A stretch of DNA of 64,000 nt, taken from contig NZ_KB891208.1 in assembly GCF_000373365.1 (NCBI RefSeq), positions 1 through 64,000 on the forward strand, read 5' to 3'. Position numbers and translations under genes: made by a program. The DNA comes from Parafrankia discariae (GTDB lineage Bacteria; Actinomycetota; Actinomycetes; Frankiales; Frankiaceae). Under the pieces are notes generated by a model. That model saw only the letters and a program-made list of their open reading frames with translations. It did no database searches and was not told the origin of the DNA. Of the stretch, positions 1 to 64,000 are shown in pieces. Each line of letters starts with the position of its first letter. Position 1 is the stretch's first letter.

Positions 1-2
1 AG

Positions 3-2744
3 GCGCACGTTCGGGGGGTCTCCGGGGTCTGGCGGGATCTCACCGAGTCGGTGAACTCGATGGCCGGCAACCTCACCAGCCAGGTCCGCAACATCTCCGC
101 GGTGACCCGGGCGGTGGCCCGCGGCGACCTCTCGCAGAAGATCACGGTGACCGCGCAGGGCGAGATCGCCGAGCTGAAGGACACCGTCAACACGATGGTG
201 GACCAGCTCTCCTCCTTCGCCGCCGAGATCACCCGGGTCGGCCGCGAGGTGGGCGTCGAGGGCAAGCTGGGCGGCCAGGCCACGGTCGCCGGGGTCGCGG
301 GCACCTGGAAGGACCTGACCGACAACGTCAACCAGCTCGCGTCGACGCTGACGATCCAGCTCCGCGCGATCGGCGACGTGTCCACCGCGGTGACCCGCGG
401 TGACCTGACCCGCTCCATCACGGTGGAGGCCGAGGGCGAGGTCGCCGAGCTCAAGGACAACATCAACCAGATGATCGCCCGGCTGCGGGAGACCACCGAG
501 GTCAACGCCCAGCAGGACTGGCTCAAGTCGAACCTGGCCCTCATCGGCAGCAAGATGCAGGGCCAGCGCGACCTCTACACCGTCTGCCAGATGATCATCA
601 GTGAGATGACGCCGGCGGTGAACGCCCAGCAGGGCACGGTCTACCTGCTCGACTTCATCGAGGGCGACAAGCTGCGCTACGTCGCCGGCTACGGCTCGGT
701 GCCGCGGCGCCGATCGGACGGCACGTTCCTGTTCGGCGAGGGCCTCATCGGCCAGGCGGCGCTGGAGAAGAAGCGCATCCGGGTCGAGGACGTGCCCGCC
801 GGCTACCTCAACATCCGCAGCGGCCTGGGCGAGGCCCCGCCGTGCGACCTGGTCGTGGTTCCGGTCATCTTCGAGAACCAGGTTCTCGGTGTGATCGAAC
901 TGGCCTCTTTCACCCCGTTCTCCGACCTGCATCTCACGCTCGTCGACCAGCTCGTCGACACCATCGGCGTCGTCCTGAACACGATCATGGCGAACGCCCG
1001 CACCGAGGAGCTGCTGGCCCAGTCGCAGCGGCTGACCCAGGAGCTGCGCTCGCAGTCCGTCGAGCTCCAGCGCACGAACAACGAGCTGGAGGAGAAGGCG
1101 GCGCTGCTGGAGGAGAAGAACCAGGAGATCGAGCTGGCCCGGATCGGGCTGGAGGAGAAGGCCGAGCAGCTCGCGCTGTCCTCGCAGTACAAGTCGGAGT
1201 TCCTGGCGAACATGAGCCACGAGCTGCGCACCCCGCTGAACAGCCTGCTCATCCTGGCCAAGCTGCTGGCCGACAACCCCGACCACAACCTGAGCCAGAA
1301 GCAGATCGACTTCGCCGAGACGATCCACTCCGCCGGCTCCGAGCTGCTCGGGCTGATCAACGACATCCTCGACCTCTCCAAGGTCGAGGCCGGCAAGATG
1401 AACGTCGACGCCGGCCCGGTGCGCACCGCCGCGCTGTGCGACGCGGTGGCGGGCGTGTTCGGGCCCACCGCCGAGGAGAAGGGCCTCACCTTCGAGATCA
1501 GCGTCACCGAGGACGTGCCGGACGAGTTCGTCACCGACGAGCAGCGCATCCAGCAGGTGCTCAAGAACCTGCTGTCGAACGCGGTCAAGTTCACCGACGC
1601 GGGTACCGTCCGGCTGGATGTCGCCGTCGCCCCGTCGGAGACCCCGTTCGTCGCGCCGAGCCTGCGCTCGGCGCCGATGGTGCTGTCCTTCGCCGTCACC
1701 GACACCGGGATCGGGGTCGCCGCCGAGAAGCTCAGGATGATCTTCGAGGCGTTCCAGCAGGCGGACGGCACGACCTCGCGCCGCTACGGCGGCACCGGCC
1801 TCGGGCTGTCGATCAGCAAGGAGATCGCCCGGCTGCTCGGCGGGTCGATCGCCGTCTCCAGCCAGATCGGACAGGGCAGCACGTTCACCCTGTTCGTCCC
1901 GTCGGTGATGCCCTCGGAGGCGCCGGTGGGCCCCCACCCCGGCGAGCCCGACGGTGTCCTGATGATCGTGGACGGCGCCGTCCAGTCGCGGCCGCGGGCC
2001 GACGGCGGGGGCGACGGCCGCGGGCCGGTGCTGGCCGGTGTCGAGCGGGCCGCCCTCGTCCCGGCGGAGCGCCGGCCGGCGGGGCCGGAGACACCCGGCG
2101 ACGCGGCACACCGGGAGGGCACCGGCAAGGCTCCCGCCGGCCCGGTCAACGGGGCGGGCACCACCCGGCAGCGTGACGGCGAACGGGTCTACGGCACCCC
2201 CGGCCGGCCCGGCGAGCCCAAGGCGGTCCGCAATCTGTCGCGGACCTCGTGGTCGGGCCGGGGCGGCACCGGGTCGGGCGGCGAGCGGGCGCCCGCCGAG
2301 GGCACCCCGTTCCTGCTCGACCCGCCGGCGCCCGTGCGGCCGCCGACGCCGAACACCGACGGCGGCGACCCGCTCGTGGGCGCCAGCATCCTGGTGGTCG
2401 ACGACGACGTCCGTAACGTGTTCGCCCTGACCAGCGCCCTGGAGATGCATGGGATGCGGGTGCTGTACGCCGACAACGGCCACGACGCCATCCGGATGCT
2501 CCAGCAGGACGGCACACCGGTGCACCTGGTACTGATGGACGTCATGCTTCCGGGCATGGACGGCAACGCGACCACGCTGGAGATCCGGGCGATGCCGGCC
2601 TTCGCGGCGCTGCCGATCCTCGTGCTGACCGCCAAGGCGATGCCCGGTGACCGGGAGAAGAGCATTTCCGCCGGTGCGAGCGACTACATCACCAAGCCGG
2701 TGGATCTTGATTTCCTGCTCGGAGTGATGCGGTCGTATCTGTGA
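3..2744 (+). CDS. multi-HAMP hybrid sensor histidine kinase, 5' truncated
   Basis: The frame is open from base 3, and the first codons continue a HAMP repeat, so the true start lies upstream of the window. Visible order: at least two and a half HAMP repeats (to about residue 150 from base 51), a GAF domain (about 170-310), a Glu-rich coiled coil, a HisKA domain with motif [10 protein letters not shown] (phospho-acceptor His codon at 1218), an HATPase domain with N box, DTGIG and GGTGLGLSI, a low-complexity Gly/Pro/Arg linker of about 150 residues (bases 1950-2370), and a receiver domain with [12 protein letters not shown]. No membrane segment is visible, so it is probably a cytoplasmic phosphorelay kinase. 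A response regulator follows 139 bases later and is the likely partner. The stimulus is unknown. Confidence 0.93.
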
Positions 2745-2883
2745 TGATCAGATCGCGTATGGTGCGCATTCGGGTAGGTGTCGACGGGCCGGTGCTGGCC
2801 CGGACATGCCGATCGGCGATGGTGGAGCAGTGGCGTCGGCGCCACGAACACCCAGGCCGACCGGCGAAGGAGGAGGTAGGCGG

Positions 2884-3528
2884 GTGACCGAGCGGACCGG
2901 CGGTCCTGTCGACACCGAGGGCGCGTCGAACACTGAGCGGCCCCGGAGCAAGATCCTCCTGGTGGACGACCGCCCCGACAACCTGATGGCGCTGGAGGCG
3001 ATCCTCGCCTCCCTGGACCAGGATCTGGTGACCGCGTCCTCAGGTGAGGAGGCGCTCAAGCGCCTGCTCATCGACGACTTCGCGGTCATCCTTCTCGACG
3101 TCCAGATGCCCGGAATGGACGGCTTCGAGACCGCGCATCGCATCAAGCAGCGCGGGCGGACGCGGGACACGCCGATCATCTTCCTGACGGCGATCGACCG
3201 CGAGCCGCATCACGCCTTCCGCGGCTACGCGGTCGGCGCGGTGGACTACATCGCCAAGCCGTTCGACCCCTGGCTGCTGCGGGCCAAGGTGAGCGTCTTC
3301 GTCGAGCTGTTCGAGAAGAACGAGCGGCTGGCCGAGCTCGCCCACCAGCGGGTGCGGGACTTCGACCTCATCGCCGAGGTCGCCGAGCGCCTGATCGGCC
3401 TCGACGTGCTCCTCGACGGTGCCGCGACGTCGAACGAGGAGACGCTCGCCGCCGCGAGCGCCGAGGTACGCGGCCTGGTCTCCCGGCTGCGGCCCTTCGC
3501 CCGCTCGACGGGCGGCCAGCCCGAGTAG
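2884..3528 (+). CDS. response regulator, stand-alone receiver domain
   Basis: 214 residues from a GTG preceded by a near-ideal ribosome site (GGAGGAGGTAGG, ends about 5 bases upstream). An ATG at 2806 is in frame but lacks such a site and adds an unlikely Pro/Arg-rich leader. The receiver domain (about residues 18-140) has the acidic pair in LLVDDRPDN, phospho-acceptor Asp in ILLDVQMPGMDG, Thr in FLTA and Lys in IAKPFDPW. The C-terminal 70 residues are helical with no DNA-binding fold that I recognise. It sits just after the hybrid kinase and may act as the relay output or a phosphate sink. Confidence 0.9.
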   Translation: MTERTGGPVDTEGASNTERPRSKILLVDDRPDNLMALEAILASLDQDLVTASSGEEALKRLLIDDFAVILLDVQMPGMDGFETAHRIKQRGRTRDTPIIFLTAIDREPHHAFRGYAVGAVDYIAKPFDPWLLRAKVSVFVELFEKNERLAELAHQRVRDFDLIAEVAERLIGLDVLLDGAATSNEETLAAASAEVRGLVSRLRPFARSTGGQPE

Positions 3529-3689
3529 CCCGAGCGGGCGGCCCGGTCCCGGGGTCGCCGGCATCCCGGGGCTGTCCGTGTCGCGGGGCTGTCAGTGGCC
3601 CCGACCGGCTTGTCGCTGATTCGCCCCCCTGCCGTGTGCGCTGACGGTAAGATCCCTCCTACCGGGAGTGGTCGCGAGGGGGCGGGTCG

Positions 3690-4436
3690 ATGGCGGGCGG
3701 CGACCCGCACGCGATCGCCGCCGCGGATCTGCCCCCGTTGCGGCTGCCCTACGCCGACGGCCTGATCACCATCGACCGGGTCCGCCGCGCACCGGACTCC
3801 CCGGTCTGCCGGGTGCGGCCCGGAGACCCGGCGGAGGGCTCGATCGTGACGCTGGTCGACTTCGTCACGGCCGACCCCGCCCAGGCCGCCCGCACGGCCA
3901 CCGCCCTGGTGCGCACGGCCGACCTGACAGCCGTCGCCGTGCACGCGCGCTACGCGCCGACGGCCGTCGCGGCGCTCGCGGTCTGCTTCGCCGGCCGGGT
4001 CCGCGACGCCCGGGCCGGCCGCGACCTGTCGGTGCGGATCGTCCTGGCGGACCACCGCCCGGAACTCTCCGGCGGGCTGGTTAGAGTGCCGCACATCGTG
4101 GCCGTTCACGGCTGGCCGAATGGTCCGAGTGGTCCGCAGGGTGGTCCGAAGGGGCCCGTGGGGGTGACGGACCGGGTGGTGTGGGAAATCATGAGCGCGG
4201 ACCAGCACCGGGCGTGGCTGGGCGGGTTTCCCGGCCCGGATCGGGATGGTCTGGAGCGTCATCTGGGCGGGCTCGTCGCACTCGCCGGGCTGGTAAGGGC
4301 GTCAGGTACGCAGGTCCCGCACCGCGAGGAGGTTCTCCGCGCGCTCGCCGGCGGCCCGCTGACGACCGAGGCGGTGCACCGCCATCCCGGCCCGCTGCTC
4401 GCCGCCGCGGCCGTCCTCGGGAACCGCGAAGCGTAA
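3690..4436 (+). CDS. hypothetical protein
   Basis: 248 residues, family not recognised. The sequence alternates beta-like and helical stretches (for example LTAVAVHARYAPTAVAALAV), with no signal peptide, membrane segment or metal motif. The ATG follows a G-rich but weak ribosome site (GAGGGGGCGGG). It lies between a response regulator and a Ser/Thr kinase, both on the same strand, with gaps of 161 and 106 bases, so a signalling link is possible but unsupported. Codon use matches the neighbours, which argues that it is a real gene. Confidence 0.65.
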   Translation: MAGGDPHAIAAADLPPLRLPYADGLITIDRVRRAPDSPVCRVRPGDPAEGSIVTLVDFVTADPAQAARTATALVRTADLTAVAVHARYAPTAVAALAVCFAGRVRDARAGRDLSVRIVLADHRPELSGGLVRVPHIVAVHGWPNGPSGPQGGPKGPVGVTDRVVWEIMSADQHRAWLGGFPGPDRDGLERHLGGLVALAGLVRASGTQVPHREEVLRALAGGPLTTEAVHRHPGPLLAAAAVLGNREA

Positions 4437-4542
4437 CCAGGCCGCGTAGGGGCCCGACCGCGCCGATAACATGCGGTTGCGCCCGAGGCGCCTGCGACAT
4501 CCCGTTACGGGGTTTCACAAATATTTCGGAGGTGTCGAATCT

Positions 4543-7350
4543 GTGGTCATTGCCCGGCGACACCTCGAACGTTCGCGCGGCAATCAACCGGTTTCGGTCG
4601 GTCCGTATGCTGTTGAACGTCAGCTGCTAGAGGCCGGAACCGGGCCGGTCTATCTCGGGAGGGATCCCGAGGGCGGCCAGGTGGCCATCAAGGTGATCAG
4701 TGCGGCGTTCGCCCGCGACCATGAATTCCGCCGCCGGCTGCGCGCTGATCTCGAGACCGTCCGCGCACTGGCACCTCTGTGCCTGGCGGACATCCTCGAC
4801 GCCGACACCTCCGCCGATCCGCCGTATGTCGTCACCGAGTTCGTGGACGCTCCGACCCTGGCGGCGACGGTCGCGCAGGGCGGTCCGCTGGCGGTGTCCG
4901 ACGTTCGACGGCTCGCCGTGGCGCTCGGGTCGGCGCTGACCGGGCTCCATGGCGCCGGTCTTGTCTTCGGTGACCTGAAGCCGGCGAATGTGGTGCTTTT
5001 CGAGGATGGAATCCGGCTGGTCGACTTCGGCCTGTCGCGAGTACTTAACACCGTCGCCCTGCCGGGCCGCGGCGGATCAGGGCCCGGGATGGGTACCCCC
5101 GCTTTTATTACCCCGGAGCATGTCCTGAGGCAGCCGCTCACGATGGCGTCGGACATCTTCACGTGGGGTGGCACGGTGCTCTTCGCCGCCACCGGACGAC
5201 TGCCGTTCGGTAACGGATCACCGCAGGTTCTGTTGCAACGAGCGGTCTATGCGGAACCTGATCTCACCGGTTTGGACCCGGTACTGCGCGACGTGGTCAG
5301 CGCCACGATGCGTAAGGATCCGTCCCGCCGACCCGGCGCCGCGGAACTGCTCGAGGTGCTCGGACGGCTCGGCGACGGCCTGCCCGCGCCCACCGGCCTG
5401 GATCCGCTCGAGATCGCCGTCGCGGCGGCGGTGAACGCCGTCGCCGAAGCGGGCCCGGAGACCTCTTCGGCGGGCGTCGAACTCGCCGAACTCACCGGGG
5501 CCACCGTGCTGCCGGCGAACGTGCCGAACCCGGCGGCCGCTTCGGAGCCGGCTCCCGCCGCCGACACCGGGCCTGGTGCCGAGGCGGGGCCGGAGCTCGG
5601 GGCCGCGGTGGAGCCGGAGCCCGAAGCAGAGGCGGAGCCGGAGGCCGAGGCGGAGCCGGAGCCGGCGGTCGAGGCGGAGCCGGAAGCTGAGGCGGAGCCC
5701 CGCGTCGAAGACCCGCCGGCTCAGCCATCGGAGTCGACCAAGGCATCAAAGCCGGCTCAGCCGGCAGAGCTGTCGGAGCCGGCTGAACGGAGTGAGCCGG
5801 CGGGCGGGCGTCGGCGCGGGCCCGACGGACACTGGTTGTTCCGGCTGTTCCTGGCGGGGATCGCCAGCCTCGCCGTCCTCACCCTGGCGGTCGAGATCAC
5901 CGGGGCTGTCCGGGCCCAGGCCGCGGTGCGGGCGTCCAAGGCCACCGCCGGCCAGGCCCGGGCACTGCTCGAGCGTCAGCCGGATCTCGCCGGCCAGCTC
6001 GCCGCGGCGGCCTACGAGATCGCTCCGACCGCGGCGGCCGGCGAGGCACTCGTCGCCGCGGCCGTCCGCCGGACCGGCCATCTGCCCGGCGACGTCCGCG
6101 ACCTCGCCGTCGCCCCGGACGGCAGCAGCCTGGTCACCGCCGGCGACACCGGTGCCGGCTTCTGGGACCTCACCGACCCGTCCGGCAACCGTCGCATCAC
6201 CGCGTTCCCGGTCGACGGGCCCGCGGTCAGCGCCGTCGGCTACGTGTCGCCGCCCGGCCGACCGGCCGCCGCGGGCCAGATCATCGTCACCGCGGCCGGT
6301 CCGGCCGGGGAGCCGGCCGGCGCGGGGGCCAGCAACGTCCAGCTTTGGCGGGTGACGCCGGACGGCGCGGTGGAACGGCTCGGCGTGCTGGCCGGGCAGA
6401 CCGGCACCGTCGGCGAGATCGCGGTGAGCCGCGCCGGTGACGCGATCGCCACCGGCTCCTCGGACGGCACGCTCCGGCTGTGGGACGTGACCGACCCGCG
6501 TGCGCCCGCCGAGCTGGCCGTCCTGCGGACCCCCGGGCCGATCACGGCGCTCGCGTTCTCCCCGGGCGGGGATCAGCTCGTGGTCGGTGGGGCCGCCCGC
6601 CTCTCCCTGTGGTCCCTGGATGATCCGCGCGAACCGCGCCGGCAGGGCCTGCTGCACGGCGAGGGCGTCGTCGCCGGCGCCTCCTACTCACCGGACGGCC
6701 GGACGCTCGCGGTGGCGACCACCGGCCTGCGGGACATCGCGGCGCAGCCCGCCGCGCCGGCCGCGACGGCGGTCGCCTCGTCCCTGGCACCGCCGGAGAA
6801 GTCCCGGTCCGTCGTGGAGATCTACCGGCCGGGCGACCCGCGCGGGCTGCGCCGGCTCACCTCCTTCGCCACCGCGAGTGGCGCGGGGATGGTGGCCTTC
6901 TCACCGGACGGGCGGGCACTGGCGGTGGCCGCCGCGGTGGGCGGCGGCGATGTCGGTGTCTGGGACATGTCGGACCCGACCCGGCCGCGGGCCCGGCTGA
7001 CCCTGTCCACACCCACGGCGCCGGCTGGCACGGCGCCGGCTGGCGCCGAGGGGCCCTCCGAGCTCGCGGCGCTCGCCATCACCGGGCAGGCGGCCGTCCC
7101 ACTCGAACCGGCGGCGCTCGCGGCGGCGACGCCCCAGCCGGGGAGTCTCGCGCCGACCGCGCTCGCCTTCGCCGAGGGGCCCGCCCGGACTCTCGCCGTC
7201 GCCGACGGGAACGGCGCGCGGGTCTGGGATCTCGACCCGCGGACCGCGCGGGACCAGGTCTGCGGCCGGGTCCAGGCCGAGATCACGAGACAGGACTGGC
7301 GCAGCTACATCCCGAACCGCCACTACTCACCGCCCTGCCCCCAAGCCTGA
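4543..7350 (+). CDS. membrane Ser/Thr protein kinase with C-terminal WD40 repeats
   Basis: 935 residues from GTG 4543, chosen because GGAGG lies 10 bases upstream; an in-frame ATG at 4471 has no such site. Order: protein kinase domain (about 16-275) with VAIKVI lysine, GDLKPANVV catalytic loop (the usual HR before D reads FG) and VDFGLSR; an acidic Glu-Pro/Glu-Ala repeat tract (about 345-420); one membrane helix (LFLAGIASLAVLTLAV, about 430-456); then an extracellular-side WD40 propeller (about 515-900) with repeats such as DGTLRLWDV and SPDGRALAVA. This is the PknB-like kinase/beta-propeller design common in filamentous actinobacteria. The kinase domain is less GC-rich than the propeller. 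The ligand is unknown. Confidence 0.9.
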   Translation: MVIARRHLERSRGNQPVSVGPYAVERQLLEAGTGPVYLGRDPEGGQVAIKVISAAFARDHEFRRRLRADLETVRALAPLCLADILDADTSADPPYVVTEFVDAPTLAATVAQGGPLAVSDVRRLAVALGSALTGLHGAGLVFGDLKPANVVLFEDGIRLVDFGLSRVLNTVALPGRGGSGPGMGTPAFITPEHVLRQPLTMASDIFTWGGTVLFAATGRLPFGNGSPQVLLQRAVYAEPDLTGLDPVLRDVVSATMRKDPSRRPGAAELLEVLGRLGDGLPAPTGLDPLEIAVAAAVNAVAEAGPETSSAGVELAELTGATVLPANVPNPAAASEPAPAADTGPGAEAGPELGAAVEPEPEAEAEPEAEAEPEPAVEAEPEAEAEPRVEDPPAQPSESTKASKPAQPAELSEPAERSEPAGGRRRGPDGHWLFRLFLAGIASLAVLTLAVEITGAVRAQAAVRASKATAGQARALLERQPDLAGQLAAAAYEIAPTAAAGEALVAAAVRRTGHLPGDVRDLAVAPDGSSLVTAGDTGAGFWDLTDPSGNRRITAFPVDGPAVSAVGYVSPPGRPAAAGQIIVTAAGPAGEPAGAGASNVQLWRVTPDGAVERLGVLAGQTGTVGEIAVSRAGDAIATGSSDGTLRLWDVTDPRAPAELAVLRTPGPITALAFSPGGDQLVVGGAARLSLWSLDDPREPRRQGLLHGEGVVAGASYSPDGRTLAVATTGLRDIAAQPAAPAATAVASSLAPPEKSRSVVEIYRPGDPRGLRRLTSFATASGAGMVAFSPDGRALAVAAAVGGGDVGVWDMSDPTRPRARLTLSTPTAPAGTAPAGAEGPSELAALAITGQAAVPLEPAALAAATPQPGSLAPTALAFAEGPARTLAVADGNGARVWDLDPRTARDQVCGRVQAEITRQDWRSYIPNRHYSPPCPQA
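5575..5740 (+). repeat. in-frame Glu/Ala/Pro-coding imperfect tandem repeat
   Basis: GAGGCGGAGCCGGA-type units, six to eighteen bases long, recur and encode an EAEPE-rich linker just inside the membrane helix of the kinase-WD40 protein. The units are imperfect. Confidence 0.7.
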
Positions 7351-7443
7351 CCCCGCCGGGACGCGGAGACGCGCGATGTGTGTCCGTGTGACTTCGTCCG
7401 GTCGCGGTCGACAGATACCTCTGTTACAGAGGAATATGAAGAC

Positions 7444-8952
7444 GTGGAGATCGCGAGCTGGCCGGGACGGATTTCCGGTGTGGCCGGTGCCCTGCTGCGG
7501 GAGCCCGCCCGGCCGGCCAGGATCCGGGAGTCCTCGCTGGCGACCGTCCTCACGGTCGGCACCGTCTGCATCGGCAGCTTCCTGGGGCAGCTCGACGCCA
7601 GCATCGTCACGATCGCGCTCGCCGACCTGCGGGCCGACCTGGGCGTCTCCCTCGGCCTGGCGACCTGGGTCAGCCTCTCCTATCTGGTGACGCTGGTCGC
7701 GACCATCGCCGCGCTCGGCCGGCTCGCCGACATGTACGGCCGCAAGCTGCTGTCCCTGTACGGATTCGCCCTGTTCACCGTGGCCTCGGTCGGCGCCGCG
7801 CTGGCCCCGGGCATCGGGGTGCTCATCGCCTGCCGGGTCGCGCAGGCTCTCGGCGCGGCCATGCTGCAGGCGAACAGCGTCGCCCTGATCGCGACGAGCG
7901 TCGAGCCGAGGCGGCTCACCGCCGCGCTCGGCGCCCAGGGCGCCGCCCAGGCGTTCGGGCTCTCCCTCGGGCCGTTGGCCGGCGGCCTGCTGCTCGAACT
8001 CGGCGGGTGGCGGTGGGTCTTCTGGGCGCACATACCCGCGGGAGTGCTCGGGTTCGTGCTCGGAGTCCTGCTGCTGCCCCGCACCAGGGCACCCGCGCCC
8101 CGGACGCCGTTCGACTGGTCGGGCCTGGCCCTCCTGGTGCCCACGGTGTCGGCCGTGCTGCTCGCGCTGTCGGTCGGCGAGTCCGCCCGCTCGGCCGGCC
8201 CGCTCGCCGCCGTCGGCGGGCTGGTGCTGGTCGCGGCGCTGGGCGGGGTGCTGTTCGTCCGCCGGGAGTCGTCCGCGGTGAGCCCGATGGTCGACCTCGC
8301 GCTGGTGGCGCACCGGGCGGTCGGGCCGCGGCTGGCCGCGGGGACGCTCTCCTTCCTCGTCCTGTTCGGGCTGCTGCTGACGATCCCGCAGAACTCCGAC
8401 GACAGCGCGGTGGCGGTGGGCCTGCTGCTGGCGGCGCTGCCGATCTCGATCGGGGTCGCGGCGCCCGTCGCGGGCACGCTCGTCGCCCGGTTCGGTGTCC
8501 GTGCCGTGACGTCCGGGGCGATGGTGGGCGTGGCCGGCGGCCTCGGCCTGCTGGCGGCCGGGGGGAGCGGCCCGGCTGTCGGCGTGCCCGCGCTGGCGCT
8601 GATCGGCTGCGGGCTGGGCCTGTTCACCCCGTCGAACAACGGCGCCGTCATGGTTGTCGTGCCGGCGCCGCAGAGCGGGATGGCCAGCGGCGTGGTGAAC
8701 ATGACCCGCGGGCTCGGCACGGCGTTCGGGGTCTCGGTGTCGGCGCTCGCCTACGCCGCCGGTGGCTTCACCACGACGATGCTGCTGCTCGCCGCGGTCG
8801 CACTCGGCGGCGCCCTGCTCGCCGCGACGGCCACCCCAGCTACCCCAGCCACCTCGGCCACCTCGGCCGCGCCAGCCGCGGGCGCCGCCGCCACCGCCGC
8901 GACGGCGGGCGCGCTGCCGCCTCAGCGCGAGAACGACCGCGCGGCGCCGTAA
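7444..8952 (+). CDS. MFS drug exporter, DHA2 (EmrB/QacA) type
   Basis: 502 residues from GTG 7444, which has AGAGGA about 10 bases upstream; an in-frame ATG at 7378 would add a polar leader with no clear ribosome site. The protein shows the DHA2 pattern: LGQLDASIVTIALADL in the first helix, motif A GRLADMYGRKL, motif C region GLSLGPLAGGLLLE, and about 14 hydrophobic segments. The last 40 residues are Ala/Thr-rich and low complexity. Its 3' end overlaps by 31 bases the 3' end of the convergent AlkB-like gene. It probably exports a hydrophobic drug or metabolite. A MarR gene lies 0.8 kb downstream, beyond that gene, and could be the regulator. Confidence 0.9.
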   Translation: MEIASWPGRISGVAGALLREPARPARIRESSLATVLTVGTVCIGSFLGQLDASIVTIALADLRADLGVSLGLATWVSLSYLVTLVATIAALGRLADMYGRKLLSLYGFALFTVASVGAALAPGIGVLIACRVAQALGAAMLQANSVALIATSVEPRRLTAALGAQGAAQAFGLSLGPLAGGLLLELGGWRWVFWAHIPAGVLGFVLGVLLLPRTRAPAPRTPFDWSGLALLVPTVSAVLLALSVGESARSAGPLAAVGGLVLVAALGGVLFVRRESSAVSPMVDLALVAHRAVGPRLAAGTLSFLVLFGLLLTIPQNSDDSAVAVGLLLAALPISIGVAAPVAGTLVARFGVRAVTSGAMVGVAGGLGLLAAGGSGPAVGVPALALIGCGLGLFTPSNNGAVMVVVPAPQSGMASGVVNMTRGLGTAFGVSVSALAYAAGGFTTTMLLLAAVALGGALLAATATPATPATSATSAAPAAGAAATAATAGALPPQRENDRAAP

Positions 8953-9611
8953 CCGGGCCCGATCTCCGGTCGCCCGGCGCGGGACGTCCACCGCCACTGC
9001 ACCGAGATGCGCCCGCCCACGTACCCGGGGACCCTGGGCACGGCGTGCAGCCAGTCGGCCTGCGCGCGCCCGCCGAGCACGAGCAGGTCGCCGCCGGCCG
9101 GGGCGAGATCGCGGCCACCGGGAGCCGTCGGGTCGTTGAGGATGCGCCGGCCGGGCGGCAGGTGCCGGGACTTCACGAGGAACGGCCGGCGCGCGCCGAG
9201 GGTGAGGATCGCGATGACCGTCTCGTCCAGCCAGCGCATCTCGCGGTCGCGGTGGAAGGCGACGGCGTCGTTCCCGTCGCGGTACCAGGACATCCCGTAC
9301 CCGTCGAAGTCGACGCCGTAGCGGCGGCGCAGCGCGCGGTAGGCGTCCAGCAGGGCGGGGAAGGACACCGGGCGCCCGCTGCGGATGAAGGCGCTCAGCC
9401 GTGGCTCGGTCACGTGGCGCTCGTAGCGCCACATGGTTCCCTGACGCCAGGAGGTCCCGTCCCGGACGGTGTCGTAGAGCTCGTCCGCGCCGGACATCCA
9501 GCCGCGGGCGACGTCCACCCAGGAGTGGTCGTCGAGCCGCACCCGCTCGAACACCGCGGCCGGGTCGACGCCGGGGACGACCCGCCGGCCGTCCTCACCG
9601 GTACCCGTCAT
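8922..9611 (-). CDS. AlkB-like 2-oxoglutarate/Fe(II) dioxygenase
   Basis: 229 residues. The fold signature is visible: FHRDRE supplies the iron-binding His and Asp (about 120-122), the distal His is in WLHAVPR, and the 2-oxoglutarate Arg is in GRISVQWRW. GYGMSWYRDGND upstream matches the AlkB nucleotide-recognition lid. Members oxidatively demethylate alkylated bases in DNA or RNA. It converges on, and overlaps by 31 bases, the MFS gene. It is divergent from the MarR gene with a 125-base gap, so both could share a regulatory region. Confidence 0.88.
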   Translation of the reverse strand: MTGTGEDGRRVVPGVDPAAVFERVRLDDHSWVDVARGWMSGADELYDTVRDGTSWRQGTMWRYERHVTEPRLSAFIRSGRPVSFPALLDAYRALRRRYGVDFDGYGMSWYRDGNDAVAFHRDREMRWLDETVIAILTLGARRPFLVKSRHLPPGRRILNDPTAPGGRDLAPAGGDLLVLGGRAQADWLHAVPRVPGYVGGRISVQWRWTSRAGRPEIGPGYGAARSFSR

Positions 9612-9736
9612 CGCCCGACGCTACCTCCGTCACCGTCACCTCGGTCTCCGTCCCGGGCGGACCCGGAGACAGGGGAGCGGACCGTGTGCGGGATGGCCGG
9701 ACGTCGGGCTCCCGCGGGCGTAACCTGCCCGTTGTC

Positions 9737-10204
9737 ATGACGGTAGATCAGCATGCCAACGCCGTGGGCCTCACCGAGGTCGTCACGCGGCTGCGGCGGG
9801 TGCTGCGCAGCAGCATCCGCACGGACATCCCCTGGGAGTCGCTGCCCATGGCCCAGGTGGAGCTGCTCCAGTGCGTCGCCGAGCGGGACGGCACCCGGGT
9901 CGGGGAGCTCGCCGGGCTGCTGCGGCTCGCGCCGAACTCGGTCTCGACGCTGGTCGCCCAGCTCACCGATGCCGGTCTCGTGCGGCGCGAGCGCGATCCG
10001 GCGGACCGCCGGGCCGTGGCCCTGCGGCTCACCGAGGCGGGCGAGCGGGCCCTCACCGGATGGCTGCAGGCGCACGAGCGGCGGATCGGCTCCGCCATGG
10101 AGATCCTCGCCGACGACGACCGTGACGCGATCATCGCGGCCCTGCCGGCCCTGGGCCGCCTGGTCGAGGCGCTCGACGACCGCCCCCGCCCGCCCGGCGA
10201 ATGA
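9737..10204 (+). CDS. MarR family transcriptional regulator
   Basis: 155 residues from ATG 9737 (the in-frame start at 9401 lies inside the opposite AlkB gene). The winged helix is clear: VGELAGLLRLAPNSVSTLVAQLTDAGLV recognition helix, then the wing RRERDPADRRAVALRLTEAG (about 50-105), flanked by dimerisation helices. The family represses efflux and stress genes and responds to small ligands. Divergent AlkB-like and nearby MFS genes are possible targets. Confidence 0.88.
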   Translation: MTVDQHANAVGLTEVVTRLRRVLRSSIRTDIPWESLPMAQVELLQCVAERDGTRVGELAGLLRLAPNSVSTLVAQLTDAGLVRRERDPADRRAVALRLTEAGERALTGWLQAHERRIGSAMEILADDDRDAIIAALPALGRLVEALDDRPRPPGE

Positions 10205-10209
10205 GACCA

Positions 10210-10225
10210 CCCGTCAGACGACGGG
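10210..10225. terminator. short hairpin between convergent marR and csoR genes
   Basis: CCCGTC-AGAC-GACGGG forms a 6-bp stem in the 28-base gap between two convergent genes. It has no T tract and is weak. Confidence 0.3.
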
Positions 10226-10232
10226 CCGGGCC

Positions 10233-10619
10233 TCAGGACCGGACGAGACGGGCGATGGCCGCGGTCGCCTCGCGGACCTTCTCGTCCGCCGCGGGGCCGC
10301 CCTCGGCGACGGCCTGTGCCACGCAGTGCGCGAGATGATCAGACAGCAGGCCGAGCGCGACGGACTGCAGGGCACGGGTGGCCGCGGACACCTGGGTGAG
10401 GATGTCGATGCAGTACTTGTCCTCGGCGACCATGCGTTGCAGACCGCGGACCTGGCCCTCGATCCGCCGCAGCCGGGCGGTGTACTCGTCCTTGCTGTTG
10501 GTGTAGCCGTGCTGTGACTTGGCGTGGTCAGACTGGGGTACGGCTGACTGGGGTTCGGCCGGTTGGCTCTGCGCCGTCCCGCCCTGAGCCGTCTGGCTGA
10601 CTTCGGCCTTCACCCGCAC
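10233..10619 (-). CDS. csoR: CsoR/RcnR family metal-sensing repressor
   Basis: 128 residues from a GTG; GTG 10613 is an alternative. The CsoR domain (about 38-125) starts at HGYTNSKDEYTARLRRIEGQ. The Cu(I) ligands of the family are present: Cys in DKYCIDIL, and His and Cys in DHLAHCV. The first 35 residues are a Gln/Ser/Pro-rich extension that most homologues lack, so the true start could be debated, although no better in-frame start exists before the domain. It normally represses copper efflux genes until Cu(I) binds. No copper transporter gene is adjacent, so its targets lie elsewhere or it only autoregulates. Confidence 0.87.
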   Translation of the reverse strand: MRVKAEVSQTAQGGTAQSQPAEPQSAVPQSDHAKSQHGYTNSKDEYTARLRRIEGQVRGLQRMVAEDKYCIDILTQVSAATRALQSVALGLLSDHLAHCVAQAVAEGGPAADEKVREATAAIARLVRS

Positions 10620-10647
10620 CGCCCGCCCCGCGCCGTCACCCCGGAAA

Positions 10648-10663
10648 TACCCCCCAACGGTAC
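10648..10663. promoter_or_regulatory. possible CsoR operator
   Basis: A TACC...GGTA half-site pair around a C-rich core lies about 30 bases upstream of the csoR start, resembling the G/C-tract pseudo-palindromes bound by CsoR. The match is loose. Confidence 0.3.
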
Positions 10664-10688
10664 GTGCGAACAGGGGCGACCGTCGAGG

Positions 10689-11366
10689 TCAGCCCAGAGG
10701 TCCCAGCACCTCGACCCGGACGCCACGGTCGTCCAGCGCCTGGCGGACCCGCTGCCCCGCGTTGCGCAGGCGCAACCGGGAGCCGCAGCGGGTGGCATGC
10801 CGGCTCATGGCTCCGAGCAGCACCGCGCCGAGCGGGTCGGCGTCCCGCACGGCGGCGAGATCGACGATTATCTCCCGTTGCCCGAGGGCGGCCGCCCGGG
10901 TGACGGCGGACCGCGCCGCGCCGGCGGCGCTCGCCACGAGCAGCCCCGACAGATGGATGACGGCACCCTCCTCCAGGAGCTCGACGCGGGCCGAGAGGGG
11001 GCACGCCGAGGGCCGGAGCTCGACGGCGGAGAGCGCGGCGGTGGCCACCGCCCTGCTCCCGGCCGTGGTCGTGAGCCCCGCGGTGGTCGTGAGCCCCGCC
11101 GTGGTCGTGAGCCCCGCGGTGGTTGTGAGCCCCGCGGTGGTCGCGAGGCCCGCTGTGGCTCCGAGCCCGGCGGTGGCCGTGGCCCCGGCGGTCAATGTGA
11201 TCTCGACCGGGCCCACCGGGCCGGGTGGTGCCGCTCCGGAGGCGCGCGACGGTGTCGCCCCCGGCGGCGGGGGTGCTGTGACCGGCACGAGTGCCGTCGA
11301 AGGTCCGGCCGCACGGCCGCCAGGTGTGGTGAGAGTGCCGGCTTCTTTGCCGATGGTGAGCGTCAC
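10689..11366 (-). CDS. STAS-domain protein (anti-sigma factor antagonist-like)
   Basis: 225 residues from a GTG with TTCGGAGA about 6 bases upstream. The C-terminal half (about 125-222) has the STAS pattern: ARVELLEEGAVIHLSGLL, then REIIVDLAAVRDADPLGAVLL, where the usual phosphorylatable Ser position reads D-P-L. That suggests either a phospho-independent member or a divergent one. The N-terminal 110 residues are Ala/Thr/Pro low complexity, with GLTTTA units encoded by an 18-bp repeat. It lies 69 bases upstream of csoR on the same strand. Confidence 0.75.
   Translation of the reverse strand: MTLTIGKEAGTLTTPGGRAAGPSTALVPVTAPPPPGATPSRASGAAPPGPVGPVEITLTAGATATAGLGATAGLATTAGLTTTAGLTTTAGLTTTAGLTTTAGSRAVATAALSAVELRPSACPLSARVELLEEGAVIHLSGLLVASAAGAARSAVTRAAALGQREIIVDLAAVRDADPLGAVLLGAMSRHATRCGSRLRLRNAGQRVRQALDDRGVRVEVLGPLG
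11065..11190 (-). repeat. 18-bp tandem repeat, seven units
   Basis: Seven contiguous 18-bp units starting at 11065, 11083, 11101, 11119, 11137, 11155 and 11173. The first four are nearly identical (GTGGTCGTGAGCCCCGCG) and the rest diverge. On the coding strand they give GLTTTA units in the STAS protein. There are no spacers, so this is not a CRISPR array. Confidence 0.9.
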
Positions 11367-11557
11367 GTCGTCTCCGAAGGGAGCGAGGTCGCGGTGGACG
11401 CGCCAGAGTTACCCCAGGTTCCTACCCGATAAGTATCGCGCCCCTTCGTGACGGAAACCAATGCCGAAAGTCACCTTGTGTTGTGTCGCTAACTCGTGTA
11501 TAGCGCGTCACATTTATGGGCTTCGCCTGGATCGGAGCTGGTAATGGCGCTGGTCCG

Positions 11558-13147
11558 TCAGGTCGGGATCTCCGCCGCGGCGCCGGCGGGGAGCAGCAGG
11601 GAATGGGAACCCGCGCCGACCGGCACGCCGCTGCGCCGGTGCAGCAGCTCGGCCGGCGCCGCCAGCAGGTCGTCGCCTCCCGCCGGGGCCAGCAGGGTGA
11701 CGCCGAACGGCAGGCCCGCCGCGAACCCCACCGGAACGGCCACCGCGGCCAGGTCCAGCAGGTTCGCGAACGTCGTGTACCGGCCGAGGTTCGCGTTGAG
11801 GCGGATCGGGTCGGCGAGCATCGCGTCGATCCGGTAAGTCGTCGGAACGGTCGGCACCACGATCACGTCGACGTCCGCCCAGGTCCGTTCCGCGCCGCGC
11901 CGCAGGGCGCGCAGCCGGGTCAGGCCGCGGAACACCTCGGCCCCCGTGATCGCCGCGCCCGGTTCGAGAACCGCGCGGATGACGGGATGCACCGGGTCCG
12001 TCGGGCCGGCGTCCGGGACCCTCCGGAGGAAAGCCTCCACGGCGGCGTACCGCTCCGCCAGCCACGGGCCGCCATAAAGCAGGGTGCCCGCCTCCAGGAA
12101 CGGGCCGAGGTCGATCTCCGTCACCTCGGCGCCCCCGTCGGCGAGCAGCCCCACGCCCACGCCGAACACGGCCGCGGCGCCCGCGTCGCCGAGGAAGTCG
12201 AGCTGATCGGCCCGGGGCACGCCGACCCGCGGCCGGGCCGGCCCCGGCCCGCCCCTTCGCGACGGTGCCGGCTCCGGCACACCGATCCGCGACGGTGTCG
12301 GCTCCGGCCCGCCGATCCACGCCGGCGCCGGGTCGCCGGGCCCGGGGAACCGGCGGGAGTACGGGTCCTCCGCGTCGTAACCACGCATCACCGACAGCAC
12401 GCGGTAGGCGTCGGGGACGGAGAGCGCGAAGACGCTCGGGCAGTCCAGCGAGCGGCAGGCGGGCACCACGCCCCTGGTGCTCACCAGCCCCCGGGACGGT
12501 TTGAGTCCGACGGTGTTGGTCAGCGCCGCCGGCACCCGGCCCGAGCCGGCGGTGTCCGTGCCCACCGCGAACGTGACCAGCCCGTCCGCTACGGCCACCC
12601 CGGATCCGGAGCTCGACCCGCCGGAGATCATGTGTGGGTCGAACGGGGACGCGGGGATCCCGTAGGGAGAGCGGGCGCCGGACAGTCCCGTGGCGAACTG
12701 GTCGAGGTTGGTCTTCCCGACGCAGACCGCGCCGGCCGTGAGCAGCCGGGCGACAGCCGGCGCGCTGTCCGCCGGGAGATACCCGAAATCGGGGCAGCCG
12801 GCCGTCGTGGGCAGCCCGGCGAGGTCGATGTTGTCCTTCACCGCGAACGGCAGCCCGAACAGCGGCGGCAGGCCGGCCCCGGCCCCGGCGGCTCCGGCTC
12901 CGGCGGTCCCGGCCTCGGCGGTCCCGGCTCCGGTGGCCCCACGGCGCGAGCTCACCAGCAGGCCGTCCAGTTCGGCGGCCCGGCGCAGCGCCTCCGCGCG
13001 CGGCACCGGAGTGATCCACACTCCGTCGTCGCCGCGGGCGGCGATCCGGTCGTAGACGCCGTCCACCACCTCGCGCACGCTCAGCCGTCCCGAGAGGTAG
13101 CCGGCGCGCAGGACGTCGGCCTGCAGGTCCGGTGGGGGCCGGTTCAC
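11558..13147 (-). CDS. atzF: allophanate hydrolase-type amidase, short form
   Basis: 529 residues from GTG 13147, which follows GGTGAAGG and leaves 28 bases to the upstream gene; GTG/ATG choices up to 13237 would overlap that gene. The amidase signature is complete: Lys in FAVKDNIDLAG, and Ser-cisSer in GGSSSGSGVAV with TAGSGRVPA. DTAGSGRVPAALTNTVGLKPSRG matches AtzF rather than general amidases (quoted in part: GLKPSRGLVSTRGVVPAC). The protein stops soon after the amidase fold (PFGVTLLAPAGGDDLL), so the usual C-terminal decarboxylating domain of AtzF/DUR1,2 is missing. It would hydrolyse the allophanate made by the adjacent biuret hydrolase to release ammonia. Confidence 0.85.
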   Translation of the reverse strand: MNRPPPDLQADVLRAGYLSGRLSVREVVDGVYDRIAARGDDGVWITPVPRAEALRRAAELDGLLVSSRRGATGAGTAEAGTAGAGAAGAGAGLPPLFGLPFAVKDNIDLAGLPTTAGCPDFGYLPADSAPAVARLLTAGAVCVGKTNLDQFATGLSGARSPYGIPASPFDPHMISGGSSSGSGVAVADGLVTFAVGTDTAGSGRVPAALTNTVGLKPSRGLVSTRGVVPACRSLDCPSVFALSVPDAYRVLSVMRGYDAEDPYSRRFPGPGDPAPAWIGGPEPTPSRIGVPEPAPSRRGGPGPARPRVGVPRADQLDFLGDAGAAAVFGVGVGLLADGGAEVTEIDLGPFLEAGTLLYGGPWLAERYAAVEAFLRRVPDAGPTDPVHPVIRAVLEPGAAITGAEVFRGLTRLRALRRGAERTWADVDVIVVPTVPTTYRIDAMLADPIRLNANLGRYTTFANLLDLAAVAVPVGFAAGLPFGVTLLAPAGGDDLLAAPAELLHRRSGVPVGAGSHSLLLPAGAAAEIPT

Positions 13148-13175
13148 CGGGCGGTCGCCTTCACCGGGCGGTCGC

Positions 13176-13919
13176 TCAGGCCGCCGCGAGCGCGGCCGAG
13201 ACCGCGTCCCGCACCGCCGCCGAGGTCGCGACCGCACCGAACACCCCGCCCTGCATCGTCACCATGTGCAGGGCCGCCCGGTGGTTGGCGGGGTCGGTCG
13301 CCCCGGTGCAGTCGGAGAGGATCAGACACTCGTAGCCGCGGTCGTTGGCGTCGCGCATCGTCGTGTGGACGCAGACGTCCGTGGTGATGCCCGTCAGGAT
13401 GATGTGGGTGATCCCGCGCCGGCGCAGCACCAGGTCGAGGTCCGTGGCGTAGAACGAGCCCTTGCCCGGCTTGTCGATGATCACCTCGCCCGGCAGGGGA
13501 GCCACCTCGGGGACGATCTCCCAGCCCGGCTCGCCACGGGTGAGGACGCGCCCGCGCGGGCCCGCGTCGCCGATCCCGGCGCCGATCCGCTTCGAGCGCC
13601 ACAGCTTGTTCGGCGGGCAGTCGGACAGGTCGGGGCGATGCCCCTCCCGGGTGTGAATGATCATGAAGCCCAATGGGCGCAACACCGCCAGCAGTGCCGC
13701 GGTGGGGGCCAGGCCCGCCCGGGTGAGCGCCAGGTCGTACCCCATCGCGTCGACGTAGCCACCCTCGCCGCAGAAGTCGACCTGCCAGTCGATGTTGATG
13801 ACGGCGGTGGTCGCGGGGCTGAACGAGCCGTCGTAGGGCCAGTCGTAGGGCTCGGCGGTGACGGGACCCACGGTGAGGCCAGCGTTCGTGGGGGCCACGG
13901 GTTCGGTGGTGACTGTCAT
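13176..13919 (-). CDS. biuH: biuret amidohydrolase (cysteine hydrolase)
   Basis: 247 residues. It matches the BiuH subgroup of isochorismatase-like hydrolases along its length: YDWPYDG, VINIDWQVDFCGEGGYVDAM, HTREGHRPDLSDCPPNK, ITTDVCVHTTMRDANDRGYE. The catalytic triad residues are Asp (IDWQVDF), Lys (DKPGKGSF) and Cys (TDVCVHT). BiuH converts biuret to allophanate and ammonia, the step before AtzF in the s-triazine/cyanuric acid pathway. The next gene downstream is atzF-like, so the pair forms a two-step nitrogen-scavenging operon. An N-terminal 25-residue extension precedes the conserved domain. Confidence 0.9.
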   Translation of the reverse strand: MTVTTEPVAPTNAGLTVGPVTAEPYDWPYDGSFSPATTAVINIDWQVDFCGEGGYVDAMGYDLALTRAGLAPTAALLAVLRPLGFMIIHTREGHRPDLSDCPPNKLWRSKRIGAGIGDAGPRGRVLTRGEPGWEIVPEVAPLPGEVIIDKPGKGSFYATDLDLVLRRRGITHIILTGITTDVCVHTTMRDANDRGYECLILSDCTGATDPANHRAALHMVTMQGGVFGAVATSAAVRDAVSAALAAA

Positions 13920-14031
13920 CTGCTCCTCCTCGGCCGGTTTCGTCTCTCGTCGGCACGCCGTCTCGGGTCGGCACGCCCTGCTGGTGGACGGGGCCGTGCT
14001 GGTGGACGGGCCGTGACGCGGGACGTTCGTG

Positions 14032-14757
14032 CTAGGTGGCCGAGCGGGGTGGGCGCCCGCGGTTGAGCACCATCTGGGTGATGGCCCGGGCCGCCCGCCG
14101 CTCCACGACCTCCATCGACTCGCCGACGTGGCTGCGCAGCGCCCGCACGCCCGCCTCCATCTCCCCGGCGAGCACCTTCTCGAGGATGTCGAGATGCTGG
14201 GTGATGGTCAGCTCGATCCGGTCGGCGGTCAGGAAGTCGTACATCCGCACCGGGCGAATCCGGGCGTTCACCGCGTCGAGCATGTTCGCGAGCTCGCCAT
14301 TGCCGGACGCCCGGCTGAGCGTGATGTGAAAGTTCTCGTCCAGGGCGACGAAGGCCGGGTCGGGCGTGGGCGGATCGGCGCGCAGCGCCCGCCAGTCGTC
14401 GCGCAGCGGCTCGAGCAGGGCGGCCTGGTGCGCCGCGCCGGACTCCAGCGCCCGCTGCAGCCCGCGCAGCTCCAGCGTGACCCGGATCTCGTACAGGTCG
14501 CGCAGCCCGGCGAGGTCGGGTTCCGCGGGGTAGTAGCCGCCGTCCTGCCTCTTCTCGACCAGGCCGTCCCCGGCGAGCCGGGTCAGGGCCTCGCGCACCG
14601 GTGTCCTCGACACCCCCAGCAGCGCGGCGACGCGTTCCTCTCCCAGGCGGTCCCGGAAGGAGAACTCCCCTGACATGAGCCGATGGCGCAGCGCGACGTA
14701 GACATGGTCCCGCAGGTTTCCCGAGCCGGCGGCCCGGGTGGTTGGCGACGGTGTCAT
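14032..14757 (-). CDS. GntR family regulator, FadR/FCD subfamily
   Basis: 241 residues from ATG 14757 (an in-frame start at 14880 adds an Arg/Pro-rich leader of low quality). The winged helix (about 15-75) includes FRDRLGEERVAALLGVSRT and PVREALTRLAGDGLVEKR. The FCD ligand domain (about 85-215) has the metal-type residues LDENFHITLSRASGN and a late His in LRSHVGESM. It lies 112 bases upstream of biuH on the same strand and probably controls the biuret operon. A perfect GTATAC palindrome 200 bases upstream is its likely operator. Confidence 0.87.
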   Translation of the reverse strand: MTPSPTTRAAGSGNLRDHVYVALRHRLMSGEFSFRDRLGEERVAALLGVSRTPVREALTRLAGDGLVEKRQDGGYYPAEPDLAGLRDLYEIRVTLELRGLQRALESGAAHQAALLEPLRDDWRALRADPPTPDPAFVALDENFHITLSRASGNGELANMLDAVNARIRPVRMYDFLTADRIELTITQHLDILEKVLAGEMEAGVRALRSHVGESMEVVERRAARAITQMVLNRGRPPRSAT

Positions 14758-15083
14758 GACGCCGAGCATCTGCCATGGACGGCGCGGGCGTACCACCCGC
14801 CCGCCGTCCGGCCGGTGATCCGCTCCGCCGGGCCCGCCGCGCGAGGCCGCGCCGGGATCGCGGGACGGGTGGCAGCGCACGTCGCGGTGGGTGCGCGGCC
14901 GGGCCCGGCCCGCGGTGGCGGACGGGGCACCCGCCCACGGCTTTCTGCATACCGAGCTGTATACAGTGTCGTGTACATGAAAGTGAAGGTGGAGACGAAG
15001 AATTTTCTGATCGACACTCGCGCAGTTACATTCACACGTCGACGGTTAAGTGCCCGTTAATCGGGGGCGCGGAAGGTGGCCGG
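14758..15083. other. divergent regulatory region of the biuret locus
   Basis: 326 bases between the GntR gene and the alpha/beta hydrolase gene. The part from 14940 on is much less GC-rich than the flanks and carries the CTGTATACAG palindrome. No further gene is visible. Confidence 0.6.
14957..14977. promoter_or_regulatory. GntR/FCD-type operator
   Basis: CTGTATACAG (14957-14966) is a perfect 10-bp palindrome of the TGTATACA type bound by many FCD-subfamily GntR proteins. A TGTACA half-match follows at 14972-14977. It lies between the GntR gene and the divergent hydrolase gene. The same CTGTATAC half appears at 50776, before the second biuret-hydrolase-like gene. Confidence 0.6.
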
Positions 15084-15836
15084 ATGGAGCCGCGCGGAGC
15101 GCACGGGACCCGTGGCGCCGCCCAGGGGGGCGCTGGTCAGGGTGGCGCTGGGCAGAGCGGCGGCGCCCGGGGCGGTGCCGGCGCCCGGAACGGCGCCGCG
15201 GTGGGCCCGGCCCTCCTTCTGCTGCACGGCACCGCGACGACCGGGGCGGTGTGGTCAGGCGTGCGCGTGGCGCTCGCCGGGCGGGAGGTGCACGCTCCGG
15301 ACCGCCCGTCCACCGGAGACCTGGCCGCGGAGATCGCGGCACTGGCGCCGTCCGTCGCCGGTCGGGTGCTCGGGGGAGTGAGCGGCGGCGCCACCCTCGG
15401 TCTCGCGATGCTCGCGGCCGGCGTCCCCATGGCCGCCGCGGTGCTGCATGAGCCGGCGGTCGGCTCGCTCGTCCCGGGACTGCTCGGCCCGGTGGCGGAG
15501 GCGTTCACCACGGGTGGGGTGGTGGCGTTCGGGCAGCGGCTCTACGGCCCGCGCTGGAACGTGGGGCACGCGCCGTCCGACCTCACGATGGTGGAACGCG
15601 ACCTCGCGATGTTCCTCGCCTTCGAGCCGGGCCCGCCGCCCGCGGGGGCACCGCCGGTGCTGGTCACCGTCGGCGCGCAGTCACCGCCGGTACGCCATCG
15701 CGCGGCCGCGGCGTTGCGGGCCCGGTTCGGTCTTCCCGTCCGGGTGCTGCCGGGGTGCGGTCACGCCGTCCACCTGGAGGCACCGGAGCTGTTCGCCGCA
15801 CTGCTCGCGGAGACCGCGGACGGCCTTCCCCGCTGA
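15084..15836 (+). CDS. alpha/beta hydrolase
   Basis: 250 residues from ATG 15084 with GGAAGG about 8 bases upstream. After a 30-residue Gly/Ala-rich leader come the oxyanion motif LLLLHGTATTG, the nucleophile elbow GGVSGGATLG and a catalytic His in LPGCGHAVHLE. The order fits a small esterase or C-C hydrolase of the family. It is divergent from the GntR gene and shares the operator region, so it may belong to the same regulon. The substrate cannot be told. Confidence 0.82.
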   Translation: MEPRGAHGTRGAAQGGAGQGGAGQSGGARGGAGARNGAAVGPALLLLHGTATTGAVWSGVRVALAGREVHAPDRPSTGDLAAEIAALAPSVAGRVLGGVSGGATLGLAMLAAGVPMAAAVLHEPAVGSLVPGLLGPVAEAFTTGGVVAFGQRLYGPRWNVGHAPSDLTMVERDLAMFLAFEPGPPPAGAPPVLVTVGAQSPPVRHRAAAALRARFGLPVRVLPGCGHAVHLEAPELFAALLAETADGLPR

Positions 15837-15909
15837 GCGGCCGGCGCCGGGCGGCCAGTGCCGGGCGAGCCGATGTCAGGCGGCCGGCGCCGGGCGGCTG
15901 GCGGCCGGG

Positions 15910-16053
15910 TCAGCGTTCGACGTGGTGGGGCGGCAGATCCGCCAGTAGACGAGCGAGGTCGGCCTCGCTCTCGTCGAGCAGGGTCTCGTCGCCCCAGCCG
16001 ATCTCCCGCTCGTCGCCGGGGACCTCGTCGTCGATTAGCGGCGTGTCTCCCAT
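15910..16053 (-). CDS. small acidic hypothetical protein (47 aa)
   Basis: 47 residues, too short for usual ORF cut-offs. The ATG is preceded by a strong ribosome site (GGAGGAGAT, 5 bases away). The product begins MGDTPLIDDEVPGDEREIGW and ends ADLPPHHVER. It is strongly acidic in the first 35 residues (about 16 Asp/Glu) with no Cys, signal or membrane segment. I do not recognise a family. It ends 74 bases from the hydrolase gene, which converges on it, and lies 185 bases downstream of another small gene on the same strand. Confidence 0.6.
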   Translation of the reverse strand: MGDTPLIDDEVPGDEREIGWGDETLLDESEADLARLLADLPPHHVER

Positions 16054-16226
16054 GAGGATCTCCTCCGATCACCACGCGGCCCGGCGGCCACTCGGTCCGT
16101 GCGGGGCGGTCCGTCCAACCGGTGCCCTCACGAGTGACCGCACCGACGGCGGCCCCAATGTACCGGCGCACCCACCCCGACCAGAGCGGGCGACACGCCC
16201 CACCCCAGCCCGCCCCGAACCAAGTG

Positions 16227-16251
16227 TGGCGGGTGGGTCACCCACCCGCCA
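16227..16251. terminator. GGCGGGTG-type hairpin at the end of the 120-aa gene
   Basis: TGGCGGGTGGGT and ACCCACCCGCCA are perfectly complementary around one base. The stop codon of the minus-strand gene is inside the hairpin. Similar arms recur at 39142 and 47623. Confidence 0.6.
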
Positions 16252-16600
16252 TGGTCGTGTTGGCGGGGCCACCGGGTTCGTGGTCGGGGGGTGGGGTGGT
16301 CAGGGCTGTCGCCAGTGCGGTGACGATCGCACGGTGGGTGGTCTGGCCGCCCGCGCGGTAGGCGTCGCGCTCCCGCTGGGACCAGGCCCGCTCGAACAGG
16401 CCGGGCTCCGCGGGCTCGGTGGCCAGGACGGCCCGTAGCGAGGCCCGGTACCTGGCCACGAGCAGCGGCGGTTCGCCGTACGGATTCTCGTCGTACGCCT
16501 CGTCGCGGTCTATCAGCTCACGGATCTCGTCGCCGCCGATCGGCCGCGCCGGCCGGTGCGCTGCCGACGGATGCGCTGCGGATGGGTCTGCTGGGGGCAT
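16238..16600 (-). CDS. hypothetical protein (120 aa)
   Basis: 120 residues from ATG 16600, chosen because GAGGAGGAAAC directly precedes it (an in-frame start at 16630 lacks a site). The core GGDEIRELIDRDEAYDENPYGE and an RYRASLRAVLATEPAEPG segment look helical and acidic. No family is recognised. It is divergent from the excisionase-like gene across a 78-base promoter with two inverted repeats, so the two may form a regulated pair. The C-terminus (PDHEPGGPANTTMAGG) is disordered. Confidence 0.65.
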   Translation of the reverse strand: MPPADPSAAHPSAAHRPARPIGGDEIRELIDRDEAYDENPYGEPPLLVARYRASLRAVLATEPAEPGLFERAWSQRERDAYRAGGQTTHRAIVTALATALTTPPPDHEPGGPANTTMAGG

Positions 16601-16619
16601 GTTTCCTCCTCGGACATTA

Positions 16620-16663
16620 TTTGTCGACAAGCAAAAACGACCCTAGCGAGGTTCTTGGACAAG
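16620..16663. promoter_or_regulatory. two TTG-CAA inverted repeats in a divergent promoter
   Basis: TTGTCGACAA (16621-16630) is a perfect palindrome, and CTTGGACAAG (16654-16663) is a second inverted repeat with the same TTG...CAA ends. They are 33 bases apart, about three helical turns, in the gap between two divergent small genes. They probably bind the HTH protein encoded next to them. Confidence 0.5.
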
Positions 16664-16678
16664 AGCAAAGTGGTTACG

Positions 16679-16909
16679 ATGTTCGCTGTGGACGACGGTG
16701 AGCAGTTGGTAGGCATCGGGGACATCGCGTTCCAACTCAAGATCACGCGACAGGCCGTGGACTACTGGACTCGCAAGGACGCCAAGTTTCCGGAGCCTCT
16801 GCAGGTCATCAACGCGCCGGCCGGCAGCGGGGCCAAAGGAACCAGGGTTTGGCGCAAGCGTGAGGTCGATGCCTGGATCGTGGAGCACTACCGGCGGCGC
16901 AAACAGTAG
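16679..16909 (+). CDS. excisionase/AlpA-like helix-turn-helix protein
   Basis: 76 residues from ATG 16679; GTG 16688 is an alternative start. A MerR-like winged helix is visible: LVGIGDIAFQLKITRQAVDYW followed by a wing region with FPEPLQVI and a C-terminal RVWRKREVDAWIVEH. This is the layout of phage excisionases and AlpA regulators. The upstream 60 bases are AT-rich for this genome. It could be an orphan regulator of the divergent gene or a relic of a mobile element; the long non-coding stretch after it fits the latter. Confidence 0.72.
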   Translation: MFAVDDGEQLVGIGDIAFQLKITRQAVDYWTRKDAKFPEPLQVINAPAGSGAKGTRVWRKREVDAWIVEHYRRRKQ

Positions 16910-17834
16910 TGGCCTGCGCGGCCGGTATGGCCGATCGAGGCGCGGCCGGTCCCGGTGGTCGGGATGCCGTGCGGTATCAGGGATCCCAGCCTCAGGTGGC
17001 CTTGATCGAGGAAACGGGCAATACGCCCGAAACGCCCACGACAAGGGTCGCTGGGTATGTGATTCGACCCGCTTAAGCGGAGTGCTGTCTCCGATCTCGT
17101 GGATCGACGGTATTCGGTGCCCGGGTCGCCGTGCTGGTCTGTTAGCGCGACCGGGTGCCTTCCGGTAACCGGTCGGGTGACGCCGTCTCCGCCTTGAACG
17201 CGTGCGGCCGGAGGGTGCGCGGGCGTGGGTTCCTCCACTGCTGCCGGTCGAAATTACCCGGCCGACCTTGAATCCGTTTAATCGGGTACACCAATCCGTT
17301 CCGATGGGTCGCCCGCCCGGCTGATTGCGTGTCGGTCCGCTGTCGCCGAGCCGACTTGTTGTCGCCGCGCAAGCTGGTTCGCCGCCCGGGAAGCGTGACG
17401 TCGAAACACGAAGTCGCTGGTGAGAGCACGAAACGGGAGCCGGGACGGTCGGCGGGAGCCTGGTGATCCGCAGGTCCGGGCCGAAAACGCAGACCCCCGA
17501 CGCCGCCGGCCGGGGCACGCCCCGAAGCGAGTTGCCGCAGCGGCGAGGAGAGCGGCTGAGACAACTCGCTTCGCTGGCGGCCCCGGCCCCGGCGCCGCTG
17601 ACGGCCCCGGGCTCTGATAGCCCTGGGTGCCGACGGGTCCGGGCTGCCGACAGCCCGGCGGGTGGCCGGGCTGGGCTGGGCTGGGCATGGGACAGCCCCC
17701 GGGCGACTGCCGGGGGCTGTCCCATGTGAAAGGTGCGTAGGCGGGCCGGAGTGGTTCCCGGTCAGGCTGGCCAGGTGGGTCGGGGGGGTTCCCGGCCTCC
17801 CGGTCAGGGCTGGGCGATGGGCCCGGCCCGCCGG
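16910..17834. other. 925-base region without a convincing gene
   Basis: All frames are broken or low quality here. The base composition is lower in GC than the flanks up to about 17440. It holds a 12-bp palindrome CCGCTTAAGCGG (17069-17080) and, at 17686-17726, a long perfect hairpin. Its position after an excisionase-like gene makes a decayed mobile element possible, but I see no integrase fragment or tRNA. Confidence 0.5.
17686..17726. terminator. 17-bp perfect hairpin downstream of the FmdB-like gene
   Basis: CATGGGACAGCCCCCGG and its exact complement flank a 7-base loop (GCGACTG). It stands about 110 bases beyond the stop of the minus-strand FmdB-like gene. There is no T tract, as is usual in this phylum. 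Confidence 0.6.
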
Positions 17835-18221
17835 TCAGGCCGCCGCGGTGCTGGAGGCCGTGCTGCTGGACGTGCTGGACGAACCGCCGTCACCCGACGA
17901 GGACCCGGCCGAGCCCGAGGACGAGCCGGTGGAGTCCGACGTGCTGGCGGAGGAGCCGCCGTCGGCGCCGCTCTTGGCGGACGAGTCGCCGTCCGACGAG
18001 CCCGCGGACTCCTTGGACCGGGCGGGGACCCCGGACGAGGACCCGGACCGGCTGTCGGTCTTGTAGAAGCCGCTGCCCTTGAAGACGAGGCCAACGGAGC
18101 TGAACACCTTCCGAAGCCGGCCCGTGCAAGCAGGACACTCGGTCAGTGCCGCGTCACTGAAGCTCTGCACGGCCTCGAGATCGTGCCCGCAGGCGGTGCA
18201 GCGGTACTGGTAGGTCGGCAC
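17835..18221 (-). CDS. FmdB family zinc ribbon protein
   Basis: 128 residues from GTG 18221 with GGGAGGAGT just upstream (an in-frame start at 18263 adds a poor leader). Residues 1-45 form the FmdB zinc ribbon: VPTYQYRCTACGHDLE and ECPACTGRLRKVF give two CxxC pairs; GFYKTD ends the domain. The C-terminal 70 residues are a Ser/Gly/Ala-rich disordered tail, longer than in most homologues. Family members are small regulators of unknown mechanism. It lies 91 bases after the folate cyclo-ligase gene on the same strand, a pairing common in actinobacteria. Confidence 0.88.
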   Translation of the reverse strand: MPTYQYRCTACGHDLEAVQSFSDAALTECPACTGRLRKVFSSVGLVFKGSGFYKTDSRSGSSSGVPARSKESAGSSDGDSSAKSGADGGSSASTSDSTGSSSGSAGSSSGDGGSSSTSSSTASSTAAA

Positions 18222-18312
18222 GGACTCCTCCCGGAGTTGGCACTCGGTGGTAAGGACTGCCAACTCTAACGCCTGGACGGCCCCGCTGGCTTCCCGAATG
18301 CCGGAGCGGGTG

Positions 18313-18966
18313 TCACAGCGGTGCCACCCGGACGATTCTGGTCGGCGTCACGATGATGGTCACCGGCCGGTCGTGCGGCTTCGCCGGGACGTCCCCGAGC
18401 ACCTCGCGGTCGTTCAGCAGCGCGATCACCGGGGCCCCGGGGGTGGTCCGGGTCAGCGCGCGGTCGTAGGAGCCGCCGCCGCGTCCCAGCCGGTTGCCGC
18501 GCTCATCCGCCGCGAGCGCGGGCACGATCACGATGTCGGCCTTGGCGATCTCGACGAGCGGCGTGCTCGGCGGTGGCTCCCGGGTGCCCATCGCGCCGGG
18601 GATCAGTGTGCCGACGAACTCGCGGAAGTCCAGATCGAGGTCGGCGCGGACAACCGGTAGCAGCACCCGGACCCCTCGGGCACGCAGCCTGGTGAGGATC
18701 TCGGCGGTGTCCGGCTCGTCGGCCATCCCCACGTAGGCGGCGACGCAGGTGGCGGCGGTGACCTCGGGCAGCGTGAGCAGTCGCTCGGTCAGCACGGCCG
18801 GGTCGGGCAGCACGCCTGCCCGGCGCAACGCGAGCAGCCGCCTGCGCAGTTCGCTCTTGGCCGGTGGTGCCGCGGCGCCGGAGTCGGACTCGGCGCCAGC
18901 GCCGGATCCGGAGCCGGACCGGCCCACCACGCCACTGCCGGTGACGGTACCTCCGGTCACAGCCAT
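18313..18966 (-). CDS. 5-formyltetrahydrofolate cyclo-ligase
   Basis: 217 residues from ATG 18966. The family signatures are present: KSELRRRLLALRR near the N-terminus (ATP binding), and ALAADERGNRLGRGGGSYDR (about 145-170), the substrate/ATP loop. The enzyme converts 5-formyl-THF to 5,10-methenyl-THF with ATP. The first 30 residues are a Gly/Ser/Ala-rich leader. It is divergent from galU with a 435-base gap, which is the standard actinobacterial arrangement. Confidence 0.9.
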   Translation of the reverse strand: MAVTGGTVTGSGVVGRSGSGSGAGAESDSGAAAPPAKSELRRRLLALRRAGVLPDPAVLTERLLTLPEVTAATCVAAYVGMADEPDTAEILTRLRARGVRVLLPVVRADLDLDFREFVGTLIPGAMGTREPPPSTPLVEIAKADIVIVPALAADERGNRLGRGGGSYDRALTRTTPGAPVIALLNDREVLGDVPAKPHDRPVTIIVTPTRIVRVAPL

Positions 18967-19401
18967 CCCCACCCTCAGCGCACTCGGGCCCGGTGACCTG
19001 GGCGTTGGGCCCGTCACCAGACTCCTCGAGCTTTCCGCGCCGGCACGTTGTCCATGCGGCCGATGGTGATCCGAAAGACGACACCGGCACGACATCCCGC
19101 TGGCGAAGGCCTCACGGTACCGTGATCGACCCGCACGTGGAGGCCTGCCCGTTTCGGACCCGCCGGGCCTGGCCGACAGGTCGGTGAGCGTGACTTACCG
19201 GATGCGGACCGTCGGTCCGGGTGCTGCCCGACGCTCGCTGACGCCCCGCGGAGCGGGGGCGCCGGGACGCGGCATCGGGGACCACGGCGGCCCGAGGCCG
19301 CACGCGGATGCACGGTCATCATGGATGATCACCGGCTGTGAATGCCCTGTGTGCGTACACTGTCGTGCCCTGGGACTGCCCGCCCGACTAAGGTTTCGCC
19401 C
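18967..19401. promoter_or_regulatory. 435-base divergent intergenic region before galU
   Basis: It contains the 14-bp perfect palindrome TCACGGTACCGTGA (19112-19125). No gene is supported in it. A protein may bind the palindrome, but none is known to me. Confidence 0.4.
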
Positions 19402-20373
19402 ATGCCAGTGACGAAGGCGGTCATTCCCGCCGCGGGTCTGGGGACCCGGTTCCTCCCCGCGACGAAGTCGGTTCCGAAGGAGATGCTACCTGTCGTCGAC
19501 AGGCCGGCCATCGAATACGTCGTCGAAGAGGCCTCGCGCGCGGGCCTGCGTGACGTGCTGCTCGTGACGAGCCGCACCAAGAAGGCCATCGAGGACCACT
19601 TCGACAGGGAGGGGGATGTCGAGGCCGCGCTTGAGCGCAAGGGCGACAAGGTTCGCCTCGAACGCGTCCGGGCCTCCGCCGAGCTGGCCGAGGTCCACTC
19701 CGTCCGCCAGCCCTCGCCGCGCGGGCTCGGCCACGCTGTTCTCTGCGCGTCCGCGCACGTGGGTGACGAGTCGTTCGCGGTGCTGCTCGGGGACGACCTC
19801 ATCGACGAGCGCGACCCGCTGCTGGTCGAGATGCTGGCCGTCCAGGAGCGGCACGGCGGGGCGGTCGTCGCGCTGATGGAGGTGCCCGAGGAGGCCGTCT
19901 CCCTGTACGGAGTGGCGACGATCGCGCCGTCGGCCGTCGCTCCCGCTCCGGCCGCCTCGGCGGGGTCGGTCCCGGCGGTCGGGTCCGGGGGGCGCTACCG
20001 GACGGTGCGCATCACCGACCTGGTCGAGAAGCCGCCGGTGGACGAGGCGCCCAGCAACCTGGCCGTCATCGGGCGCTACGTGCTGCCCGCGGAGATCTTC
20101 GACGTCCTGCGTGTGACGCCGCCCGGCCGGGGAGACGAGATCCAGCTGACCGACGCCCTGCGGACGCTGGCGGGGCGGGCCGGCGCCGACCCGGGCGCGG
20201 AGCTTCCGGTGCACGGCGTCGTGTTCACCGGGCGCCGTTACGACACCGGTGACCGGGTCGACTACCTCAAGGCGGTCGTCCGGCTCGCCTGCGAGCGGCC
20301 GGACCTCGGCCCGGAGTTCTACCCGTGGCTGGAGGAGTACGTGGCGTCCGGCGGTCCCAAGGCCGAATGCTGA
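19402..20373 (+). CDS. galU: UTP-glucose-1-phosphate uridylyltransferase
   Basis: 323 residues from ATG 19402 (an in-frame ATG at 19342 adds a non-conserved leader). The nucleotidyltransferase signature VIPAAGLGTRFLPATKS is at the N-terminus, with KEMLPVVDRPAIEYVVEEA next, LGDDLIDE for the metal-binding Asp, and VEKPP for the sugar-phosphate lysine. It makes UDP-glucose for cell envelope polymers, trehalose and glycogen pathways. A long perfect hairpin follows immediately, so it is probably transcribed apart from moeA. Confidence 0.95.
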   Translation: MPVTKAVIPAAGLGTRFLPATKSVPKEMLPVVDRPAIEYVVEEASRAGLRDVLLVTSRTKKAIEDHFDREGDVEAALERKGDKVRLERVRASAELAEVHSVRQPSPRGLGHAVLCASAHVGDESFAVLLGDDLIDERDPLLVEMLAVQERHGGAVVALMEVPEEAVSLYGVATIAPSAVAPAPAASAGSVPAVGSGGRYRTVRITDLVEKPPVDEAPSNLAVIGRYVLPAEIFDVLRVTPPGRGDEIQLTDALRTLAGRAGADPGAELPVHGVVFTGRRYDTGDRVDYLKAVVRLACERPDLGPEFYPWLEEYVASGGPKAEC

Positions 20374-20378
20374 CCGGC

Positions 20379-20423
20379 GGGGCGGGCCGGCCCGCGACCG
20401 TGGGTCGCGGGCCGGCCCGCCCC
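20379..20423 (+). terminator. 20-bp perfect hairpin after galU
   Basis: GGGGCGGGCCGGCCCGCGAC and its exact complement surround a 5-base loop, six bases after the galU stop codon. No T tract. Confidence 0.75.
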
Positions 20424-20742
20424 GGCCGTTGGCTCGCCCTGCCCGCCGGCGGTCGGTCGCGTTGACGAAAAGTGACCAGGCCTGCGCTGCGAAGGACAGA
20501 CTGAAAATTTCCCGGGGCCCTTGCTTGGGCGCATCGGCACCTTCGGGCAGACTGAGCGCGCGTCTTCGCGCGGAATGTCCAGGCTCCTGACAGGCTGGCC
20601 CTGCAGTCGCCACGTCAGGCGAGGAATCGCCCGCGGGTCAACGACTGTCGGGTGCCCACTCGGCGGCCGTCGTGACCTGCTGCCCGGCCACCGCTGACAC
20701 GAAGGCTATATGGCCTGAACAGAAGTGTAAAGAACGGGACGG
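20424..20742. other. intergenic region between galU terminator and moeA
   Basis: About 320 bases without a supported gene. It must hold the promoter for the moeA-rimJ operon. The segment at 20706-20735 is locally AT-rich, but I cannot point to clear -35/-10 boxes. Confidence 0.45.
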
Positions 20743-22023
20743 GTGCCTGTGAAAACGGTAGACCAGCACGCATCGGACATTATGGCCGCAATCGGCCCCA
20801 TGCCGCCGCGGCGGACGGCGCTGCGCGAGGCCCACGGCTGCGTCCTCGCGGCGGACGTGCGGGCGACGGTGGCCGTACCGGGGTTCGACAACTCCGCGAT
20901 GGACGGCTACGCCGCCCGCGCCGCGGACGTAGCCGAGGCGAGTGCGGACAGCCCGGTGACGCTTCCCGTCGCCGGCGAGATCATGGCCGGCCCGGTGTCC
21001 CCCGCGGCACTCGCGCCGGGCACCGTCGTACGGATCATGACCGGTGCCCCGCTCCCGAAGGGCGCCGACACGATCGTCCAGCTCGAGTGGACCGACGACG
21101 GCGTCGAGACCGTGCGGATCGACCGGGCGCCGCGCCGCGGCCTGCACATCCGTCGGGCCGGGGAGGACATCGCGCCCGGCAACCTCGTGCTCGCCGCGGG
21201 CACCGTGCTCGGCGCCGCGCAGATCGGCCTGCTGGCCGCCGTCAACATCGCCCGGCCGGCGGTCCACCCGCGCCCGCGGGTGGCCGTCCTGTCCACCGGC
21301 AGCGAGCTCGTCGAGGTCGGCACCCCGCTCGGGCCCGGCCAGATCGTCGACTCGAACAGCCACGCCATCGCCGCCGCGGCGCACGAGGCGGGGGCGCTCG
21401 TCCGCCGGGTCGACGGTGTGTCGGACGACCCCGACGAGTTCGGCGCGACCTTCGACGAACTGCTGCGCAGCACCGACGTCGTGATCACCACCGGCGGCAT
21501 CAGCGTCGGCGCGCGGGACGTCGTCAAGCAGGTCCTGAGCAAGTCCGACGAGATCCGGTTCGAGCGCATCGCCATGCAGCCCGGCAAGCCGCAGGGCTTC
21601 GGCGTCGTCGGTGGCGTTCCCGTCTTCACGCTTCCGGGTAACCCGGTGAGCGCCCTGGTGTCGTTCGAGCTGTTCGTCCGGCCGGCGCTGCGGCGGCTGC
21701 GGGGCCTGCCGGTCGCCCCGGAGGGAGCGGGCTGGCAGCGCCCGGCCACCGGCACCGTCATCGTCCGGGTGAGCGAGACTATGCAGTCCGCAGCGGGAAG
21801 GCGTACCTTTCCCCGGGTCCGTCTCGAACGTGACGACACCGGTGAGCTGGTCGCGACGTCCGCCGGGGGGCAGGGCGCCCACCAGATGTCGGGGCTGGCC
21901 TCGGCCCACGCGCTGCTCGTCGTCCCCGAGGAGGTCACCGAGGTGCCCGCAGGCACGAAGCTCCCCGCGGTGCTGCTGCCCGAGCCCGAGTGGGCCGGCC
22001 CGTCCACCGAGGCCCGCGGGTGA
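20743..22023 (+). CDS. moeA: MoeA/gephyrin-like molybdopterin molybdotransferase (possible Glp)
   Basis: 426 residues from GTG 20743; GTG 20749 is also possible. MoeA motifs in order: PGFDNSAMDGYAAR, GAPLPKGADTIVQ, STGSELVEVG with DSNSHAIAA, TTGGISVGARD, MQPGKPQGFG and LPGNPVSALVSFELFVRPA. MoeA inserts molybdate into adenylylated molybdopterin. In actinobacteria the copy in this locus (galU-moeA-...-rimJ-membrane protein) is the one called Glp in Corynebacterium, which works in cell division with its membrane receptor GLPR/SepX. The moaC and mog genes that follow favour a cofactor role as well. Its stop overlaps the moaC start by 4 bases. Confidence 0.92.
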   Translation: MPVKTVDQHASDIMAAIGPMPPRRTALREAHGCVLAADVRATVAVPGFDNSAMDGYAARAADVAEASADSPVTLPVAGEIMAGPVSPAALAPGTVVRIMTGAPLPKGADTIVQLEWTDDGVETVRIDRAPRRGLHIRRAGEDIAPGNLVLAAGTVLGAAQIGLLAAVNIARPAVHPRPRVAVLSTGSELVEVGTPLGPGQIVDSNSHAIAAAAHEAGALVRRVDGVSDDPDEFGATFDELLRSTDVVITTGGISVGARDVVKQVLSKSDEIRFERIAMQPGKPQGFGVVGGVPVFTLPGNPVSALVSFELFVRPALRRLRGLPVAPEGAGWQRPATGTVIVRVSETMQSAAGRRTFPRVRLERDDTGELVATSAGGQGAHQMSGLASAHALLVVPEEVTEVPAGTKLPAVLLPEPEWAGPSTEARG

Positions 22024-22535
22024 CCGGTCCCGGGCGGTTCACCCACGTCGACGACCGGGGCGCGGCGCGGATGGTCGACGTCTCGGCCAAGGAGGTGACG
22101 GCGCGCACGGCGACCGCCACCGGCTGCCTGCGCACCGCACCGGACGTCGTCGCGCTGCTGCGCGGCGCGGGGGTACCCAAGGGTGACGCGCTCGCCGTGG
22201 CCCGCATCGCCGGGATCATGGGCGCCAAGCGCACCCCTGACCTGATCCCGCTCTGCCACCCGATCGCCGTCTCCGGTGTCCAGGTCGAGCTGACCGTGGT
22301 CGACCACGGGGTGGAGATCACCGCCACGGTGCGCACCGCCGACCGGACCGGGGTGGAGATGGAGGCGCTCACCGCTGTCGCGGTCGCCGGGCTGACGCTG
22401 CACGACATGGTGAAGGCGGTCGACCCGCTGGCCGAGCTGACCGGGGTCCGGGTCGTCGCCAAGACCGGCGGCAAGTCCGGGGACTGGCACCGCGACGGGG
22501 CCGGTTCGCCCGGCGACGGGGCCGGCTCGTCGTGA
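22020..22535 (+). CDS. moaC: cyclic pyranopterin monophosphate synthase MoaC
   Basis: 171 residues from GTG 22020, which overlaps the moeA stop as GTGA. MoaC motifs: MVDVSAKEVTARTATATG, AKRTPDLIPLCHPI and DRTGVEMEALTAVAVAGLTL with HDMVKAVD. It converts the MoaA product to cyclic pyranopterin monophosphate in molybdenum cofactor synthesis. The last 12 residues are a Gly/Ser tail. Translation is probably coupled with both neighbours, since its stop again overlaps the next start by 4 bases. No moaA is in this window. Confidence 0.94.
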   Translation: MTGPGRFTHVDDRGAARMVDVSAKEVTARTATATGCLRTAPDVVALLRGAGVPKGDALAVARIAGIMGAKRTPDLIPLCHPIAVSGVQVELTVVDHGVEITATVRTADRTGVEMEALTAVAVAGLTLHDMVKAVDPLAELTGVRVVAKTGGKSGDWHRDGAGSPGDGAGSS

Positions 22536-23068
22536 GCGGCCCCTCCGAGCTGCCGGCGGGAGCGCGGGCGCGGGTCGTGACGGTCTCCGACCGCGCCCAC
22601 CGCGGCGCCTACCCCGACCGCTCGGGCCCGTTGCTGGTCGACGCCCTGGTCGGGATGGGCTTCGACGTGCCCGCGCCGGTGGTCGTCCCGGACGAGCGGG
22701 CGGAGATCACCGCGGCCCTGCGCGCGGCCGTCGAAGCCGGGGTCGATCTGGTGGTGACCACCGGGGGCACCGGTCTCGGGCCGCGGGATGTCACGCCCGA
22801 GGCCACAAGGGACCTGCTGGACAGAGAGGTGCCCGGTCTGGCCGAGGCGCTGCGGGCGGCCGGGCGGGTCAAGGTGCCCACCGCGGTCCTCTCCCGTGGT
22901 CTCGTCGGCACTGTCGGAGCGACCCTGGTCGTGAACCTGCCCGGGTCGACCGGGGGAGTGCGTGACGGCGCCGCGGTCCTCTCCCCGGTCGTCGCGCACG
23001 CGATCGCCCAGCTGCGCGGCGACACCGACCACACCGGCGCCTCGCCCACCGGCGGCACACCGGCGTGA
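22532..23068 (+). CDS. mog: molybdopterin adenylyltransferase, MogA/MoaB family
   Basis: 178 residues from GTG 22532 (GTGA overlap with moaC). Motifs: VVTVSDRAHRGAYPDRSG, VVTTGGTGLGPRDVTPEATR, VLSRGLVGTVGATLVVNLPG and STGGVRDGAAVL. It adenylylates molybdopterin before metal insertion by MoeA. The C-terminus is a short Gly/Thr tail. The stop overlaps the next gene start by 4 bases. Confidence 0.93.
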   Translation: MSGPSELPAGARARVVTVSDRAHRGAYPDRSGPLLVDALVGMGFDVPAPVVVPDERAEITAALRAAVEAGVDLVVTTGGTGLGPRDVTPEATRDLLDREVPGLAEALRAAGRVKVPTAVLSRGLVGTVGATLVVNLPGSTGGVRDGAAVLSPVVAHAIAQLRGDTDHTGASPTGGTPA

Positions 23069-23697
23069 GAGCGCCCGGCTGGCCGGTCACCCTCCGCCAC
23101 GACGACGTCGTCGTCCGGCCCATGCGCCTGCGTGACGCCCCGACCTGGGTCGAGGTCCGCACGCGCAACGCCGACTGGCTCGCCCCGTGGGAGGCCACCT
23201 CGCCGGGCTCGGCGTCGGTGCGGGCCACCTGGAACGAGCGTCAGACCATCGGCGTCTACACCCAGATGCTTCAGCGGCTGCGGGCGCAGGCCCGGGTGGG
23301 CGCGGCGCTCCCGTTCGCCATCGCCGTCGACGGCCGGCTGGTCGGGCAGCTCACCGTGTCGACGATCGTGCGCGGGGCGTTCAACAACGGCCAGGTCGGC
23401 TACTGGGTGGACGGCCTGCACGCCGGGCGTGGCATCGCCCCGACGGCGCTGGCACTGGTCACCGACCACTGTTTCGGCCCGGTCGGGCTGCACCGGCTGG
23501 AGGCCAACGTCCGCCCGGAGAACGCGGCCAGCCGCCGGATGCTGGTGAAGCTGGGCTTCCGCGAGGAGGGCCTGCACCGCAGATTTCTCGCGATCGACGG
23601 CCGGTACCGCGACCATATCGGCTATGCGCTGACCACCGAGGACGTCCCCGGGGGATTGCTGGCCCACTGGAGCCGCACCCGTTCGCCCTCCTCCTGA
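23065..23697 (+). CDS. rimJ: GNAT N-acetyltransferase, RimJ type
   Basis: 210 residues from GTG 23065 (GTGA overlap with mog). The GNAT fold is clear: VVRPMRLRDAPTWVEVRTRN, ending in LHRLEANVRPENAASRRMLV and KLGFREEGLHRRFL, with a GYWVDGLHAGRGIAPTAL acetyl-CoA loop (about 113-130). RimJ-like enzymes acetylate protein N-termini. The gene is conserved between moeA/mog and the SepX-like gene in actinobacteria, and is the fourth gene of this overlapping operon. Confidence 0.9.
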   Translation: MRAPGWPVTLRHDDVVVRPMRLRDAPTWVEVRTRNADWLAPWEATSPGSASVRATWNERQTIGVYTQMLQRLRAQARVGAALPFAIAVDGRLVGQLTVSTIVRGAFNNGQVGYWVDGLHAGRGIAPTALALVTDHCFGPVGLHRLEANVRPENAASRRMLVKLGFREEGLHRRFLAIDGRYRDHIGYALTTEDVPGGLLAHWSRTRSPSS

Positions 23698-24381
23698 GGA
23701 GACTTACGGCACAGACTTTCGCCCCGGGCGCCGTCAGTGCCGATGACTGTTTGTCCAGGGCCCGTTAGCGCGGTTCTCCGGGTCGTCCGGGCCCCGCTCC
23801 GGAGCGCGGTTCGTGGACCCTCCGCACGTCCCACGCAGTCTCTTTGGATGTCCAACGCGCGCCGTTCGGGTCGGCTCCGGCGACCCCGTGCGCTGTCGCC
23901 GGTGCTCGCTGTGGCCCACTCGGGTCGAGGGGGTCGTCGCCCGACCGGCCCGGCGTTACGTTGGGTGCTCGTAGTGTGACCTGCCCACCCGGACGGGGGG
24001 AGTATCACCTGGCCCACATCGGCACCACCTCGGATTGACAGTGGACGGCCACCCGGTGAACCTCGCCGACGAGTGCGACACGCGGGCTTCCGGTCGGTGA
24101 CCGCACGCATTCCGCTCACTAGCGTCGAGCACGAAATCGTAAACGACGACATCGAGAAGAGGCGTCCCGATGCTCTGCTCGCTCGCGCATACCGCGCCTG
24201 GCGCGTCCGATCCGCGCCCGGCTCGCGGCGGGCGGGCGGGGGCCAGGTCCCCTCTCCCCGGCCGCCCTGAGGGATGCCCGGCCGGCCAGGCCGACCCGGC
24301 CGGCATCGCGAACGGTTCGCGTCGGCCGAACGGTGTCAGCGCGCCGAACGACGTCCCGGGAACAGCGCGGAGCGTGACGTC
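23698..24381. other. 684-base intergenic region before the SepX-like gene
   Basis: No frame here has coding character. A TTGACA hexamer sits at 24035-24040 but no convincing -10 follows at the right distance. The region probably holds a promoter for the membrane protein gene. Confidence 0.4.
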
Positions 24382-26412
24382 GTGAGTGCGCTCATCTGGC
24401 TGGCGATCGTTGCCGTATGGGGGTTCGTGCTCATCCCCATGTGGCTGCGTCACCATGATTCGGCGGTGGAGCAGCGGTCGGCGGACCGCTTCTCGACCGC
24501 CATGCGGGTGCTCTCGCGGCGCGGCTCACCGCGCGCCGGCACGGGCCCGCTGACGCGGGCCCCGTCCGAGGGCTCGCCGGCGGTGGCACAGGAGGCGGCA
24601 GGGATGGCGCGATCGCGCATCGGCGAGGGCCCCGGCACCGGGCCGCGCGGCGCTGCCGACCCGGCGGACTCCCGGGCCGGCGTGAACTCCACGGCCGCCG
24701 GCCGGACCGTTCCGGTGACCTCCGCCGGCGCGGATCTCCCCGCGGGCACCGGCCCGGACGCGCACCCCCGTACGGACCTGGTCGACGACCTCGACCCCAT
24801 GGACAGTCTCGACCCCATGGACGACCTCGAGCACGACGACCTCGAGCATCTGGCCGGCCTCGAGCATCTGGACGCCGTGGACGGCGGCCACGGCGTGGAG
24901 CACGCCGACGGGATGGACGACTTCGCCGACGACGACCGCTCGGCGGTCGCGCCGGGGGACGTCGACGCGACCCCACGGCTGTTCGGGCCGACCTCGGGTG
25001 TGCTGCGCCGTGTCCCGGTCGACCGGGCCGTCCGCGCGGCGCAGGCCGATCGCACCGCGCTCGTCCGGCTGCGGCGTCAGCGGCTGTTCGTCCTGCTCAC
25101 CGCGCTGCCGATCAGCGTCATCCTCGCCGCCACCCTCGGTGGCATGTGGATGATCGTCCACCTCGCCGTCGACGTCGTCGCCGCCGGCTACGTGCTGCAC
25201 CTGCGCCGGTCCGCCCAGACACACCGCCGGCTGATCCGCTCCCGGGCCGCGCTCGACCGGCGGATCGCCGCCGAGCGGGCCGCCCGTGCCAACGGTGGCA
25301 TCCGCGGCTGGACCGGCGGCGCGCGGGAGCACACCCCGGGCTCCGCGTCCTGGGCCGGCGTTCCGGCGCACGGCACCGGGTACCCGCCGGTGCGGCCATC
25401 CGCCGGGGGCGCGGACGAGGCGTTCACCGCCGGCGACCTCGCGCACGCCCGCGCCGAGACCGTTGATCTCGGCGCCGGCGCCGACCGGGCGCACGTCACG
25501 GGCGAGGCCGGCGACCACCGTGGCGGTGCCGGCGACGACGACGCGGAGGGAGACGACCCGGCGGCCCCGCCCGGCGATCACTACTCCGCCGAGTACTACT
25601 CCGACGACGCCCACTCCGGTGCCGCCCACGAGATCGCGACGGACGCGGCAGCGGCCTCGTCGGTCTCGTCGGCGGAGGGTGCCTACGCCGGCCACCAGCC
25701 GGGGTACACCGAGTACACGGCCCGCCGCGACGCCTCCGGTGACGTCGAGTACGTCGAGTACGTCAACGCAGAACAGCTGGGCTACGACGCTCCGGTGGCC
25801 TACCAGGCGCCCGCCGACGTCGGCACGGGGGCCGAGTACGCCGAGTACGCCGGCCAGGCCGAGTACCCGGAAACGGAGTACGTCGGGTACCACGCGCACG
25901 CCGAGTACCAGGCCGAGTACGTCGAGTACGTCCAGCAGGCAGGGCACGCCGAGGAGGCCGGCTATGCCGCGGCGGCCGGCTACGGCGAAGAGGCGGGCTA
26001 CGCCGAGCAGACGGGGTACGCAGAGCAGGTCGGGTACGCCGAGCAGGCGGGCTACGCCGAGCAGGTCGGGTACGAGGCCCACGAACAGATCGCCTACGGC
26101 TACGGTGGCGCCGCTGACGGGACTGGCCACACCGCGCCGGCCGGTGGCGCGATGGCCGCCGGGCCCGCCGCGCCCCGCTCCGGCGGCGCGCCCCGCCCCG
26201 TCCCGCGCCCCGGGGCCCGGCCGAACACCTCGCGTCCCGGACGCGTCCAGGTCAACCCGCCCGGAACGCACGGTGGCCTGATCCCGCCCGCCGCGGCGAC
26301 CGCGAGCCAGGGCGAGGCGGTCGCGGCCACCGAGGCGACCGGGCCGGCCGCCGGAGCCCAGGCACCGGACGAGCTCGAGACCCTGCTCCGTCGGCACGCC
26401 GTCGGCAGCTGA
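24382..26412 (+). CDS. sepX: SepX/GLPR-like division membrane protein
   Basis: 676 residues from GTG 24382 (in-frame ATG 24274 adds a basic low-complexity leader). It begins with a membrane helix and motif VSALIWLAIVAVWGFVLIPM then WLRRHD-like WLRHHD, the start typical of SepX (Streptomyces) and GLPR (Corynebacterium). An acidic Asp/Glu/Leu/His region (about 130-200) follows, then two membrane helices (about 232-273), then a disordered tail rich in Tyr and Glu (about 433-573; EYVEYV, AEYAEYA and EQVGYAEQAGY units), and a Pro/Ala-rich end. SepX and GLPR help position the divisome and bind the MoeA-like Glp. The gene order here matches those loci. Assignment rests on order and the N-terminus. 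Confidence 0.8.
   Translation: MSALIWLAIVAVWGFVLIPMWLRHHDSAVEQRSADRFSTAMRVLSRRGSPRAGTGPLTRAPSEGSPAVAQEAAGMARSRIGEGPGTGPRGAADPADSRAGVNSTAAGRTVPVTSAGADLPAGTGPDAHPRTDLVDDLDPMDSLDPMDDLEHDDLEHLAGLEHLDAVDGGHGVEHADGMDDFADDDRSAVAPGDVDATPRLFGPTSGVLRRVPVDRAVRAAQADRTALVRLRRQRLFVLLTALPISVILAATLGGMWMIVHLAVDVVAAGYVLHLRRSAQTHRRLIRSRAALDRRIAAERAARANGGIRGWTGGAREHTPGSASWAGVPAHGTGYPPVRPSAGGADEAFTAGDLAHARAETVDLGAGADRAHVTGEAGDHRGGAGDDDAEGDDPAAPPGDHYSAEYYSDDAHSGAAHEIATDAAAASSVSSAEGAYAGHQPGYTEYTARRDASGDVEYVEYVNAEQLGYDAPVAYQAPADVGTGAEYAEYAGQAEYPETEYVGYHAHAEYQAEYVEYVQQAGHAEEAGYAAAAGYGEEAGYAEQTGYAEQVGYAEQAGYAEQVGYEAHEQIAYGYGGAADGTGHTAPAGGAMAAGPAAPRSGGAPRPVPRPGARPNTSRPGRVQVNPPGTHGGLIPPAAATASQGEAVAATEATGPAAGAQAPDELETLLRRHAVGS
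25720..26090 (+). repeat. Tyr/Glu-coding imperfect repeats in the SepX-like gene
   Basis: Units of GAGTACGTC or GCCGAGTACGCC and GCCGAGCAGGTCGGGTAC recur. They encode EYV, AEYA and AEQVGY units. The last block (25970-26080) is a run of about six AEQxGY units of 18 bases with small changes. Confidence 0.8.
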
Positions 26413-26678
26413 CCGCCGGCGGCCGACCAGCGGCAGCCGACCAGCAGCCGATCATCGGCGGGGGCGGTCGGTGGCCGGGCCACGGGCACCGGTCGGTGCC
26501 CGGCACCGTCAGGTGGGTGACACGGGTCACAGGTTCCGGCGGGCGAGCGGCCGCCGCCTCCGGAGATGTCCAGGCCGGCGGCGCTGGCCTGCGGTGGGCC
26601 GGCGACGCCGACCGCTCGCCGGCCCGCAGAGGGTCGCTGACGGGCCGGGCACGTCCGGCCGGGGGCTCGGTCCGCGTG

Positions 26679-26684
26679 CATAAT
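26679..26684 (+). promoter_or_regulatory. -10 box of a leaderless transcript
   Basis: CATAAT ends 7 bases before GTG 26691, the spacing expected if transcription starts at the G of the start codon. No good -35 is seen. Confidence 0.5.
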
Positions 26685-26690
26685 GGCCTC

Positions 26691-26789
26691 GTGACACTCC
26701 GCTCGCAGACCACCCGCGCCACCGCTCGTCGGCGTGCCGGGGTCCTGGCTGCCTGTCCGCGGTGTTGTCCCTGCCCTCGCGCCCACTGA
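26691..26789 (+). CDS. leaderless Cys-rich leader peptide (32 aa)
   Basis: GTG start with a CATAAT -10 box 7 bases before it and no ribosome site, so a leaderless mRNA is likely. The peptide is very basic (Arg/Thr-rich) and ends ACPRCCPCPRAH, with four of its last eleven codons for Cys. Polycysteine leaderless ORFs in mycobacteria act as Cys-responsive attenuators. Here the downstream gene is the unknown 27170 gene, 380 bases away. It could also be a spurious frame, as the 5' part follows the composition of the region. Confidence 0.45.
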   Translation: MTLRSQTTRATARRRAGVLAACPRCCPCPRAH

Positions 26790-27169
26790 CGCCGCGCACG
26801 AACCACGAACCACCGCCCGGCGTCGCCCGATCCGGTTCCACCCGGCGGGCCGGGGCGTGAGGGGCCTCCGGATCACATTCCTCCCGCCTGGCCGGCCAGC
26901 GGCCTGAGTCCACGCGGGGCCCGTGATCACGTGCCAGCCTTCCGGAGCTCACCGCGGGTCGACGCCCGCGCTCGTGCTCCGGCGATGTGTCCTTCCGTGT
27001 TCGTTCAGCGGTGCGTCCCAAGGGCCGTGCCGTCGGTGTCTCCGTCCGTTCCCCGCCACGCGCCCGTCCGGCGTCCCAGGCGGGATCCGGAGCGCCGGCG
27101 AGGCGCGGCGCCAGTCGGGACCAGGCGCCGGCGGGTACAACCCGCGGCAGGAGGAGAGATCCGGTCTTG

Positions 27170-27790
27170 ATGTTCGAATCTTGGCTCGCCCGGCTGCGGG
27201 ACCGGGGATTCGTCATGTGCCCGGCGAGCAGCGCCATCCCCGTCGACGTGAAAGCCGTCGCGGCCGACGGCACCGGCCTGCATTTCCGCTGCCGCGGCGT
27301 CCGTGTCCGGCTCGCCGTCTACCGGCCCGGCCGTGCGGCCTGGCAGACACCGCTGCGGGACGAGAACTGGGCGCCCGAGGAATCCCTGGAACTGTGGGAG
27401 CGCCGCCCGCTGCGCGACGGCACCGTTCCCGCCCAGGGCCGCCTCGTCTTCGTGGCGGACGGCGCGGACGGCGGCGCCGCGGAACCGGACGCGGAGATAG
27501 TCCTCGACGGCGCGCGCAGCCGCGGCTGGCGCGGCCACGAAGCCGGGCTGCTCAGGACAGCCGAGGCGGCGACATTGTTCGAGAACATGCTGGTGGTCGC
27601 CGGCCTCGCCGCCGAACTCGACGAGCTCCCCGACCCGGCGGACCCACCGGTCTTCGCCGTCCTGCCCGGCACGCCGTGGCCGCTGGTCCAGGCCGACCCG
27701 GCCGGCTGGGACGGCGGCCGGATCGCCCGCCAGACCGATCGCCGGGCGGCCGGCGAGGGCGCCCACCCACTTCCATCCGGCGTACTGTAA
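27170..27790 (+). CDS. hypothetical protein (206 aa)
   Basis: 206 residues from ATG 27170 (TTG 27167 is possible), with AGGAGGAG 13 bases upstream. No family is recognised. It begins MFESWLARLRDRGFVMCPAS and has mixed alpha/beta sequence with a WERRPLRDGTVPAQGRLVFV segment. It lies 17 bases before tRNA-Ala. No membrane segment or signal is seen. Confidence 0.68.
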   Translation: MFESWLARLRDRGFVMCPASSAIPVDVKAVAADGTGLHFRCRGVRVRLAVYRPGRAAWQTPLRDENWAPEESLELWERRPLRDGTVPAQGRLVFVADGADGGAAEPDAEIVLDGARSRGWRGHEAGLLRTAEAATLFENMLVVAGLAAELDELPDPADPPVFAVLPGTPWPLVQADPAGWDGGRIARQTDRRAAGEGAHPLPSGVL

Positions 27791-27806
27791 GCTTCAGTTG
27801 CTTCCA

Positions 27807-27883
27807 GGGGGTGTAGCTCAGCCTGGTAGAGCGCCTCCCTCGCACGGAGGAGGCCAGGGGTTCGAGTCCCCTCACCTCCACCA
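27807..27883 (+). tRNA. tRNA-Ala (anticodon CGC)
   Basis: 77 bases including the encoded CCA. The acceptor arm GGGGGTG pairs with CACCTCC and has the G3-U70 pair that marks alanine tRNAs. The D arm is GCTCAGCCTGGTAGAGC, the anticodon stem CCTCC/GGAGG carries loop CTCGCAC with anticodon CGC (codon GCG), and the T arm is AGGGG-TTCGAGT-CCCCT. It is expected to be abundant in this GC-rich genome. Its 3' end is a possible integration site. Confidence 0.96.
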
Positions 27884-27936
27884 GAGTTGCCGTGTTCGAA
27901 ACTTGACCATGGTTTCTCTGCTCCTTGGCAAGCAAT

Positions 27937-27974
27937 ACGCCGTCCGGGTTCAACCCGGGCGGCGTCTTTGTTTG
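27937..27974 (+). terminator. rho-independent terminator after tRNA-Ala
   Basis: ACGCCGTCCGGGTT and AACCCGGGCGGCGT pair with one G-T wobble, followed by CTTTGTTTGT. It is one of the few hairpins here with a T tract. Confidence 0.8.
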
Positions 27975-28508
27975 TCCCCTGTGGGGCCTGGTGCCGCCGT
28001 AGGCGAGTGCGGCGCTGATCCGCCTCCGATCGTGGGTGGTCCTGGCACTCGGGCGGGTCCGGCGTGCCGGTCGCCTGGTCGACGGCTAGTACGCGGTTGA
28101 CGAGTTCGCGCAGCACGGCGTGGGCGTGGGTGACGTCGTCGAGTGGGAAGTCGGCGAGCACTTCGCGGTGGGTTTCGGTGGAGCGGGCGGTTATCCGGCT
28201 CAGTGCATCCCTGCCGTGGTCGGTGAGCTGGAGCAGGCTGGCGGTCCGGTGGTCCGGGTTGGCGACGACCCGGGCGAGATAGCGAAAGGTGACAAGCTTC
28301 CTGATCGGTTTTTTGATCTGGTGCGGGGGAACACATGCGGAGGTATTGCGGACGACGGGCGTTCGCCGTGCCGTCAGGGGAAGGCTGGACCTTGGTCCAG
28401 GTGACGTGTCATGCGGCCGGAGGGCGTCAGGCGATGGCGGATGGGGGTCGGTGAGCGACGGCTCGGTCTCGATCTCGGACTCGGACTCGGCCGGCTGTAC
28501 CGCGGCTC
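27975..28508. other. 534 bases with only a decayed MarR fragment
   Basis: Apart from the minus-strand MarR remnant (28075-28320) no coding sequence is supported. Composition falls below the genome level in parts. Confidence 0.4.
28075..28320 (-). pseudogene. MarR family regulator remnant
   Basis: One minus-strand frame reads RYLARVVANPDHRTASLLQL then TDHGRDALSRI and ends LREL-VNRVL. This is the wing and C-terminal dimerisation helix of a MarR protein (NPDHRTA, LTDHGRD). The recognition helix and N-terminus are absent, and no stop codon follows for more than 700 bases. It is therefore a truncated, non-functional piece, not a gene. Confidence 0.5.
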
Positions 28509-30104
28509 ATGAGCGCTCGCGGCGCTGGGAACATGGTGCGGCCCGTCGCGTCCCGGGCCGTGGGGCGTGGGCGCCTGAACATGAAGACGTTTTTCGCGGC
28601 GCGCGGCGCGGCAGGCAGGGTACTGGCCGCCAGGGACTGGTCCTCCACCACGCTGAATCCGCCTCGGGACTGGAGCCCGAGTCTGCGGACGGCGGTCTGC
28701 ATCTGCCTGGAGTCCCGGTTCCCGATGATAGTCATGTGGGGACCGGAACTCGCCTATATTTACAACGACCCGTGTATACCTCATCTCGGTGACAAGCATC
28801 CAGCCGCCATGGGCATGCCGCTGCGGCTGGTCTGGCCGGAGATCTGGGACGAGTTGCGCCCCTTGTCCGCCCGGGTGATGTCCGGGGGCGGCGCGACGTG
28901 GTCGGCGAACAAGCGCCTCCTGGTCCGCCGGCACGGCTACCTGGAGGAGGCGTACTTCACCTTTTCGTTCAGCCCCTTACGAGAGATGTCTGACGGTGGG
29001 CGTATAGCGGGAGTCCTGTCGACTTATCAGGAGACGACTCAGGAGGTTGTTCGTTCCAGACGTCTCGCCTGTCAGCGGGAACTCACCGCCGCCCTGACGC
29101 GGCTGCGGACGCAGCGGTCCGTATGCATCCGTGCTCCCTCCGTGTTGGGAGACCATCCGGAGGACATCCCTTACAGCATCGTGCTGCTCTGGGGCAGATA
29201 TCCGTCCCTGTCGACACCGCAGTTGGTCGCGACATCAGGACTGGGAGGGCGACAGGCGACCCGGCGCGCTCTCGCCGTGTTCGACCGGAGTGACGTCCTG
29301 CCCGAGGTGGTCAATGAGACGCCGCTGGCAGGCGGTCGAGTTGTCTCGGGGCTTCCGGGGTGGGGATCCGTCCTGTTGGCCGGCGGTTCTTCCGCGCCGG
29401 CGACCGCGGTGGCGGTGGCGTTGCGGAACCGTACGAGTGCCGCGCCTGTCGGCCTCCTCATCGTCGGGGCCAGCGACCTCCTTGCCCTGGATCAGGACTA
29501 CCGAGATTTTGTCGAAACGATCGCCGGTCAGATCTCGTCTGGTCTGATGTTGACACGTGCACGTGAGGCCGAGCGGACCCGTGCGGTCTCCGCGCGGCGC
29601 AGTTCTCTGCGTGATGCTCTCACCGGGCTGCCGAACCGGATCTCGTTCCTGCGGAATCTTGGGAGGGCGCTTCTCCGGTCCCAGCGAGGAAGCGGTCGGG
29701 TGGCCGTCCTGTTCATCGATCTCGACGGCTTCAAGGCAGTGAACGACACACTGGGCCACCGCGCGGGTGACGATCTTCTCTGCGAGGTCGCGAGCCGCCT
29801 GCGGCGAAGCGTCCGCCCCGCCGATGTCGTGGCACGGTTCGCCGGTGACGAGTTCGCGGTGCTCTGTGAGGAGATCGCGACGATGGGCGCGGTCGAGACG
29901 ATTGCCAGCCAGGTGGTCGAGGTGCTCACGCTGGCCGGGTCCCACGACAGGCCCACGGTCGCCGCCAGTGTCGGCGTCGCTCTGTCCGGCCCGGAACTCC
30001 TCGACCCCGAGGAGCTGCTCAACGCCTCCGATATCGCGATGTATGCCGCCAAACGGCAGGGGCGGGGGCGCTATCTCCTGTACGAGGAGTCCATGAGGAG
30101 CTGA
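28509..30104 (+). CDS. sensor diguanylate cyclase (PAS-like + GGDEF)
   Basis: 531 residues from ATG 28509; ATG 28533 and 28581 are possible later starts, and none has a strong ribosome site. Order: a PAS-like sensor (about 40-185) with the typical RDWSSTTLNPPRDWSPSLRT, SRFPMIVMWGPELAYIYND, TTQEVVRSRRL end, then a GAF-like region (about 190-355), then GGDEF (about 365-530) with DALTGLPNRISFL, LFIDLDGFKAVND and RFAGDEFAVL. The active-site motif is AGDEF, a variant kept by some active cyclases. It should make cyclic di-GMP. The gene is less GC-rich than most neighbours. Confidence 0.85.
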   Translation: MSARGAGNMVRPVASRAVGRGRLNMKTFFAARGAAGRVLAARDWSSTTLNPPRDWSPSLRTAVCICLESRFPMIVMWGPELAYIYNDPCIPHLGDKHPAAMGMPLRLVWPEIWDELRPLSARVMSGGGATWSANKRLLVRRHGYLEEAYFTFSFSPLREMSDGGRIAGVLSTYQETTQEVVRSRRLACQRELTAALTRLRTQRSVCIRAPSVLGDHPEDIPYSIVLLWGRYPSLSTPQLVATSGLGGRQATRRALAVFDRSDVLPEVVNETPLAGGRVVSGLPGWGSVLLAGGSSAPATAVAVALRNRTSAAPVGLLIVGASDLLALDQDYRDFVETIAGQISSGLMLTRAREAERTRAVSARRSSLRDALTGLPNRISFLRNLGRALLRSQRGSGRVAVLFIDLDGFKAVNDTLGHRAGDDLLCEVASRLRRSVRPADVVARFAGDEFAVLCEEIATMGAVETIASQVVEVLTLAGSHDRPTVAASVGVALSGPELLDPEELLNASDIAMYAAKRQGRGRYLLYEESMRS

Positions 30105-30187
30105 CAGGTCCCGTCGGATGCCGTCGCCGGATGTGGAGGTGCTGGAACCCGCTGGCCGCCGGCGGCTTCAGCGCTCGCCTTCGGTTC

Positions 30188-30283
30188 TCCCCCGAGATCC
30201 GCGGGCGTTGGCCCGACCTGCCGTGGCGGTCCGTCACAGGGTTCCGCGACATCGCCATCCACGCGTACTTCGAGGTCGACTGG
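30188..30283 (+). pseudogene. HepT/DUF86 toxin fragment
   Basis: A frame reads SPEIRGRWPDLPWRSVTGF then RDIAIHAYFEVDW. This resembles the C-terminal core of HepT-like (DUF86) toxin ribonucleases, including the R-x4-H catalytic spacing and the HxYFxVD strand. The N-terminal helices and the last helix are missing, and no partner antitoxin nucleotidyltransferase is seen. It is probably a relic. Confidence 0.4.
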
Positions 30284-30326
30284 TCAGGGGAGCCGTCTCC
30301 ACGCCTTGGCCGGCCTGCGGCCTCGG

Positions 30327-30863
30327 CTATCCCCTGACGATCGCCATCAGGGCCGAGGCGAAGGGCGCGGGGTCCAGATCGCCGCGGACGGCCAGTTGCT
30401 GACTGTAACTGCCGCAGACGGCCACGAAGGCTTCGGCGATCTGCCCGGCATCGTCGGGCTGGCGGTCAGGCAGCAGCTCGGCGACCGCCGCGCGCATCGT
30501 GGAGAGCTGTCGCTGGACGACAGACGCGAGCGCCGGGGACACCGCCGCCTCGGCGTAGATCTGGGCCACCAGCCGGGCATGGCCTGTCTCCCGCGCCAAC
30601 GTTCTCACGTGCTCGAGGAAACCGCTCACGGCCTCGATGGTCAGCGCCTTCGGAAGGGCGTCGCTCGCCTGCTCGCAGACGGCGATGACGATCTCGTCCT
30701 TGCTGGTGAAGTACCGGTAGATCGCCCCTGTGGAGAGCCCTGACTCCGCGACGACGTCGGCCATCGAGGTCCGGGCGAAACCGTGGCTGGCGAAGCGTGC
30801 GCGGGCGGCGTCCAGGATCTGTTGCCGTCGGGCGTCGAGGTGCGCCTGCCCTACCCTCGGCAT
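30327..30863 (-). CDS. TetR family regulator
   Basis: 178 residues from ATG 30863 (an in-frame start at 30899 adds a poor leader). The N-terminal HTH is clear: RRQQILDAARARFASHGFAR then TSMADVVAESGLSTGAIYRY and FTSKDEIV. The C-terminal ligand domain is generic. It is divergent from an aldo/keto reductase gene with a 75-base gap that contains an inverted repeat, so it likely represses both. Confidence 0.9.
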   Translation of the reverse strand: MPRVGQAHLDARRQQILDAARARFASHGFARTSMADVVAESGLSTGAIYRYFTSKDEIVIAVCEQASDALPKALTIEAVSGFLEHVRTLARETGHARLVAQIYAEAAVSPALASVVQRQLSTMRAAVAELLPDRQPDDAGQIAEAFVAVCGSYSQQLAVRGDLDPAPFASALMAIVRG

Positions 30864-30869
30864 AAAAAG

Positions 30870-30883
30870 AACGACCCCTCGTT
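30870..30883. promoter_or_regulatory. TetR operator candidate
   Basis: AACGA-CCCC-TCGTT inverted repeat, 7 bases from the tetR start, inside the divergent tetR/aldo-keto reductase promoter. Confidence 0.5.
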
Positions 30884-30938
30884 TTACTTGGTGCGGCACG
30901 GCAGCCTACCTCGCACCACACACCCTCCGGGAGTCCTC

Positions 30939-31985
30939 ATGCGCTATCAGACCTTCGGACGGCACACCGGCCTGCGGGTCTCGGAGTACGCGCTCGGAAC
31001 CGCGAACTTCGGCACGGACGGCACCGGCGCCGGTCGGGACACCTCGCGGCAGATCTTCGACGCCTTCGTCGCCGCCGGCGGCACGACCTTCGACACCTCC
31101 AACGTCTACCAGGACGGACAGGCCGAGATCGTGCTCGGTGAGCTGCTCGGCGGCCGCCGGGACGACTTCGTCGTGATCACCAAGTACGGCGGGACGAGGC
31201 AGGACCAGCCCCGCCCCGGCACGACCGGCAACAGCCGCAAGATCATGATCCGCTCCCTGGAGGCCGGCCTGCGGCGGCTGAACACGGACTACGTCGACGT
31301 CTTCATGCCGCACTTCCCCGACGGGACCACCCCGATCGACGAGATCCTGGCCGGGTTCGACGACCTGAGCCGCGCCGGGAAGATCCGGTACGGCGGGCTG
31401 TCCAACTTTCCGGCCTGGCGGGTCGCCGGCGCCGCGGTCCGGGCGGACCTGCGCGGGCTCGCCCCGCTGGTCGGCATCCAGACCGAGTACAGCCTGGCCG
31501 AACGCTCCGCCGAGCGGGAACTGCTACCGATGGCGCAGGCCCATGGCCTGGGAGTGTTGCTGTACTCGCCGCTGGCCGGAGGTCTGCTCAGCGGCAAGTA
31601 CCGGCAGGGTGGGAAAGGCCGGTTGAGCGTTCGCGGCGACGCCGTCGAGCGCACCGTTCAGCAGAGCGCCGTCGTCGACGGGGTGTTGGCCGTCGCCGAC
31701 GAGATCGGCAGCACCGCGGTCCAGGTCTCGCTGGCCTGGCTGCGTCACCGGGCCGTGTCGGCCCGGACCGCGCTGATCCCGATCGTCGGGCCGCGCACGC
31801 TGCCCCATCTCGAGCAGTACCTGCGCTCTCTCGAGCTGGAACTCGACGAACAGCACTGTCGGCGTCTCGACGACATCAGCGCGATCCGGCTGGGCACTCC
31901 GCACGAGGATGTCGCGGCAGCTCTGGCCCGCGGCCTCGACGGCGACCGCACCCTGCTGCAGACCCCGTACCTCCCCGTGATCTGA
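30939..31985 (+). CDS. aldo/keto reductase
   Basis: 348 residues from ATG 30939, with CCGGGAG 6 bases upstream. It begins MRYQTFGRHTGLRVSEYALG, has DTSNVYQDGQAE (family Asp-Tyr pair), Lys in VVITKYGG and the late motif IVGPRTLPHLEQYL for NADPH. The family reduces aldehydes and ketones with NADPH. It is divergent from the TetR gene and probably under its control. The substrate is unknown. Confidence 0.9.
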   Translation: MRYQTFGRHTGLRVSEYALGTANFGTDGTGAGRDTSRQIFDAFVAAGGTTFDTSNVYQDGQAEIVLGELLGGRRDDFVVITKYGGTRQDQPRPGTTGNSRKIMIRSLEAGLRRLNTDYVDVFMPHFPDGTTPIDEILAGFDDLSRAGKIRYGGLSNFPAWRVAGAAVRADLRGLAPLVGIQTEYSLAERSAERELLPMAQAHGLGVLLYSPLAGGLLSGKYRQGGKGRLSVRGDAVERTVQQSAVVDGVLAVADEIGSTAVQVSLAWLRHRAVSARTALIPIVGPRTLPHLEQYLRSLELELDEQHCRRLDDISAIRLGTPHEDVAAALARGLDGDRTLLQTPYLPVI

Positions 31986-31998
31986 CCGGAGTGCGTTC

Positions 31999-32036
31999 AC
32001 CGCCGCATCGACCGGAGGGGACCCTCCCGCGGCGGT
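31999..32036. terminator. bidirectional hairpin between convergent AKR and P450 genes
   Basis: ACCGCCGC/GCGGCGGT outer stem with an inner GGAGGG/CCCTCC stem. Confidence 0.55.
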
Positions 32037-32039
32037 CGG

Positions 32040-33323
32040 TCACCCGGTGCCCGGCACCGGGGTGAGCTCCAGGTGCAGCTCGGTCAGGCCGCGCATGAGC
32101 CAGGTGGGGTCGTAGGTGAAACGCCGGGCACCCGCCGGCCCGTGGTGCTCTTCGGACAGCCGGATGTCGGTGGTCCGGTCCAGGACGCGTTCGAGGCTGA
32201 TCCGCCCCTCGACGCGCGCCAGCGGTCCGCCGGGGCAGGAGTGACTGCCGCGGCCGAAGGCCATGTGCTGTCGCACGTTCTCCCGGTCCATGTCGAATTC
32301 GGCCGGGCAGGAGAATCGGCGCGGGTCGTGGTTGGCGGCGCTGTTCATTATGGCGACCGGGGTGCCGGCCGGGATGTCGATGTCACCGACTCTCGCGTCG
32401 CGCCGGGCCAGCCGGAAGTCGACCTTGACCGGGCTCTCGAACCGCAGCGTCTCCTCGATGAAATCCGGGATTCGTTCGCGGTGCGCGCGCAGGTGGGCCT
32501 GGGTGTCCGGGTGCTCGGCCACGTACTTCAGCGCGGCGGCTAGCAGCCGGGCGGTGGTCTCCTGGCCGGCGGCGAACAGGAAGGAGGCCGTCCGCACCAC
32601 GGCCGCGACGTCCGGCGTGGTCCCGTCCGGGTAGGTGGCGAGGGCCAGATCGGTGAGCACGTCCTTGCGCGGTTCCCGGCGGCGGTCGGTGATGTACGCG
32701 GCGAACCAGTCGTCCAGCCAGGACAGCAGGTTGAGGTCGCCGTCCGCTGATTCCGCGCCGATCTCCCCGGCGGAGGGCCTGAGCCCGAAACCCTCCAGGA
32801 ATCGCTGATGGTCCTCCTCCGGGACGCCCAGCACGTCGGCGACCGCGAGCATGGTGAAGGGCTGGGCGTACTCCCGGACGAACTCGCAGGTACCCCGGTC
32901 GATGAATTCGTCCAGCTGTCGGTCCGCCTGGCGTGAGATGAACCGCTCGTTCTCCTTGAGCCGTCTCGGTGTCAGCAGGCGCATCAGCAGCGCCCGTTCC
33001 CGGGTGTGGTCCGGCGGGTCCATCGTGACCATGTGCTCGAACATCGGCAGCTGGGTGCGGTACCTGTCGATGATCTCACTCACGTCGTCGCCCTCGAGCG
33101 GGACCGGGAAGGTGGCGAACGGTCCGACCACCGAGTTGCACGAGGAGAACGTCTCCGCCTCACGGTAGACCTGGCTGGCCTCCTCGTAGCCGGTGACGGC
33201 GACCATCCCGAGATGGGGCAGCGGTAACACCGGGCCCGCCTCGCGGAGCTCGTCGAAGTACGGGTAGGGGTCCGCGACGAGTGACTCGTCCGTGAAGTAG
33301 TCGATCGACTTCCAGTCGCTCAT
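32040..33323 (-). CDS. cytochrome P450
   Basis: 427 residues from ATG 33323, with AAGGAGCAGGG 1-8 bases upstream (an in-frame start at 33476 lies in the promoter). Family motifs: I-helix FAAGQETTARLL, ExxR in EETLRFESP, and the haem loop AFGRGSHSCPGGPLARVEG with the ligand Cys. Soluble, as usual in bacteria, it needs a separate ferredoxin and reductase, which are not seen here. It is divergent from the SDR gene. Neighbouring SDR, LLM and TetR genes suggest a steroid, terpenoid or xenobiotic oxidation pathway. Confidence 0.94.
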   Translation of the reverse strand: MSDWKSIDYFTDESLVADPYPYFDELREAGPVLPLPHLGMVAVTGYEEASQVYREAETFSSCNSVVGPFATFPVPLEGDDVSEIIDRYRTQLPMFEHMVTMDPPDHTRERALLMRLLTPRRLKENERFISRQADRQLDEFIDRGTCEFVREYAQPFTMLAVADVLGVPEEDHQRFLEGFGLRPSAGEIGAESADGDLNLLSWLDDWFAAYITDRRREPRKDVLTDLALATYPDGTTPDVAAVVRTASFLFAAGQETTARLLAAALKYVAEHPDTQAHLRAHRERIPDFIEETLRFESPVKVDFRLARRDARVGDIDIPAGTPVAIMNSAANHDPRRFSCPAEFDMDRENVRQHMAFGRGSHSCPGGPLARVEGRISLERVLDRTTDIRLSEEHHGPAGARRFTYDPTWLMRGLTELHLELTPVPGTG

Positions 33324-33470
33324 CCCTGCTCCTTCAGCCGCTCGCCAAAAGGCGGTCAATCCCTCGGGAGTGACTGCCGGTGTGCGGTGGTACGGATCGC
33401 GGTCGATTCCGCCGTCGCGCGGGTCGTCGTGGGGTCTCTCCTGGCCGCCGCATCTTCTGAAACACGGCCC

Positions 33471-33505
33471 ATACATGTGTATAGCATCCTAATATACGTT
33501 TGTAT
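33471..33505. promoter_or_regulatory. AT-rich divergent promoter with two ATAC/GTAT inverted repeats
   Basis: ATACA-TG-TGTAT (33471-33482) and ATAC-GTTT-GTAT (33494-33505) lie between the divergent P450 and SDR genes in an AT-rich island. They are probable operators for the TetR protein encoded at 35498. Confidence 0.5.
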
Positions 33506-33579
33506 AGAAACTCGGCGAGTCCAGCCGGGTGCTGCCCGAGACCGAGGGCGCGCGAACAGGTGCGAACAAGGAGGAACAC

Positions 33580-34323
33580 ATGAGTCGGGTCGCTGTCGTG
33601 ACCGGCGGTGCGTCGGGTCTCGGCCTGTCCGTCTGCGAGCACCTCGGCCGCCAGGGTCGGCACGTGGGGGTGCTCGACCTGGACGCCGCCGCCGCCGAGC
33701 GGGTGGCCGCGGATCTTCGCGCCAGGGGGGTGGTCGCGATCGCGGCCCAGGCCGACGTGTCGGACCGCGCCGCGGTCGACCGGGCGTTCGGCCTGGTACG
33801 GGACGAGCTCGGGCCGATCGGGATCCTCGTCACCAGCGCCGCCGTCGCCGATTTCGTGCCGTTCGAGGCGCTCGCCCTCGACGACTGGTCCCGTGCCATC
33901 GCGGTCAACCTCACGGGGACGTTCAACTGCCTGCAGTCGGCCATCGGCGACATGACCGCGGCGGGCTGGGGCCGCGTCGTCACCATCTCGTCGGCGGCGG
34001 GCCAGATCGGCTCCCGGCACCAGGCGCACTACTCGGCGTCGAAAGGCGGGGTGATCGCGCTGACCAGGACCGTGGCCCTCGAATACGCGGCCCGGGGGAT
34101 CACGGTCAACACGGTCGCGCCGTTCACGATCGACACTCCCATGTTGCGTGCCGCGCAGCACGCCGGGCATGTGCCGGACGGCGAATCGCTGGCACAGGCG
34201 ATCCCGGCCGGTCGGCTCGGCACCGGCGCCGACATCGCCGCGATGTGCGCGTTCCTGTGCTCGGAGGAGGCCGGTTACACCACCGGCCAGGTAATCGGTG
34301 TCAACGGTGGAGCGGTCACCTGA
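33580..34323 (+). CDS. short-chain dehydrogenase/reductase
   Basis: 247 residues from ATG 33580 with AAGGAGGAACAC directly upstream. Cofactor motif VVTGGASGLGLSV, Asp at the end of beta-2 (VLDLD, favouring NAD), Ser in ISSAAGQIGS, and YSASKGG for the catalytic Tyr and Lys. The end matches the family pattern CSEEAGYTTGQVIGVNGGAV. It oxidises alcohols or reduces ketones. First gene of the SDR-LLM-TetR run, divergent from P450. Confidence 0.93.
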   Translation: MSRVAVVTGGASGLGLSVCEHLGRQGRHVGVLDLDAAAAERVAADLRARGVVAIAAQADVSDRAAVDRAFGLVRDELGPIGILVTSAAVADFVPFEALALDDWSRAIAVNLTGTFNCLQSAIGDMTAAGWGRVVTISSAAGQIGSRHQAHYSASKGGVIALTRTVALEYAARGITVNTVAPFTIDTPMLRAAQHAGHVPDGESLAQAIPAGRLGTGADIAAMCAFLCSEEAGYTTGQVIGVNGGAVT

Positions 34324-34465
34324 GCGCCGGGTACCCCGGCGGCCCCGGAAGCGATGCCGTGAGCAGCGATGCCGCGAGCACGGCATCCCGCCACCGGGCG
34401 GCATCCCGCCACCGGGCGGTCACACCAGTCGGTTATACGAGCGTAAAGCGCAGGAGGAGAATGCC

Positions 34466-35392
34466 ATGCGGATCGGGTTGACCGGCGGCGGGACATCGGT
34501 GGACGCGATCGTCCAGCAGGCCGAACAGGCGGAGCGTGACGGTTTCACCTCCCTGTGGTACGCCAGCGAGGTGGCGGGCGACCCGCTCGTCGCGATGGCG
34601 ATCGCCGGTCGGGAGACCACGTCCATCGAGCTGGGAACGGCGGTTCTGCAGACCTACCCGTGCCATCCGCTGCTGCAGGCGAACCGGGCGTCGTCCGCGG
34701 TCGCCGCGATGGGCCGCCCCGGCCTCACTCTCGGGATCGGACCGTCCCACGAGCCGCTGGTGCGAGGCGTCTACGGGATGTCCTACGACCACCCCGGTCG
34801 CAGCACCGAGGAGTACGTGCGGATCCTCGCCGGTCTGCTGCGTGGCCGGGACGTCGACGTCGACGGCGCCGACTGGACCGTCCACAGCGCCGGCCGGATG
34901 ACCCCACCGGCGCATCCCGTCCCGGTCCTGGTCTCCGCGCTCGGGCCGAGGCTGCTGCGAGTGGCCGGCGAGGTCGCCGACGGAACGGTGCTGTGGATGG
35001 CCCCGGCCCGCGCTGTCGGATCCCACGTCGCCCCGCGGATCCACGCCGCCGCTGCCGCGGCCGGACGTCCCGCGCCGCGCATCGTGGCCGGCCTGCCGCT
35101 CGCCGTGCACGACGACGAGGCCGAGGCCAGGTCAGCCGCCGCGAGGTACGCCACGGCCTACGCCGGGATGCCCAACTACACCCGGATCCTCGAGATCGGT
35201 GGTGTGTCCGACCCGGTCGAGGCCGCCGTCGTCGGCGACGAGAAAGCGGTCCGCGCTGCGCTGCGATCCCTGCTCGACGCCGGCGCGACCGATATCTGGG
35301 CGGCCGTGTTCCCGGTCGGCCGGGACAGGCGGGAACGCGCGGCGTCGACGCGGCGAACGACGGATCTCCTGCGTGAACTGGCCACCGGTTGA
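34466..35392 (+). CDS. LLM-class F420-dependent oxidoreductase
   Basis: 308 residues from ATG 34466 with AGGAGGAG 6 bases upstream. It shows the luciferase-like fold: AEQAERDGFTSLWYASEVAG, IELGTAVLQTYPCHPLLQAN, GLTLGIGPSHEPLVRGVYG and YEHP-like YDHPGRSTEEYVRIL. This subset (often named TIGR03564) is usually F420-dependent. It probably acts in the same catabolic pathway as the P450 and SDR. Confidence 0.9.
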   Translation: MRIGLTGGGTSVDAIVQQAEQAERDGFTSLWYASEVAGDPLVAMAIAGRETTSIELGTAVLQTYPCHPLLQANRASSAVAAMGRPGLTLGIGPSHEPLVRGVYGMSYDHPGRSTEEYVRILAGLLRGRDVDVDGADWTVHSAGRMTPPAHPVPVLVSALGPRLLRVAGEVADGTVLWMAPARAVGSHVAPRIHAAAAAAGRPAPRIVAGLPLAVHDDEAEARSAAARYATAYAGMPNYTRILEIGGVSDPVEAAVVGDEKAVRAALRSLLDAGATDIWAAVFPVGRDRRERAASTRRTTDLLRELATG

Positions 35393-35497
35393 CGGCGCGG
35401 AGCGAGGTGGCCGCACCTGACCGTTCGCGGATCGAAGACCGGCCCACTGTCGGATAGCGTCGTGCGTCAGATCCGGCATCCTCGTGGAAGGTGGTCG

Positions 35498-36130
35498 ATG
35501 ACGTCACCCCGCCGCGTCGGCGCGGTCACCTCGAAGACACGCGCGCTGCTGCTGGACTGCGCCGAGAACCTCATGCTCGAGCAGGGCTACGCCGCCGTGA
35601 CCTACCGGGGCGTCGCCGCCCAGGCCGAGGTCACCGCCGGGCTCGTCCAGTACTACTTCCCGACCCTTGAGGACCTCCTGGTCGCCCTGGTCCGGCGTGG
35701 CATCGAGCACAACATCGCCCGGCTGGCCACCTCGCTCGAGACGTCCCCGCCCCTGCGCGCGGTCTGGGAGCACGCCGGCGACAGGACCAGAGCGGCGCTC
35801 ATGGCGGAATTCATGGCACTCGCCAATCACCACAAGACGATCCGGGCCGAACTCGCGAAGGCGGGCGAACAGGCCCGTGAACTCGCCCTCGCCGCGGTGT
35901 CGGAGAGATCGGGTGATTATGGGCGGCCAGCGGGGACGGCGCCTCCGGAAGCCCTCATATTTCTCATGATCAGTACTCCACGGATGATCGCCATGGAGGA
36001 GACGATCGGCCTGTCGACCTTCCACGCCGAGACGATCGAGTTCATCGAGCGTTACCTCGACGAGGTCGAGCCCCGGGCCGCGGACTCCGACCGGGCACCG
36101 AAAACCGCTCCGGCGACCATGCGCGAATAG
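35498..36130 (+). CDS. TetR family regulator
   Basis: 210 residues from ATG 35498. HTH: TRALLLDCAENLMLEQGYAA then VTYRGVAAQAEVTAGLVQYY and FPTLEDLLVALV. The C-terminal domain is generic. It ends the P450-SDR-LLM cluster, so it likely controls it through the ATAC repeats at 33471-33505. Confidence 0.9.
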   Translation: MTSPRRVGAVTSKTRALLLDCAENLMLEQGYAAVTYRGVAAQAEVTAGLVQYYFPTLEDLLVALVRRGIEHNIARLATSLETSPPLRAVWEHAGDRTRAALMAEFMALANHHKTIRAELAKAGEQARELALAAVSERSGDYGRPAGTAPPEALIFLMISTPRMIAMEETIGLSTFHAETIEFIERYLDEVEPRAADSDRAPKTAPATMRE

Positions 36131-36191
36131 CTGAATAGTTACTGAAGATTAACGTGTGAAGTTATGTTTATCGGAGGCCTTTACGGGTCGG

Positions 36192-36332
36192 TCCGGTTTC
36201 GGTGAGGAACCCGACGAGAATTCCCGGCCGGTACTGCATGCGTTTCAGCTACGACCAGACACCCTTGGCCGGGTTCAGCTCAGGCGCGTAGGAAGGCGGC
36301 CAGACGACACTCGCCCAGCCGGCGATCGTCGG
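36192..36332 (-). pseudogene. IS630-family transposase remnant
   Basis: The minus-strand frame reads WPPSYAPELNPAKGVWS then a TAG stop, then LKRMQYRPGILVGFLTE. YAPELNPxxGVWSxLKR is the C-terminal signature of IS630 transposases; the position that is Glu in active copies (NPxEGVW) is Lys here. About 50 codons remain, without inverted repeats that I can see. A dead fragment. Confidence 0.7.
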
Positions 36333-36474
36333 TATGCGACCTCGTCGCCAGGGCGGTCGGTTCACTGCGCACAGTCCGTTCGGCCGGGATCGACCGGGAT
36401 CGGCCAAGATCGACCGGGCACGCTCGATCTGCCGGAACCCTGGTGTCGGCGATGGCGCCGGCCGGGCGCGGGCT
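36333..36474. other. remaining intergenic sequence after the IS630 relic
   Basis: No further gene or repeat is seen between the transposase relic and the ArsR stop codon. Confidence 0.4.
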
Positions 36475-36948
36475 TCACCGGTGCGCGGTGAACACGGCCG
36501 CCAGCGCGGCCAGGGCGTCGGGCACGGCCCGGTAGTAGGCCCACACGCCCCGCTTCTCCCTGGTCACGAGGCCGGCGTCCACCAGGATCTTCAGATGGTG
36601 GCTGACGGTGGGCTGGGTCAGCCTGAGCGGTTCGGTCAGCTCGCACACACACGCCTCGCCGCCGGCCCCGGCATAGATCATCGACAGCAGGCGCAGCCGG
36701 GCGGGGACGGCGACGGCCTTGAGCGCGGCGGCGAGCCGTTCGGCGTCCTCGGCGGACAGCGGTGCCTGCGTCAGCGGTGTGCAGCAGGCTGAGAGCGGTC
36801 CGGGCGGGAGCGGCGGGGCGTCGGCGGCAGCGTCGCCGTGAGCGGCAGCGTCAACGCGAGGGGCAGCGTCGCCGTGAGCGGCAGCGTCGCCGTGAGCGGC
36901 AGCGTCGGCGTCCGAGCCGCTGGTCGCTTCCGACTGCGTCGTCGTCAT
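36475..36948 (-). CDS. ArsR/SmtB family metalloregulator
   Basis: 157 residues from ATG 36948. Winged helix (about 65-150): LRLLSMIYAGAGGEACVCEL, TEPLRLTQPTVSHHLKILVD and AGLVTREKRGVWAYYR. The CVC in helix 3 and an N-terminal Cys-Cys pair (SACCTPL) fit an As(III)/Sb(III) sensor such as the Corynebacterium ArsR. The first 45 residues are AAHGDA repeats. No arsenic pump or reductase gene is near. A palindrome lies 24 bases upstream. Confidence 0.87.
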   Translation of the reverse strand: MTTTQSEATSGSDADAAAHGDAAAHGDAAPRVDAAAHGDAAADAPPLPPGPLSACCTPLTQAPLSAEDAERLAAALKAVAVPARLRLLSMIYAGAGGEACVCELTEPLRLTQPTVSHHLKILVDAGLVTREKRGVWAYYRAVPDALAALAAVFTAHR

Positions 36949-36971
36949 GGGCACAGCATGCCGCAGCCATT

Positions 36972-36981
36972 GACAGCTGTC
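36972..36981. promoter_or_regulatory. ArsR operator candidate
   Basis: GACAGCTGTC is a perfect palindrome inside ATTGACAGCTGTCTAT, close to the TTGACA...TGTCAA type of ArsR sites, just upstream of the arsR start. Confidence 0.5.
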
Positions 36982-37036
36982 TATGTCCTCCCTGATTCTC
37001 GACCGGGCTTCCACGCATGTCTCGCCGGCCTGCTTG

Positions 37037-38527
37037 TCACCTGTCCGCCGGCCTGCTCGTGCCGTTCGCCGGTGCGCCGTTCGCCGGTGTGCCCGGCGCG
37101 GTGGGTGTGGTGGATGCGGCCGGGGTGGCGCCGGGCGTGCCGCCGGAGAGCAGGGAGCGGGCCAGCTGCAGGCCCGCCGCGCCCTGCGAGAGTGCCTGGG
37201 TCAGCACCTCGCCGAGGCCGGCCGCGCCGTTGAGGACGATCAGCTGGTCGACCGCGCCGAACGGCTTGGCCGCGGCCTCGACGATGGCCGGCCACTGCTC
37301 GGCGAGCTGCTGGCCGATGACGGCGTCCTGGTTGACGGCGAGCGCGTCGGCGCGGGCCTTGATCGCCTCGGCCTCGGCCAGGCCGCGGGCCCGCATCGCG
37401 TCACCCTCGGCCGACCCGACGGCCCGCTTGGCGTGGGCGTCCGCGTCGCCGATCGCCCGGGTCGAGGCCGCCTCGGCGCTCGCCAGGACCCGCACCTGCT
37501 GCGCCCGGGCATCCGCCTCCGTCCGGACCCGGGTGGCGTCCGCGGCGGCGGCCAGCTCCATCTGGCGGGCGGCCGCCTCGGCCGAGCTGATCTGGGCGTC
37601 CCGGGTGGCGCGGGCCAGCGTGGTCTGCTCGTAGGCGCGGGCGTCGGCCGGCTTGCGCACGGACACCTGCAGGCGCTGTTCCTCCAGCTCGGCCGCGAGC
37701 TGGGCGACCTTGGTCTGCTCGACGACGACCTGCTGGTGCGCGGTGGCCTCGGCCAGCGGGCCGGCCTGGGTGGCCCGGGCGGCGGCCTCGTCGACCTCGG
37801 CCTGGAACCCGGACTGCTTGATCGAGCTGTTGCGGTTCGCCTCCGCCTTGAGCGCCAGGGCGATCTGCTCCTGCTCGGTGGCCTCCCGGTCGGCCTCCGC
37901 CTCGGCGATCCTGGCCTGGGCGGCGACGGTGGCCACGTGCGGGCGCCCGAGGTTGCGGATGTAGCCGGTCGGGTCGTCGATCTCCTGCACCTGCAGCGAG
38001 TCGACGATCAGGCCGAGCTTCTCCATCTCGGTCCCGGAGCTCGCCCGGGTCAGCTGCGTCAGCTTCTCCCGGTCCCGGATGAGGTCCTCGACGGTGAGCT
38101 GGCCGACGATGGCGCGCAGGTGGCCGGCGAAAACGTTGTGCACCCGGGTGTCCATCTTGTCCTGCTGGTCGAGGAAACGGCGGGCGGCATTCGCGATGGA
38201 CGCGTAGTCGTCACCGACCTTGAAGATGACCACACCCCGGACACCGACCGGGATCCCCTGCTGGGTGACGCATTCGATGCCGAGCTGGGCGGCCCGCAGA
38301 TCCAGCGACATCCGGCGGACGGTCTGCACGCCCGGCGGTACCAGCACGCCCTTTCCGGTGACTATCTTGAATCCCAGGCTCTCGGCCACGGCGTCGTTCG
38401 GGTCCTTGTACGCCCGCATCCCGGAGATGATGAGGGCCTCGTTCGGCTCGGCCACCCGCCACATCAGTTTGAACAACGCGACGGCCAGCACTATGCCGAC
38501 CGCCACCGCGATGATTGTGATCATCAT
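37037..38527 (-). CDS. SPFH/flotillin-like membrane scaffold protein
   Basis: 496 residues from ATG 38527 (ATG 38524 has better spacing to GGAGG). A single N-terminal membrane helix (MITIIAVAVGIVLAVALFKL) is followed by the SPFH domain (about 25-200; AEPNEALIISG, GIPVGVRGVVIFKVG) and a long Ala/Glu coiled coil (about 200-400; EAEADREATEQEQ), then a Pro/Thr/Ala-rich tail. Flotillins organise membrane microdomains. An NfeD-like partner gene lies 113 bases upstream on the same strand, as in many flotillin operons. Confidence 0.92.
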   Translation of the reverse strand: MMITIIAVAVGIVLAVALFKLMWRVAEPNEALIISGMRAYKDPNDAVAESLGFKIVTGKGVLVPPGVQTVRRMSLDLRAAQLGIECVTQQGIPVGVRGVVIFKVGDDYASIANAARRFLDQQDKMDTRVHNVFAGHLRAIVGQLTVEDLIRDREKLTQLTRASSGTEMEKLGLIVDSLQVQEIDDPTGYIRNLGRPHVATVAAQARIAEAEADREATEQEQIALALKAEANRNSSIKQSGFQAEVDEAAARATQAGPLAEATAHQQVVVEQTKVAQLAAELEEQRLQVSVRKPADARAYEQTTLARATRDAQISSAEAAARQMELAAAADATRVRTEADARAQQVRVLASAEAASTRAIGDADAHAKRAVGSAEGDAMRARGLAEAEAIKARADALAVNQDAVIGQQLAEQWPAIVEAAAKPFGAVDQLIVLNGAAGLGEVLTQALSQGAAGLQLARSLLSGGTPGATPAASTTPTAPGTPANGAPANGTSRPADR

Positions 38528-38640
38528 GCCTCCGGTTCACCCCACGGGAGATCTGGTCAACAGGCGTCAGCCGGCCCGCGGCGGGTCGCAGCGGTTGGCG
38601 CGCCGGGGCACCGTTGGCCGGTGGGCGGCCCCGACAGCGG

Positions 38641-38850
38641 TCACAGCCTGATCACCAGCACGGTACGAGGAGGGAAATACTCGACGACGAGAACCCGCGA
38701 GCCGACGGCGAAGGTCACCCCGTCGTCGGCCGCGTAAGCGTGGAATGCCTCAGAGCCGCCTCGCACCGGGAGCATGACCTCGCCGACCATGCCCGGAGCT
38801 ATCTTTCCCGTCACCCGCCCTGTTTTGCCGATCACTGTCTGGTCGGCCAT
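38641..38850 (-). CDS. NfeD-like OB-fold protein, flotillin partner
   Basis: 69 residues from ATG 38850 (GTG 38862 is an alternative). The sequence IGKTGRVTGKIAPGMVGEVM and VGSRVLVVEYFPPRTVLVI fits the soluble C-terminal OB fold of NfeD proteins. The membrane part and the protease domain of longer NfeD are absent. It precedes the flotillin gene, so the two are probably co-transcribed. Confidence 0.75.
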   Translation of the reverse strand: MADQTVIGKTGRVTGKIAPGMVGEVMLPVRGGSEAFHAYAADDGVTFAVGSRVLVVEYFPPRTVLVIRL

Positions 38851-39202
38851 CGGCCCCCCCACGCGACAATTAATGATCGTAGGCTTTTCCGGTCGGCTGG
38901 CAATGCCTGTGGCCCGGGGAAAAGCTGTCGTCAGCGCGACTGTGGCCGCACTTCACAATCATCGCAGGTTGTCGGGGGGATGGCGGTCGCGTGCGCCGGC
39001 CGGCGGGAGTCCGTGGTCGGCTCACCGCCCGGTGGCGGGGTCCTGCCGTGCGGAGTCTGCTCCGTGTGGGAACCGTCGTGCTGGGATCGCCGCGTGGGGA
39101 TCGCCGCGTGGGGATCGCCGTACGGGGCCCGGCGGCCGGGACGGGTGGGTGGGGCGGCGGCCGTCCCACCCACCCGCCGTGGCGGAACCAGGGCCCGTGC
39201 CG
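38851..39202. other. 352-base region upstream of the flotillin operon
   Basis: It holds an AT-rich segment (38863-38890) that likely carries the operon promoter, a short tandem repeat of GGGATCGCCGCGTG (three copies, 39083-39125) and the terminator of the NPP1 gene. No gene is seen. Confidence 0.45.
39142..39176. terminator. hairpin downstream of the NPP1 gene
   Basis: CGGGTGGGTGGG and its exact complement around an 11-base loop, 27 bases past the stop of the minus-strand gene. Confidence 0.6.
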
Positions 39203-39958
39203 TCAGGCGTTCGGGTTGAAGGAGATGCCCGCGGGCATCGCGGCGGCGAGGTGGGAGTTGAAGTTGCCGTCCTTGAGGCCGAAGATCGCGCTGCCGAAGT
39301 CGGCCGCGCTCAGCTGGTCACGAATCCCGGCCGGGTAGCCGTTCCAACCGACGAGGGTCGGGTACCGCCAGGTGTGCAGCTCGTTCTCCGGGGGTTCGTC
39401 GCCGGAGTTGGCGGGGCGGAAGTCGTGCGTGCTGACGCCGTCCTTGTGGTAGACGATCTTCGGGTGGTTACCGTCCCAGCGGATCTGGCTCCGCGGGTAG
39501 ATGTTGAAGTTGCCGTGGGCCGAGGTGGAGACGTACTGAGCCTGGTTGTTCTGCACCCAGACCACGACATGCTCCCAGTCGTGCCGGTGGCCGCCGATCG
39601 TCGCCTGGTCCTTCTCGAAGTAGAGGCCGTACAGAATCGCGCACCAGCCGTTGTTGCACTTGTAACGGGCGTAGCCGTTCGTGTTGTTGAGGTCGGCCAG
39701 GTCGTGGCAGCCGCCGTTGAGCGCGCCGGACGGGTTGAGTCCCCCGTTGACGACTCCGTTCGCCCCGATGGCGGGCGTCGGGTAGCACCCGTCTGTGTCG
39801 TAGTCGTAGGCCGGCTGGTACGTCTGTTCCAGGGTGTCGGCGTTTCCGGGCAGTGCGGCCGGGGGTGCCGCGAGCGCAATCGTCGGCAGCGCGACGACGA
39901 GCGCCAGGGCGCCGCCGATCACGAGCGAGAACCGACGGATGCGCGTTTTCTTCCTCAC
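39203..39958 (-). CDS. secreted NPP1 (necrosis-inducing, NLP) protein
   Basis: 251 residues from GTG 39958, with AGGAGGA 4 bases upstream. Signal peptide: basic VRKKTRIRRFSL, a hydrophobic VIGGALALVVALPTIALA and a likely AxA cleavage site. The mature protein carries the hallmark GHRHDWEHVVVW heptapeptide region of NLP proteins, with further conserved GCYPTPAIG, and Cys residues for a disulphide. NLPs bind plant sphingolipids and lyse dicot membranes; bacterial versions also exist in saprophytes. Its presence suits a plant-associated actinobacterium. Confidence 0.9.
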   Translation of the reverse strand: MRKKTRIRRFSLVIGGALALVVALPTIALAAPPAALPGNADTLEQTYQPAYDYDTDGCYPTPAIGANGVVNGGLNPSGALNGGCHDLADLNNTNGYARYKCNNGWCAILYGLYFEKDQATIGGHRHDWEHVVVWVQNNQAQYVSTSAHGNFNIYPRSQIRWDGNHPKIVYHKDGVSTHDFRPANSGDEPPENELHTWRYPTLVGWNGYPAGIRDQLSAADFGSAIFGLKDGNFNSHLAAAMPAGISFNPNA

Positions 39959-40245
39959 CACGTCCTCCTGGTTGACCGCAGCATGGGCAGGGCGGTCGGA
40001 TGGGCATGCTGCCACCAGCATTTCGGCCCTCTCCGACAATCACGGCCGGGCCGGGTTTCCCCGCGATGAAGCGTCGGCCAATATTGGGAACGAACGCGCA
40101 GGTCGGCCGGCGCGTCGCCGCGGCCCGTCAGGAAAGAGGACGCATGGGGGAGGAGAGCCCGTGGTTTGTGAACCATCCACGGGTCGGGGCGGGCTGATCC
40201 CGGCGCCGGCGGGAGCACCGGTTCGGGGCTCCCACCGGCCGGAGG

Positions 40246-41511
40246 TCAGAAGACGCCGATTCCGGCGGCCTCGTTGCGCTTGCGCCACTCCTCGCGCGAC
40301 ATCCGGGTGACGTCGACGTCGGCGGCCAGTCCGCGCAGCGCGCCCACGGTGGCCTGCTCCCTGGGGGTGTGGGAGAACGGGTCCCAGCCGAAGAACCGGC
40401 TGGCGTTCTCCCAGGTGATCTTGTGGATCTCGTCGTCGCGGCAGCCGGCCTGCCGGAGCTCGTTCCAGGCGTGTTCCGGCGACTCGGGCCAGGTCGTGTC
40501 GGTGTGCGGGTAGTCGCACTCCCAGGCAATGGTCTCGATGCCGATCTGCTCGCGCAGGTGCAGCCCGGCCGGGTCGGTGATGTAACAGGCCAGGAAGTGC
40601 TCCCGGAACACCTCGGAGGGCAGCTTGCCGCCAAAGTCGTTGTCGATCCAGCTCTGGTTCTGGAAATGCCGGTCGACGCGGTCGAGGTAGAACGGGATCC
40701 AGCCGATGCCGCCCTCGGAGAGGGCCACCCTGAGCTCGGGGAAGCGTCGCAGCGTCGGGCCGAAGAGCAGGTCCTGGGCGGTGAGCATGGTCAGCTGGGA
40801 CGGAATGACGATCATGTGGTCGATCGGTACCTCGGGGGCGAGCTTGACGATGTCCCAGGCGCCGCCGATGTGCAGGCTGAGCACCATGTTCTCGTCGACG
40901 AGGGCCTGCAGCATCGGGTCCCAGTGACCGGAGAGGAAGCTCGGCCAGCCCTGCGCGTGCGGGGCCTCCAGGAAGCTGATGGAGCGGCAGCCCTTCGCGG
41001 CGATCCGCCGGATCTCCTTCACCGCGAGGTCGACGTCCCACATCGGCACGATGCCCAGCGGGATGAACCGGCCCGGGTAGGCGCCGCACCACTCGTCGAT
41101 GTGCCAGTCGTTGTAGGCCTGCAGCATGATGAGCGACAGGTCCTTGTCGAGGGCCTCGGAGAACGTGCGGGCGTTGAAGCCCGCCATCGTCGGGAAGCAC
41201 ATCGAGGCGAGAACGCCGTTGGCGTTCATGTCCCGGACCCGCTGGTGGACCTCGAAACAGCCCGGTCGTAACTCGGTGAAGGCGCCGGGGTTGAACCCCC
41301 ACTCCTCACGGTGCCAGCCGACGGTCGCCGCCATGCCGAACGGGGTGGACGTCTTCTCCCCCTGGAACACCCACTCGTCGACCCCGGCCTCGTTCCGGAC
41401 GACCTTCGGCACCGAATCGAGCCACTTCGCCGGGACGTGGTTCTTGTACATGTCCGGCGGTTCGATCACATGATCGTCGATGCTCAGCAGAATCATGTCG
41501 TCCATGTGCAT
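40246..41511 (-). CDS. amidohydrolase 2 family metal-dependent hydrolase
   Basis: 421 residues from ATG 41511 (ATG 41505 also possible), with GGAGAGG 11 bases upstream. TIM-barrel hydrolase of the decarboxylase/ACMSD-type group: LSIDDHVIEPPDM at the start, GLASMCFPT-like NGVLASMCFPTMAGF, a metal His in LSLHIGGAW, and the C-terminal Asp in WECDYPHTDTTWPESPEHAW. Such enzymes cleave or decarboxylate aromatic or terpenoid intermediates. Divergent from an AraC gene across 383 bases, which may regulate it. Confidence 0.88.
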   Translation of the reverse strand: MHMDDMILLSIDDHVIEPPDMYKNHVPAKWLDSVPKVVRNEAGVDEWVFQGEKTSTPFGMAATVGWHREEWGFNPGAFTELRPGCFEVHQRVRDMNANGVLASMCFPTMAGFNARTFSEALDKDLSLIMLQAYNDWHIDEWCGAYPGRFIPLGIVPMWDVDLAVKEIRRIAAKGCRSISFLEAPHAQGWPSFLSGHWDPMLQALVDENMVLSLHIGGAWDIVKLAPEVPIDHMIVIPSQLTMLTAQDLLFGPTLRRFPELRVALSEGGIGWIPFYLDRVDRHFQNQSWIDNDFGGKLPSEVFREHFLACYITDPAGLHLREQIGIETIAWECDYPHTDTTWPESPEHAWNELRQAGCRDDEIHKITWENASRFFGWDPFSHTPREQATVGALRGLAADVDVTRMSREEWRKRNEAAGIGVF

Positions 41512-41894
41512 GGTCCGGATTCCTCTCCCTGTGGACCGGTCCGTGGTGAACGGACCGGTCGCCGTGGACCAACAGGTCGTTACGGGAGGCGGGTCGATGT
41601 CTCCGGTGGCGGTACCGCACTCCGGCGCGCGCACTCCGGCGCGCGCGGGAGCCGGGTGGCCACCTCCCGTCGCCGAGCCGTGGTTGTGATCCTCGTCGCC
41701 CGGCGGAGCGCTGAACGACGGACAGTGCTATGGGAGACAGCGTAATTCAGACCAAACGCCGGCGTCGATGTTCTGTCCGGTCAGGGATGCGGCCCAAACG
41801 GTCAGCCGCGGTGTGCCAGGTCCGGATCATGCCGGTGCGGGCCCTGACCGCATAGCGGCGTGGCCGGCGGGAATTTCAACTACTGTTACACAAC
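41512..41894. other. divergent intergenic region (383 bases)
   Basis: It includes a tandem GCACTCCGGCGCGC repeat (41618-41646) and an AT-richer segment (41740-41890) just before the AraC gene. No gene or clear promoter boxes can be assigned. Confidence 0.4.
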
Positions 41895-42812
41895 ATGGTC
41901 ACCGCCGCGCATTCGTCCCGCGTCGGTCCTGAACCGGTCGGCGTCGGTCCTGAACCGGTCGGCGTGGGTCCTGAACCGGTCGGTGTCGGCGTGGTCGACC
42001 TGCGGCGCGGGGCCCGTCTCCTCGGCGGCAGCCATCATTACGAGGGTGATCGCCTCGTCACGGGCTGGCATTCGCACGACCTGCACCAGATCGAGTACGC
42101 GATTTCCGGGGTGGTCGAGGTCGAGACCGCCGGCACCCACTATCTGCTGCCGCCGCGGCAGGCCGCGTGGATCCCGGCCGGGCTCGAACACCAGGTGACG
42201 ATCGACTCGGCGGTCCGCTCGATCGCCGTGCTGTTCGACACCCGGCTGATCGACCGGCCGGGGGACCGCGCCCGGATCCTCGCCGTGCCGCCGCTCGTCC
42301 GGGAGATGATCATCTATGCCCGGCGCTGGCCGATCACCCGCCCGAGCGGCGATCCGCTGTCCGACGGCTTCTTCCGCACGCTCGGCCACCTCGTCGTCGA
42401 GGCGCTCGGCCACGAGACTCCGCTGAGCCTGCCCACCTCGTCCGACCCGGTCGTCGCCGCGGCCATCTCCTACACCCAGCGCCACCTCGACGCCGTCTCC
42501 GTGGCCGAGGTCGGCCGGGCGGTCGGCGTCTCGGAACGCACCCTGCGCCGCCTGTTCCGCACCGCCCTCGGCCTGTCGTGGCGGCACTACCTGGTGCAGG
42601 CCCGGCTGCTGCGGGCGATGGCGCTGCTCGCCGACCCCGCCCGGTCGGTGCTCGAGGTGTCGACCGCCGTCGGCTTCGAGAGTCCGAGCGCCTTCGCCCG
42701 GGCGTTCGCCCAGTACTGCGGCGAGCGCCCGTCGGCCTACCGGCAGCGGATCGGGGCTGTCTCCCCGCCTCCGGCCCCGGTGGGACGGCGCCCGTCCCGC
42801 GACGGGCGCTGA
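41895..42812 (+). CDS. AraC family regulator with cupin sensor
   Basis: 305 residues from ATG 41895. N-terminal GVGPEPV repeats (21-bp units) precede a cupin-like domain with GWHSHDLHQIEYAISG and LLPPRQAAWIPAGLEHQV. The C-terminal two-HTH AraC domain (about 195-290) has VAEVGRAVGVSERTLRRLF and LEVSTAVGFESPSAFARAF. Lacks the N-terminal arm of arabinose AraC. It is divergent from the amidohydrolase gene, its likely target, and 125 bases before the leader peptide. Confidence 0.9.
   Translation: MVTAAHSSRVGPEPVGVGPEPVGVGPEPVGVGVVDLRRGARLLGGSHHYEGDRLVTGWHSHDLHQIEYAISGVVEVETAGTHYLLPPRQAAWIPAGLEHQVTIDSAVRSIAVLFDTRLIDRPGDRARILAVPPLVREMIIYARRWPITRPSGDPLSDGFFRTLGHLVVEALGHETPLSLPTSSDPVVAAAISYTQRHLDAVSVAEVGRAVGVSERTLRRLFRTALGLSWRHYLVQARLLRAMALLADPARSVLEVSTAVGFESPSAFARAFAQYCGERPSAYRQRIGAVSPPPAPVGRRPSRDGR
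41920..41982 (+). repeat. 21-bp tandem repeat, three units
   Basis: Units at 41920, 41941 and 41962 are GCGTCGGTCCTGAACCGGTCG with a single change in the third. They encode GVGPEPV in frame near the AraC N-terminus. Confidence 0.9.
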
Positions 42813-42901
42813 CCGCCCCCGCGCCGCGTGGCCGTGACCGGGTGACACCTGGCAGCGGCGGACCTGGCGGGGGCGTAAGAACGCTATTTCTACCAAAGTG
42901 G

Positions 42902-42931
42902 TTGACAAATGGTGTCGCCAATACCTACGTT
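42902..42931 (+). promoter_or_regulatory. promoter of the leader peptide/tauD-like transcript
   Basis: TTGACA (42902-42907) and TACGTT (42926-42931) are 18 bases apart, and the ATG at 42938 is 7 bases after the -10 box. Transcription would thus start at the ATG, giving a leaderless mRNA. Confidence 0.65.
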
Positions 42932-42937
42932 CTGTTC

Positions 42938-43021
42938 ATGGCCGAGCGCCCGCGCCTTGTTCGTCGTGCTCATGTTGATCTCCGTCGCGTCGCCAGCGCG
43001 CTCTGTCTACCGGCCGGCTGA
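42938..43021 (+). CDS. leaderless leader peptide, VDLRRVASALC type
   Basis: 27 residues: MAERPRLVRRAHVDLRRVAS then ALCLPAG. The HVDLxRVxSAxC core is shared by many short actinobacterial ORFs upstream of sulfonate, taurine and cysteine genes, annotated as putative leader peptides. The single Cys codon near the end suggests a Cys-responsive attenuator. Here it precedes a TauD-family gene by 274 bases. The promoter position shows that the mRNA is leaderless. A known type, but its mechanism in this genus is not shown. Confidence 0.8.
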   Translation: MAERPRLVRRAHVDLRRVASALCLPAG

Positions 43022-43295
43022 CCGCCCGCCGCCCACTCGGAACACCGAACTTCTGCCATTCCTGGTGGATTAACGCTGGCCGGGGCCTCCCCTGTCGCCC
43101 CGGTGGCCCGTAAAACGCGCTCCACCACCTTTTACCCACCCGCGCCCCGTCGTCGGGAGGGTGACCGGCCTGCGTGTCGCGTGTTCGGAATCATTCCTGA
43201 CTCCCGGTGTCGCGCCAGCCTGTTCCGAGCCGCGTTCTCGGGCGGTCTTTCCTCGTTTTCCAGCACGTCTTCACCGCCCGAAGGGAAATGTGACG
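43022..43295. other. untranslated leader between leader peptide and tauD-like gene
   Basis: 274 bases without a gene, less GC-rich in parts. It should contain any attenuator hairpins, but I see none that is decisive. Includes GGCGGTCTTTCC and similar pyrimidine-rich stretches. Confidence 0.4.
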
Positions 43296-44219
43296 ATGAC
43301 CAGCCGAGTCCAGGCACTGATAGACGTCCGGCCGTCGTCCGGCCACACCGGCGCCGAGATCCACGGTGTCGACCTGCGGGAGGAGCTCGACGACGCGACC
43401 GTCGCCGAGATCCGGTCCGCGCTGCTGACCTGGAAGGTGGTGTTCTTCCGCGACCAGAACCTGGACCACGCTCAACATGTGGCGTTCGGGCGGCGCTTCG
43501 GCAGGCTCACCCCCGCTCACCCGTACGAGAGCACGCCCCCGGAGGGGTTCCCCGAGATCCTGCCGGTTGACCGCCGGCGCTACGCCGAGTTCGTCGGCAA
43601 GCGGAAGGTCACCCACGACAACGGGTGGCACACCGACGTGACGGCGCTGGTCAACCCGCCCGCCGGATCGATCCTGCGCGCCGACGTCGTCCCGCCCTAC
43701 GGCGGCGACACCGCCTGGACGAACCTGGTCGCCGCCTACCAGGCCCTGCCTGAGCCGCTGCGGACACTGGCCGACAGCCTGCGCGCGCGGCACAGCTTCA
43801 ACCTGCAGGTCTTCGACGGCAGCGAGTACGGGAAGCGGATCGCGTCGAACCCGCTGGTCGCCATCCACCCGGTGGTCCGGGTACACCCGGAGACCGGTGA
43901 GCGGGCCCTGTTCGTCAGCCCCAGCTTCACCGCGCGGGAGAACGAGATCATCGGTCTGTCCGCCCGGCAGAGCCACCGTGTCCTCGAACTGTTCTACGAG
44001 CAGATCGCCCGGCCGGAGTTCACGGTGCGGTTCAGGTGGAACCCGGGCGACATCGCCTTCTGGGACAACCGCGCCACGGCGCATCTCGGGCCGTCCGACC
44101 TCGGTCACCTCGACTTCGACCGGGTTCTCTACCGGGTGACCCTCGAGGGCGACGTCCCGGTCGGTGTCGACGGGGCGGAGTCGGAGCTGGTCGCCGGCCA
44201 GCCGTTCCTCGGCTCCTGA
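43296..44219 (+). CDS. TauD/TfdA family 2-oxoglutarate dioxygenase
   Basis: 307 residues from ATG 43296 (GTG 43290 also possible; AAGGGA is upstream). Motifs: GAEIHGVDLREELDDATVAE, WKVVFFRDQNLDHAQHVAFG, iron ligands His and Asp in GWHTDVTALVNPP, the distal His in NRATAHLG and the 2-oxoglutarate Arg in RVLYRVTL. The family releases sulfite from taurine or alkylsulfonates, or hydroxylates similar substrates. The Cys-type leader peptide before it supports a sulfur-scavenging role. No transporter gene follows. Confidence 0.9.
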   Translation: MTSRVQALIDVRPSSGHTGAEIHGVDLREELDDATVAEIRSALLTWKVVFFRDQNLDHAQHVAFGRRFGRLTPAHPYESTPPEGFPEILPVDRRRYAEFVGKRKVTHDNGWHTDVTALVNPPAGSILRADVVPPYGGDTAWTNLVAAYQALPEPLRTLADSLRARHSFNLQVFDGSEYGKRIASNPLVAIHPVVRVHPETGERALFVSPSFTARENEIIGLSARQSHRVLELFYEQIARPEFTVRFRWNPGDIAFWDNRATAHLGPSDLGHLDFDRVLYRVTLEGDVPVGVDGAESELVAGQPFLGS

Positions 44220-44375
44220 CGGCAGTCCGCGGCGTTCTGAACCGAGGCCGGCGGTGAGGCGTTCCCCGCCGGCCGCCCCGTGGTCCTCCTCGGTCACCCA
44301 CGACGCCGACGGAGCGATGCCTGCTGGCCGACCGGCCCTGGTCCGCGGCGGTCGGCGTGGGGTAGGCAGGCCGTT

Positions 44376-45059
44376 ATGCGCACAGGCCGAAACATGCTCA
44401 TCGTGGCGTCGCTGTCGCTCGCGGCGTCGGTCGCCGGCTGCGGTGGGTCGGACGGGCCGGCGGACCAGGCGGTGTCGGCCCCGCCGGGCCCACCGGCCGT
44501 CTCCGGGACCAGCCGGCCACCGACCGCGTCCGCCGAGAGTCCGTCCACCGCGCGCCCGACGGCCGTGCCGGACGCGGGCACCCCGGCCGGTCCGGTCACC
44601 GGGACCTCGACTACGGGTGCTGGTGGTACCGGGCCGACCTGCGCGTCCACCGGCCTCACGGTCTCCCTGGAGGACGTCCAGGGCGCGGCGGGTCACGTCT
44701 ACGCGCGGATCGTGCTCCGGAACACGGGACCCGGCGCCTGCGGGCTCGTCGGCTATCCCGGCGTGTCGGTGGTGGACGCCGGCGGTGGCCAGATCGGGGC
44801 GGCGGCCGACCGCGGCGGGCCGGCCGGTGCCCCGGTGACGCTGCCCCCGGGCGGCAGCACCGGCGCGACGCTGGCGATCACCCAGGTCGGGCTGCTCCCG
44901 GGGTGCGAGGAAGCCGGCCAGGCGGTGCGCGGCGCGAACCTGCGCGTGTACCCGCCGGACAACCGGGCCAGCCTGCTCGCGGCACTGCCGGCCGGTGTCG
45001 AGACGTGTCGGGATCCGGCCGTGCACCAGCTCACGGTCGGCGCCTTCGGTCAGCCCTGA
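44376..45059 (+). CDS. DUF4232-type lipoprotein
   Basis: 227 residues from ATG 44376. A lipoprotein signal (LIVASLSLAASVAGC, lipobox VAGC) is followed by a Pro/Ser/Thr/Ala-rich linker (about 25-90) and a DUF4232 domain (about 90-225) with VYARIVLRNTGPGACGLVGY and PGVSVVDAGGGQIG. Cell-surface protein of unknown role, common in actinobacteria. Codons match the neighbours. Confidence 0.85.
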   Translation: MRTGRNMLIVASLSLAASVAGCGGSDGPADQAVSAPPGPPAVSGTSRPPTASAESPSTARPTAVPDAGTPAGPVTGTSTTGAGGTGPTCASTGLTVSLEDVQGAAGHVYARIVLRNTGPGACGLVGYPGVSVVDAGGGQIGAAADRGGPAGAPVTLPPGGSTGATLAITQVGLLPGCEEAGQAVRGANLRVYPPDNRASLLAALPAGVETCRDPAVHQLTVGAFGQP

Positions 45060-45307
45060 CCGCCGTCCCGCACGAGTTCGCCGGCTGTCCCGCCCGCACA
45101 CCGGTGGTTCGCTAACGAGATCGTCGAGGCGGCCACATCTGGCCCGAAGCAACCACCGCGCCGGAGGGCCCCGCATACGCTGCGATTCGTGCGGAGATCC
45201 GGGTGGGGCGACGCGCCCACCCGAGGGGAGGCCCGGCGGCTCGCGCTCGCCGCCCAGGGACGGAGCACCCTGTGACGGGGAGCGGAGCGAGAGGAACACC
45301 TGCACAG

Positions 45308-45787
45308 ATGGCTGTCGTGGGGATCACCGGGCACCGTGTCCTGCCGCCGGAGGTCGAGACGTTCACGACCGCCGAGATGCGTCGGCTGCTGGGCCGGCAC
45401 CGGGCCGCTGAGCTGGTCGGAGTGAGCTGCCTCGCCGAAGGGGCCGACAGCACCTTCGCCGACCTGGTGCTGGGGCTCGGCGGCCGGCTCGTGGCCGTTC
45501 AGCCCGCGCGGGACTACCGGGAGTTCCTCCCATCGGAGCACCGGGCGGACTACGATCGCCTGCGCGCCGCCGCCACGCGCGTGCACGCGCTGCCGGCCCC
45601 CGAGGTGGACCTGCCGGCGCTGATGGCGGCCAGCGAGGCCCTGGTCGACGAGGCGGACGAGCTGATCGCCGTCTGGGACGGCCAGCCCGCCCGCGACTAC
45701 GCCGGCACCGCGGACGTCGTCGCGTACGCGCGCAGCCGGAACAAGCCGGTCCACGTCGTCTGGCCCGCCGGCGCCGTCCGGGACTAG
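45308..45787 (+). CDS. SLOG-like Rossmann nucleotide-binding protein
   Basis: 159 residues from ATG 45308, with GAGAGGA about 15 bases upstream; an in-frame start exists at 45203. The start MAVVGITGHRVLPPEV and the GVSCLAEGADSTFADLVLGLG segment resemble the SLOG/DprA-like superfamily, as does AVWDGQPARDYAGTADVVAY (a DGxPA-type turn near the end). Such proteins bind nucleotides or ribosyl signals and some belong to defence systems. No defence effector is adjacent; the closest neighbour is a pseudokinase gene ending 22 bases away, in convergent orientation. Confidence 0.6.
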   Translation: MAVVGITGHRVLPPEVETFTTAEMRRLLGRHRAAELVGVSCLAEGADSTFADLVLGLGGRLVAVQPARDYREFLPSEHRADYDRLRAAATRVHALPAPEVDLPALMAASEALVDEADELIAVWDGQPARDYAGTADVVAYARSRNKPVHVVWPAGAVRD

Positions 45788-45808
45788 GCCTCGGCGCCTC
45801 CCGTCAGA

Positions 45809-47485
45809 TCAGCGCGGGGAGAGCGGGACCACGCCGATCTGAACGGGAGTGAGACCGCTGGTCGGCGGTGGCGGTGGCGGTGGCGCCGGCGAGGTCGAGG
45901 CCGGGCCGGGGTCGGCGGCCGCCGGACCGGCGCCCGCGGCGGCGGCCGGGGGTATCGGGGCGGCCGGTGGGACCGAGGCGTGCGGGGCGCTCGCCGGCTC
46001 CGGTGGAGGCGCGGCGACCGCGAGGCGTGACAGCCCCGGACGATCGGGCGGGGCCGGGGCCCTGACCGCTCCGCCGGCCGCGGTGGGACCGCTCGACAGC
46101 TGACCCGGTGGGGTGCCCGGCCCGGTGATCGCGGTCTGCTCCGCCGTGGCCGGCTCGACGACGGGTGGGTCCGGTTCCGCGGGTGGCGGTGCGGGTGCCA
46201 CCCGCGCCGTCGCGGGATGCCGCCGGTCGCCGGGCGGATCCGGCGCGAGGTCCGGCGTCGGGACAGGCGCGCCGCGCGGGGCACCCGCCAGCGGCACGGT
46301 GGCACCGGCGGCGACGGCGGTCGGCCCTGACGAGGGCCCCGTGGACGCCGCCACCGCGACCACCGTGACCGCGGTCATCACCCCGGCCGCGACCGGCCGC
46401 CAGCGCCCGGGCCCACGCGCCGCACCGCCGGAACGGGCACCCCCGACCCCGCCGCCGGTACCGGCACCGTCGACCCTGCCGGCACCGTCGACCCTCCCGG
46501 TGCCACCGGCCCCGACGGCACCGGGAGGGCGGCGAACCGGCGACCGTGATCCGACACGGCGGCGCCCGCGCGCCGGCGCACCGGGACGGCCGTCGAGGCG
46601 GGCGCGCAACCCGTCCAGCCGGGCGAGCCCGGCGGCGTCCCGTTCCGTGGCACCGTTTCCGTCCGTGTCACTCGCGTTCGGGAGGGCGTCCCGCAGCGCG
46701 GTGCGCACCTGGCCGTGTGGCATGGCGTGGAGCACGGCGGCGGTGGTGGGGTCGTCCGGTCCGGTGCTGTGCGGCCAGCCGGGCGGGAGGAGGCGTCCGG
46801 TGCCGGCGAGCGCGACGGCACGGGCCCAGGCCGCGACCGCCCGGTCCGGCGCCCCGCCGCCGTTGCCGCCCCGGCCCTCGCTCCCGCCGGGTCGGGCGGT
46901 CGCGCCGAGACCCAGGTTGACCAGCCGCGGGCCGGTGAGCGAGAGCACGATGTCGTCGGCGGTCGGGTCGCACAGCTCCCGGGCCTGGGCGCCGGCCCGC
47001 CGGGCGGCCCGCAGTCCGTCGAGCAGTGCCGATGCCAGGACGTGCAGCTCGGCGGGCGAGAGCGGCCCGCGTTCGGCGACCTCCTGGGCGAGGGTGGGCC
47101 CGTCGACGAACTCGGTGACGAGGTAGGGCAGGCCCGCGAACCCCGACGGCGCGGCCGGCCCGCCGCCGACGACTCCCGAGTCCAGGACCGCGCAGCGGTG
47201 CGGGCCGGCGGCGGCCCGGACGCCTTCGACGGCCGCGGCGAAGCGTTCACGCAGGTACGCGCGTCGCAGCCGCGCCGAGTCCTGTTCGCCGGTCGTGGTT
47301 GGTTCCGGGACACGCAGCGCCACCCGGGTGCCGCCGACGGCACGGCTCAGGAGAACGAGCCCGCCCGGGCCCTCGGCTATCCGGCCGAGGACGGCATAGG
47401 GACCGATCGAGGTCGGGTCGCCGTCCAGCGGAGGCCGCACCCGCCTGGGCAGGGCCGGGCTCATCCGGGACGCGGCCGTGGTCAC
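45809..47485 (-). CDS. membrane pseudokinase, Ser/Thr-kinase-like
   Basis: 558 residues from GTG 47485. The N-terminal 265 residues keep a kinase outline: SIGPYAVLGRIAEGPGGLVL, VALRVPEP (where the catalytic Lys reads Arg), LPYLVTEFVDGPTLAQEV. The catalytic loop reads ELCDPTADDIVLSLTG instead of HRDLKPxN and the DFG site is NLG, so phosphotransfer is unlikely. One membrane helix (VAAGVMTAVTVVAVAAS) is near residue 370, followed by a Pro/Ala-rich tail of about 190 residues. A binding scaffold or regulator is more likely. Confidence 0.8.
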   Translation of the reverse strand: MTTAASRMSPALPRRVRPPLDGDPTSIGPYAVLGRIAEGPGGLVLLSRAVGGTRVALRVPEPTTTGEQDSARLRRAYLRERFAAAVEGVRAAAGPHRCAVLDSGVVGGGPAAPSGFAGLPYLVTEFVDGPTLAQEVAERGPLSPAELHVLASALLDGLRAARRAGAQARELCDPTADDIVLSLTGPRLVNLGLGATARPGGSEGRGGNGGGAPDRAVAAWARAVALAGTGRLLPPGWPHSTGPDDPTTAAVLHAMPHGQVRTALRDALPNASDTDGNGATERDAAGLARLDGLRARLDGRPGAPARGRRRVGSRSPVRRPPGAVGAGGTGRVDGAGRVDGAGTGGGVGGARSGGAARGPGRWRPVAAGVMTAVTVVAVAASTGPSSGPTAVAAGATVPLAGAPRGAPVPTPDLAPDPPGDRRHPATARVAPAPPPAEPDPPVVEPATAEQTAITGPGTPPGQLSSGPTAAGGAVRAPAPPDRPGLSRLAVAAPPPEPASAPHASVPPAAPIPPAAAAGAGPAAADPGPASTSPAPPPPPPPTSGLTPVQIGVVPLSPR

Positions 47486-47622
47486 GCGGAGCCCTGCCTG
47501 GTGGCGGCGTGCTGACCGACGGTGCTCACCTCGTCGAAGGTAGCCGCTCAGACCGTTTCCGTGAAGACCGGTCCGCCCCCTTCCCACCGAATTCACCCTG
47601 CCTCAGCCCCACCCCCGTGGAT

Positions 47623-47666
47623 GCGTGGCGGGTGACGGGGCCCATGGACTCACTCACCCGCCACGC
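47623..47666. terminator. GCGTGGCGGGTG hairpin at the end of tetR
   Basis: GCGTGGCGGGTG (47623-47634) and CACCCGCCACGC (47655-47666) are perfectly complementary around 20 bases. The right arm lies in the last codons of the minus-strand TetR gene. Confidence 0.55.
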
Positions 47667-48390
47667 TTCTGGACGGAGCCGGGTGGTAGGTCCGTTCGAT
47701 GCCGTCGAGCAGCCAGGTCAGGGCTTGTTCGAAGCGTTCGGAGGCGAAGGGGGCGTCCCCGGCGAGCATTCGGGCAAGGTGCGGGAACTCTCCGCTGTGG
47801 AGCAGCTCGCGCAGGGTGGGCTCGGCGTCGATGCGCCGCCGCAGCCCACACAGCGGGCGTGGGACGTCGGCCTCGATGGCCCGCGCCGCGAGCTCCCGCA
47901 TCGCGCAGCCGACGACCAGGTCGTCGACCGCGTGCACGATGGTTCGCTGGGCCGCCGGGTCGGTGGTGAGCCCGGCCGCGACGGCGAGGGACTGCTCGAT
48001 GTGCCGCAGCTTGTTCGGCCCGAGGGCGGGGCGCAGGCCGAGCGCCAGCGCCCAGGGATGACGCAGCAGACTCTGGCGGGTGAGGCGGGCGATCAGGGTG
48101 AGGCCGGTGCGCCAGTCCGGGCCGGTGTCGGCGAGGATGTGCTCGGCGGTCAGCATGTCGAGCATCAGCTCCAGTAGCGCTTCCTTGTCCTGCACGTGGG
48201 TGTAGAGCGTCATCGTGCCGACGCCGAGCATGGCGGCGACGCGCCGCATCGAGACCGCTTCGAGCCCTTCGGCGTCGGCGATCTCCAGTGCCACGGCCAC
48301 TATCCGTTCACGGGACAGCCCGGCCCGGCTGGTGACCGGTCGGTCACCGGTTCCGTGGGGCTTGGCCGGGTCGACGGATGTGGTGTTCAT
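47650..48390 (-). CDS. TetR family regulator of the divergent MFS gene
   Basis: 246 residues from ATG 48390. The HTH is RERIVAVALEIADAEGLEAV, SMRRVAAMLGVGTMTLYTHV and QDKEALLELMLDML; the large C-terminal domain is of the TetR_C type seen in tetracycline-class repressors. It is divergent from the MFS exporter with a 143-base gap that holds two GTAC-N3-GTAC operators. It likely represses both genes until a drug ligand binds. Confidence 0.92.
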   Translation of the reverse strand: MNTTSVDPAKPHGTGDRPVTSRAGLSRERIVAVALEIADAEGLEAVSMRRVAAMLGVGTMTLYTHVQDKEALLELMLDMLTAEHILADTGPDWRTGLTLIARLTRQSLLRHPWALALGLRPALGPNKLRHIEQSLAVAAGLTTDPAAQRTIVHAVDDLVVGCAMRELAARAIEADVPRPLCGLRRRIDAEPTLRELLHSGEFPHLARMLAGDAPFASERFEQALTWLLDGIERTYHPAPSRSVAGE

Positions 48391-48423
48391 CGCACGTTGC
48401 TCCCCGGATACGGTTTGGCTTCC

Positions 48424-48468
48424 GTACAGCGTACGACGTAGGGTCGGGCGCACGTCCGTACGGTGTAC
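48424..48468. promoter_or_regulatory. two GTAC-N3-GTAC operators
   Basis: GTAC-AGC-GTAC (48424-48434) and GTAC-GGT-GTAC (48458-48468) are 34 bases apart, about three helical turns. The longer surrounding 14-mers are inverted copies of each other with one mismatch. They lie in the divergent tetR/MFS promoter. Confidence 0.7.
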
Positions 48469-48533
48469 GGGGGCCTGGTCGCGAGCCGGCGCGGCCGCCA
48501 GATCGACGACCGGCGCGGCTGTGGGAGGGCGCG

Positions 48534-50612
48534 ATGGCGAAGAGCAGGGGCAAGCCGAGAGCGGGGTCCGCGAGGTCCGCGGGCGGGCGGACGTCCGCCG
48601 GCGGGAAGACCAGCACGGAGACGCCGGACACGCCGAGCGAGGCGGCGGCGCCTGAGGTCGTAACGCCTGAGGTCGCGGCGTCTGAGGTCGTGGCGTCTGA
48701 GGCGGTGGGACCCGAAGCCACGGCGCCCGAGGCGGCGGTCCTTGACGCGGCGGTGATCGAGGAGGAGGCCGCGGGGGAGAGCCCGGCCGAGGCCGACGTC
48801 GAGGCCAGGTCCGAGCCCGAGATCGGATCCGAAGCCACGGTCGAAGCGGATTCCGAGCCCGCGGTCGAGACTTCCTCCGAAGCCGAAGCCGAAGCCGAAG
48901 CCGAAGCCGAAGCCGAAGCCGAAGCCGAAGCCGAAGCCGAAGCCGAAGCCGAAGCCGAAGCCGAAGCGCAGGCCGCGGCGGTCGCGGATGAGAACGCGGA
49001 GACCGCGGTCGCGCCGGGCGGTGCCGCCGGAGAGAAGGCGGTCGAGCCGGGCCGGATCGCCGCGGAGAAGACGGAAAAGAAAGCGGAGGAGAAGCCCGAG
49101 GGGCAGCCGGCCGCCGCGGCAGCCCCGGCCGGCCGGGGCCGGCGGGTGCCGGCCTGGGCGGTGCTGGCGGTGTGCTGCTTCGCGCAGTTCATGGTCGTCC
49201 TGGACATCTCGATCGTGAACGTCGCGCTGCCGTCCATGCAGTCCGAGCTGAAGCTGAGCGCGTCGGGCCTGCAGTGGGTGGTCAACGCCTACACGCTGGC
49301 CTTCGCCGGTCTGCTGCTGTTCGGCGGGCGGGCGGCGGACCTGTTCGGGCGGCGCCGGGTGTTCATCTCCGGGCTCACCCTGTTCACGGCGGCGAGCCTT
49401 GTCGGCGGGCTGGCCAACAACCAGACGATGCTGATCGTCGCCCGCTCCGTGCAGGGGCTCGGCGGTGCGGTGCTCGCGCCCGCGACGCTGACCATTCTGA
49501 TGACCTCGTTCCCGGATCCGCGGGAGCGCGCCCGGGCACTCGGGATGTGGGGCGCCACCGCGGCCGGTGGCGGTGCGATGGGCGCGCTCGCTGGGGGCGT
49601 GCTGACGGAGATCGCCGACTGGCGCTGGGTGCTGTTCGTCAACGTGCCGATCGGACTGGTGCTCATCGTCGGCGCGCGGGCGGCGCTGATCGAGTCCCGC
49701 GGCCAGGCTCGCGGGGTGAGCGACCTCGACATTCCCGGCACCCTCACGGTCACGGCCGGGCTCACGGCGCTGGTCTACGGCATCGTGCGGACGGAGTCCA
49801 GCAGCTGGGGCTCGCCGGTCACCATCGGCTGGCTGGCGGCCGCGGCCGTGCTGCTCACGGCCTTCCTGATCATCGAGTCGCGTGCCGCGAACCCGCTGGT
49901 GCCGCTGGGCATCTTCCGACGCCGGGCGCTGCGGTACGCGAACATGATCGGCGTCGTGATGGGCTCGATCATGTTCGGGCTGTTCTTCTTCCTGACCCTG
50001 TACCTGCAGCAGGTCAAGGGCCAGGGGCCGCTCGAGGCCGGCCTGGCGCTGGTGCCGATGCCGATCATGATCATTGTCGGATCGCAGATCAGTTCCCGGA
50101 CGGTCAGCCGGTTCGGCCCCCGTCCGCTGATCATCGGCGCGTCGGTGATCGTGGCGGCGAGCATCTGCTGGCTCAGTGCCCTCAGTGCCCACGGCTCCTA
50201 CTGGAGCGAGGTGTTCGGGCCGCTCGTGCTGCTGGGCTTCGGGATGGGCATCAACATGGTCGCGGTGACGACCGCCGCCACCGCCGGGGTGCCGCCGCAG
50301 CTCGCCGGGCTCGCGTCCGGGCTGCTCAACACCGCGCGGCAGATCGGCGCCGCGGTCGGCCTGGCCGTCCTGGCGATCATCGCGGACACGCACACCGACA
50401 GCGAGCTGGCCGCGGGAGCGAACCAGGCCGACGCGCTGACCTCGGGGTACTCGCTCGGGTTCCTGGTGTGCGCGGCGCTCATGCTCGGGGCCGCCGTGGT
50501 CGCGGTGTTCATGCCGCGCAAGGAGGCGCTGGTCTCCCGGGCGGGCGCGGTCCAGGCCCGTCCGGAGCCGGAGCCGGAGCGGGAGCGGGTGGAGGCGCTC
50601 GCCGAGGCGTGA
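48534..50612 (+). CDS. MFS drug exporter (DHA2, EmrB/QacA) with acidic N-terminal extension
   Basis: 692 residues from ATG 48534 with GGAGGG 3-9 bases upstream. Residues 1-200 are a disordered, acidic extension with PE/AE repeats and a (EA)15 run encoded by a hexanucleotide VNTR. The transporter starts at WAVLAVCCFAQFMVVLDISI and has motif A GRAADLFGRRRVF and motif C-like GGGAMGALAGGVL, with 14 membrane segments. Divergent from tetR. It probably exports a toxic compound. The acidic extension is unusual for this family. Confidence 0.9.
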   Translation: MAKSRGKPRAGSARSAGGRTSAGGKTSTETPDTPSEAAAPEVVTPEVAASEVVASEAVGPEATAPEAAVLDAAVIEEEAAGESPAEADVEARSEPEIGSEATVEADSEPAVETSSEAEAEAEAEAEAEAEAEAEAEAEAEAEAEAQAAAVADENAETAVAPGGAAGEKAVEPGRIAAEKTEKKAEEKPEGQPAAAAAPAGRGRRVPAWAVLAVCCFAQFMVVLDISIVNVALPSMQSELKLSASGLQWVVNAYTLAFAGLLLFGGRAADLFGRRRVFISGLTLFTAASLVGGLANNQTMLIVARSVQGLGGAVLAPATLTILMTSFPDPRERARALGMWGATAAGGGAMGALAGGVLTEIADWRWVLFVNVPIGLVLIVGARAALIESRGQARGVSDLDIPGTLTVTAGLTALVYGIVRTESSSWGSPVTIGWLAAAAVLLTAFLIIESRAANPLVPLGIFRRRALRYANMIGVVMGSIMFGLFFFLTLYLQQVKGQGPLEAGLALVPMPIMIIVGSQISSRTVSRFGPRPLIIGASVIVAASICWLSALSAHGSYWSEVFGPLVLLGFGMGINMVAVTTAATAGVPPQLAGLASGLLNTARQIGAAVGLAVLAIIADTHTDSELAAGANQADALTSGYSLGFLVCAALMLGAAVVAVFMPRKEALVSRAGAVQARPEPEPERERVEALAEA
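48879..48968 (+). repeat. GAAGCC hexanucleotide VNTR
   Basis: Fourteen perfect copies of GAAGCC from 48879, then GAAGCG. It encodes fifteen Glu-Ala pairs in the MFS extension. Being in frame, slippage would lengthen or shorten the acidic run without breaking the protein. Confidence 0.95.
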
Positions 50613-50640
50613 CCCGTCCGCCGGTCCGGACCGGCGGATC

Positions 50641-50679
50641 GCCGAGTCCGGAGAACTGAGACCGCCGAGTCCGGAGAAC
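50641..50679. repeat. 16-bp direct repeat
   Basis: GCCGAGTCCGGAGAAC occurs at 50641-50656 and again at 50664-50679, seven bases apart, just after the MFS stop. Confidence 0.8.
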
Positions 50680-50688
50680 CGAACAGTC

Positions 50689-50729
50689 CGCGTAGGGGCC
50701 CGTCGCCTGTGGCGACGGGCCCCTACGCG
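50689..50729 (+). terminator. 19-bp perfect hairpin after the MFS gene
   Basis: CGCGTAGGGGCCCGTCGCC and its exact complement around a TGT loop. No T tract. Ends transcription of the exporter. Confidence 0.75.
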
Positions 50730-51041
50730 TTCCCGGGGCGACGAATCCGGCCGTGGCCGACCTGTCATCCAAGATCTGTATACGGAGATGGATACAAGTC
50801 GGGATACATGTTCATCGCCGTGTTACGTAACAGGACGTGAGCTGAAACGACCGCGCTCGACCCTGACGTGCATGCAGCACACCGGGGGATGGTCTTCGGA
50901 CGTCCGACCGCCGACGGGGCGCGGATCCGCCCGCCCGGCAGCGGATTCGCCCCTGGACCGGATCCTCCTGGCGGCCCTCGTCCGGGCCCCGCGCCGGCCG
51001 GCCGGAGGGGATCTCCCATCCCTTCGCGCGAAAGACACGCC
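50730..51041. other. regulatory region before the second biuret-hydrolase-like gene
   Basis: 312 bases with an AT-rich segment (50770-50835) holding repeated GATAC/GTATAC sites, then about 200 bases without clear signals. No gene is supported. Confidence 0.5.
50776..50832. promoter_or_regulatory. GTATAC/GGATACA repeat operators and a TGTTACGTAACA palindrome
   Basis: CTGTATAC (50776-50783) equals the left part of the palindrome at 14957. GGATACAAG and GGATACATG follow at 12-base steps (50790, 50802). TGTTACGTAACA (50821-50832) is a perfect 12-bp palindrome. This cluster fits a GntR-FCD or similar operator array. Confidence 0.55.
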
Positions 51042-51794
51042 ATGACACCCACAGCACCGCTCACCGTGAGTGCGCGTCCCTACGACTACACGTTCGACCC
51101 GGCGACCACCGCGCTCGTCCTCATCGACATGCAGCGCGACTTCCTGGAGCCGGGTGGCTTCGGCGAGAGCCTGGGTAACGACGTCTCCCAGCTGCGGAGC
51201 ACGATCGAGCCGCTCGCGGCCGTGCTCGCCGCGGCCCGGGCCGTCGGCCTCACCGTGGTCCACACCCGGGAGGGGCACCTGCCGGACCTCTCCGACCTGC
51301 CGCCGGCCAAGCTCAACCGGGGCGGCGCCACGCTGAAGATCGGCGACGTGGGCCCCAAGGGGCGCATCCTGATCCGCGGCGAGTACGGCCAGGACATCAT
51401 CGACGAGCTCGCGCCGGTCGCGGGCGAGCCGGTCATCGACAAGCCCGGCAAGGGCGCCTTCCACGCCACCGAGTTCGGTGACGTCCTGCGGGCGCGCGGG
51501 ATCACCAGCCTCGTCGTCACCGGGGTGACCACCGAGGTCTGCGTGCACACGACGGTGCGCGAGGCCAACGACCGCGGCTACGAGTGCCTCGTCCTCGCCG
51601 ACTGCGTCGGCTCCTACTTCCCCGAGTTCCAGCGGGTCGCCCTGGAGATGATCGCCGCGCAGGGCGGGATCTTCGGCTGGGTCGCCTCCTCCGAGCGGTT
51701 CCTCGACGCCCTCGCGGTTCTGGGCGCCCCCGCCGCCGCGCCCTCCTCCGCCGTACCCGCCTCCGTCGCCTCCGTCGCCGTCGCCGCGTCCTGA
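51042..51794 (+). CDS. isochorismatase-like cysteine hydrolase (BiuH/RutB group)
   Basis: 250 residues from ATG 51042. It shares with the protein at 13176 the core [42 protein letters not shown] and [20 protein letters not shown], with Asp, Lys and Cys of the triad in place. The N-terminus (PYDYTFDP) is closer to ureide hydrolases. A biuret-like or ureidoacrylate-like substrate is probable. The next gene, 23 bases later, is a nucleobase-type permease, so the pair may import and cleave a nitrogen-rich compound. Confidence 0.88.
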
Positions 51795-51817
51795 ATCCCA
51801 GGGAGACCGTGCCCGTC

Positions 51818-53503
51818 ATGATCAAGATCGGAAGCCCGCCGGCCGAGAGGTCGCTCAACCTGCCCTACTGGACGAAGGGCGACACCAACGCCTTCTTCGG
51901 CCTGGGCATCAACGTCCTGGTCAACGTGATCGTCCTGACGTCGCTGTGCCTGTTCGTGGTGAACATCCCCAAGGGGGACGTGTTCGGCGCGATCCTGCCC
52001 GCGCTGGGCATCGCGATGCTGCTCGGCAACTTCTTCTACGCCTGGCTCGGTCGCCGGCTGGCGTTCAGGGAGGGCCGGGACGACGTCACGGCCATGCCGT
52101 ACGGGCCGAGCGTGCCGCACATGTTCATCGTCGTCTTCGTGATCATGCTGCCGATCTACCTGAGGACGAAGGACCCGGTGGCCGCCTGGCAGGCGGGCCT
52201 CGCCTGGGCGTTCATCATCGGGATCATCGTCATGATCGGTGCCTTCGTCGGCCCGACCATCCGCCGCCACGCCCCGCGGGCGGCCATGCTCGGCACGCTC
52301 GCCGGCATCTCCATCGCCTTCATCTCGATGCGGCCGGCGGCGCAGATGTGGGACGCCGCCTGGATCGCGTTGCCGGTCTTCGGCCTGCTGCTGATCGGGC
52401 TGCTCACCGACCTGAAGCTGCCGTGGAACCTGCCGATCGGCGCGGTCGCGCTGCTGCTCGGGACGGCGATCGGCTGGATCGGCGGCTTCATGGACGCCCC
52501 CGCGGTCGGCGACGCGGCGAAGGACATCGCCGTCTCGCTGCCGACGTTCCACTTCGACAAGCTGATCGACGGCCTGTCCGACATCTCGCCGCTGCTCGCG
52601 ACGGCCATCCCGCTCGGGGTCTACAACTTCACCGAGGGCATGACCAACGTGGAGAGCGCGGCGTCGGCCGGGGACAGCTACAACCTGCGGCCGATCCTGC
52701 TCGCCGACGGTCTGGGCGCGGTCGTCGGCGCGGCGCTGGGCTCCCCGTTCCCGCCCGCGGTCTACATCGGCCATCCCGGCTGGAAGGCGGCCGGCGGTCG
52801 GACCGGGTACTCGCTGGCCACCGGGGCCGTCATCGCGCTGCTGTGCTTCCTGGGGATGTTCAGCCTGCTCAACGCGGTGCTGCCGCTGCCGGCGATCGTG
52901 CCGATCCTGCTCTACATCGGGCTGTTGATCGGTGCGCAGGCCTTCCAGGTGTCGCCGAAGGCGCACGGTGCCGCGGTGGTCGCGGCGATCATCCCGAACA
53001 TCGCGTCCTGGGCGGCGGGGCTGATCGACAACACGGTCACCACCGCGGTCGGCGTGGCGTCCAACCTGAATCCGGCGGTCCAGCTGAACGTCACCGACGA
53101 CGACCTGGAGGCGAACAGCGTGCTGCTGCACGGGCTGCACGTCCTCGGTGACGGGGCCGTCCTGGCCGGCCTGGTCCTGGGCACGATCGTGGCGTTCATC
53201 ATCGACAAGCGGTTCGTCCAGGCGACGATCGCGTCCGCGGCCGGCGCCGCGCTGGCGTTCGTCGGTCTGATCCACGGCGAGAAGGTCGAGTGGAACGCCA
53301 GCGGCCAGGTGGCGCTGGGCTACCTGTTCCTGGCGGTGGTCTGCGCGACCTGGGCCCTGACGAAGCCCGCGCCGCGGGTGCCCGACGCCGAGGAGATCGA
53401 GCTGGAACGGGTGCACGGCGTGCCGGCGCAGCAGCCCCGCGGTACCGGCACACCGGTGGCCGAGCCGGCGGCGGTGGCCGAGCCGGCGGCGGCGACGTCC
53501 TGA
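51818..53503 (+). CDS. NCS2/AzgA-like nucleobase or ureide permease
   Basis: 561 residues from ATG 51818 (GTG 51809 has GGGAG closer). About 12 membrane segments. Landmarks: WTKGDTNAFFGLGINVLVN, RLAFREGRDDVTAMPYGPSV, NFTEGMTNVESAASAGDSYN and FPPAVYIGHPGWKAAGGRTG. The C-terminal 45 residues are a Pro/Ala-rich tail. Members carry purines, pyrimidines or related heterocycles. Next to a biuret-hydrolase-like gene it may carry biuret or a ureide. A bidirectional terminator follows. Confidence 0.8.
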   Translation: MIKIGSPPAERSLNLPYWTKGDTNAFFGLGINVLVNVIVLTSLCLFVVNIPKGDVFGAILPALGIAMLLGNFFYAWLGRRLAFREGRDDVTAMPYGPSVPHMFIVVFVIMLPIYLRTKDPVAAWQAGLAWAFIIGIIVMIGAFVGPTIRRHAPRAAMLGTLAGISIAFISMRPAAQMWDAAWIALPVFGLLLIGLLTDLKLPWNLPIGAVALLLGTAIGWIGGFMDAPAVGDAAKDIAVSLPTFHFDKLIDGLSDISPLLATAIPLGVYNFTEGMTNVESAASAGDSYNLRPILLADGLGAVVGAALGSPFPPAVYIGHPGWKAAGGRTGYSLATGAVIALLCFLGMFSLLNAVLPLPAIVPILLYIGLLIGAQAFQVSPKAHGAAVVAAIIPNIASWAAGLIDNTVTTAVGVASNLNPAVQLNVTDDDLEANSVLLHGLHVLGDGAVLAGLVLGTIVAFIIDKRFVQATIASAAGAALAFVGLIHGEKVEWNASGQVALGYLFLAVVCATWALTKPAPRVPDAEEIELERVHGVPAQQPRGTGTPVAEPAAVAEPAAATS

Positions 53504-53509
53504 CTCCCG

Positions 53510-53554
53510 CGCCCCCGACCGCCCGGGCCTGGTACGCCGAGGCGGTCGGGGGCG
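53510..53554. terminator. bidirectional hairpin between permease and yceI
   Basis: CGCCCCCGACCGCC and its exact complement (14 bp) around 17 bases, between convergent genes. Confidence 0.65.
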
Positions 53555-53594
53555 TCGGCGACCGGGTGGGTGGGCCGCCGGGCGCGCGGCGGAG

Positions 53595-54320
53595 CTACTC
53601 GTTCGCCTCGACGCCGGTGAACCGCAGCGAGACCTCCATGGTGCCGTGGTCCTCGGTCGAGATCCCCGGCAGGCTGGGGTTCGGGATGTTGTAGTCGGAG
53701 AAGGTCACCGGGATCTGGCCGACGATCTGGATCAGGTCGCCGGCGCGGCGGGCCTGCAGGTCCATCGTGACCTCGCGGGCGGTGCCGTGCATGGTCAGCG
53801 TCCCGGTGGCCTGGTAGGTGCGGGTCTCGTCGCCGGCCGGCACCGTGCCCAGGTCGATCGGCCTGGTGAGCGTGAACTGGGACGTCGGATAGGTGTCGAC
53901 AGCCATGATCCGGCCACGGAACTGGTTGTCGCGGCGGTCCTCGTCGCTGCGCACCGAGGCCATCTGCACCTCGAACGTCGCCTCGGTGACGGCACTGTCG
54001 GCGATGGTCATCGTCCCGGAGACCTCCGAGGTGCGGCCCGCGGCGGTCGTCTTCTGGCCGAAGAGGACCTCGTTGACGCGGTAGCCGGCCTCGGAGCCGT
54101 CGCCGACCCGCCACCGGCCGTCCACCGAACCGTCGGCGGTCGAGCCGGCGGCCGACGAGCCGGGCGCGGGATCGTCGAGGGTGAACTCCTCCGGCGCGTC
54201 CTCCTTGATCACGTTGATGTAGAACGCGGTGCCGCCCACGACGAGGACCGCCACGGCCACGACGGCGCCGACCAGGAAGAGCGGCCAGCGCCGCTTTTTG
54301 TGAGGCGTGCTGTCTGCCAC
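53595..54320 (-). CDS. YceI family lipid-binding-like protein, membrane anchored
   Basis: 241 residues from GTG 54320 with AAGGTAGG 5 bases upstream. An N-terminal membrane anchor (PLFLVGAVVAVAVLVVGGTAF) precedes the YceI lipocalin-like domain (about 70-240), with VDGRWRVGDGSEAGYRVNE, GTMTIADSAVTEATFEVQM and TGTLTMHGTAREVTMDLQAR. YceI proteins bind isoprenoids or lipids in the periplasmic/extracellular space. An inverted repeat CCTTC-TT-GAAGG sits at the start. It is on the same strand as sulP downstream in sequence. Confidence 0.9.
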   Translation of the reverse strand: MADSTPHKKRRWPLFLVGAVVAVAVLVVGGTAFYINVIKEDAPEEFTLDDPAPGSSAAGSTADGSVDGRWRVGDGSEAGYRVNEVLFGQKTTAAGRTSEVSGTMTIADSAVTEATFEVQMASVRSDEDRRDNQFRGRIMAVDTYPTSQFTLTRPIDLGTVPAGDETRTYQATGTLTMHGTAREVTMDLQARRAGDLIQIVGQIPVTFSDYNIPNPSLPGISTEDHGTMEVSLRFTGVEANE

Positions 54321-54330
54321 CGGGTACCTA

Positions 54331-54342
54331 CCTTCTTGAAGG
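54331..54342. promoter_or_regulatory. CCTTC-TT-GAAGG inverted repeat at the yceI start
   Basis: It lies 11 bases upstream of the yceI start and overlaps its ribosome site, so a bound protein or a hairpin could control translation or transcription. Confidence 0.3.
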
Positions 54343-54458
54343 TTCAATCGTCCTGATGGCAATGTTGCACAGACAACCTGAACGAAAACCAAGGAAGCGG
54401 TGCCGGTGACCGTGTCGGGTCACCCGTCCAGCTACCGCCGCGGCACGCCCGGCCCGGC

Positions 54459-56147
54459 TCAGGCGTCCGGCCGGTCCGTCACTCGGGGTCGGGAACCCGC
54501 GCCACCGCCGGGCGATCCCGCCGTGCTGCCGGGCGATCCCGCGGTGCTGCCAGGCGATCCCGCGGTGCCGCCGGGTGATTCGTCCGGGCACGGCTCGGTG
54601 GCGGGAGTCACGGCCGGCCCCCTCGCCGAGAGCCGGGAGAGCATCGCCGCCGTGCCGCCGGCCGCGCCGGCGAGATGCACGGTGGTGCCACGCTCGGCGA
54701 ACTTCTGCAGGACGTCGTCCAGCGCGGCCACCCCGGCGGAGTCCAGGACCTGGGCCTTGGCGAGGTCGATGACGACCCGGGGCGGGTCGTGGGCGTAGTC
54801 GAACGCGTTCACCAGGTCGTTGCTGGAGCCGAAGAAGACCGGGCCGCTCACGGCGTAGAGGCGCTCGCCCCCCTCCGGGTCGAGCACGCTGGTGACCTCG
54901 GTGAGGTGCGCGACCCGGCGGGTGAACAGCAGCGCCGAGAGCACGACACCCACCAGCACCCCGTACGCCAGGTTGTGGGTGGGCACGACCACCGCGACCG
55001 TCGCGACCATCACCAGGGTCTCCGAGCGCGGCATCCGCCGCAGCGTGGACGGCGCCACGCTGCGCCACTCGAAGGTCATCACCGAGACCAGGACCATGAC
55101 CGCCACCAGGGCGGACATCGGGATCACGCCGACGATCCCCCGCAGGGGGACCACCAGCAGGAGCAGAAAGGCGCCGGCGGCGAAGGTGGACAGGCGGGTC
55201 CGCCCGCCGGAGGAGACGTTGACCATGGTCTGGCCGATCATGGCGCAGCCGGCCATACCGCCGAGGAAGCCGTTGACGATGTTCGCCAGCCCCAGGCCCC
55301 AGGCCTCGCGGTTGGCGTCGTGCGTGGTGTCGGTCATCCGGTCGACGATCTGCGCGGTGAGCAGGGTCTCCAGCAGGCCGACGGCGGTGAGCGTCGCGAT
55401 GTACGGTGCGATGATCCGCAGCGTCTCCCAGGTCATCGGGACGGACGGGAGCCCCGGGACCGGCAGCGAGCCGGGCAGGGCGCCCTCGTCGCCGACCGTC
55501 GGCACCGACAGGTCGAACGCCACGGTCGTCAGGGTCAGCAGGCCGACGGCGACCAGCGGCGGAGGCACGGCCCGGGTCAGGCGCGGGACCGTGAGCATGA
55601 TCGCCAGGCCGGCGCCGACCAGCAGGTAGACCGGCAGCGACTTACCGATGACGTGCGGCATCTGGGCCATGAAGATCAGGATGGCCAGTGCGTTGACGAA
55701 GCCGATCATCACCGTGCGGGGCACGAAGCGCATCAGCCGCGCCACCCCGAGCCGGCCGAGCACGAACATCGTCACGCCGACGCCGACCGTGGTCGCGAGC
55801 AGGTAGTCCAGGCCGTGCTCACGGACCAGCGGCGCCGCCACGAGCGCCATGGAACCCGCCGCCGCCGAGATCATCGCCGGACGGCCGCCGGTGAAGGCGA
55901 TGATGACGGAGATCGTGAACGACGCGAACAGGCCGACCTTGGGATCCACCCCGGCGACGACCGAGAACGAGATGGTCTCGGGGATGAGCGCGAGCGCGGT
56001 GACCAGGCCGGCGAGCAGTTCGACGCGGACCACCCGCAGCCCCGGCCAGCGGACACCGGCCAGCCGTCGCCGGGCCCGGGGGAGCCGGGCATGGCGGTCG
56101 GCGGACTGGGGCAGGGGCAGGGGCTGGCCCCGGGACATCTCAGGCAC
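54459..56147 (-). CDS. SulP family anion transporter with STAS domain
   Basis: 562 residues from GTG 56147 (ATG 56138 is an alternative). The transporter core has GLVTALALIPETISFSVVAG, FTGGRPAMISAAAGSMAL and NIVNGFLGGMAGCAMIGQTM, the SulP signatures, and about 12 helices. A C-terminal STAS domain (about 420-515) has RVVIDLAKAQVLDSAGVAAL. The last 45 residues are a disordered tail with GSPGSTA repeats. Members carry sulfate, bicarbonate or other anions; the sequence does not decide which. Confidence 0.92.
   Translation of the reverse strand: MPEMSRGQPLPLPQSADRHARLPRARRRLAGVRWPGLRVVRVELLAGLVTALALIPETISFSVVAGVDPKVGLFASFTISVIIAFTGGRPAMISAAAGSMALVAAPLVREHGLDYLLATTVGVGVTMFVLGRLGVARLMRFVPRTVMIGFVNALAILIFMAQMPHVIGKSLPVYLLVGAGLAIMLTVPRLTRAVPPPLVAVGLLTLTTVAFDLSVPTVGDEGALPGSLPVPGLPSVPMTWETLRIIAPYIATLTAVGLLETLLTAQIVDRMTDTTHDANREAWGLGLANIVNGFLGGMAGCAMIGQTMVNVSSGGRTRLSTFAAGAFLLLLVVPLRGIVGVIPMSALVAVMVLVSVMTFEWRSVAPSTLRRMPRSETLVMVATVAVVVPTHNLAYGVLVGVVLSALLFTRRVAHLTEVTSVLDPEGGERLYAVSGPVFFGSSNDLVNAFDYAHDPPRVVIDLAKAQVLDSAGVAALDDVLQKFAERGTTVHLAGAAGGTAAMLSRLSARGPAVTPATEPCPDESPGGTAGSPGSTAGSPGSTAGSPGGGAGSRPRVTDRPDA
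54510..54572 (-). repeat. 21-bp tandem repeat, three units plus partial
   Basis: GGGCGATCCCGCCGTGCTGCC-type units at 54510, 54531 and 54552, each differing at one or two bases, then a partial fourth. They encode GSTAGSP units at the SulP C-terminus. Confidence 0.88.
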
Positions 56148-56264
56148 GCGGAACTCTCACAAGGCGCGAGGCGGGGACGTCCCCCAACTCTTCCGGTAGG
56201 TCAGATATGACGATACAAAGCGCTCGAAACCGGATCTTCGGGCCCTCTCCTCGGGCGGCTCCGG

Positions 56265-57206
56265 TCAGGCCCGCGGCGCGCCCAGCTGCTCGAGGTACCG
56301 CTGCATCTGGTCGATCTCCCAGGCCTGGTTGACCACCATCGCCCGGGCCAGCGCCCGCACCCGGTCGTCGCCGGCGTGCATCGAGGCGTACTGCGCCATG
56401 GCCACGCCGCCGCGGTGATGGCGGATCATCAGGGTCAGGAACTGGACGTCCAGCTCACGCCCGCTGGCCGCCGCCAGCGCACCCAGCTCGGACTCGGTCG
56501 CCATGCCCGGCATCCGCACGGTCTCGCCTGTCCCGCCGGTGGTGGCCGCGCCGGTCGTGGCACCGCCGGACATGGTTCCGTCGGACATGGCGCCGTCGGT
56601 CATCGCGCCGCCGGTGTCGTGGTCGCCGTGGCCGCTCTGGCCGGAGCCGGAGCCGTCCCCGGCCATCCAGGCCATGGGCGTGTCGGCGGACGTCGAGCTC
56701 CGGCCCCAGCCGGCCAGCCACGTGCTCATGACGCCGATCTCCCGCTGCTGGCTGAGCGCGATGTCCTGGGCCATGTTGCGGACGTCCGCGTTGCCGCCGT
56801 GGCTGAACTCGACCATCGCCATCTGGACGGCCTGGGAGTGGTGCTCGGACATGTCCCGGGCGAAGCCCACGTCGACCGAGTCGTCGGCGGGCGGGCGGTC
56901 CAGCAGCGTGCGCAGGCCGGCGCCGCCGGCCAGCAGCCCGAGGACGGCGAACAGGACGAGCGGCGTCCACCAGAGCCGGACCCACGCCGGCGCGCGGTCC
57001 GCCCGCGTGTCCTCCGCCGGTCCGCCCCCGTCGCCCTCCGGGCCGGTGCCGGTGTCGGTGTCGGCGTTTGCGTCGTCCGCACCGGCCGTGGCCGCCGCGG
57101 GACTCGCCCACTCGACCTCGACCTCGGCGGCGGCGGGTGCGTCGTCTGTGGTCCTGCTGTCACGCGGCATGGCGGTCACGCCTCGGTCCTCGTCGGCTCG
57201 GCTCAT
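56265..57206 (-). CDS. DUF305 family membrane protein
   Basis: 313 residues from ATG 57206; a later ATG is possible. A single membrane helix (LWWTPLVLFAVLGLLAGGAG, about 77-98) is followed by two DUF305 halves with FARDMSEHHSQAVQMAMVEF and LMIRHHRGGVAMAQYASMHA, the paired-His motifs of the family. Between them lies a Gly/Thr/Met-rich insert with GAMxDG repeats. Members are often linked to copper or ferritin-like functions, but no function is shown. Followed by the FHA gene upstream in sequence, with an 83-base gap. Confidence 0.88.
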   Translation of the reverse strand: MSRADEDRGVTAMPRDSRTTDDAPAAAEVEVEWASPAAATAGADDANADTDTGTGPEGDGGGPAEDTRADRAPAWVRLWWTPLVLFAVLGLLAGGAGLRTLLDRPPADDSVDVGFARDMSEHHSQAVQMAMVEFSHGGNADVRNMAQDIALSQQREIGVMSTWLAGWGRSSTSADTPMAWMAGDGSGSGQSGHGDHDTGGAMTDGAMSDGTMSGGATTGAATTGGTGETVRMPGMATESELGALAAASGRELDVQFLTLMIRHHRGGVAMAQYASMHAGDDRVRALARAMVVNQAWEIDQMQRYLEQLGAPRA

Positions 57207-57289
57207 CACCGTCCAGTGTGACCCACGGACGGCGCCCGGTCAGGGGCGAACCGCCCGTCCGGCCGGGTCGCCCGGCCCCCCGGGCGCGC

Positions 57290-58810
57290 TCAGACCTGCA
57301 GGTGCGAGTTGAAGACGAAGGTCCGCTTGCCGACCTGCACGCGGGTGCCGGGGACGAGCGGCGCGGGCTGGTGCGGGTTCAGCGGGGTCCACACCGTCGC
57401 CTCGGGCGGGGCGATGTAGGTGCCGTTCGCCGACCCACGGTCGGTGATGACCGCGTCCCACCCGGTCAGGGTGATCACCGCGTGCACCCGGGACACGGCG
57501 CTCTCACCGTCCTCGACGGGCAGCGGGCGCGCGTTGCCGGCGCGGACGGCCTCGTCGCGGTCCGGCTGGCGCCCGATGACCAGATCCATGTCGACGTTGA
57601 CGGTCTGGCCGTCGTCGAAGACCAGGACGCCCACCGGCGGCCGCGGGCCGAGCACCGTCCGGTTCGTCTGCTGGGCCAGCGAGAGGCCGCACTCGGCGCA
57701 GTAGGGCGCCTGCGGGTGGTTGAAGTGGCCGTGGGCGCACAGGACGCCCTCGACCTGGGGCTGCGACGGGTTCGGCAGGATCGTCTGCGCCTCGTCGTCC
57801 TCGATGAGGTCGGAGACGGTGAAGGTCTGCCCCGGCAGCTGGGTCATGGCGTCGTGGTCGTCGTCGAGATCGTCGCCGAGATCGTCGTGCAGGCCGGGGG
57901 GCCCGCCCGGGGTGTGGCCCATCGCGTTGATCGAGCCGTGCCCCATCGAGCCGTGCCCGCCGCCGTGCTGTCCCCCCGAGTGCCCGGACTGCGCCGGCTC
58001 CCGCCCGGCGAGCTCCGTGGGCGGGTCCTCCTCGAGCTCGTCGAAGTCGGCGGCCTGCGTCGGCTCGGCGGCCGCGCGCATCCGGTGCGCCTCCTCCTCC
58101 CTGCTCAGCAGCGGGGTCAGTGCCGGCGGGGCGGTGGAGAGCGGGTCGGGTACCCGCCCGCCCGGGGTGGGGATCGGTGCCGCCCCGGTCATCGGCTCGC
58201 GCGGCGACTCGAACGGTGACTCGAAGCCGGCCAGCAGCGCGTCGGTCGAGGCCTTCGGGACGGGCAGCGCCGGGGAGTCGTCGGCCACCAGGCTCACCGC
58301 GGTGCCCGGCACCGCGCCGATCCGCAGGTCCAGCGGGAAGCCCAGGTCGTCGATCCCGCCGGTGGGCGCCCCGTCGCCGATCGTGCCGGTCGGCCCGACC
58401 TCCAGCCGGCTGATCTCGGCGGGCAGCAGGCGGTCGACCCAGGTGGCCGAATCCACCCCGGACAGCGAGACGGGGGACGGGCCGGTCGCGACGACGTCCA
58501 TCGCGCCGTGGACGAGCGCGGCGACCCGGTCGTTGACCGTCGTGAGGAGGCTGAAGTCGGGCACGCGGTCCGGATCGGCGTCGGCCAGCAGCCCGGCGAC
58601 GCGGCGGACGAGGCGGCGGCCCATCGTCGCCGCCGTGCCGGCCTCGCCGGCGACCTCGGCGCACAGGGCGAGCAGCCGCTTGGTCGTCTCGGTGGTCTCG
58701 GGCCGGCCCACGTGGGCGACGACCAGCACCCCGGGCAGTCTGACGACCACGCCCGTGTGCCCGCCGTGCCCCGTGCCGACCACGACCCGGAAACGGTCTA
58801 GTCCCGCCAT
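57290..58810 (-). CDS. FHA-domain protein with zinc-binding module
   Basis: 506 residues from ATG 58810 with GGGCGAGG about 3 bases upstream. N-terminal region (1-150) is of unknown fold. The middle is Asp/Gly/His-rich disordered. A small zinc module (VLCAHGHFNHPQAPYCAECG, about 350-380) precedes a C-terminal FHA domain (about 400-506) with VIGRQPDRDEAV, SRVHAVITL and DRGSANGTYI. FHA domains read phosphothreonine, so partners of the Ser/Thr kinases in this genome are likely. The zinc-FHA order resembles proteins of type VII secretion and cell division systems, without proof. Confidence 0.87.
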   Translation of the reverse strand: MAGLDRFRVVVGTGHGGHTGVVVRLPGVLVVAHVGRPETTETTKRLLALCAEVAGEAGTAATMGRRLVRRVAGLLADADPDRVPDFSLLTTVNDRVAALVHGAMDVVATGPSPVSLSGVDSATWVDRLLPAEISRLEVGPTGTIGDGAPTGGIDDLGFPLDLRIGAVPGTAVSLVADDSPALPVPKASTDALLAGFESPFESPREPMTGAAPIPTPGGRVPDPLSTAPPALTPLLSREEEAHRMRAAAEPTQAADFDELEEDPPTELAGREPAQSGHSGGQHGGGHGSMGHGSINAMGHTPGGPPGLHDDLGDDLDDDHDAMTQLPGQTFTVSDLIEDDEAQTILPNPSQPQVEGVLCAHGHFNHPQAPYCAECGLSLAQQTNRTVLGPRPPVGVLVFDDGQTVNVDMDLVIGRQPDRDEAVRAGNARPLPVEDGESAVSRVHAVITLTGWDAVITDRGSANGTYIAPPEATVWTPLNPHQPAPLVPGTRVQVGKRTFVFNSHLQV

Positions 58811-59017
58811 TGCCTCGCCCTTCGCCGCCCACCCGCGCCGTGCAAACGGTACCGATCTTCAGACTAGCGGCACCCGCGCACGGCGTACCGCACTTATCCT
58901 GCCGCGAGAGCGCTGGTTGAAGCCTTCGGTGTCGCTGTGCGGACCCCGCCGGCGGGGCAGCGGCGCACCGGTCGCGGCGAACGTGGTAATGGCCCCGGGA
59001 AGGCAGCGGCACCGCCG

Positions 59018-59452
59018 TCAGAGCACCCGGCCACCGTGGAAACGCCACCGCAGGAACGGGACGCGCATCGGGCCGTTCGCGCAGAGCCACACCGCCAGCC
59101 AAACGAGCCCGAAATGGACGAGGAAGGCCTTTCCCTCGATCTCGTCCGCACCCGGAACGGCGCCCGCCCGCGCCACCAGCCACACCAGCAGGCCCTCGTT
59201 CACCGCGGTGAGCAGGCCGAACATCGTCGGCCAGTCCTTCTCCCAGCGGAACTGCTGCAGCCCGTGGTAGGCGAGTTCCCAGCCCAGCCCGAGCAGGGCG
59301 ACCGCGAACAGCACGCCGAAGCTCGCCCGCCACGCCGCTCCGGCAGAGGCCTCGGTGGGCAGGAACGGGGCGACCAGCAGCGTCAGAACCACCCCGACGG
59401 TCGCGAGTAGGAACAGGCGGGTCTGCAGCCGTCCCGCCAGGGTCGGCACCAT
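59018..59452 (-). CDS. small membrane protein (144 aa)
   Basis: 144 residues from ATG 59452 with four hydrophobic stretches: FLLATVGVVLTLLVAPFL, ASFGVLFAVALLGLGWEL, TMFGLLTAVNEGLLVWLVAR and FLVHFGLVWLAVWLCANG. Conserved in actinobacteria without known function. It lies 29 bases downstream of the FAD oxidoreductase gene and may be co-transcribed with it. Confidence 0.75.
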   Translation of the reverse strand: MVPTLAGRLQTRLFLLATVGVVLTLLVAPFLPTEASAGAAWRASFGVLFAVALLGLGWELAYHGLQQFRWEKDWPTMFGLLTAVNEGLLVWLVARAGAVPGADEIEGKAFLVHFGLVWLAVWLCANGPMRVPFLRWRFHGGRVL

Positions 59453-59481
59453 GCGTCGTTCTTCTCCGATCGTGTGCGGTG

Positions 59482-61122
59482 TCAGACCGGTTGGTTACGC
59501 ATCCAACGCATCCACTGCGACACCGAACGTGCCACCCCTATCCGGGGTACGAATCCCTCCGCTGCCAGGTCGTCACAGATTTCCTGGGCGGCGATCTGCA
59601 GACCGAGGAAGGTGTCGACGCCCGGGAAGTAGCCGCCGAGGGTCGCCGCGCCCGAGGCGTAGAGCCGCCCCGGCCCGTTGCGGGTCCCGCGGACCTCGAA
59701 GGTCCGCTCGACGTCCAGCCGGCCGAGCGGGTTGTGCCCGGCTCCGGAGTGGTCGAGCAGGTCGGCCAGCACCCGGTGCTCACGGATGTCCGCCACCAGA
59801 CCGGTGGCGTCGATGACGTAGGCCGCCGGGACCTCCAGCATCCCGTCGGCGGTGCGGACCCGGGTGACCACCGTCCCGTCCGGGCCGGGGGTGAGCCGTT
59901 GTACCTCGCCCACCCGGGTCACGTACCAGCCCTCGTGGCGGCCGCGGGCGAGCTGGGCCTGCCACCGGCGCCGGCGGGGGGTGTTCGTCCCGCCGATCGT
60001 GTCGTAGAGCGCCCTGCGCTCGTCGCCCTCCAGGGTGCGCATGCGCGCCTTCAGCTGGCCGCCCCAGACCGACTTCGGGTAGTTGAACCCCTGGTAGGCC
60101 CAGCCGTCGCCGCCTCGGCGGCGCATGAACACGCTGGGGCCGTGCGAGCCGCGGACATACGTGCGGAACAGGTGCACGATGTGCGTCCGCGCGCCGTGCC
60201 GGTCGCGGTCGGTGATCAGCCGGTCGAGGATGCGCGAGGCCACGATGCCCGCCCCGCGCACCACCACCGTCGCCGGGTGCCGGATCAGCTCGTCGTAGAC
60301 GTGCTCGTGCGGCTCGTAGGCGTTCACCACCCGCCGCACGTCGCCGTACCGGGAGCGGTACTCCTGCAGGTCCGGGAGGAACTTCAGCCCCGGGTAGCCG
60401 ACTCCCAGGTGGACGTACCGGCTGCGGTAGGCCACCCGCTTCGTCGCGGACCGCCCGGCCGGAGGGGTGAGCACGGTCAGGTATCCCCCGCCCGCGCGGC
60501 GGCGGACCATCCTGACCTGCCCGGAGACCAGCATCTCGGGATACGAGATCCGGGCGGCCTCGCGGGCCAGGCCGTCGAAGACCATCCTGATCCGGGGGGT
60601 GAAGTAGTCCGAGAGCAGGGGCTCGGTCGCGACGTGCCACAGCGGCTTGACGAACCCCCGCAGGTCGCGGGCCGCGAACGCCTCCCGCACCGCGTAGGAC
60701 GGGAAGGCCCAGATGTTGTCCGGGGTCGAGCTCGAGTCCGAGCGGATGCGCTCGTGGTCGGGGATCTGCGAGACCCGGGTCAGGTACCGGTAGGTCTGCC
60801 AGGGGGTGTCGATGTTGGACAGCACCCGGATCGCCGAGGTCGGCACGCCGGCGATGCGCAGGTAGTCGACCAGGACGAACGAGCCGATCCCACCGCCCAC
60901 GGTGACCAGGGGCGTGTCGTGGACGGGGATGCCGGCGTCGGCGAGCATGCGGTCCGTCCAGACCGACGTCCCGATCAGGTGCGGGGTGAGGTCGCCACGG
61001 GCCTCGTCCCCGCCCGTCCGGGCCGGGGCGGGGGGCGCCTGTGGTGCCGCGGCGCTGCCGAGCAGGGTGGTGGGGCCGTCGAGCGGGTCGTCCGGACCGC
61101 CGGGCGGGTGCGGGCCGACCAA
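59482..61122 (-). CDS. FAD-dependent oxidoreductase (lysine/ornithine N-hydroxylase-like)
   Basis: 546 residues from a TTG start; GAGGAGGTGA 8 bases upstream supports this start over ATG options inside. An FAD Rossmann motif VTVGGGIGSFVLVDYL (about 70-90) and NADPH-type VVVRGAGIVASRILDRLI (about 290) resemble flavoprotein monooxygenases, and YFPGVDTFLGLQIAAQEICD fits the FAD C-terminal site. It is predicted to be soluble. The substrate is unknown. A paired membrane gene follows. Confidence 0.82.
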   Translation of the reverse strand: MVGPHPPGGPDDPLDGPTTLLGSAAAPQAPPAPARTGGDEARGDLTPHLIGTSVWTDRMLADAGIPVHDTPLVTVGGGIGSFVLVDYLRIAGVPTSAIRVLSNIDTPWQTYRYLTRVSQIPDHERIRSDSSSTPDNIWAFPSYAVREAFAARDLRGFVKPLWHVATEPLLSDYFTPRIRMVFDGLAREAARISYPEMLVSGQVRMVRRRAGGGYLTVLTPPAGRSATKRVAYRSRYVHLGVGYPGLKFLPDLQEYRSRYGDVRRVVNAYEPHEHVYDELIRHPATVVVRGAGIVASRILDRLITDRDRHGARTHIVHLFRTYVRGSHGPSVFMRRRGGDGWAYQGFNYPKSVWGGQLKARMRTLEGDERRALYDTIGGTNTPRRRRWQAQLARGRHEGWYVTRVGEVQRLTPGPDGTVVTRVRTADGMLEVPAAYVIDATGLVADIREHRVLADLLDHSGAGHNPLGRLDVERTFEVRGTRNGPGRLYASGAATLGGYFPGVDTFLGLQIAAQEICDDLAAEGFVPRIGVARSVSQWMRWMRNQPV

Positions 61123-61282
61123 CGCGCCTTCACCTCCTCAGCGGGCGGGCTCGCCGGGCCTGCCGCCGCGTGGGCGCGGGCGGCGGCGCCGCGACCGGGC
61201 CACCTGGACCGGATTGCCAGGATAGGTGGCCCGATGACTCTTCCGAGCTGGGGTGTCCGGGGCAAGACACCGCCCGGCCGGG

Positions 61283-63067
61283 TCAGCCCAGGGTGCGGTC
61301 CAGGTGGATCGCCGCGCTGATCAGGGCCAGGTGGGTGAAGGCCTGCGGGAAGTTGCCCAGGGCCTCGCCGGAGGGGCCGATCTCCTCGGCGTAGAGCCCC
61401 ACGTGGTTGGCGTAGGTGAGCATCTTCTCGAAGACCAGCCGGGCCTCGGTCGTGCGGCCCGCGCGGGTCAGCGCCTCCACGTACCAGAACGAGCACAGGT
61501 TGAACGTGCCCTCGTCCCCGGTCAGGCCGTCGCTGCCGTCCGCGGCGTACCGGCGCACCAGGCTGTCGCTCACCAGCTCCGAGCCGACCCGGTCCAGCGT
61601 CGACAGGAAACGGGGGTCGGTCGGGCCGGAGAACTTCACCAGCGGCATGCACAGCAGCGAGGCGTCCAGCCGCGGCGAGCCCGGGAACTCCATGTAGGCC
61701 CCCTTGCGGGGGTCCCAGGCCTCGTTCTGGACGAACCGGTAGGCCCGCCCGGCGTGGTCCTTCCAGTCGTTGGTGGGCCCGGGCAGGCCGCGCTGCCGGG
61801 AGATCCGGCAGGCCCGCTCGAACGCCACCCAGGTCATCACCGCCGAGTAGGTGAAGCGCTGGCGCCCGCCCCGGGTCTCCCAGATGCCCTCGTCGGGCTG
61901 CTCCCAGTGCCTGGCCAGCCAGTCGAGCTGGCGGCCGAGCGCCTCCCACAGCCCGAAGGAGATCGGGACCTGCTTGTTGTACAGGTACACCGAGTCCATC
62001 AGCTCGCCGTAGATGTCGATCTGGAGCTGGCCGGCGGCGCCGTTGCCGATGCGCACCGGCCGCGACCCCCGGTAGCCCTCGAGATGGTCGAGGACGATCT
62101 CGTCCAGGTCGGCGTTGCCGTCCACGCTGTACAGCACGCCCAGGCCGAGCTCGGGCGGCGCCTCCTTGCAGCGCTGCTCGAGCCAGTCCATGAACGCGGC
62201 GGCCTCCTCGGTGAACCCGAGGGCCATCAGCGCGTAGGTGGTGAACGCCGCGTCGCGGATCCAGGTGTAGCGGTAGTCCCAGTTGCGCACCCCGCCCAGC
62301 TCCTCCGGCAGGGAGGTGGTCGGCGCCGCGATGAGTGCCCCGGTCGGGCGGTAGACCAGCAGCTTGAGCACCAGCGCCGAGCGCAGCACCATCTCCCGCC
62401 AGCGGCCGTGGTACCGGCCCCGGCGCACCCACGTCTGCCAGTACTCCAGCGTCCGGGAGAACAGGTTGTCGGCCTCGCCGGGCTGCAGCGGGCGGATCCG
62501 GGAGTCCCATTCGAGGAGGATGTCGGCCGTCTCGCCCATCGCCAGCTCGAAGTCGCAGGTGACCGCGGTGCCCTCGATCCGCAGCGGCAGCGCCGTGCGC
62601 AGCACGAGGGTGCCGGTGGCCGACTCGAAGACCGCGCCGGCGCCGGGTACCAGCGTCACCGTGTGGGACGCCCGCCCGTAGTCGAACCGGGGATCGCAGC
62701 GCAGCCGGAACCCGGCGGTGCCGCGCACGGCGCGGGCCTGGCGGACGACCACGTGCGGCGTCTCGGTCAGGTCGTTGTCGATCGGGACCATGAAGTCGAC
62801 GACCTCACCCACCGAGTGCGGAGTGAGGAAGCGGGTCATCAGGACGTTCGAGTCGGGCAGGTAGAGCTGCTTGGCCTTCGACAGCGCGCAGTGGATGCGG
62901 AAGGAGCCGCCGCGCTCGGCGTCGAGCAGGCTCGCGAAGACCGACGGGCCGTCGAAGCGCTGCGGGCAGTACCAGTCGATTGTGCCGTCCGTGGCGACCA
63001 GGGCCACGGTGCGCAGGTCGCCGATGACCGCGTGCTCCTCGATCGGCGGGTAGTCGGATGCGGGCAT
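61283..63067 (-). CDS. GH15 glucoamylase/trehalase
   Basis: 594 residues from ATG 63067 with GGAGG 6 bases upstream. An N-terminal TREH-N domain (IGDLRTVALVATDGTIDWYC, CPQRFDGPSVFASLL) is followed by the GH15 (alpha/alpha) barrel with GGVRNWDYRYTWIRDAAFTT, catalytic acid in HLEGYRGSRPVRIGN and base in GDEGTFNLCSFWYVEAL. It is of the mycobacterial trehalase/glucoamylase type and probably cytoplasmic, hydrolysing trehalose or alpha-glucans. Together with galU it hints at trehalose/glycogen turnover. Confidence 0.93.
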   Translation of the reverse strand: MPASDYPPIEEHAVIGDLRTVALVATDGTIDWYCPQRFDGPSVFASLLDAERGGSFRIHCALSKAKQLYLPDSNVLMTRFLTPHSVGEVVDFMVPIDNDLTETPHVVVRQARAVRGTAGFRLRCDPRFDYGRASHTVTLVPGAGAVFESATGTLVLRTALPLRIEGTAVTCDFELAMGETADILLEWDSRIRPLQPGEADNLFSRTLEYWQTWVRRGRYHGRWREMVLRSALVLKLLVYRPTGALIAAPTTSLPEELGGVRNWDYRYTWIRDAAFTTYALMALGFTEEAAAFMDWLEQRCKEAPPELGLGVLYSVDGNADLDEIVLDHLEGYRGSRPVRIGNGAAGQLQIDIYGELMDSVYLYNKQVPISFGLWEALGRQLDWLARHWEQPDEGIWETRGGRQRFTYSAVMTWVAFERACRISRQRGLPGPTNDWKDHAGRAYRFVQNEAWDPRKGAYMEFPGSPRLDASLLCMPLVKFSGPTDPRFLSTLDRVGSELVSDSLVRRYAADGSDGLTGDEGTFNLCSFWYVEALTRAGRTTEARLVFEKMLTYANHVGLYAEEIGPSGEALGNFPQAFTHLALISAAIHLDRTLG

Positions 63068-63457
63068 GCGGACCTCCGCGGGTCGGGATGTCCGGGCGCG
63101 GCCGGAGGACGGGCCTTGCGGGAAGCCCCCGGGCGGGCGGTGTGTCGTCCCGGGGCGTGGTCACTGCGGCCCACTTCGGCGTGGTCAGCCGAAGGTATCC
63201 CAGCGGGCAGGCCATCCCGCCCGCCCCACCGGGCCGGCGGCCACCGCCGAAAGTGCCCCCCACTACCCGATCGGGGTAGCCCGGGAGCAGCCCGGCACGG
63301 CGGGCTCCGGGTGGGCGTCCCGGGGCGGAAGTCCCTGTTCTGACGGTGAAGTCGCCTGCGTGGCGACCGGCGCGCGACCGGGGCGCGGCGGGCCGTCCAA
63401 CGGGCTGTGGAGGGTCTCGGGTGCCCGGCGCCTGGGCGGGCGCCCTACGATCGCGCC
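63068..63457. other. divergent intergenic region with CCCGATCGGG palindrome
   Basis: 390 bases between the GH15 gene and the last gene. CTACCC-GATCG-GGGTAG (63263-63279) contains the perfect 10-bp palindrome CCCGATCGGG. No gene is supported. Confidence 0.5.
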
Positions 63458-64000
63458 ATGACCGAGCAGCTGCCGACCATCGCGGACGGTCGAGCCAGCC
63501 TTGTCATGTTCGCCCGTGGCGACCGGGTCTTCCCGGTGGACGATCTTGGCGGCGGGGTGTGGTCTCGTCGTGGCACGGTGCTGTCCGTGCATCCGGCGTC
63601 ACAGGAGGAGGCGCGCCCGGTCGGCGGCGGTGTCCGCGTCGACGCGGCGTCCTCGGCCGCGCCGTCGACCGCCCGGGCGACGGTGCTGTGGGACGACGGC
63701 TCCGCGGAGGTTCTCGCCGAGGACAAGCTCTGCCTGGTCTACGACCAGGAGGCCCCGGTGGGCATCCGGGTGGTCACGATGGAGATGAGTCAGCCCTTCG
63801 ACGTCGTCGACCACGGCGGCCACGTCGTCCTCGTGCTGCGCGAGGGGCTGCTGGCCGCGGCGGACGTCGTCGCGCTGCGCGCCCGGCTCGGCCGGGTGCG
63901 CGCGGCGCTGGCCCCGGGGCCCGGTGACGCCGCGACGGCGGCGGAGATCCGTCGCCGCGACCTGAGCCTGCTGAACGCGCTGATAGCCGAGCTCACCGGC
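63458..64000 (+). CDS. hypothetical protein, 3' truncated
   Basis: At least 181 residues from ATG 63458, open to the edge of the window. It starts MTEQLPTIADGRASLVMFAR and has an SH3- or Tudor-like beta segment near 20-95 (RGDRVFPVDDLGGGVWSRRG, ATVLWDDGSAEVLAEDKL), then helical, Ala/Arg-rich sequence. No family is recognised. It is divergent from the GH15 gene. Confidence 0.7.
   Translation, partial: MTEQLPTIADGRASLVMFARGDRVFPVDDLGGGVWSRRGTVLSVHPASQEEARPVGGGVRVDAASSAAPSTARATVLWDDGSAEVLAEDKLCLVYDQEAPVGIRVVTMEMSQPFDVVDHGGHVVLVLREGLLAAADVVALRARLGRVRAALAPGPGDAATAAEIRRRDLSLLNALIAELTG

What the first reader, a model, noticed from the sequence alone, without database searches (positions are those of the whole stretch)
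42902..43295. Leaderless Cys-type leader peptide before a TauD-family gene
A 27-codon ORF with the VDLRRVASALC core sits 7 bases behind a -10 box (TACGTT) with TTGACA 18 bases upstream, so its mRNA starts at the ATG. It precedes a TauD-like dioxygenase gene by 274 bases. Such leader peptides occur before sulfur-scavenging genes. The combination suggests a Cys-dependent attenuator that controls sulfonate use, with the Cys codon near the end of the reading frame as the sensor.
Basis: partly seen in the sequence, partly recalled or inferred. Interest (0 to 1): 0.75.

Follow-up and report, generated by a model that had tools for sequence, protein, structure and literature searches.

The report
Cysteine-gauge leader peptide before tauD
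In a soil bacterium that is likely a relative of Frankia, a tiny gene that likely works as a cysteine gauge sits just ahead of a gene of a sulfonate-splitting enzyme family, and in 146 related tiny genes the key cysteine codon is spelled TGT 142 times although genes around them mostly use TGC, which would make it an unusually sensitive stall point for ribosomes.

Summary
In detail: the 27-codon ORF (42938-43021), its TTGACA/TACGTT promoter and the 274-base gap to a TauD-family gene are there. The peptide passes the cut-off of a known NCBI family (NF042934, putative leader peptide). The leader is in 19 of 20 homologous loci (the 20th contig starts too late), with the same promoter spacing, but 16 of those 19 run leader, ROK regulator, tauD. 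The window lacks about 1.7 kb that its sister genome has there, ROK gene included, which put the leader next to tauD. Hairpins in the gap are not conserved and no intrinsic terminator was found; the RNA after the stop is C-rich and G-poor, which weakly points to Rho. Unexpected: the last motif Cys codon is UGU in 142 of 146 leaders (gene background about 15%), followed by G in only 2 (background 44-47%), while other Cys codons of the same leaders are mostly UGC. The one tRNA-Cys found has anticodon GCA, so UGU needs wobble. I read this as selection for the slowest Cys codon beside a conserved nascent peptide. Stalling, Cys sensing and Rho are inferred. New variant of a known kind.

The parts
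42902..42907 (+). -35 hexamer TTGACA
   Evidence: Sequence; TTGACA in 19 and TTGAAA in 1 of 20 homologous leaders at the same spacing
42926..42931 (+). -10 hexamer TACGTT (TAnnnT type), six bases before the ATG: predicted leaderless transcript
   Evidence: Sequence; TAnnnT 6-8 bases before the ATG in 20 of 20; not found by the strict E. coli-type scan
42938..43021 (+). leader ORF, 27 codons plus TGA, NF042934 family
42974..43006 (+). conserved core VDLRRVASALC
43004..43006 (+). proposed sensor Cys codon TGT, followed by C
   Evidence: TGT in 142 of 146 leaders, G behind it in 2 of 146; 25 of 25 further leader-like ORFs TGT
43022..43295 (+). gap between leader stop and tauD, C-rich and G-poor; proposed Rho loading region (inferred)
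   Evidence: C-skew 0.217 in the first 100 bases, 0.165 over the gap; 146 leaders mean 0.177 against 0.045 in 69 control gaps
43031..43055 (.). deletion junction: the sister genome has 1,733 bases here (L072 2438-4170: leader-ROK spacer, ROK gene, first part of the ROK-tauD gap), the window 25
43296..44219 (+). TauD/TfdA-family dioxygenase gene
   Evidence: Pfam PF02668, 200 bits; NF007104 225 bits, below cut-off 313
41895..42812 (+). AraC-type regulator gene upstream; a neighbour, role in this locus unknown
   Evidence: Pfam HTH_18; its 3' end is conserved beside the leader in the sister genome

Best explanation
A 27-codon leader ORF of the known NF042934 family lies 274 bases before a TauD-family dioxygenase gene and likely works as a cysteine gauge: when Cys-tRNA is short, ribosomes would stall at its single UGU codon, and the stalled ribosome is predicted to shield the C-rich RNA behind it from Rho, so that transcription would reach tauD. 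Steps. (1) Shown: ORF, promoter geometry, family membership, peptide-level selection, near-invariant UGU followed by a base that is almost never G. (2) Inferred: transcription starts at the ATG, so a ribosome is on the leader at once. (3) Inferred: UGU, read by the one tRNA-Cys found (GCA) through G-U wobble and usually with a pyrimidine behind it, is the slowest Cys codon the cell can offer; the conserved peptide R.HVDL.R..SA. would sit in the exit tunnel at that moment and add to the stall. (4) Inferred: with enough cysteine the ribosome finishes and leaves at the stop (four codons on in the window), Rho loads on the C-rich RNA and ends transcription. (5) Shown: against its sister genome the window lacks about 1.7 kb with the ROK regulator gene and a conserved inverted repeat with TTGACC before tauD. 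Inferred from that: the leader promoter is now the main visible promoter of tauD.
For: NF042934 over cut-off. Leader in 19 of 20 homologous loci, the 20th cut by its contig end; promoter geometry 20 of 20; mean dN 0.071, dS 0.995 in the core. UGU 142 of 146, 40 of 41 clusters below 75% identity; gene background 142 of 996 and 34 of 218; [SGA]..C inside genes 39 of 278 TGT. Other Cys codons of the same leaders: TGC 109 of 141 over 147 rows, for example 41 of 44 at position -7. Base behind the codon G in 2 of 146, background 44-47%. One tRNA-Cys, GCA, among 46 tRNA candidates. No common pairing partner for the U of UGU. First genes downstream: sulfite reductase 21 of 83 and 8 of 58, rhodanese 18 and 8, luciferase-like monooxygenase 8 and 6, PALP-type PLP enzyme 8 of 58. 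C-skew after the stop 0.177 against 0.045; no terminator-like site in 42800-43320; T4+ runs within 300 bases in 27 of 146 leaders (no control).
Against: Nothing here measures stalling, cysteine response or Rho. The C-skew control is 69 gaps from a rough gene caller and leaders are related, so its p of 2e-11 overstates. In studied mycobacterial relatives the read-out is described as translational (passages). 17 of 83 first-gene models match a family-5 solute-binding protein, not clearly sulfur-specific. In the wider family the strict promoter pattern fits only 10 of 146 leaders (control 1), TTGAC at the right distance 26 (control 5), so a leaderless start is well supported for the tauD loci only. 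Four of 146 leaders have TGC. A Cys right behind the sensor codon is also TGT in 10 of 14, so the preference is not confined to one position. Of 80 named TauD relatives, 62 show no leader by pattern within the stretch held, among them 60 of the 61 outside the Frankia group by name. The window leader lost its ancestral first gene and may be a relic.
Confidence: 0.5

Rival explanations
1. Cys-responsive translational control as reported for mycobacterial polycysteine leaders: a ribosome slowed in the leader changes RNA folding and frees the ribosome-binding site of the next gene.
For: Two papers mention this for M. smegmatis leaders (passages); polycysteine leaders share the VDL.R core. In L076 and L079 the likely ROK ribosome-binding site GGAGG can pair with a CCTCC next to it (read).
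Against: No shared structure across the leader-gene gap: folds by genus differ (18 of the 19 relatives), and the strong hairpin before tauD in the window is broken in the sister. The window gap is mostly the former ROK-tauD gap. Local fold z-scores after the stop are weak, mean -0.64 at best, with 12 mononucleotide shuffles each.
Confidence: 0.25
2. A nascent-chain arrest peptide that senses cysteine or a sulfur compound directly, with codon choice secondary.
For: Residues well before the Cys are conserved at protein level: R at -13 in 145 of 146, L at -8 in 139, V or I at -10 in 140, H at -11 in 111 (these were not demanded by my pattern, but the HMM that chose the set favours them; D at -9, R at -6 and S/G/A at -3 were demanded). 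Low dN/dS at the tauD loci is independent of that choice.
Against: A fixed synonymous codon and a fixed kind of base behind it are not expected from the peptide alone.
Confidence: 0.15
3. In the window the leader is a relic: after the deletion it no longer regulates tauD.
For: ROK gene, leader-ROK spacer and the element before tauD are gone; the gene behind tauD is a DUF4232 protein instead of a binding protein; best ROK match elsewhere 35%, best binding-protein match 34%.
Against: Leader, promoter and core are intact and near-identical to the sister; tauD is open and 92% identical. L084 also has leader and tauD without ROK between, and L346 (Nonomuraea) a leader about 59 bases before tauD.
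Confidence: 0.1

Closest known systems
NCBIfam NF042934 cis_reg_atten, 'putative leader peptide'
   Same: Peptide over the cut-off, 33.6 against 27 bits; short ORF before a gene of a sulfur-linked family
   Different: Only the model's name and description were seen; codon choice, ROK/tauD context and read-out are additions from this work
Mycobacterial polycysteine leaderless attenuators (Ms5788A NF042933, Ms4527A NF042936; Canestrari et al. 2020, not held, known here from citing passages)
   Same: VDL.R core, leaderless type, cysteine context
   Different: One Cys instead of a run; 15.9 and 24.7 bits, both under the cut-off 45; 274 bases to the gene
Cys-rich uORFs before cysA2, Rv0485 and nirA (Shell et al. 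2015, PMC4633059, passages read)
   Same: Small ORFs on leaderless mRNAs before cysteine-linked genes; attenuation proposed
   Different: Cys clusters; translational coupling discussed; no UGU rule in the passages read
uORFC-8-2 before cysS in Rhodobacterales (PMC8632094, passages read)
   Same: uORF with Cys codons as proposed sensor
   Different: Two tandem Cys codons, UGC dominant, intrinsic terminator; here one UGU and no terminator found

Membership tests
NF042934 leader peptide | HMM score over the curated cut-off of 27 bits | tested here: met
   33.6 bits, 32.1 in the six-frame search
NF042934 leader peptide | short ORF shortly before a gene or operon (recalled description) | tested here: met
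   27 codons, tauD 274 bases on
NF042934 leader peptide | cis-regulation by attenuation | not testable with these tools
   needs expression data
Polycysteine leaderless attenuator (NF042933/NF042936) | score over cut-off 45 | tested here: not met
   15.9 and 24.7 bits
Polycysteine leaderless attenuator (NF042933/NF042936) | run of Cys codons | tested here: not met
   one Cys codon
Polycysteine leaderless attenuator (NF042933/NF042936) | leaderless transcript | tested here: inconclusive
   promoter geometry fits in 20 of 20 tauD-locus leaders, 10 of 146 by a strict pattern in the wider set; no RNA data
Classical terminator/antiterminator attenuator (trp type) | intrinsic terminator between leader and gene | tested here: not met
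   0 terminator-like sites in 42800-43320
Classical terminator/antiterminator attenuator (trp type) | several regulatory codons in the leader | tested here: not met
   one Cys codon
Rho-dependent leader control (tnaC-like logic, recalled) | C-rich, G-poor RNA after the leader | tested here: met
   146 leaders 0.177 against 0.045 in 69 gaps; window 0.217
Rho-dependent leader control (tnaC-like logic, recalled) | Rho dependence | not testable with these tools
   needs Rho inhibition or depletion
Taurine dioxygenase (NF007104) | score over cut-off 313 | tested here: not met
   225.4 bits; TauD/TfdA family member only

The most novel reading that the evidence does not exclude
Actinobacteria hold a regulon-wide sulfur gauge in which one codon does the sensing: UGU, the wobble-read cysteine codon, fixed together with a following pyrimidine and a conserved nascent peptide that poises the ribosome to stall there, with Rho as read-out. 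Codon choice itself is the selected sensor part.
Probability: 0.35. Interest if true: 0.8.

Novelty: new variant of a known kind. Interest (0 to 1): 0.6.

Why it matters
The family model names these peptides only 'putative leader peptide'. A synonymous codon kept in 142 of 146 leaders against a background of about 15% is a sharp, testable sign that decoding of one codon is the sensed quantity: a single base change (UGU to UGC) in a reporter would test it. The window locus adds a natural experiment, a deletion that left the leader as the main visible control of tauD.

Tried and rejected
Conserved hairpins in the gap: window 43056-43310 aligned with four relatives gives a consensus of -15.6 kcal/mol with 27 pairs, 10 of them with a change on both sides in at least one sequence, but on a poor alignment (mean column identity 56%), and the strong window hairpin 43238-43246/43273-43281 is broken in the sister genome. 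Not taken as a structure.

Intrinsic terminator: none found. RNA pairing as the cause of UGU: where the U pairs with probability over 0.3 (87 of 146) the partners are scattered. Rfam at gathering scores: only a tRNA in the window. ROK remnants: best tblastn E 0.078 in the L084 gap and 5.6 in the window gap. Leader within 1,500 bases of TauD relatives: only 2 of 30 loci, one of them the window itself, which first looked like absence; wider stretches showed it further upstream.

Choice of the leader set: 169 loci were given: 101 from the window's family (98 of the 295 matches and three weaker own-genome matches) and 68 of the 86 other-genome matches, mostly from the top of the lists. Seven gave no match to my pattern: L058 and L061 have a TGT leader; L106, L174 and L197 have TGT; L217 has Gly at the place and TGT two codons before; L119, under the cut-off, has no Cys there. 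Duplicates were merged (162 to 147) and one wrong-frame row (L147) dropped, giving 146; the true L147 leader has TGT. The downstream tally used 141 of the 146, with gene models from a rough caller.

Literature: ten searches (listings seen) and passages of six papers (PMC4633059, PMC8079986, PMC13236596, PMC8632094, PMC9031893, PMC9094748) showed nothing on UGU choice in these leaders. The key paper (Canestrari 2020) is not held and may already show it.

Full report
What is there. The window holds a 27-codon ORF at 42938-43021, MAERPRLVRRAHVDLRRVASALCLPAG, behind TTGACA (42902-42907), 18 bases, TACGTT (42926-42931) and six bases. A TauD/TfdA-family gene starts at 43296 (Pfam TauD 200 bits; 225 bits against the taurine dioxygenase model with cut-off 313). 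An AraC-type regulator gene ends at 42812. The peptide passes the cut-off of NCBIfam NF042934, 'putative leader peptide'. The leader is real and of a known kind.

Where it comes from. The same-genus genome G003 has the contig length (399,968 bases) of the Parafrankia soli record, and its TauD is 92% identical to the window's. The window is likely a Parafrankia.

The family in this and other genomes. G000 has twelve matches at E up to 1, six over the cut-off. All 35 genomes searched in the family, the own one included, have a match over the cut-off; of 296 genomes drawn from the phylum 19 have a match at E up to 0.001, 15 over the cut-off. First genes behind ten of the eleven other own matches (L009 not tested): DUF4395, Cys/Met PLP enzyme, two luciferase-like monooxygenases, sulfite reductase, a permease followed by an NMT1-type binding protein and another TauD, a short-chain dehydrogenase followed by a TauD relative, and three without a clear sulfur link (cupin; FAD/solute-binding protein; AAA/LuxR). 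In larger sets sulfite reductase (21 of 83, 8 of 58), rhodanese (18, 8) and luciferase-like monooxygenase (8, 6) recur, but also a family-5 solute-binding protein (17, 1).

Homologous loci. I fetched wider stretches around 20 TauD orthologues. The leader is in 19; the 20th contig (L088) begins inside the ROK gene. In 16 of the 19 the order is leader, ROK-type regulator, tauD; L084 has no ROK gene between; in L085 and L086 tauD genes lie before the leader and ROK follows it (L078 by eye; Pfam ROK run on L072 and L080). ORFs like a binding protein and a permease follow tauD in many of them (by eye; Pfam on L080 and, permease only, L072). The promoter geometry is kept in 20 of 20 leaders, the window's included. 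The core has mean dN 0.071 and dS 0.995 over 171 of 190 pairs, so the peptide is under selection. Among 80 named TauD relatives a leader by pattern is in 18: 17 of the 19 Frankia-group records and 1 of the other 61, Nonomuraea L346; in four of the 18 (L291, L293, L307, L325) it lies behind tauD.

The deletion. Against the sister genome the window aligns to 43030 and again from 43056; in between the sister has 1,733 bases and the window 25. Missing are the leader-ROK spacer, the ROK gene and the first part of the ROK-tauD gap, which in L072-L075 carries an inverted repeat and a TTGACC (read; operator or promoter is inferred). No close ROK or binding-protein copy was found elsewhere in the genome (best 35% and 34%). 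That it is a loss in the window, not a gain elsewhere, is inferred from the ROK gene in relatives of four genera. The gap 43022-43295 is thus mostly the old ROK-tauD gap.

The codon. In 62 of 62 leaders found by a peptide pattern the last motif Cys codon is TGT. In the HMM-chosen set it is TGT in 142 of 146: 86 of 86 in the window's family and 56 of 60 in others. The four exceptions are three polycysteine leaders (L116, L118, L228) and L203. Clustering leaves 40 of 41 at under 75% identity and 32 of 32 at under 70%. Genes in the same stretches use TGT in 142 of 996 and 34 of 218 Cys codons, and in the context [SGA]..C in 39 of 278. The 20 tauD-locus leaders are 20 of 20 TGT. Twenty-five further leader-like ORFs, 17 of them from those tauD loci, are all TGT, as are the 18, which overlap with these. 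Other Cys codons in the leaders are TGC in 109 of 141, except right behind the sensor codon, where 10 of 14 are TGT. The base behind the codon is G in 2 of 146 against 44-47% in genes, and C or T in 135. Ser at -3 is AGC in 103 of 118, which may only reflect that AGC and GGC (Gly in 22) are one step apart.

Reading of the codon result. All 46 tRNA candidates of the genome were looked at; one is tRNA-Cys, anticodon GCA, so UGU is read by G-U wobble. That wobble codons and a 3' pyrimidine are read less efficiently is recalled knowledge, not from a call. RNA pairing does not explain the choice: the U has no common partner. I infer selection for the slowest Cys codon. The +4 preference could also be a preference for the next residue (Arg 71, Pro 27 of 140).

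Read-out. The 100 bases after the leader stop have C 42.1% and G 29.3%, skew 0.177, against 0.045 in 69 control gaps. T4+ runs within 300 bases occur in 27 of 146 (no control) and no terminator-like site is in the window stretch. Folds after the stop are not shared between genera. This favours Rho over an intrinsic terminator, weakly. Translational control as in mycobacteria (passages) remains open.

What is known. Cys leaders in actinobacteria are published (Shell 2015, passages; Canestrari 2020, cited only). The UGU rule was not found in ten searches, whose listings I saw, nor in passages of six papers. Verdict: a new member of a known family, with a variant feature, the fixed UGU, that I could not find described.

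Noticed in passing
G000 C173, L098 1076-5150: A second leader (MSGQAVLVDRPHVDYGRVASALCPRCR) heads an operon of permease, an ORF that looks like an ABC ATPase (not searched), an NMT1-type binding protein and another TauD relative in the same genome.
   Followed up: partly
L072 about 3960-4000 and the same place in L073-L075: Between ROK and tauD of relatives lies an inverted repeat (TTTCC..CGATC.GGAAA type) next to TTGACC, a possible ROK operator and promoter; it is absent from the window.
   Followed up: partly
L097 655-699 (minus) and 960-1016 (plus), reverse-complement coordinates: Two leader-like ORFs point away from each other, motifs 261 bases apart, one toward an ORF that looks like a luciferase-type monooxygenase, the other toward a dehydrogenase and a TauD relative; both have TGT.
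   Followed up: no
L346 (Nonomuraea roseoviolacea), Cys codon at 3927: A leader lies about 59 bases before a TauD gene outside the Frankia group; TGT followed by G, one of the rare G contexts.
   Followed up: no
L102, L103, L104, L116, L117, L118, L228: Polycysteine leaders of other families mix TGT and TGC in the run; in 7 of these 7 the first Cys of the run is TGT.
   Followed up: partly
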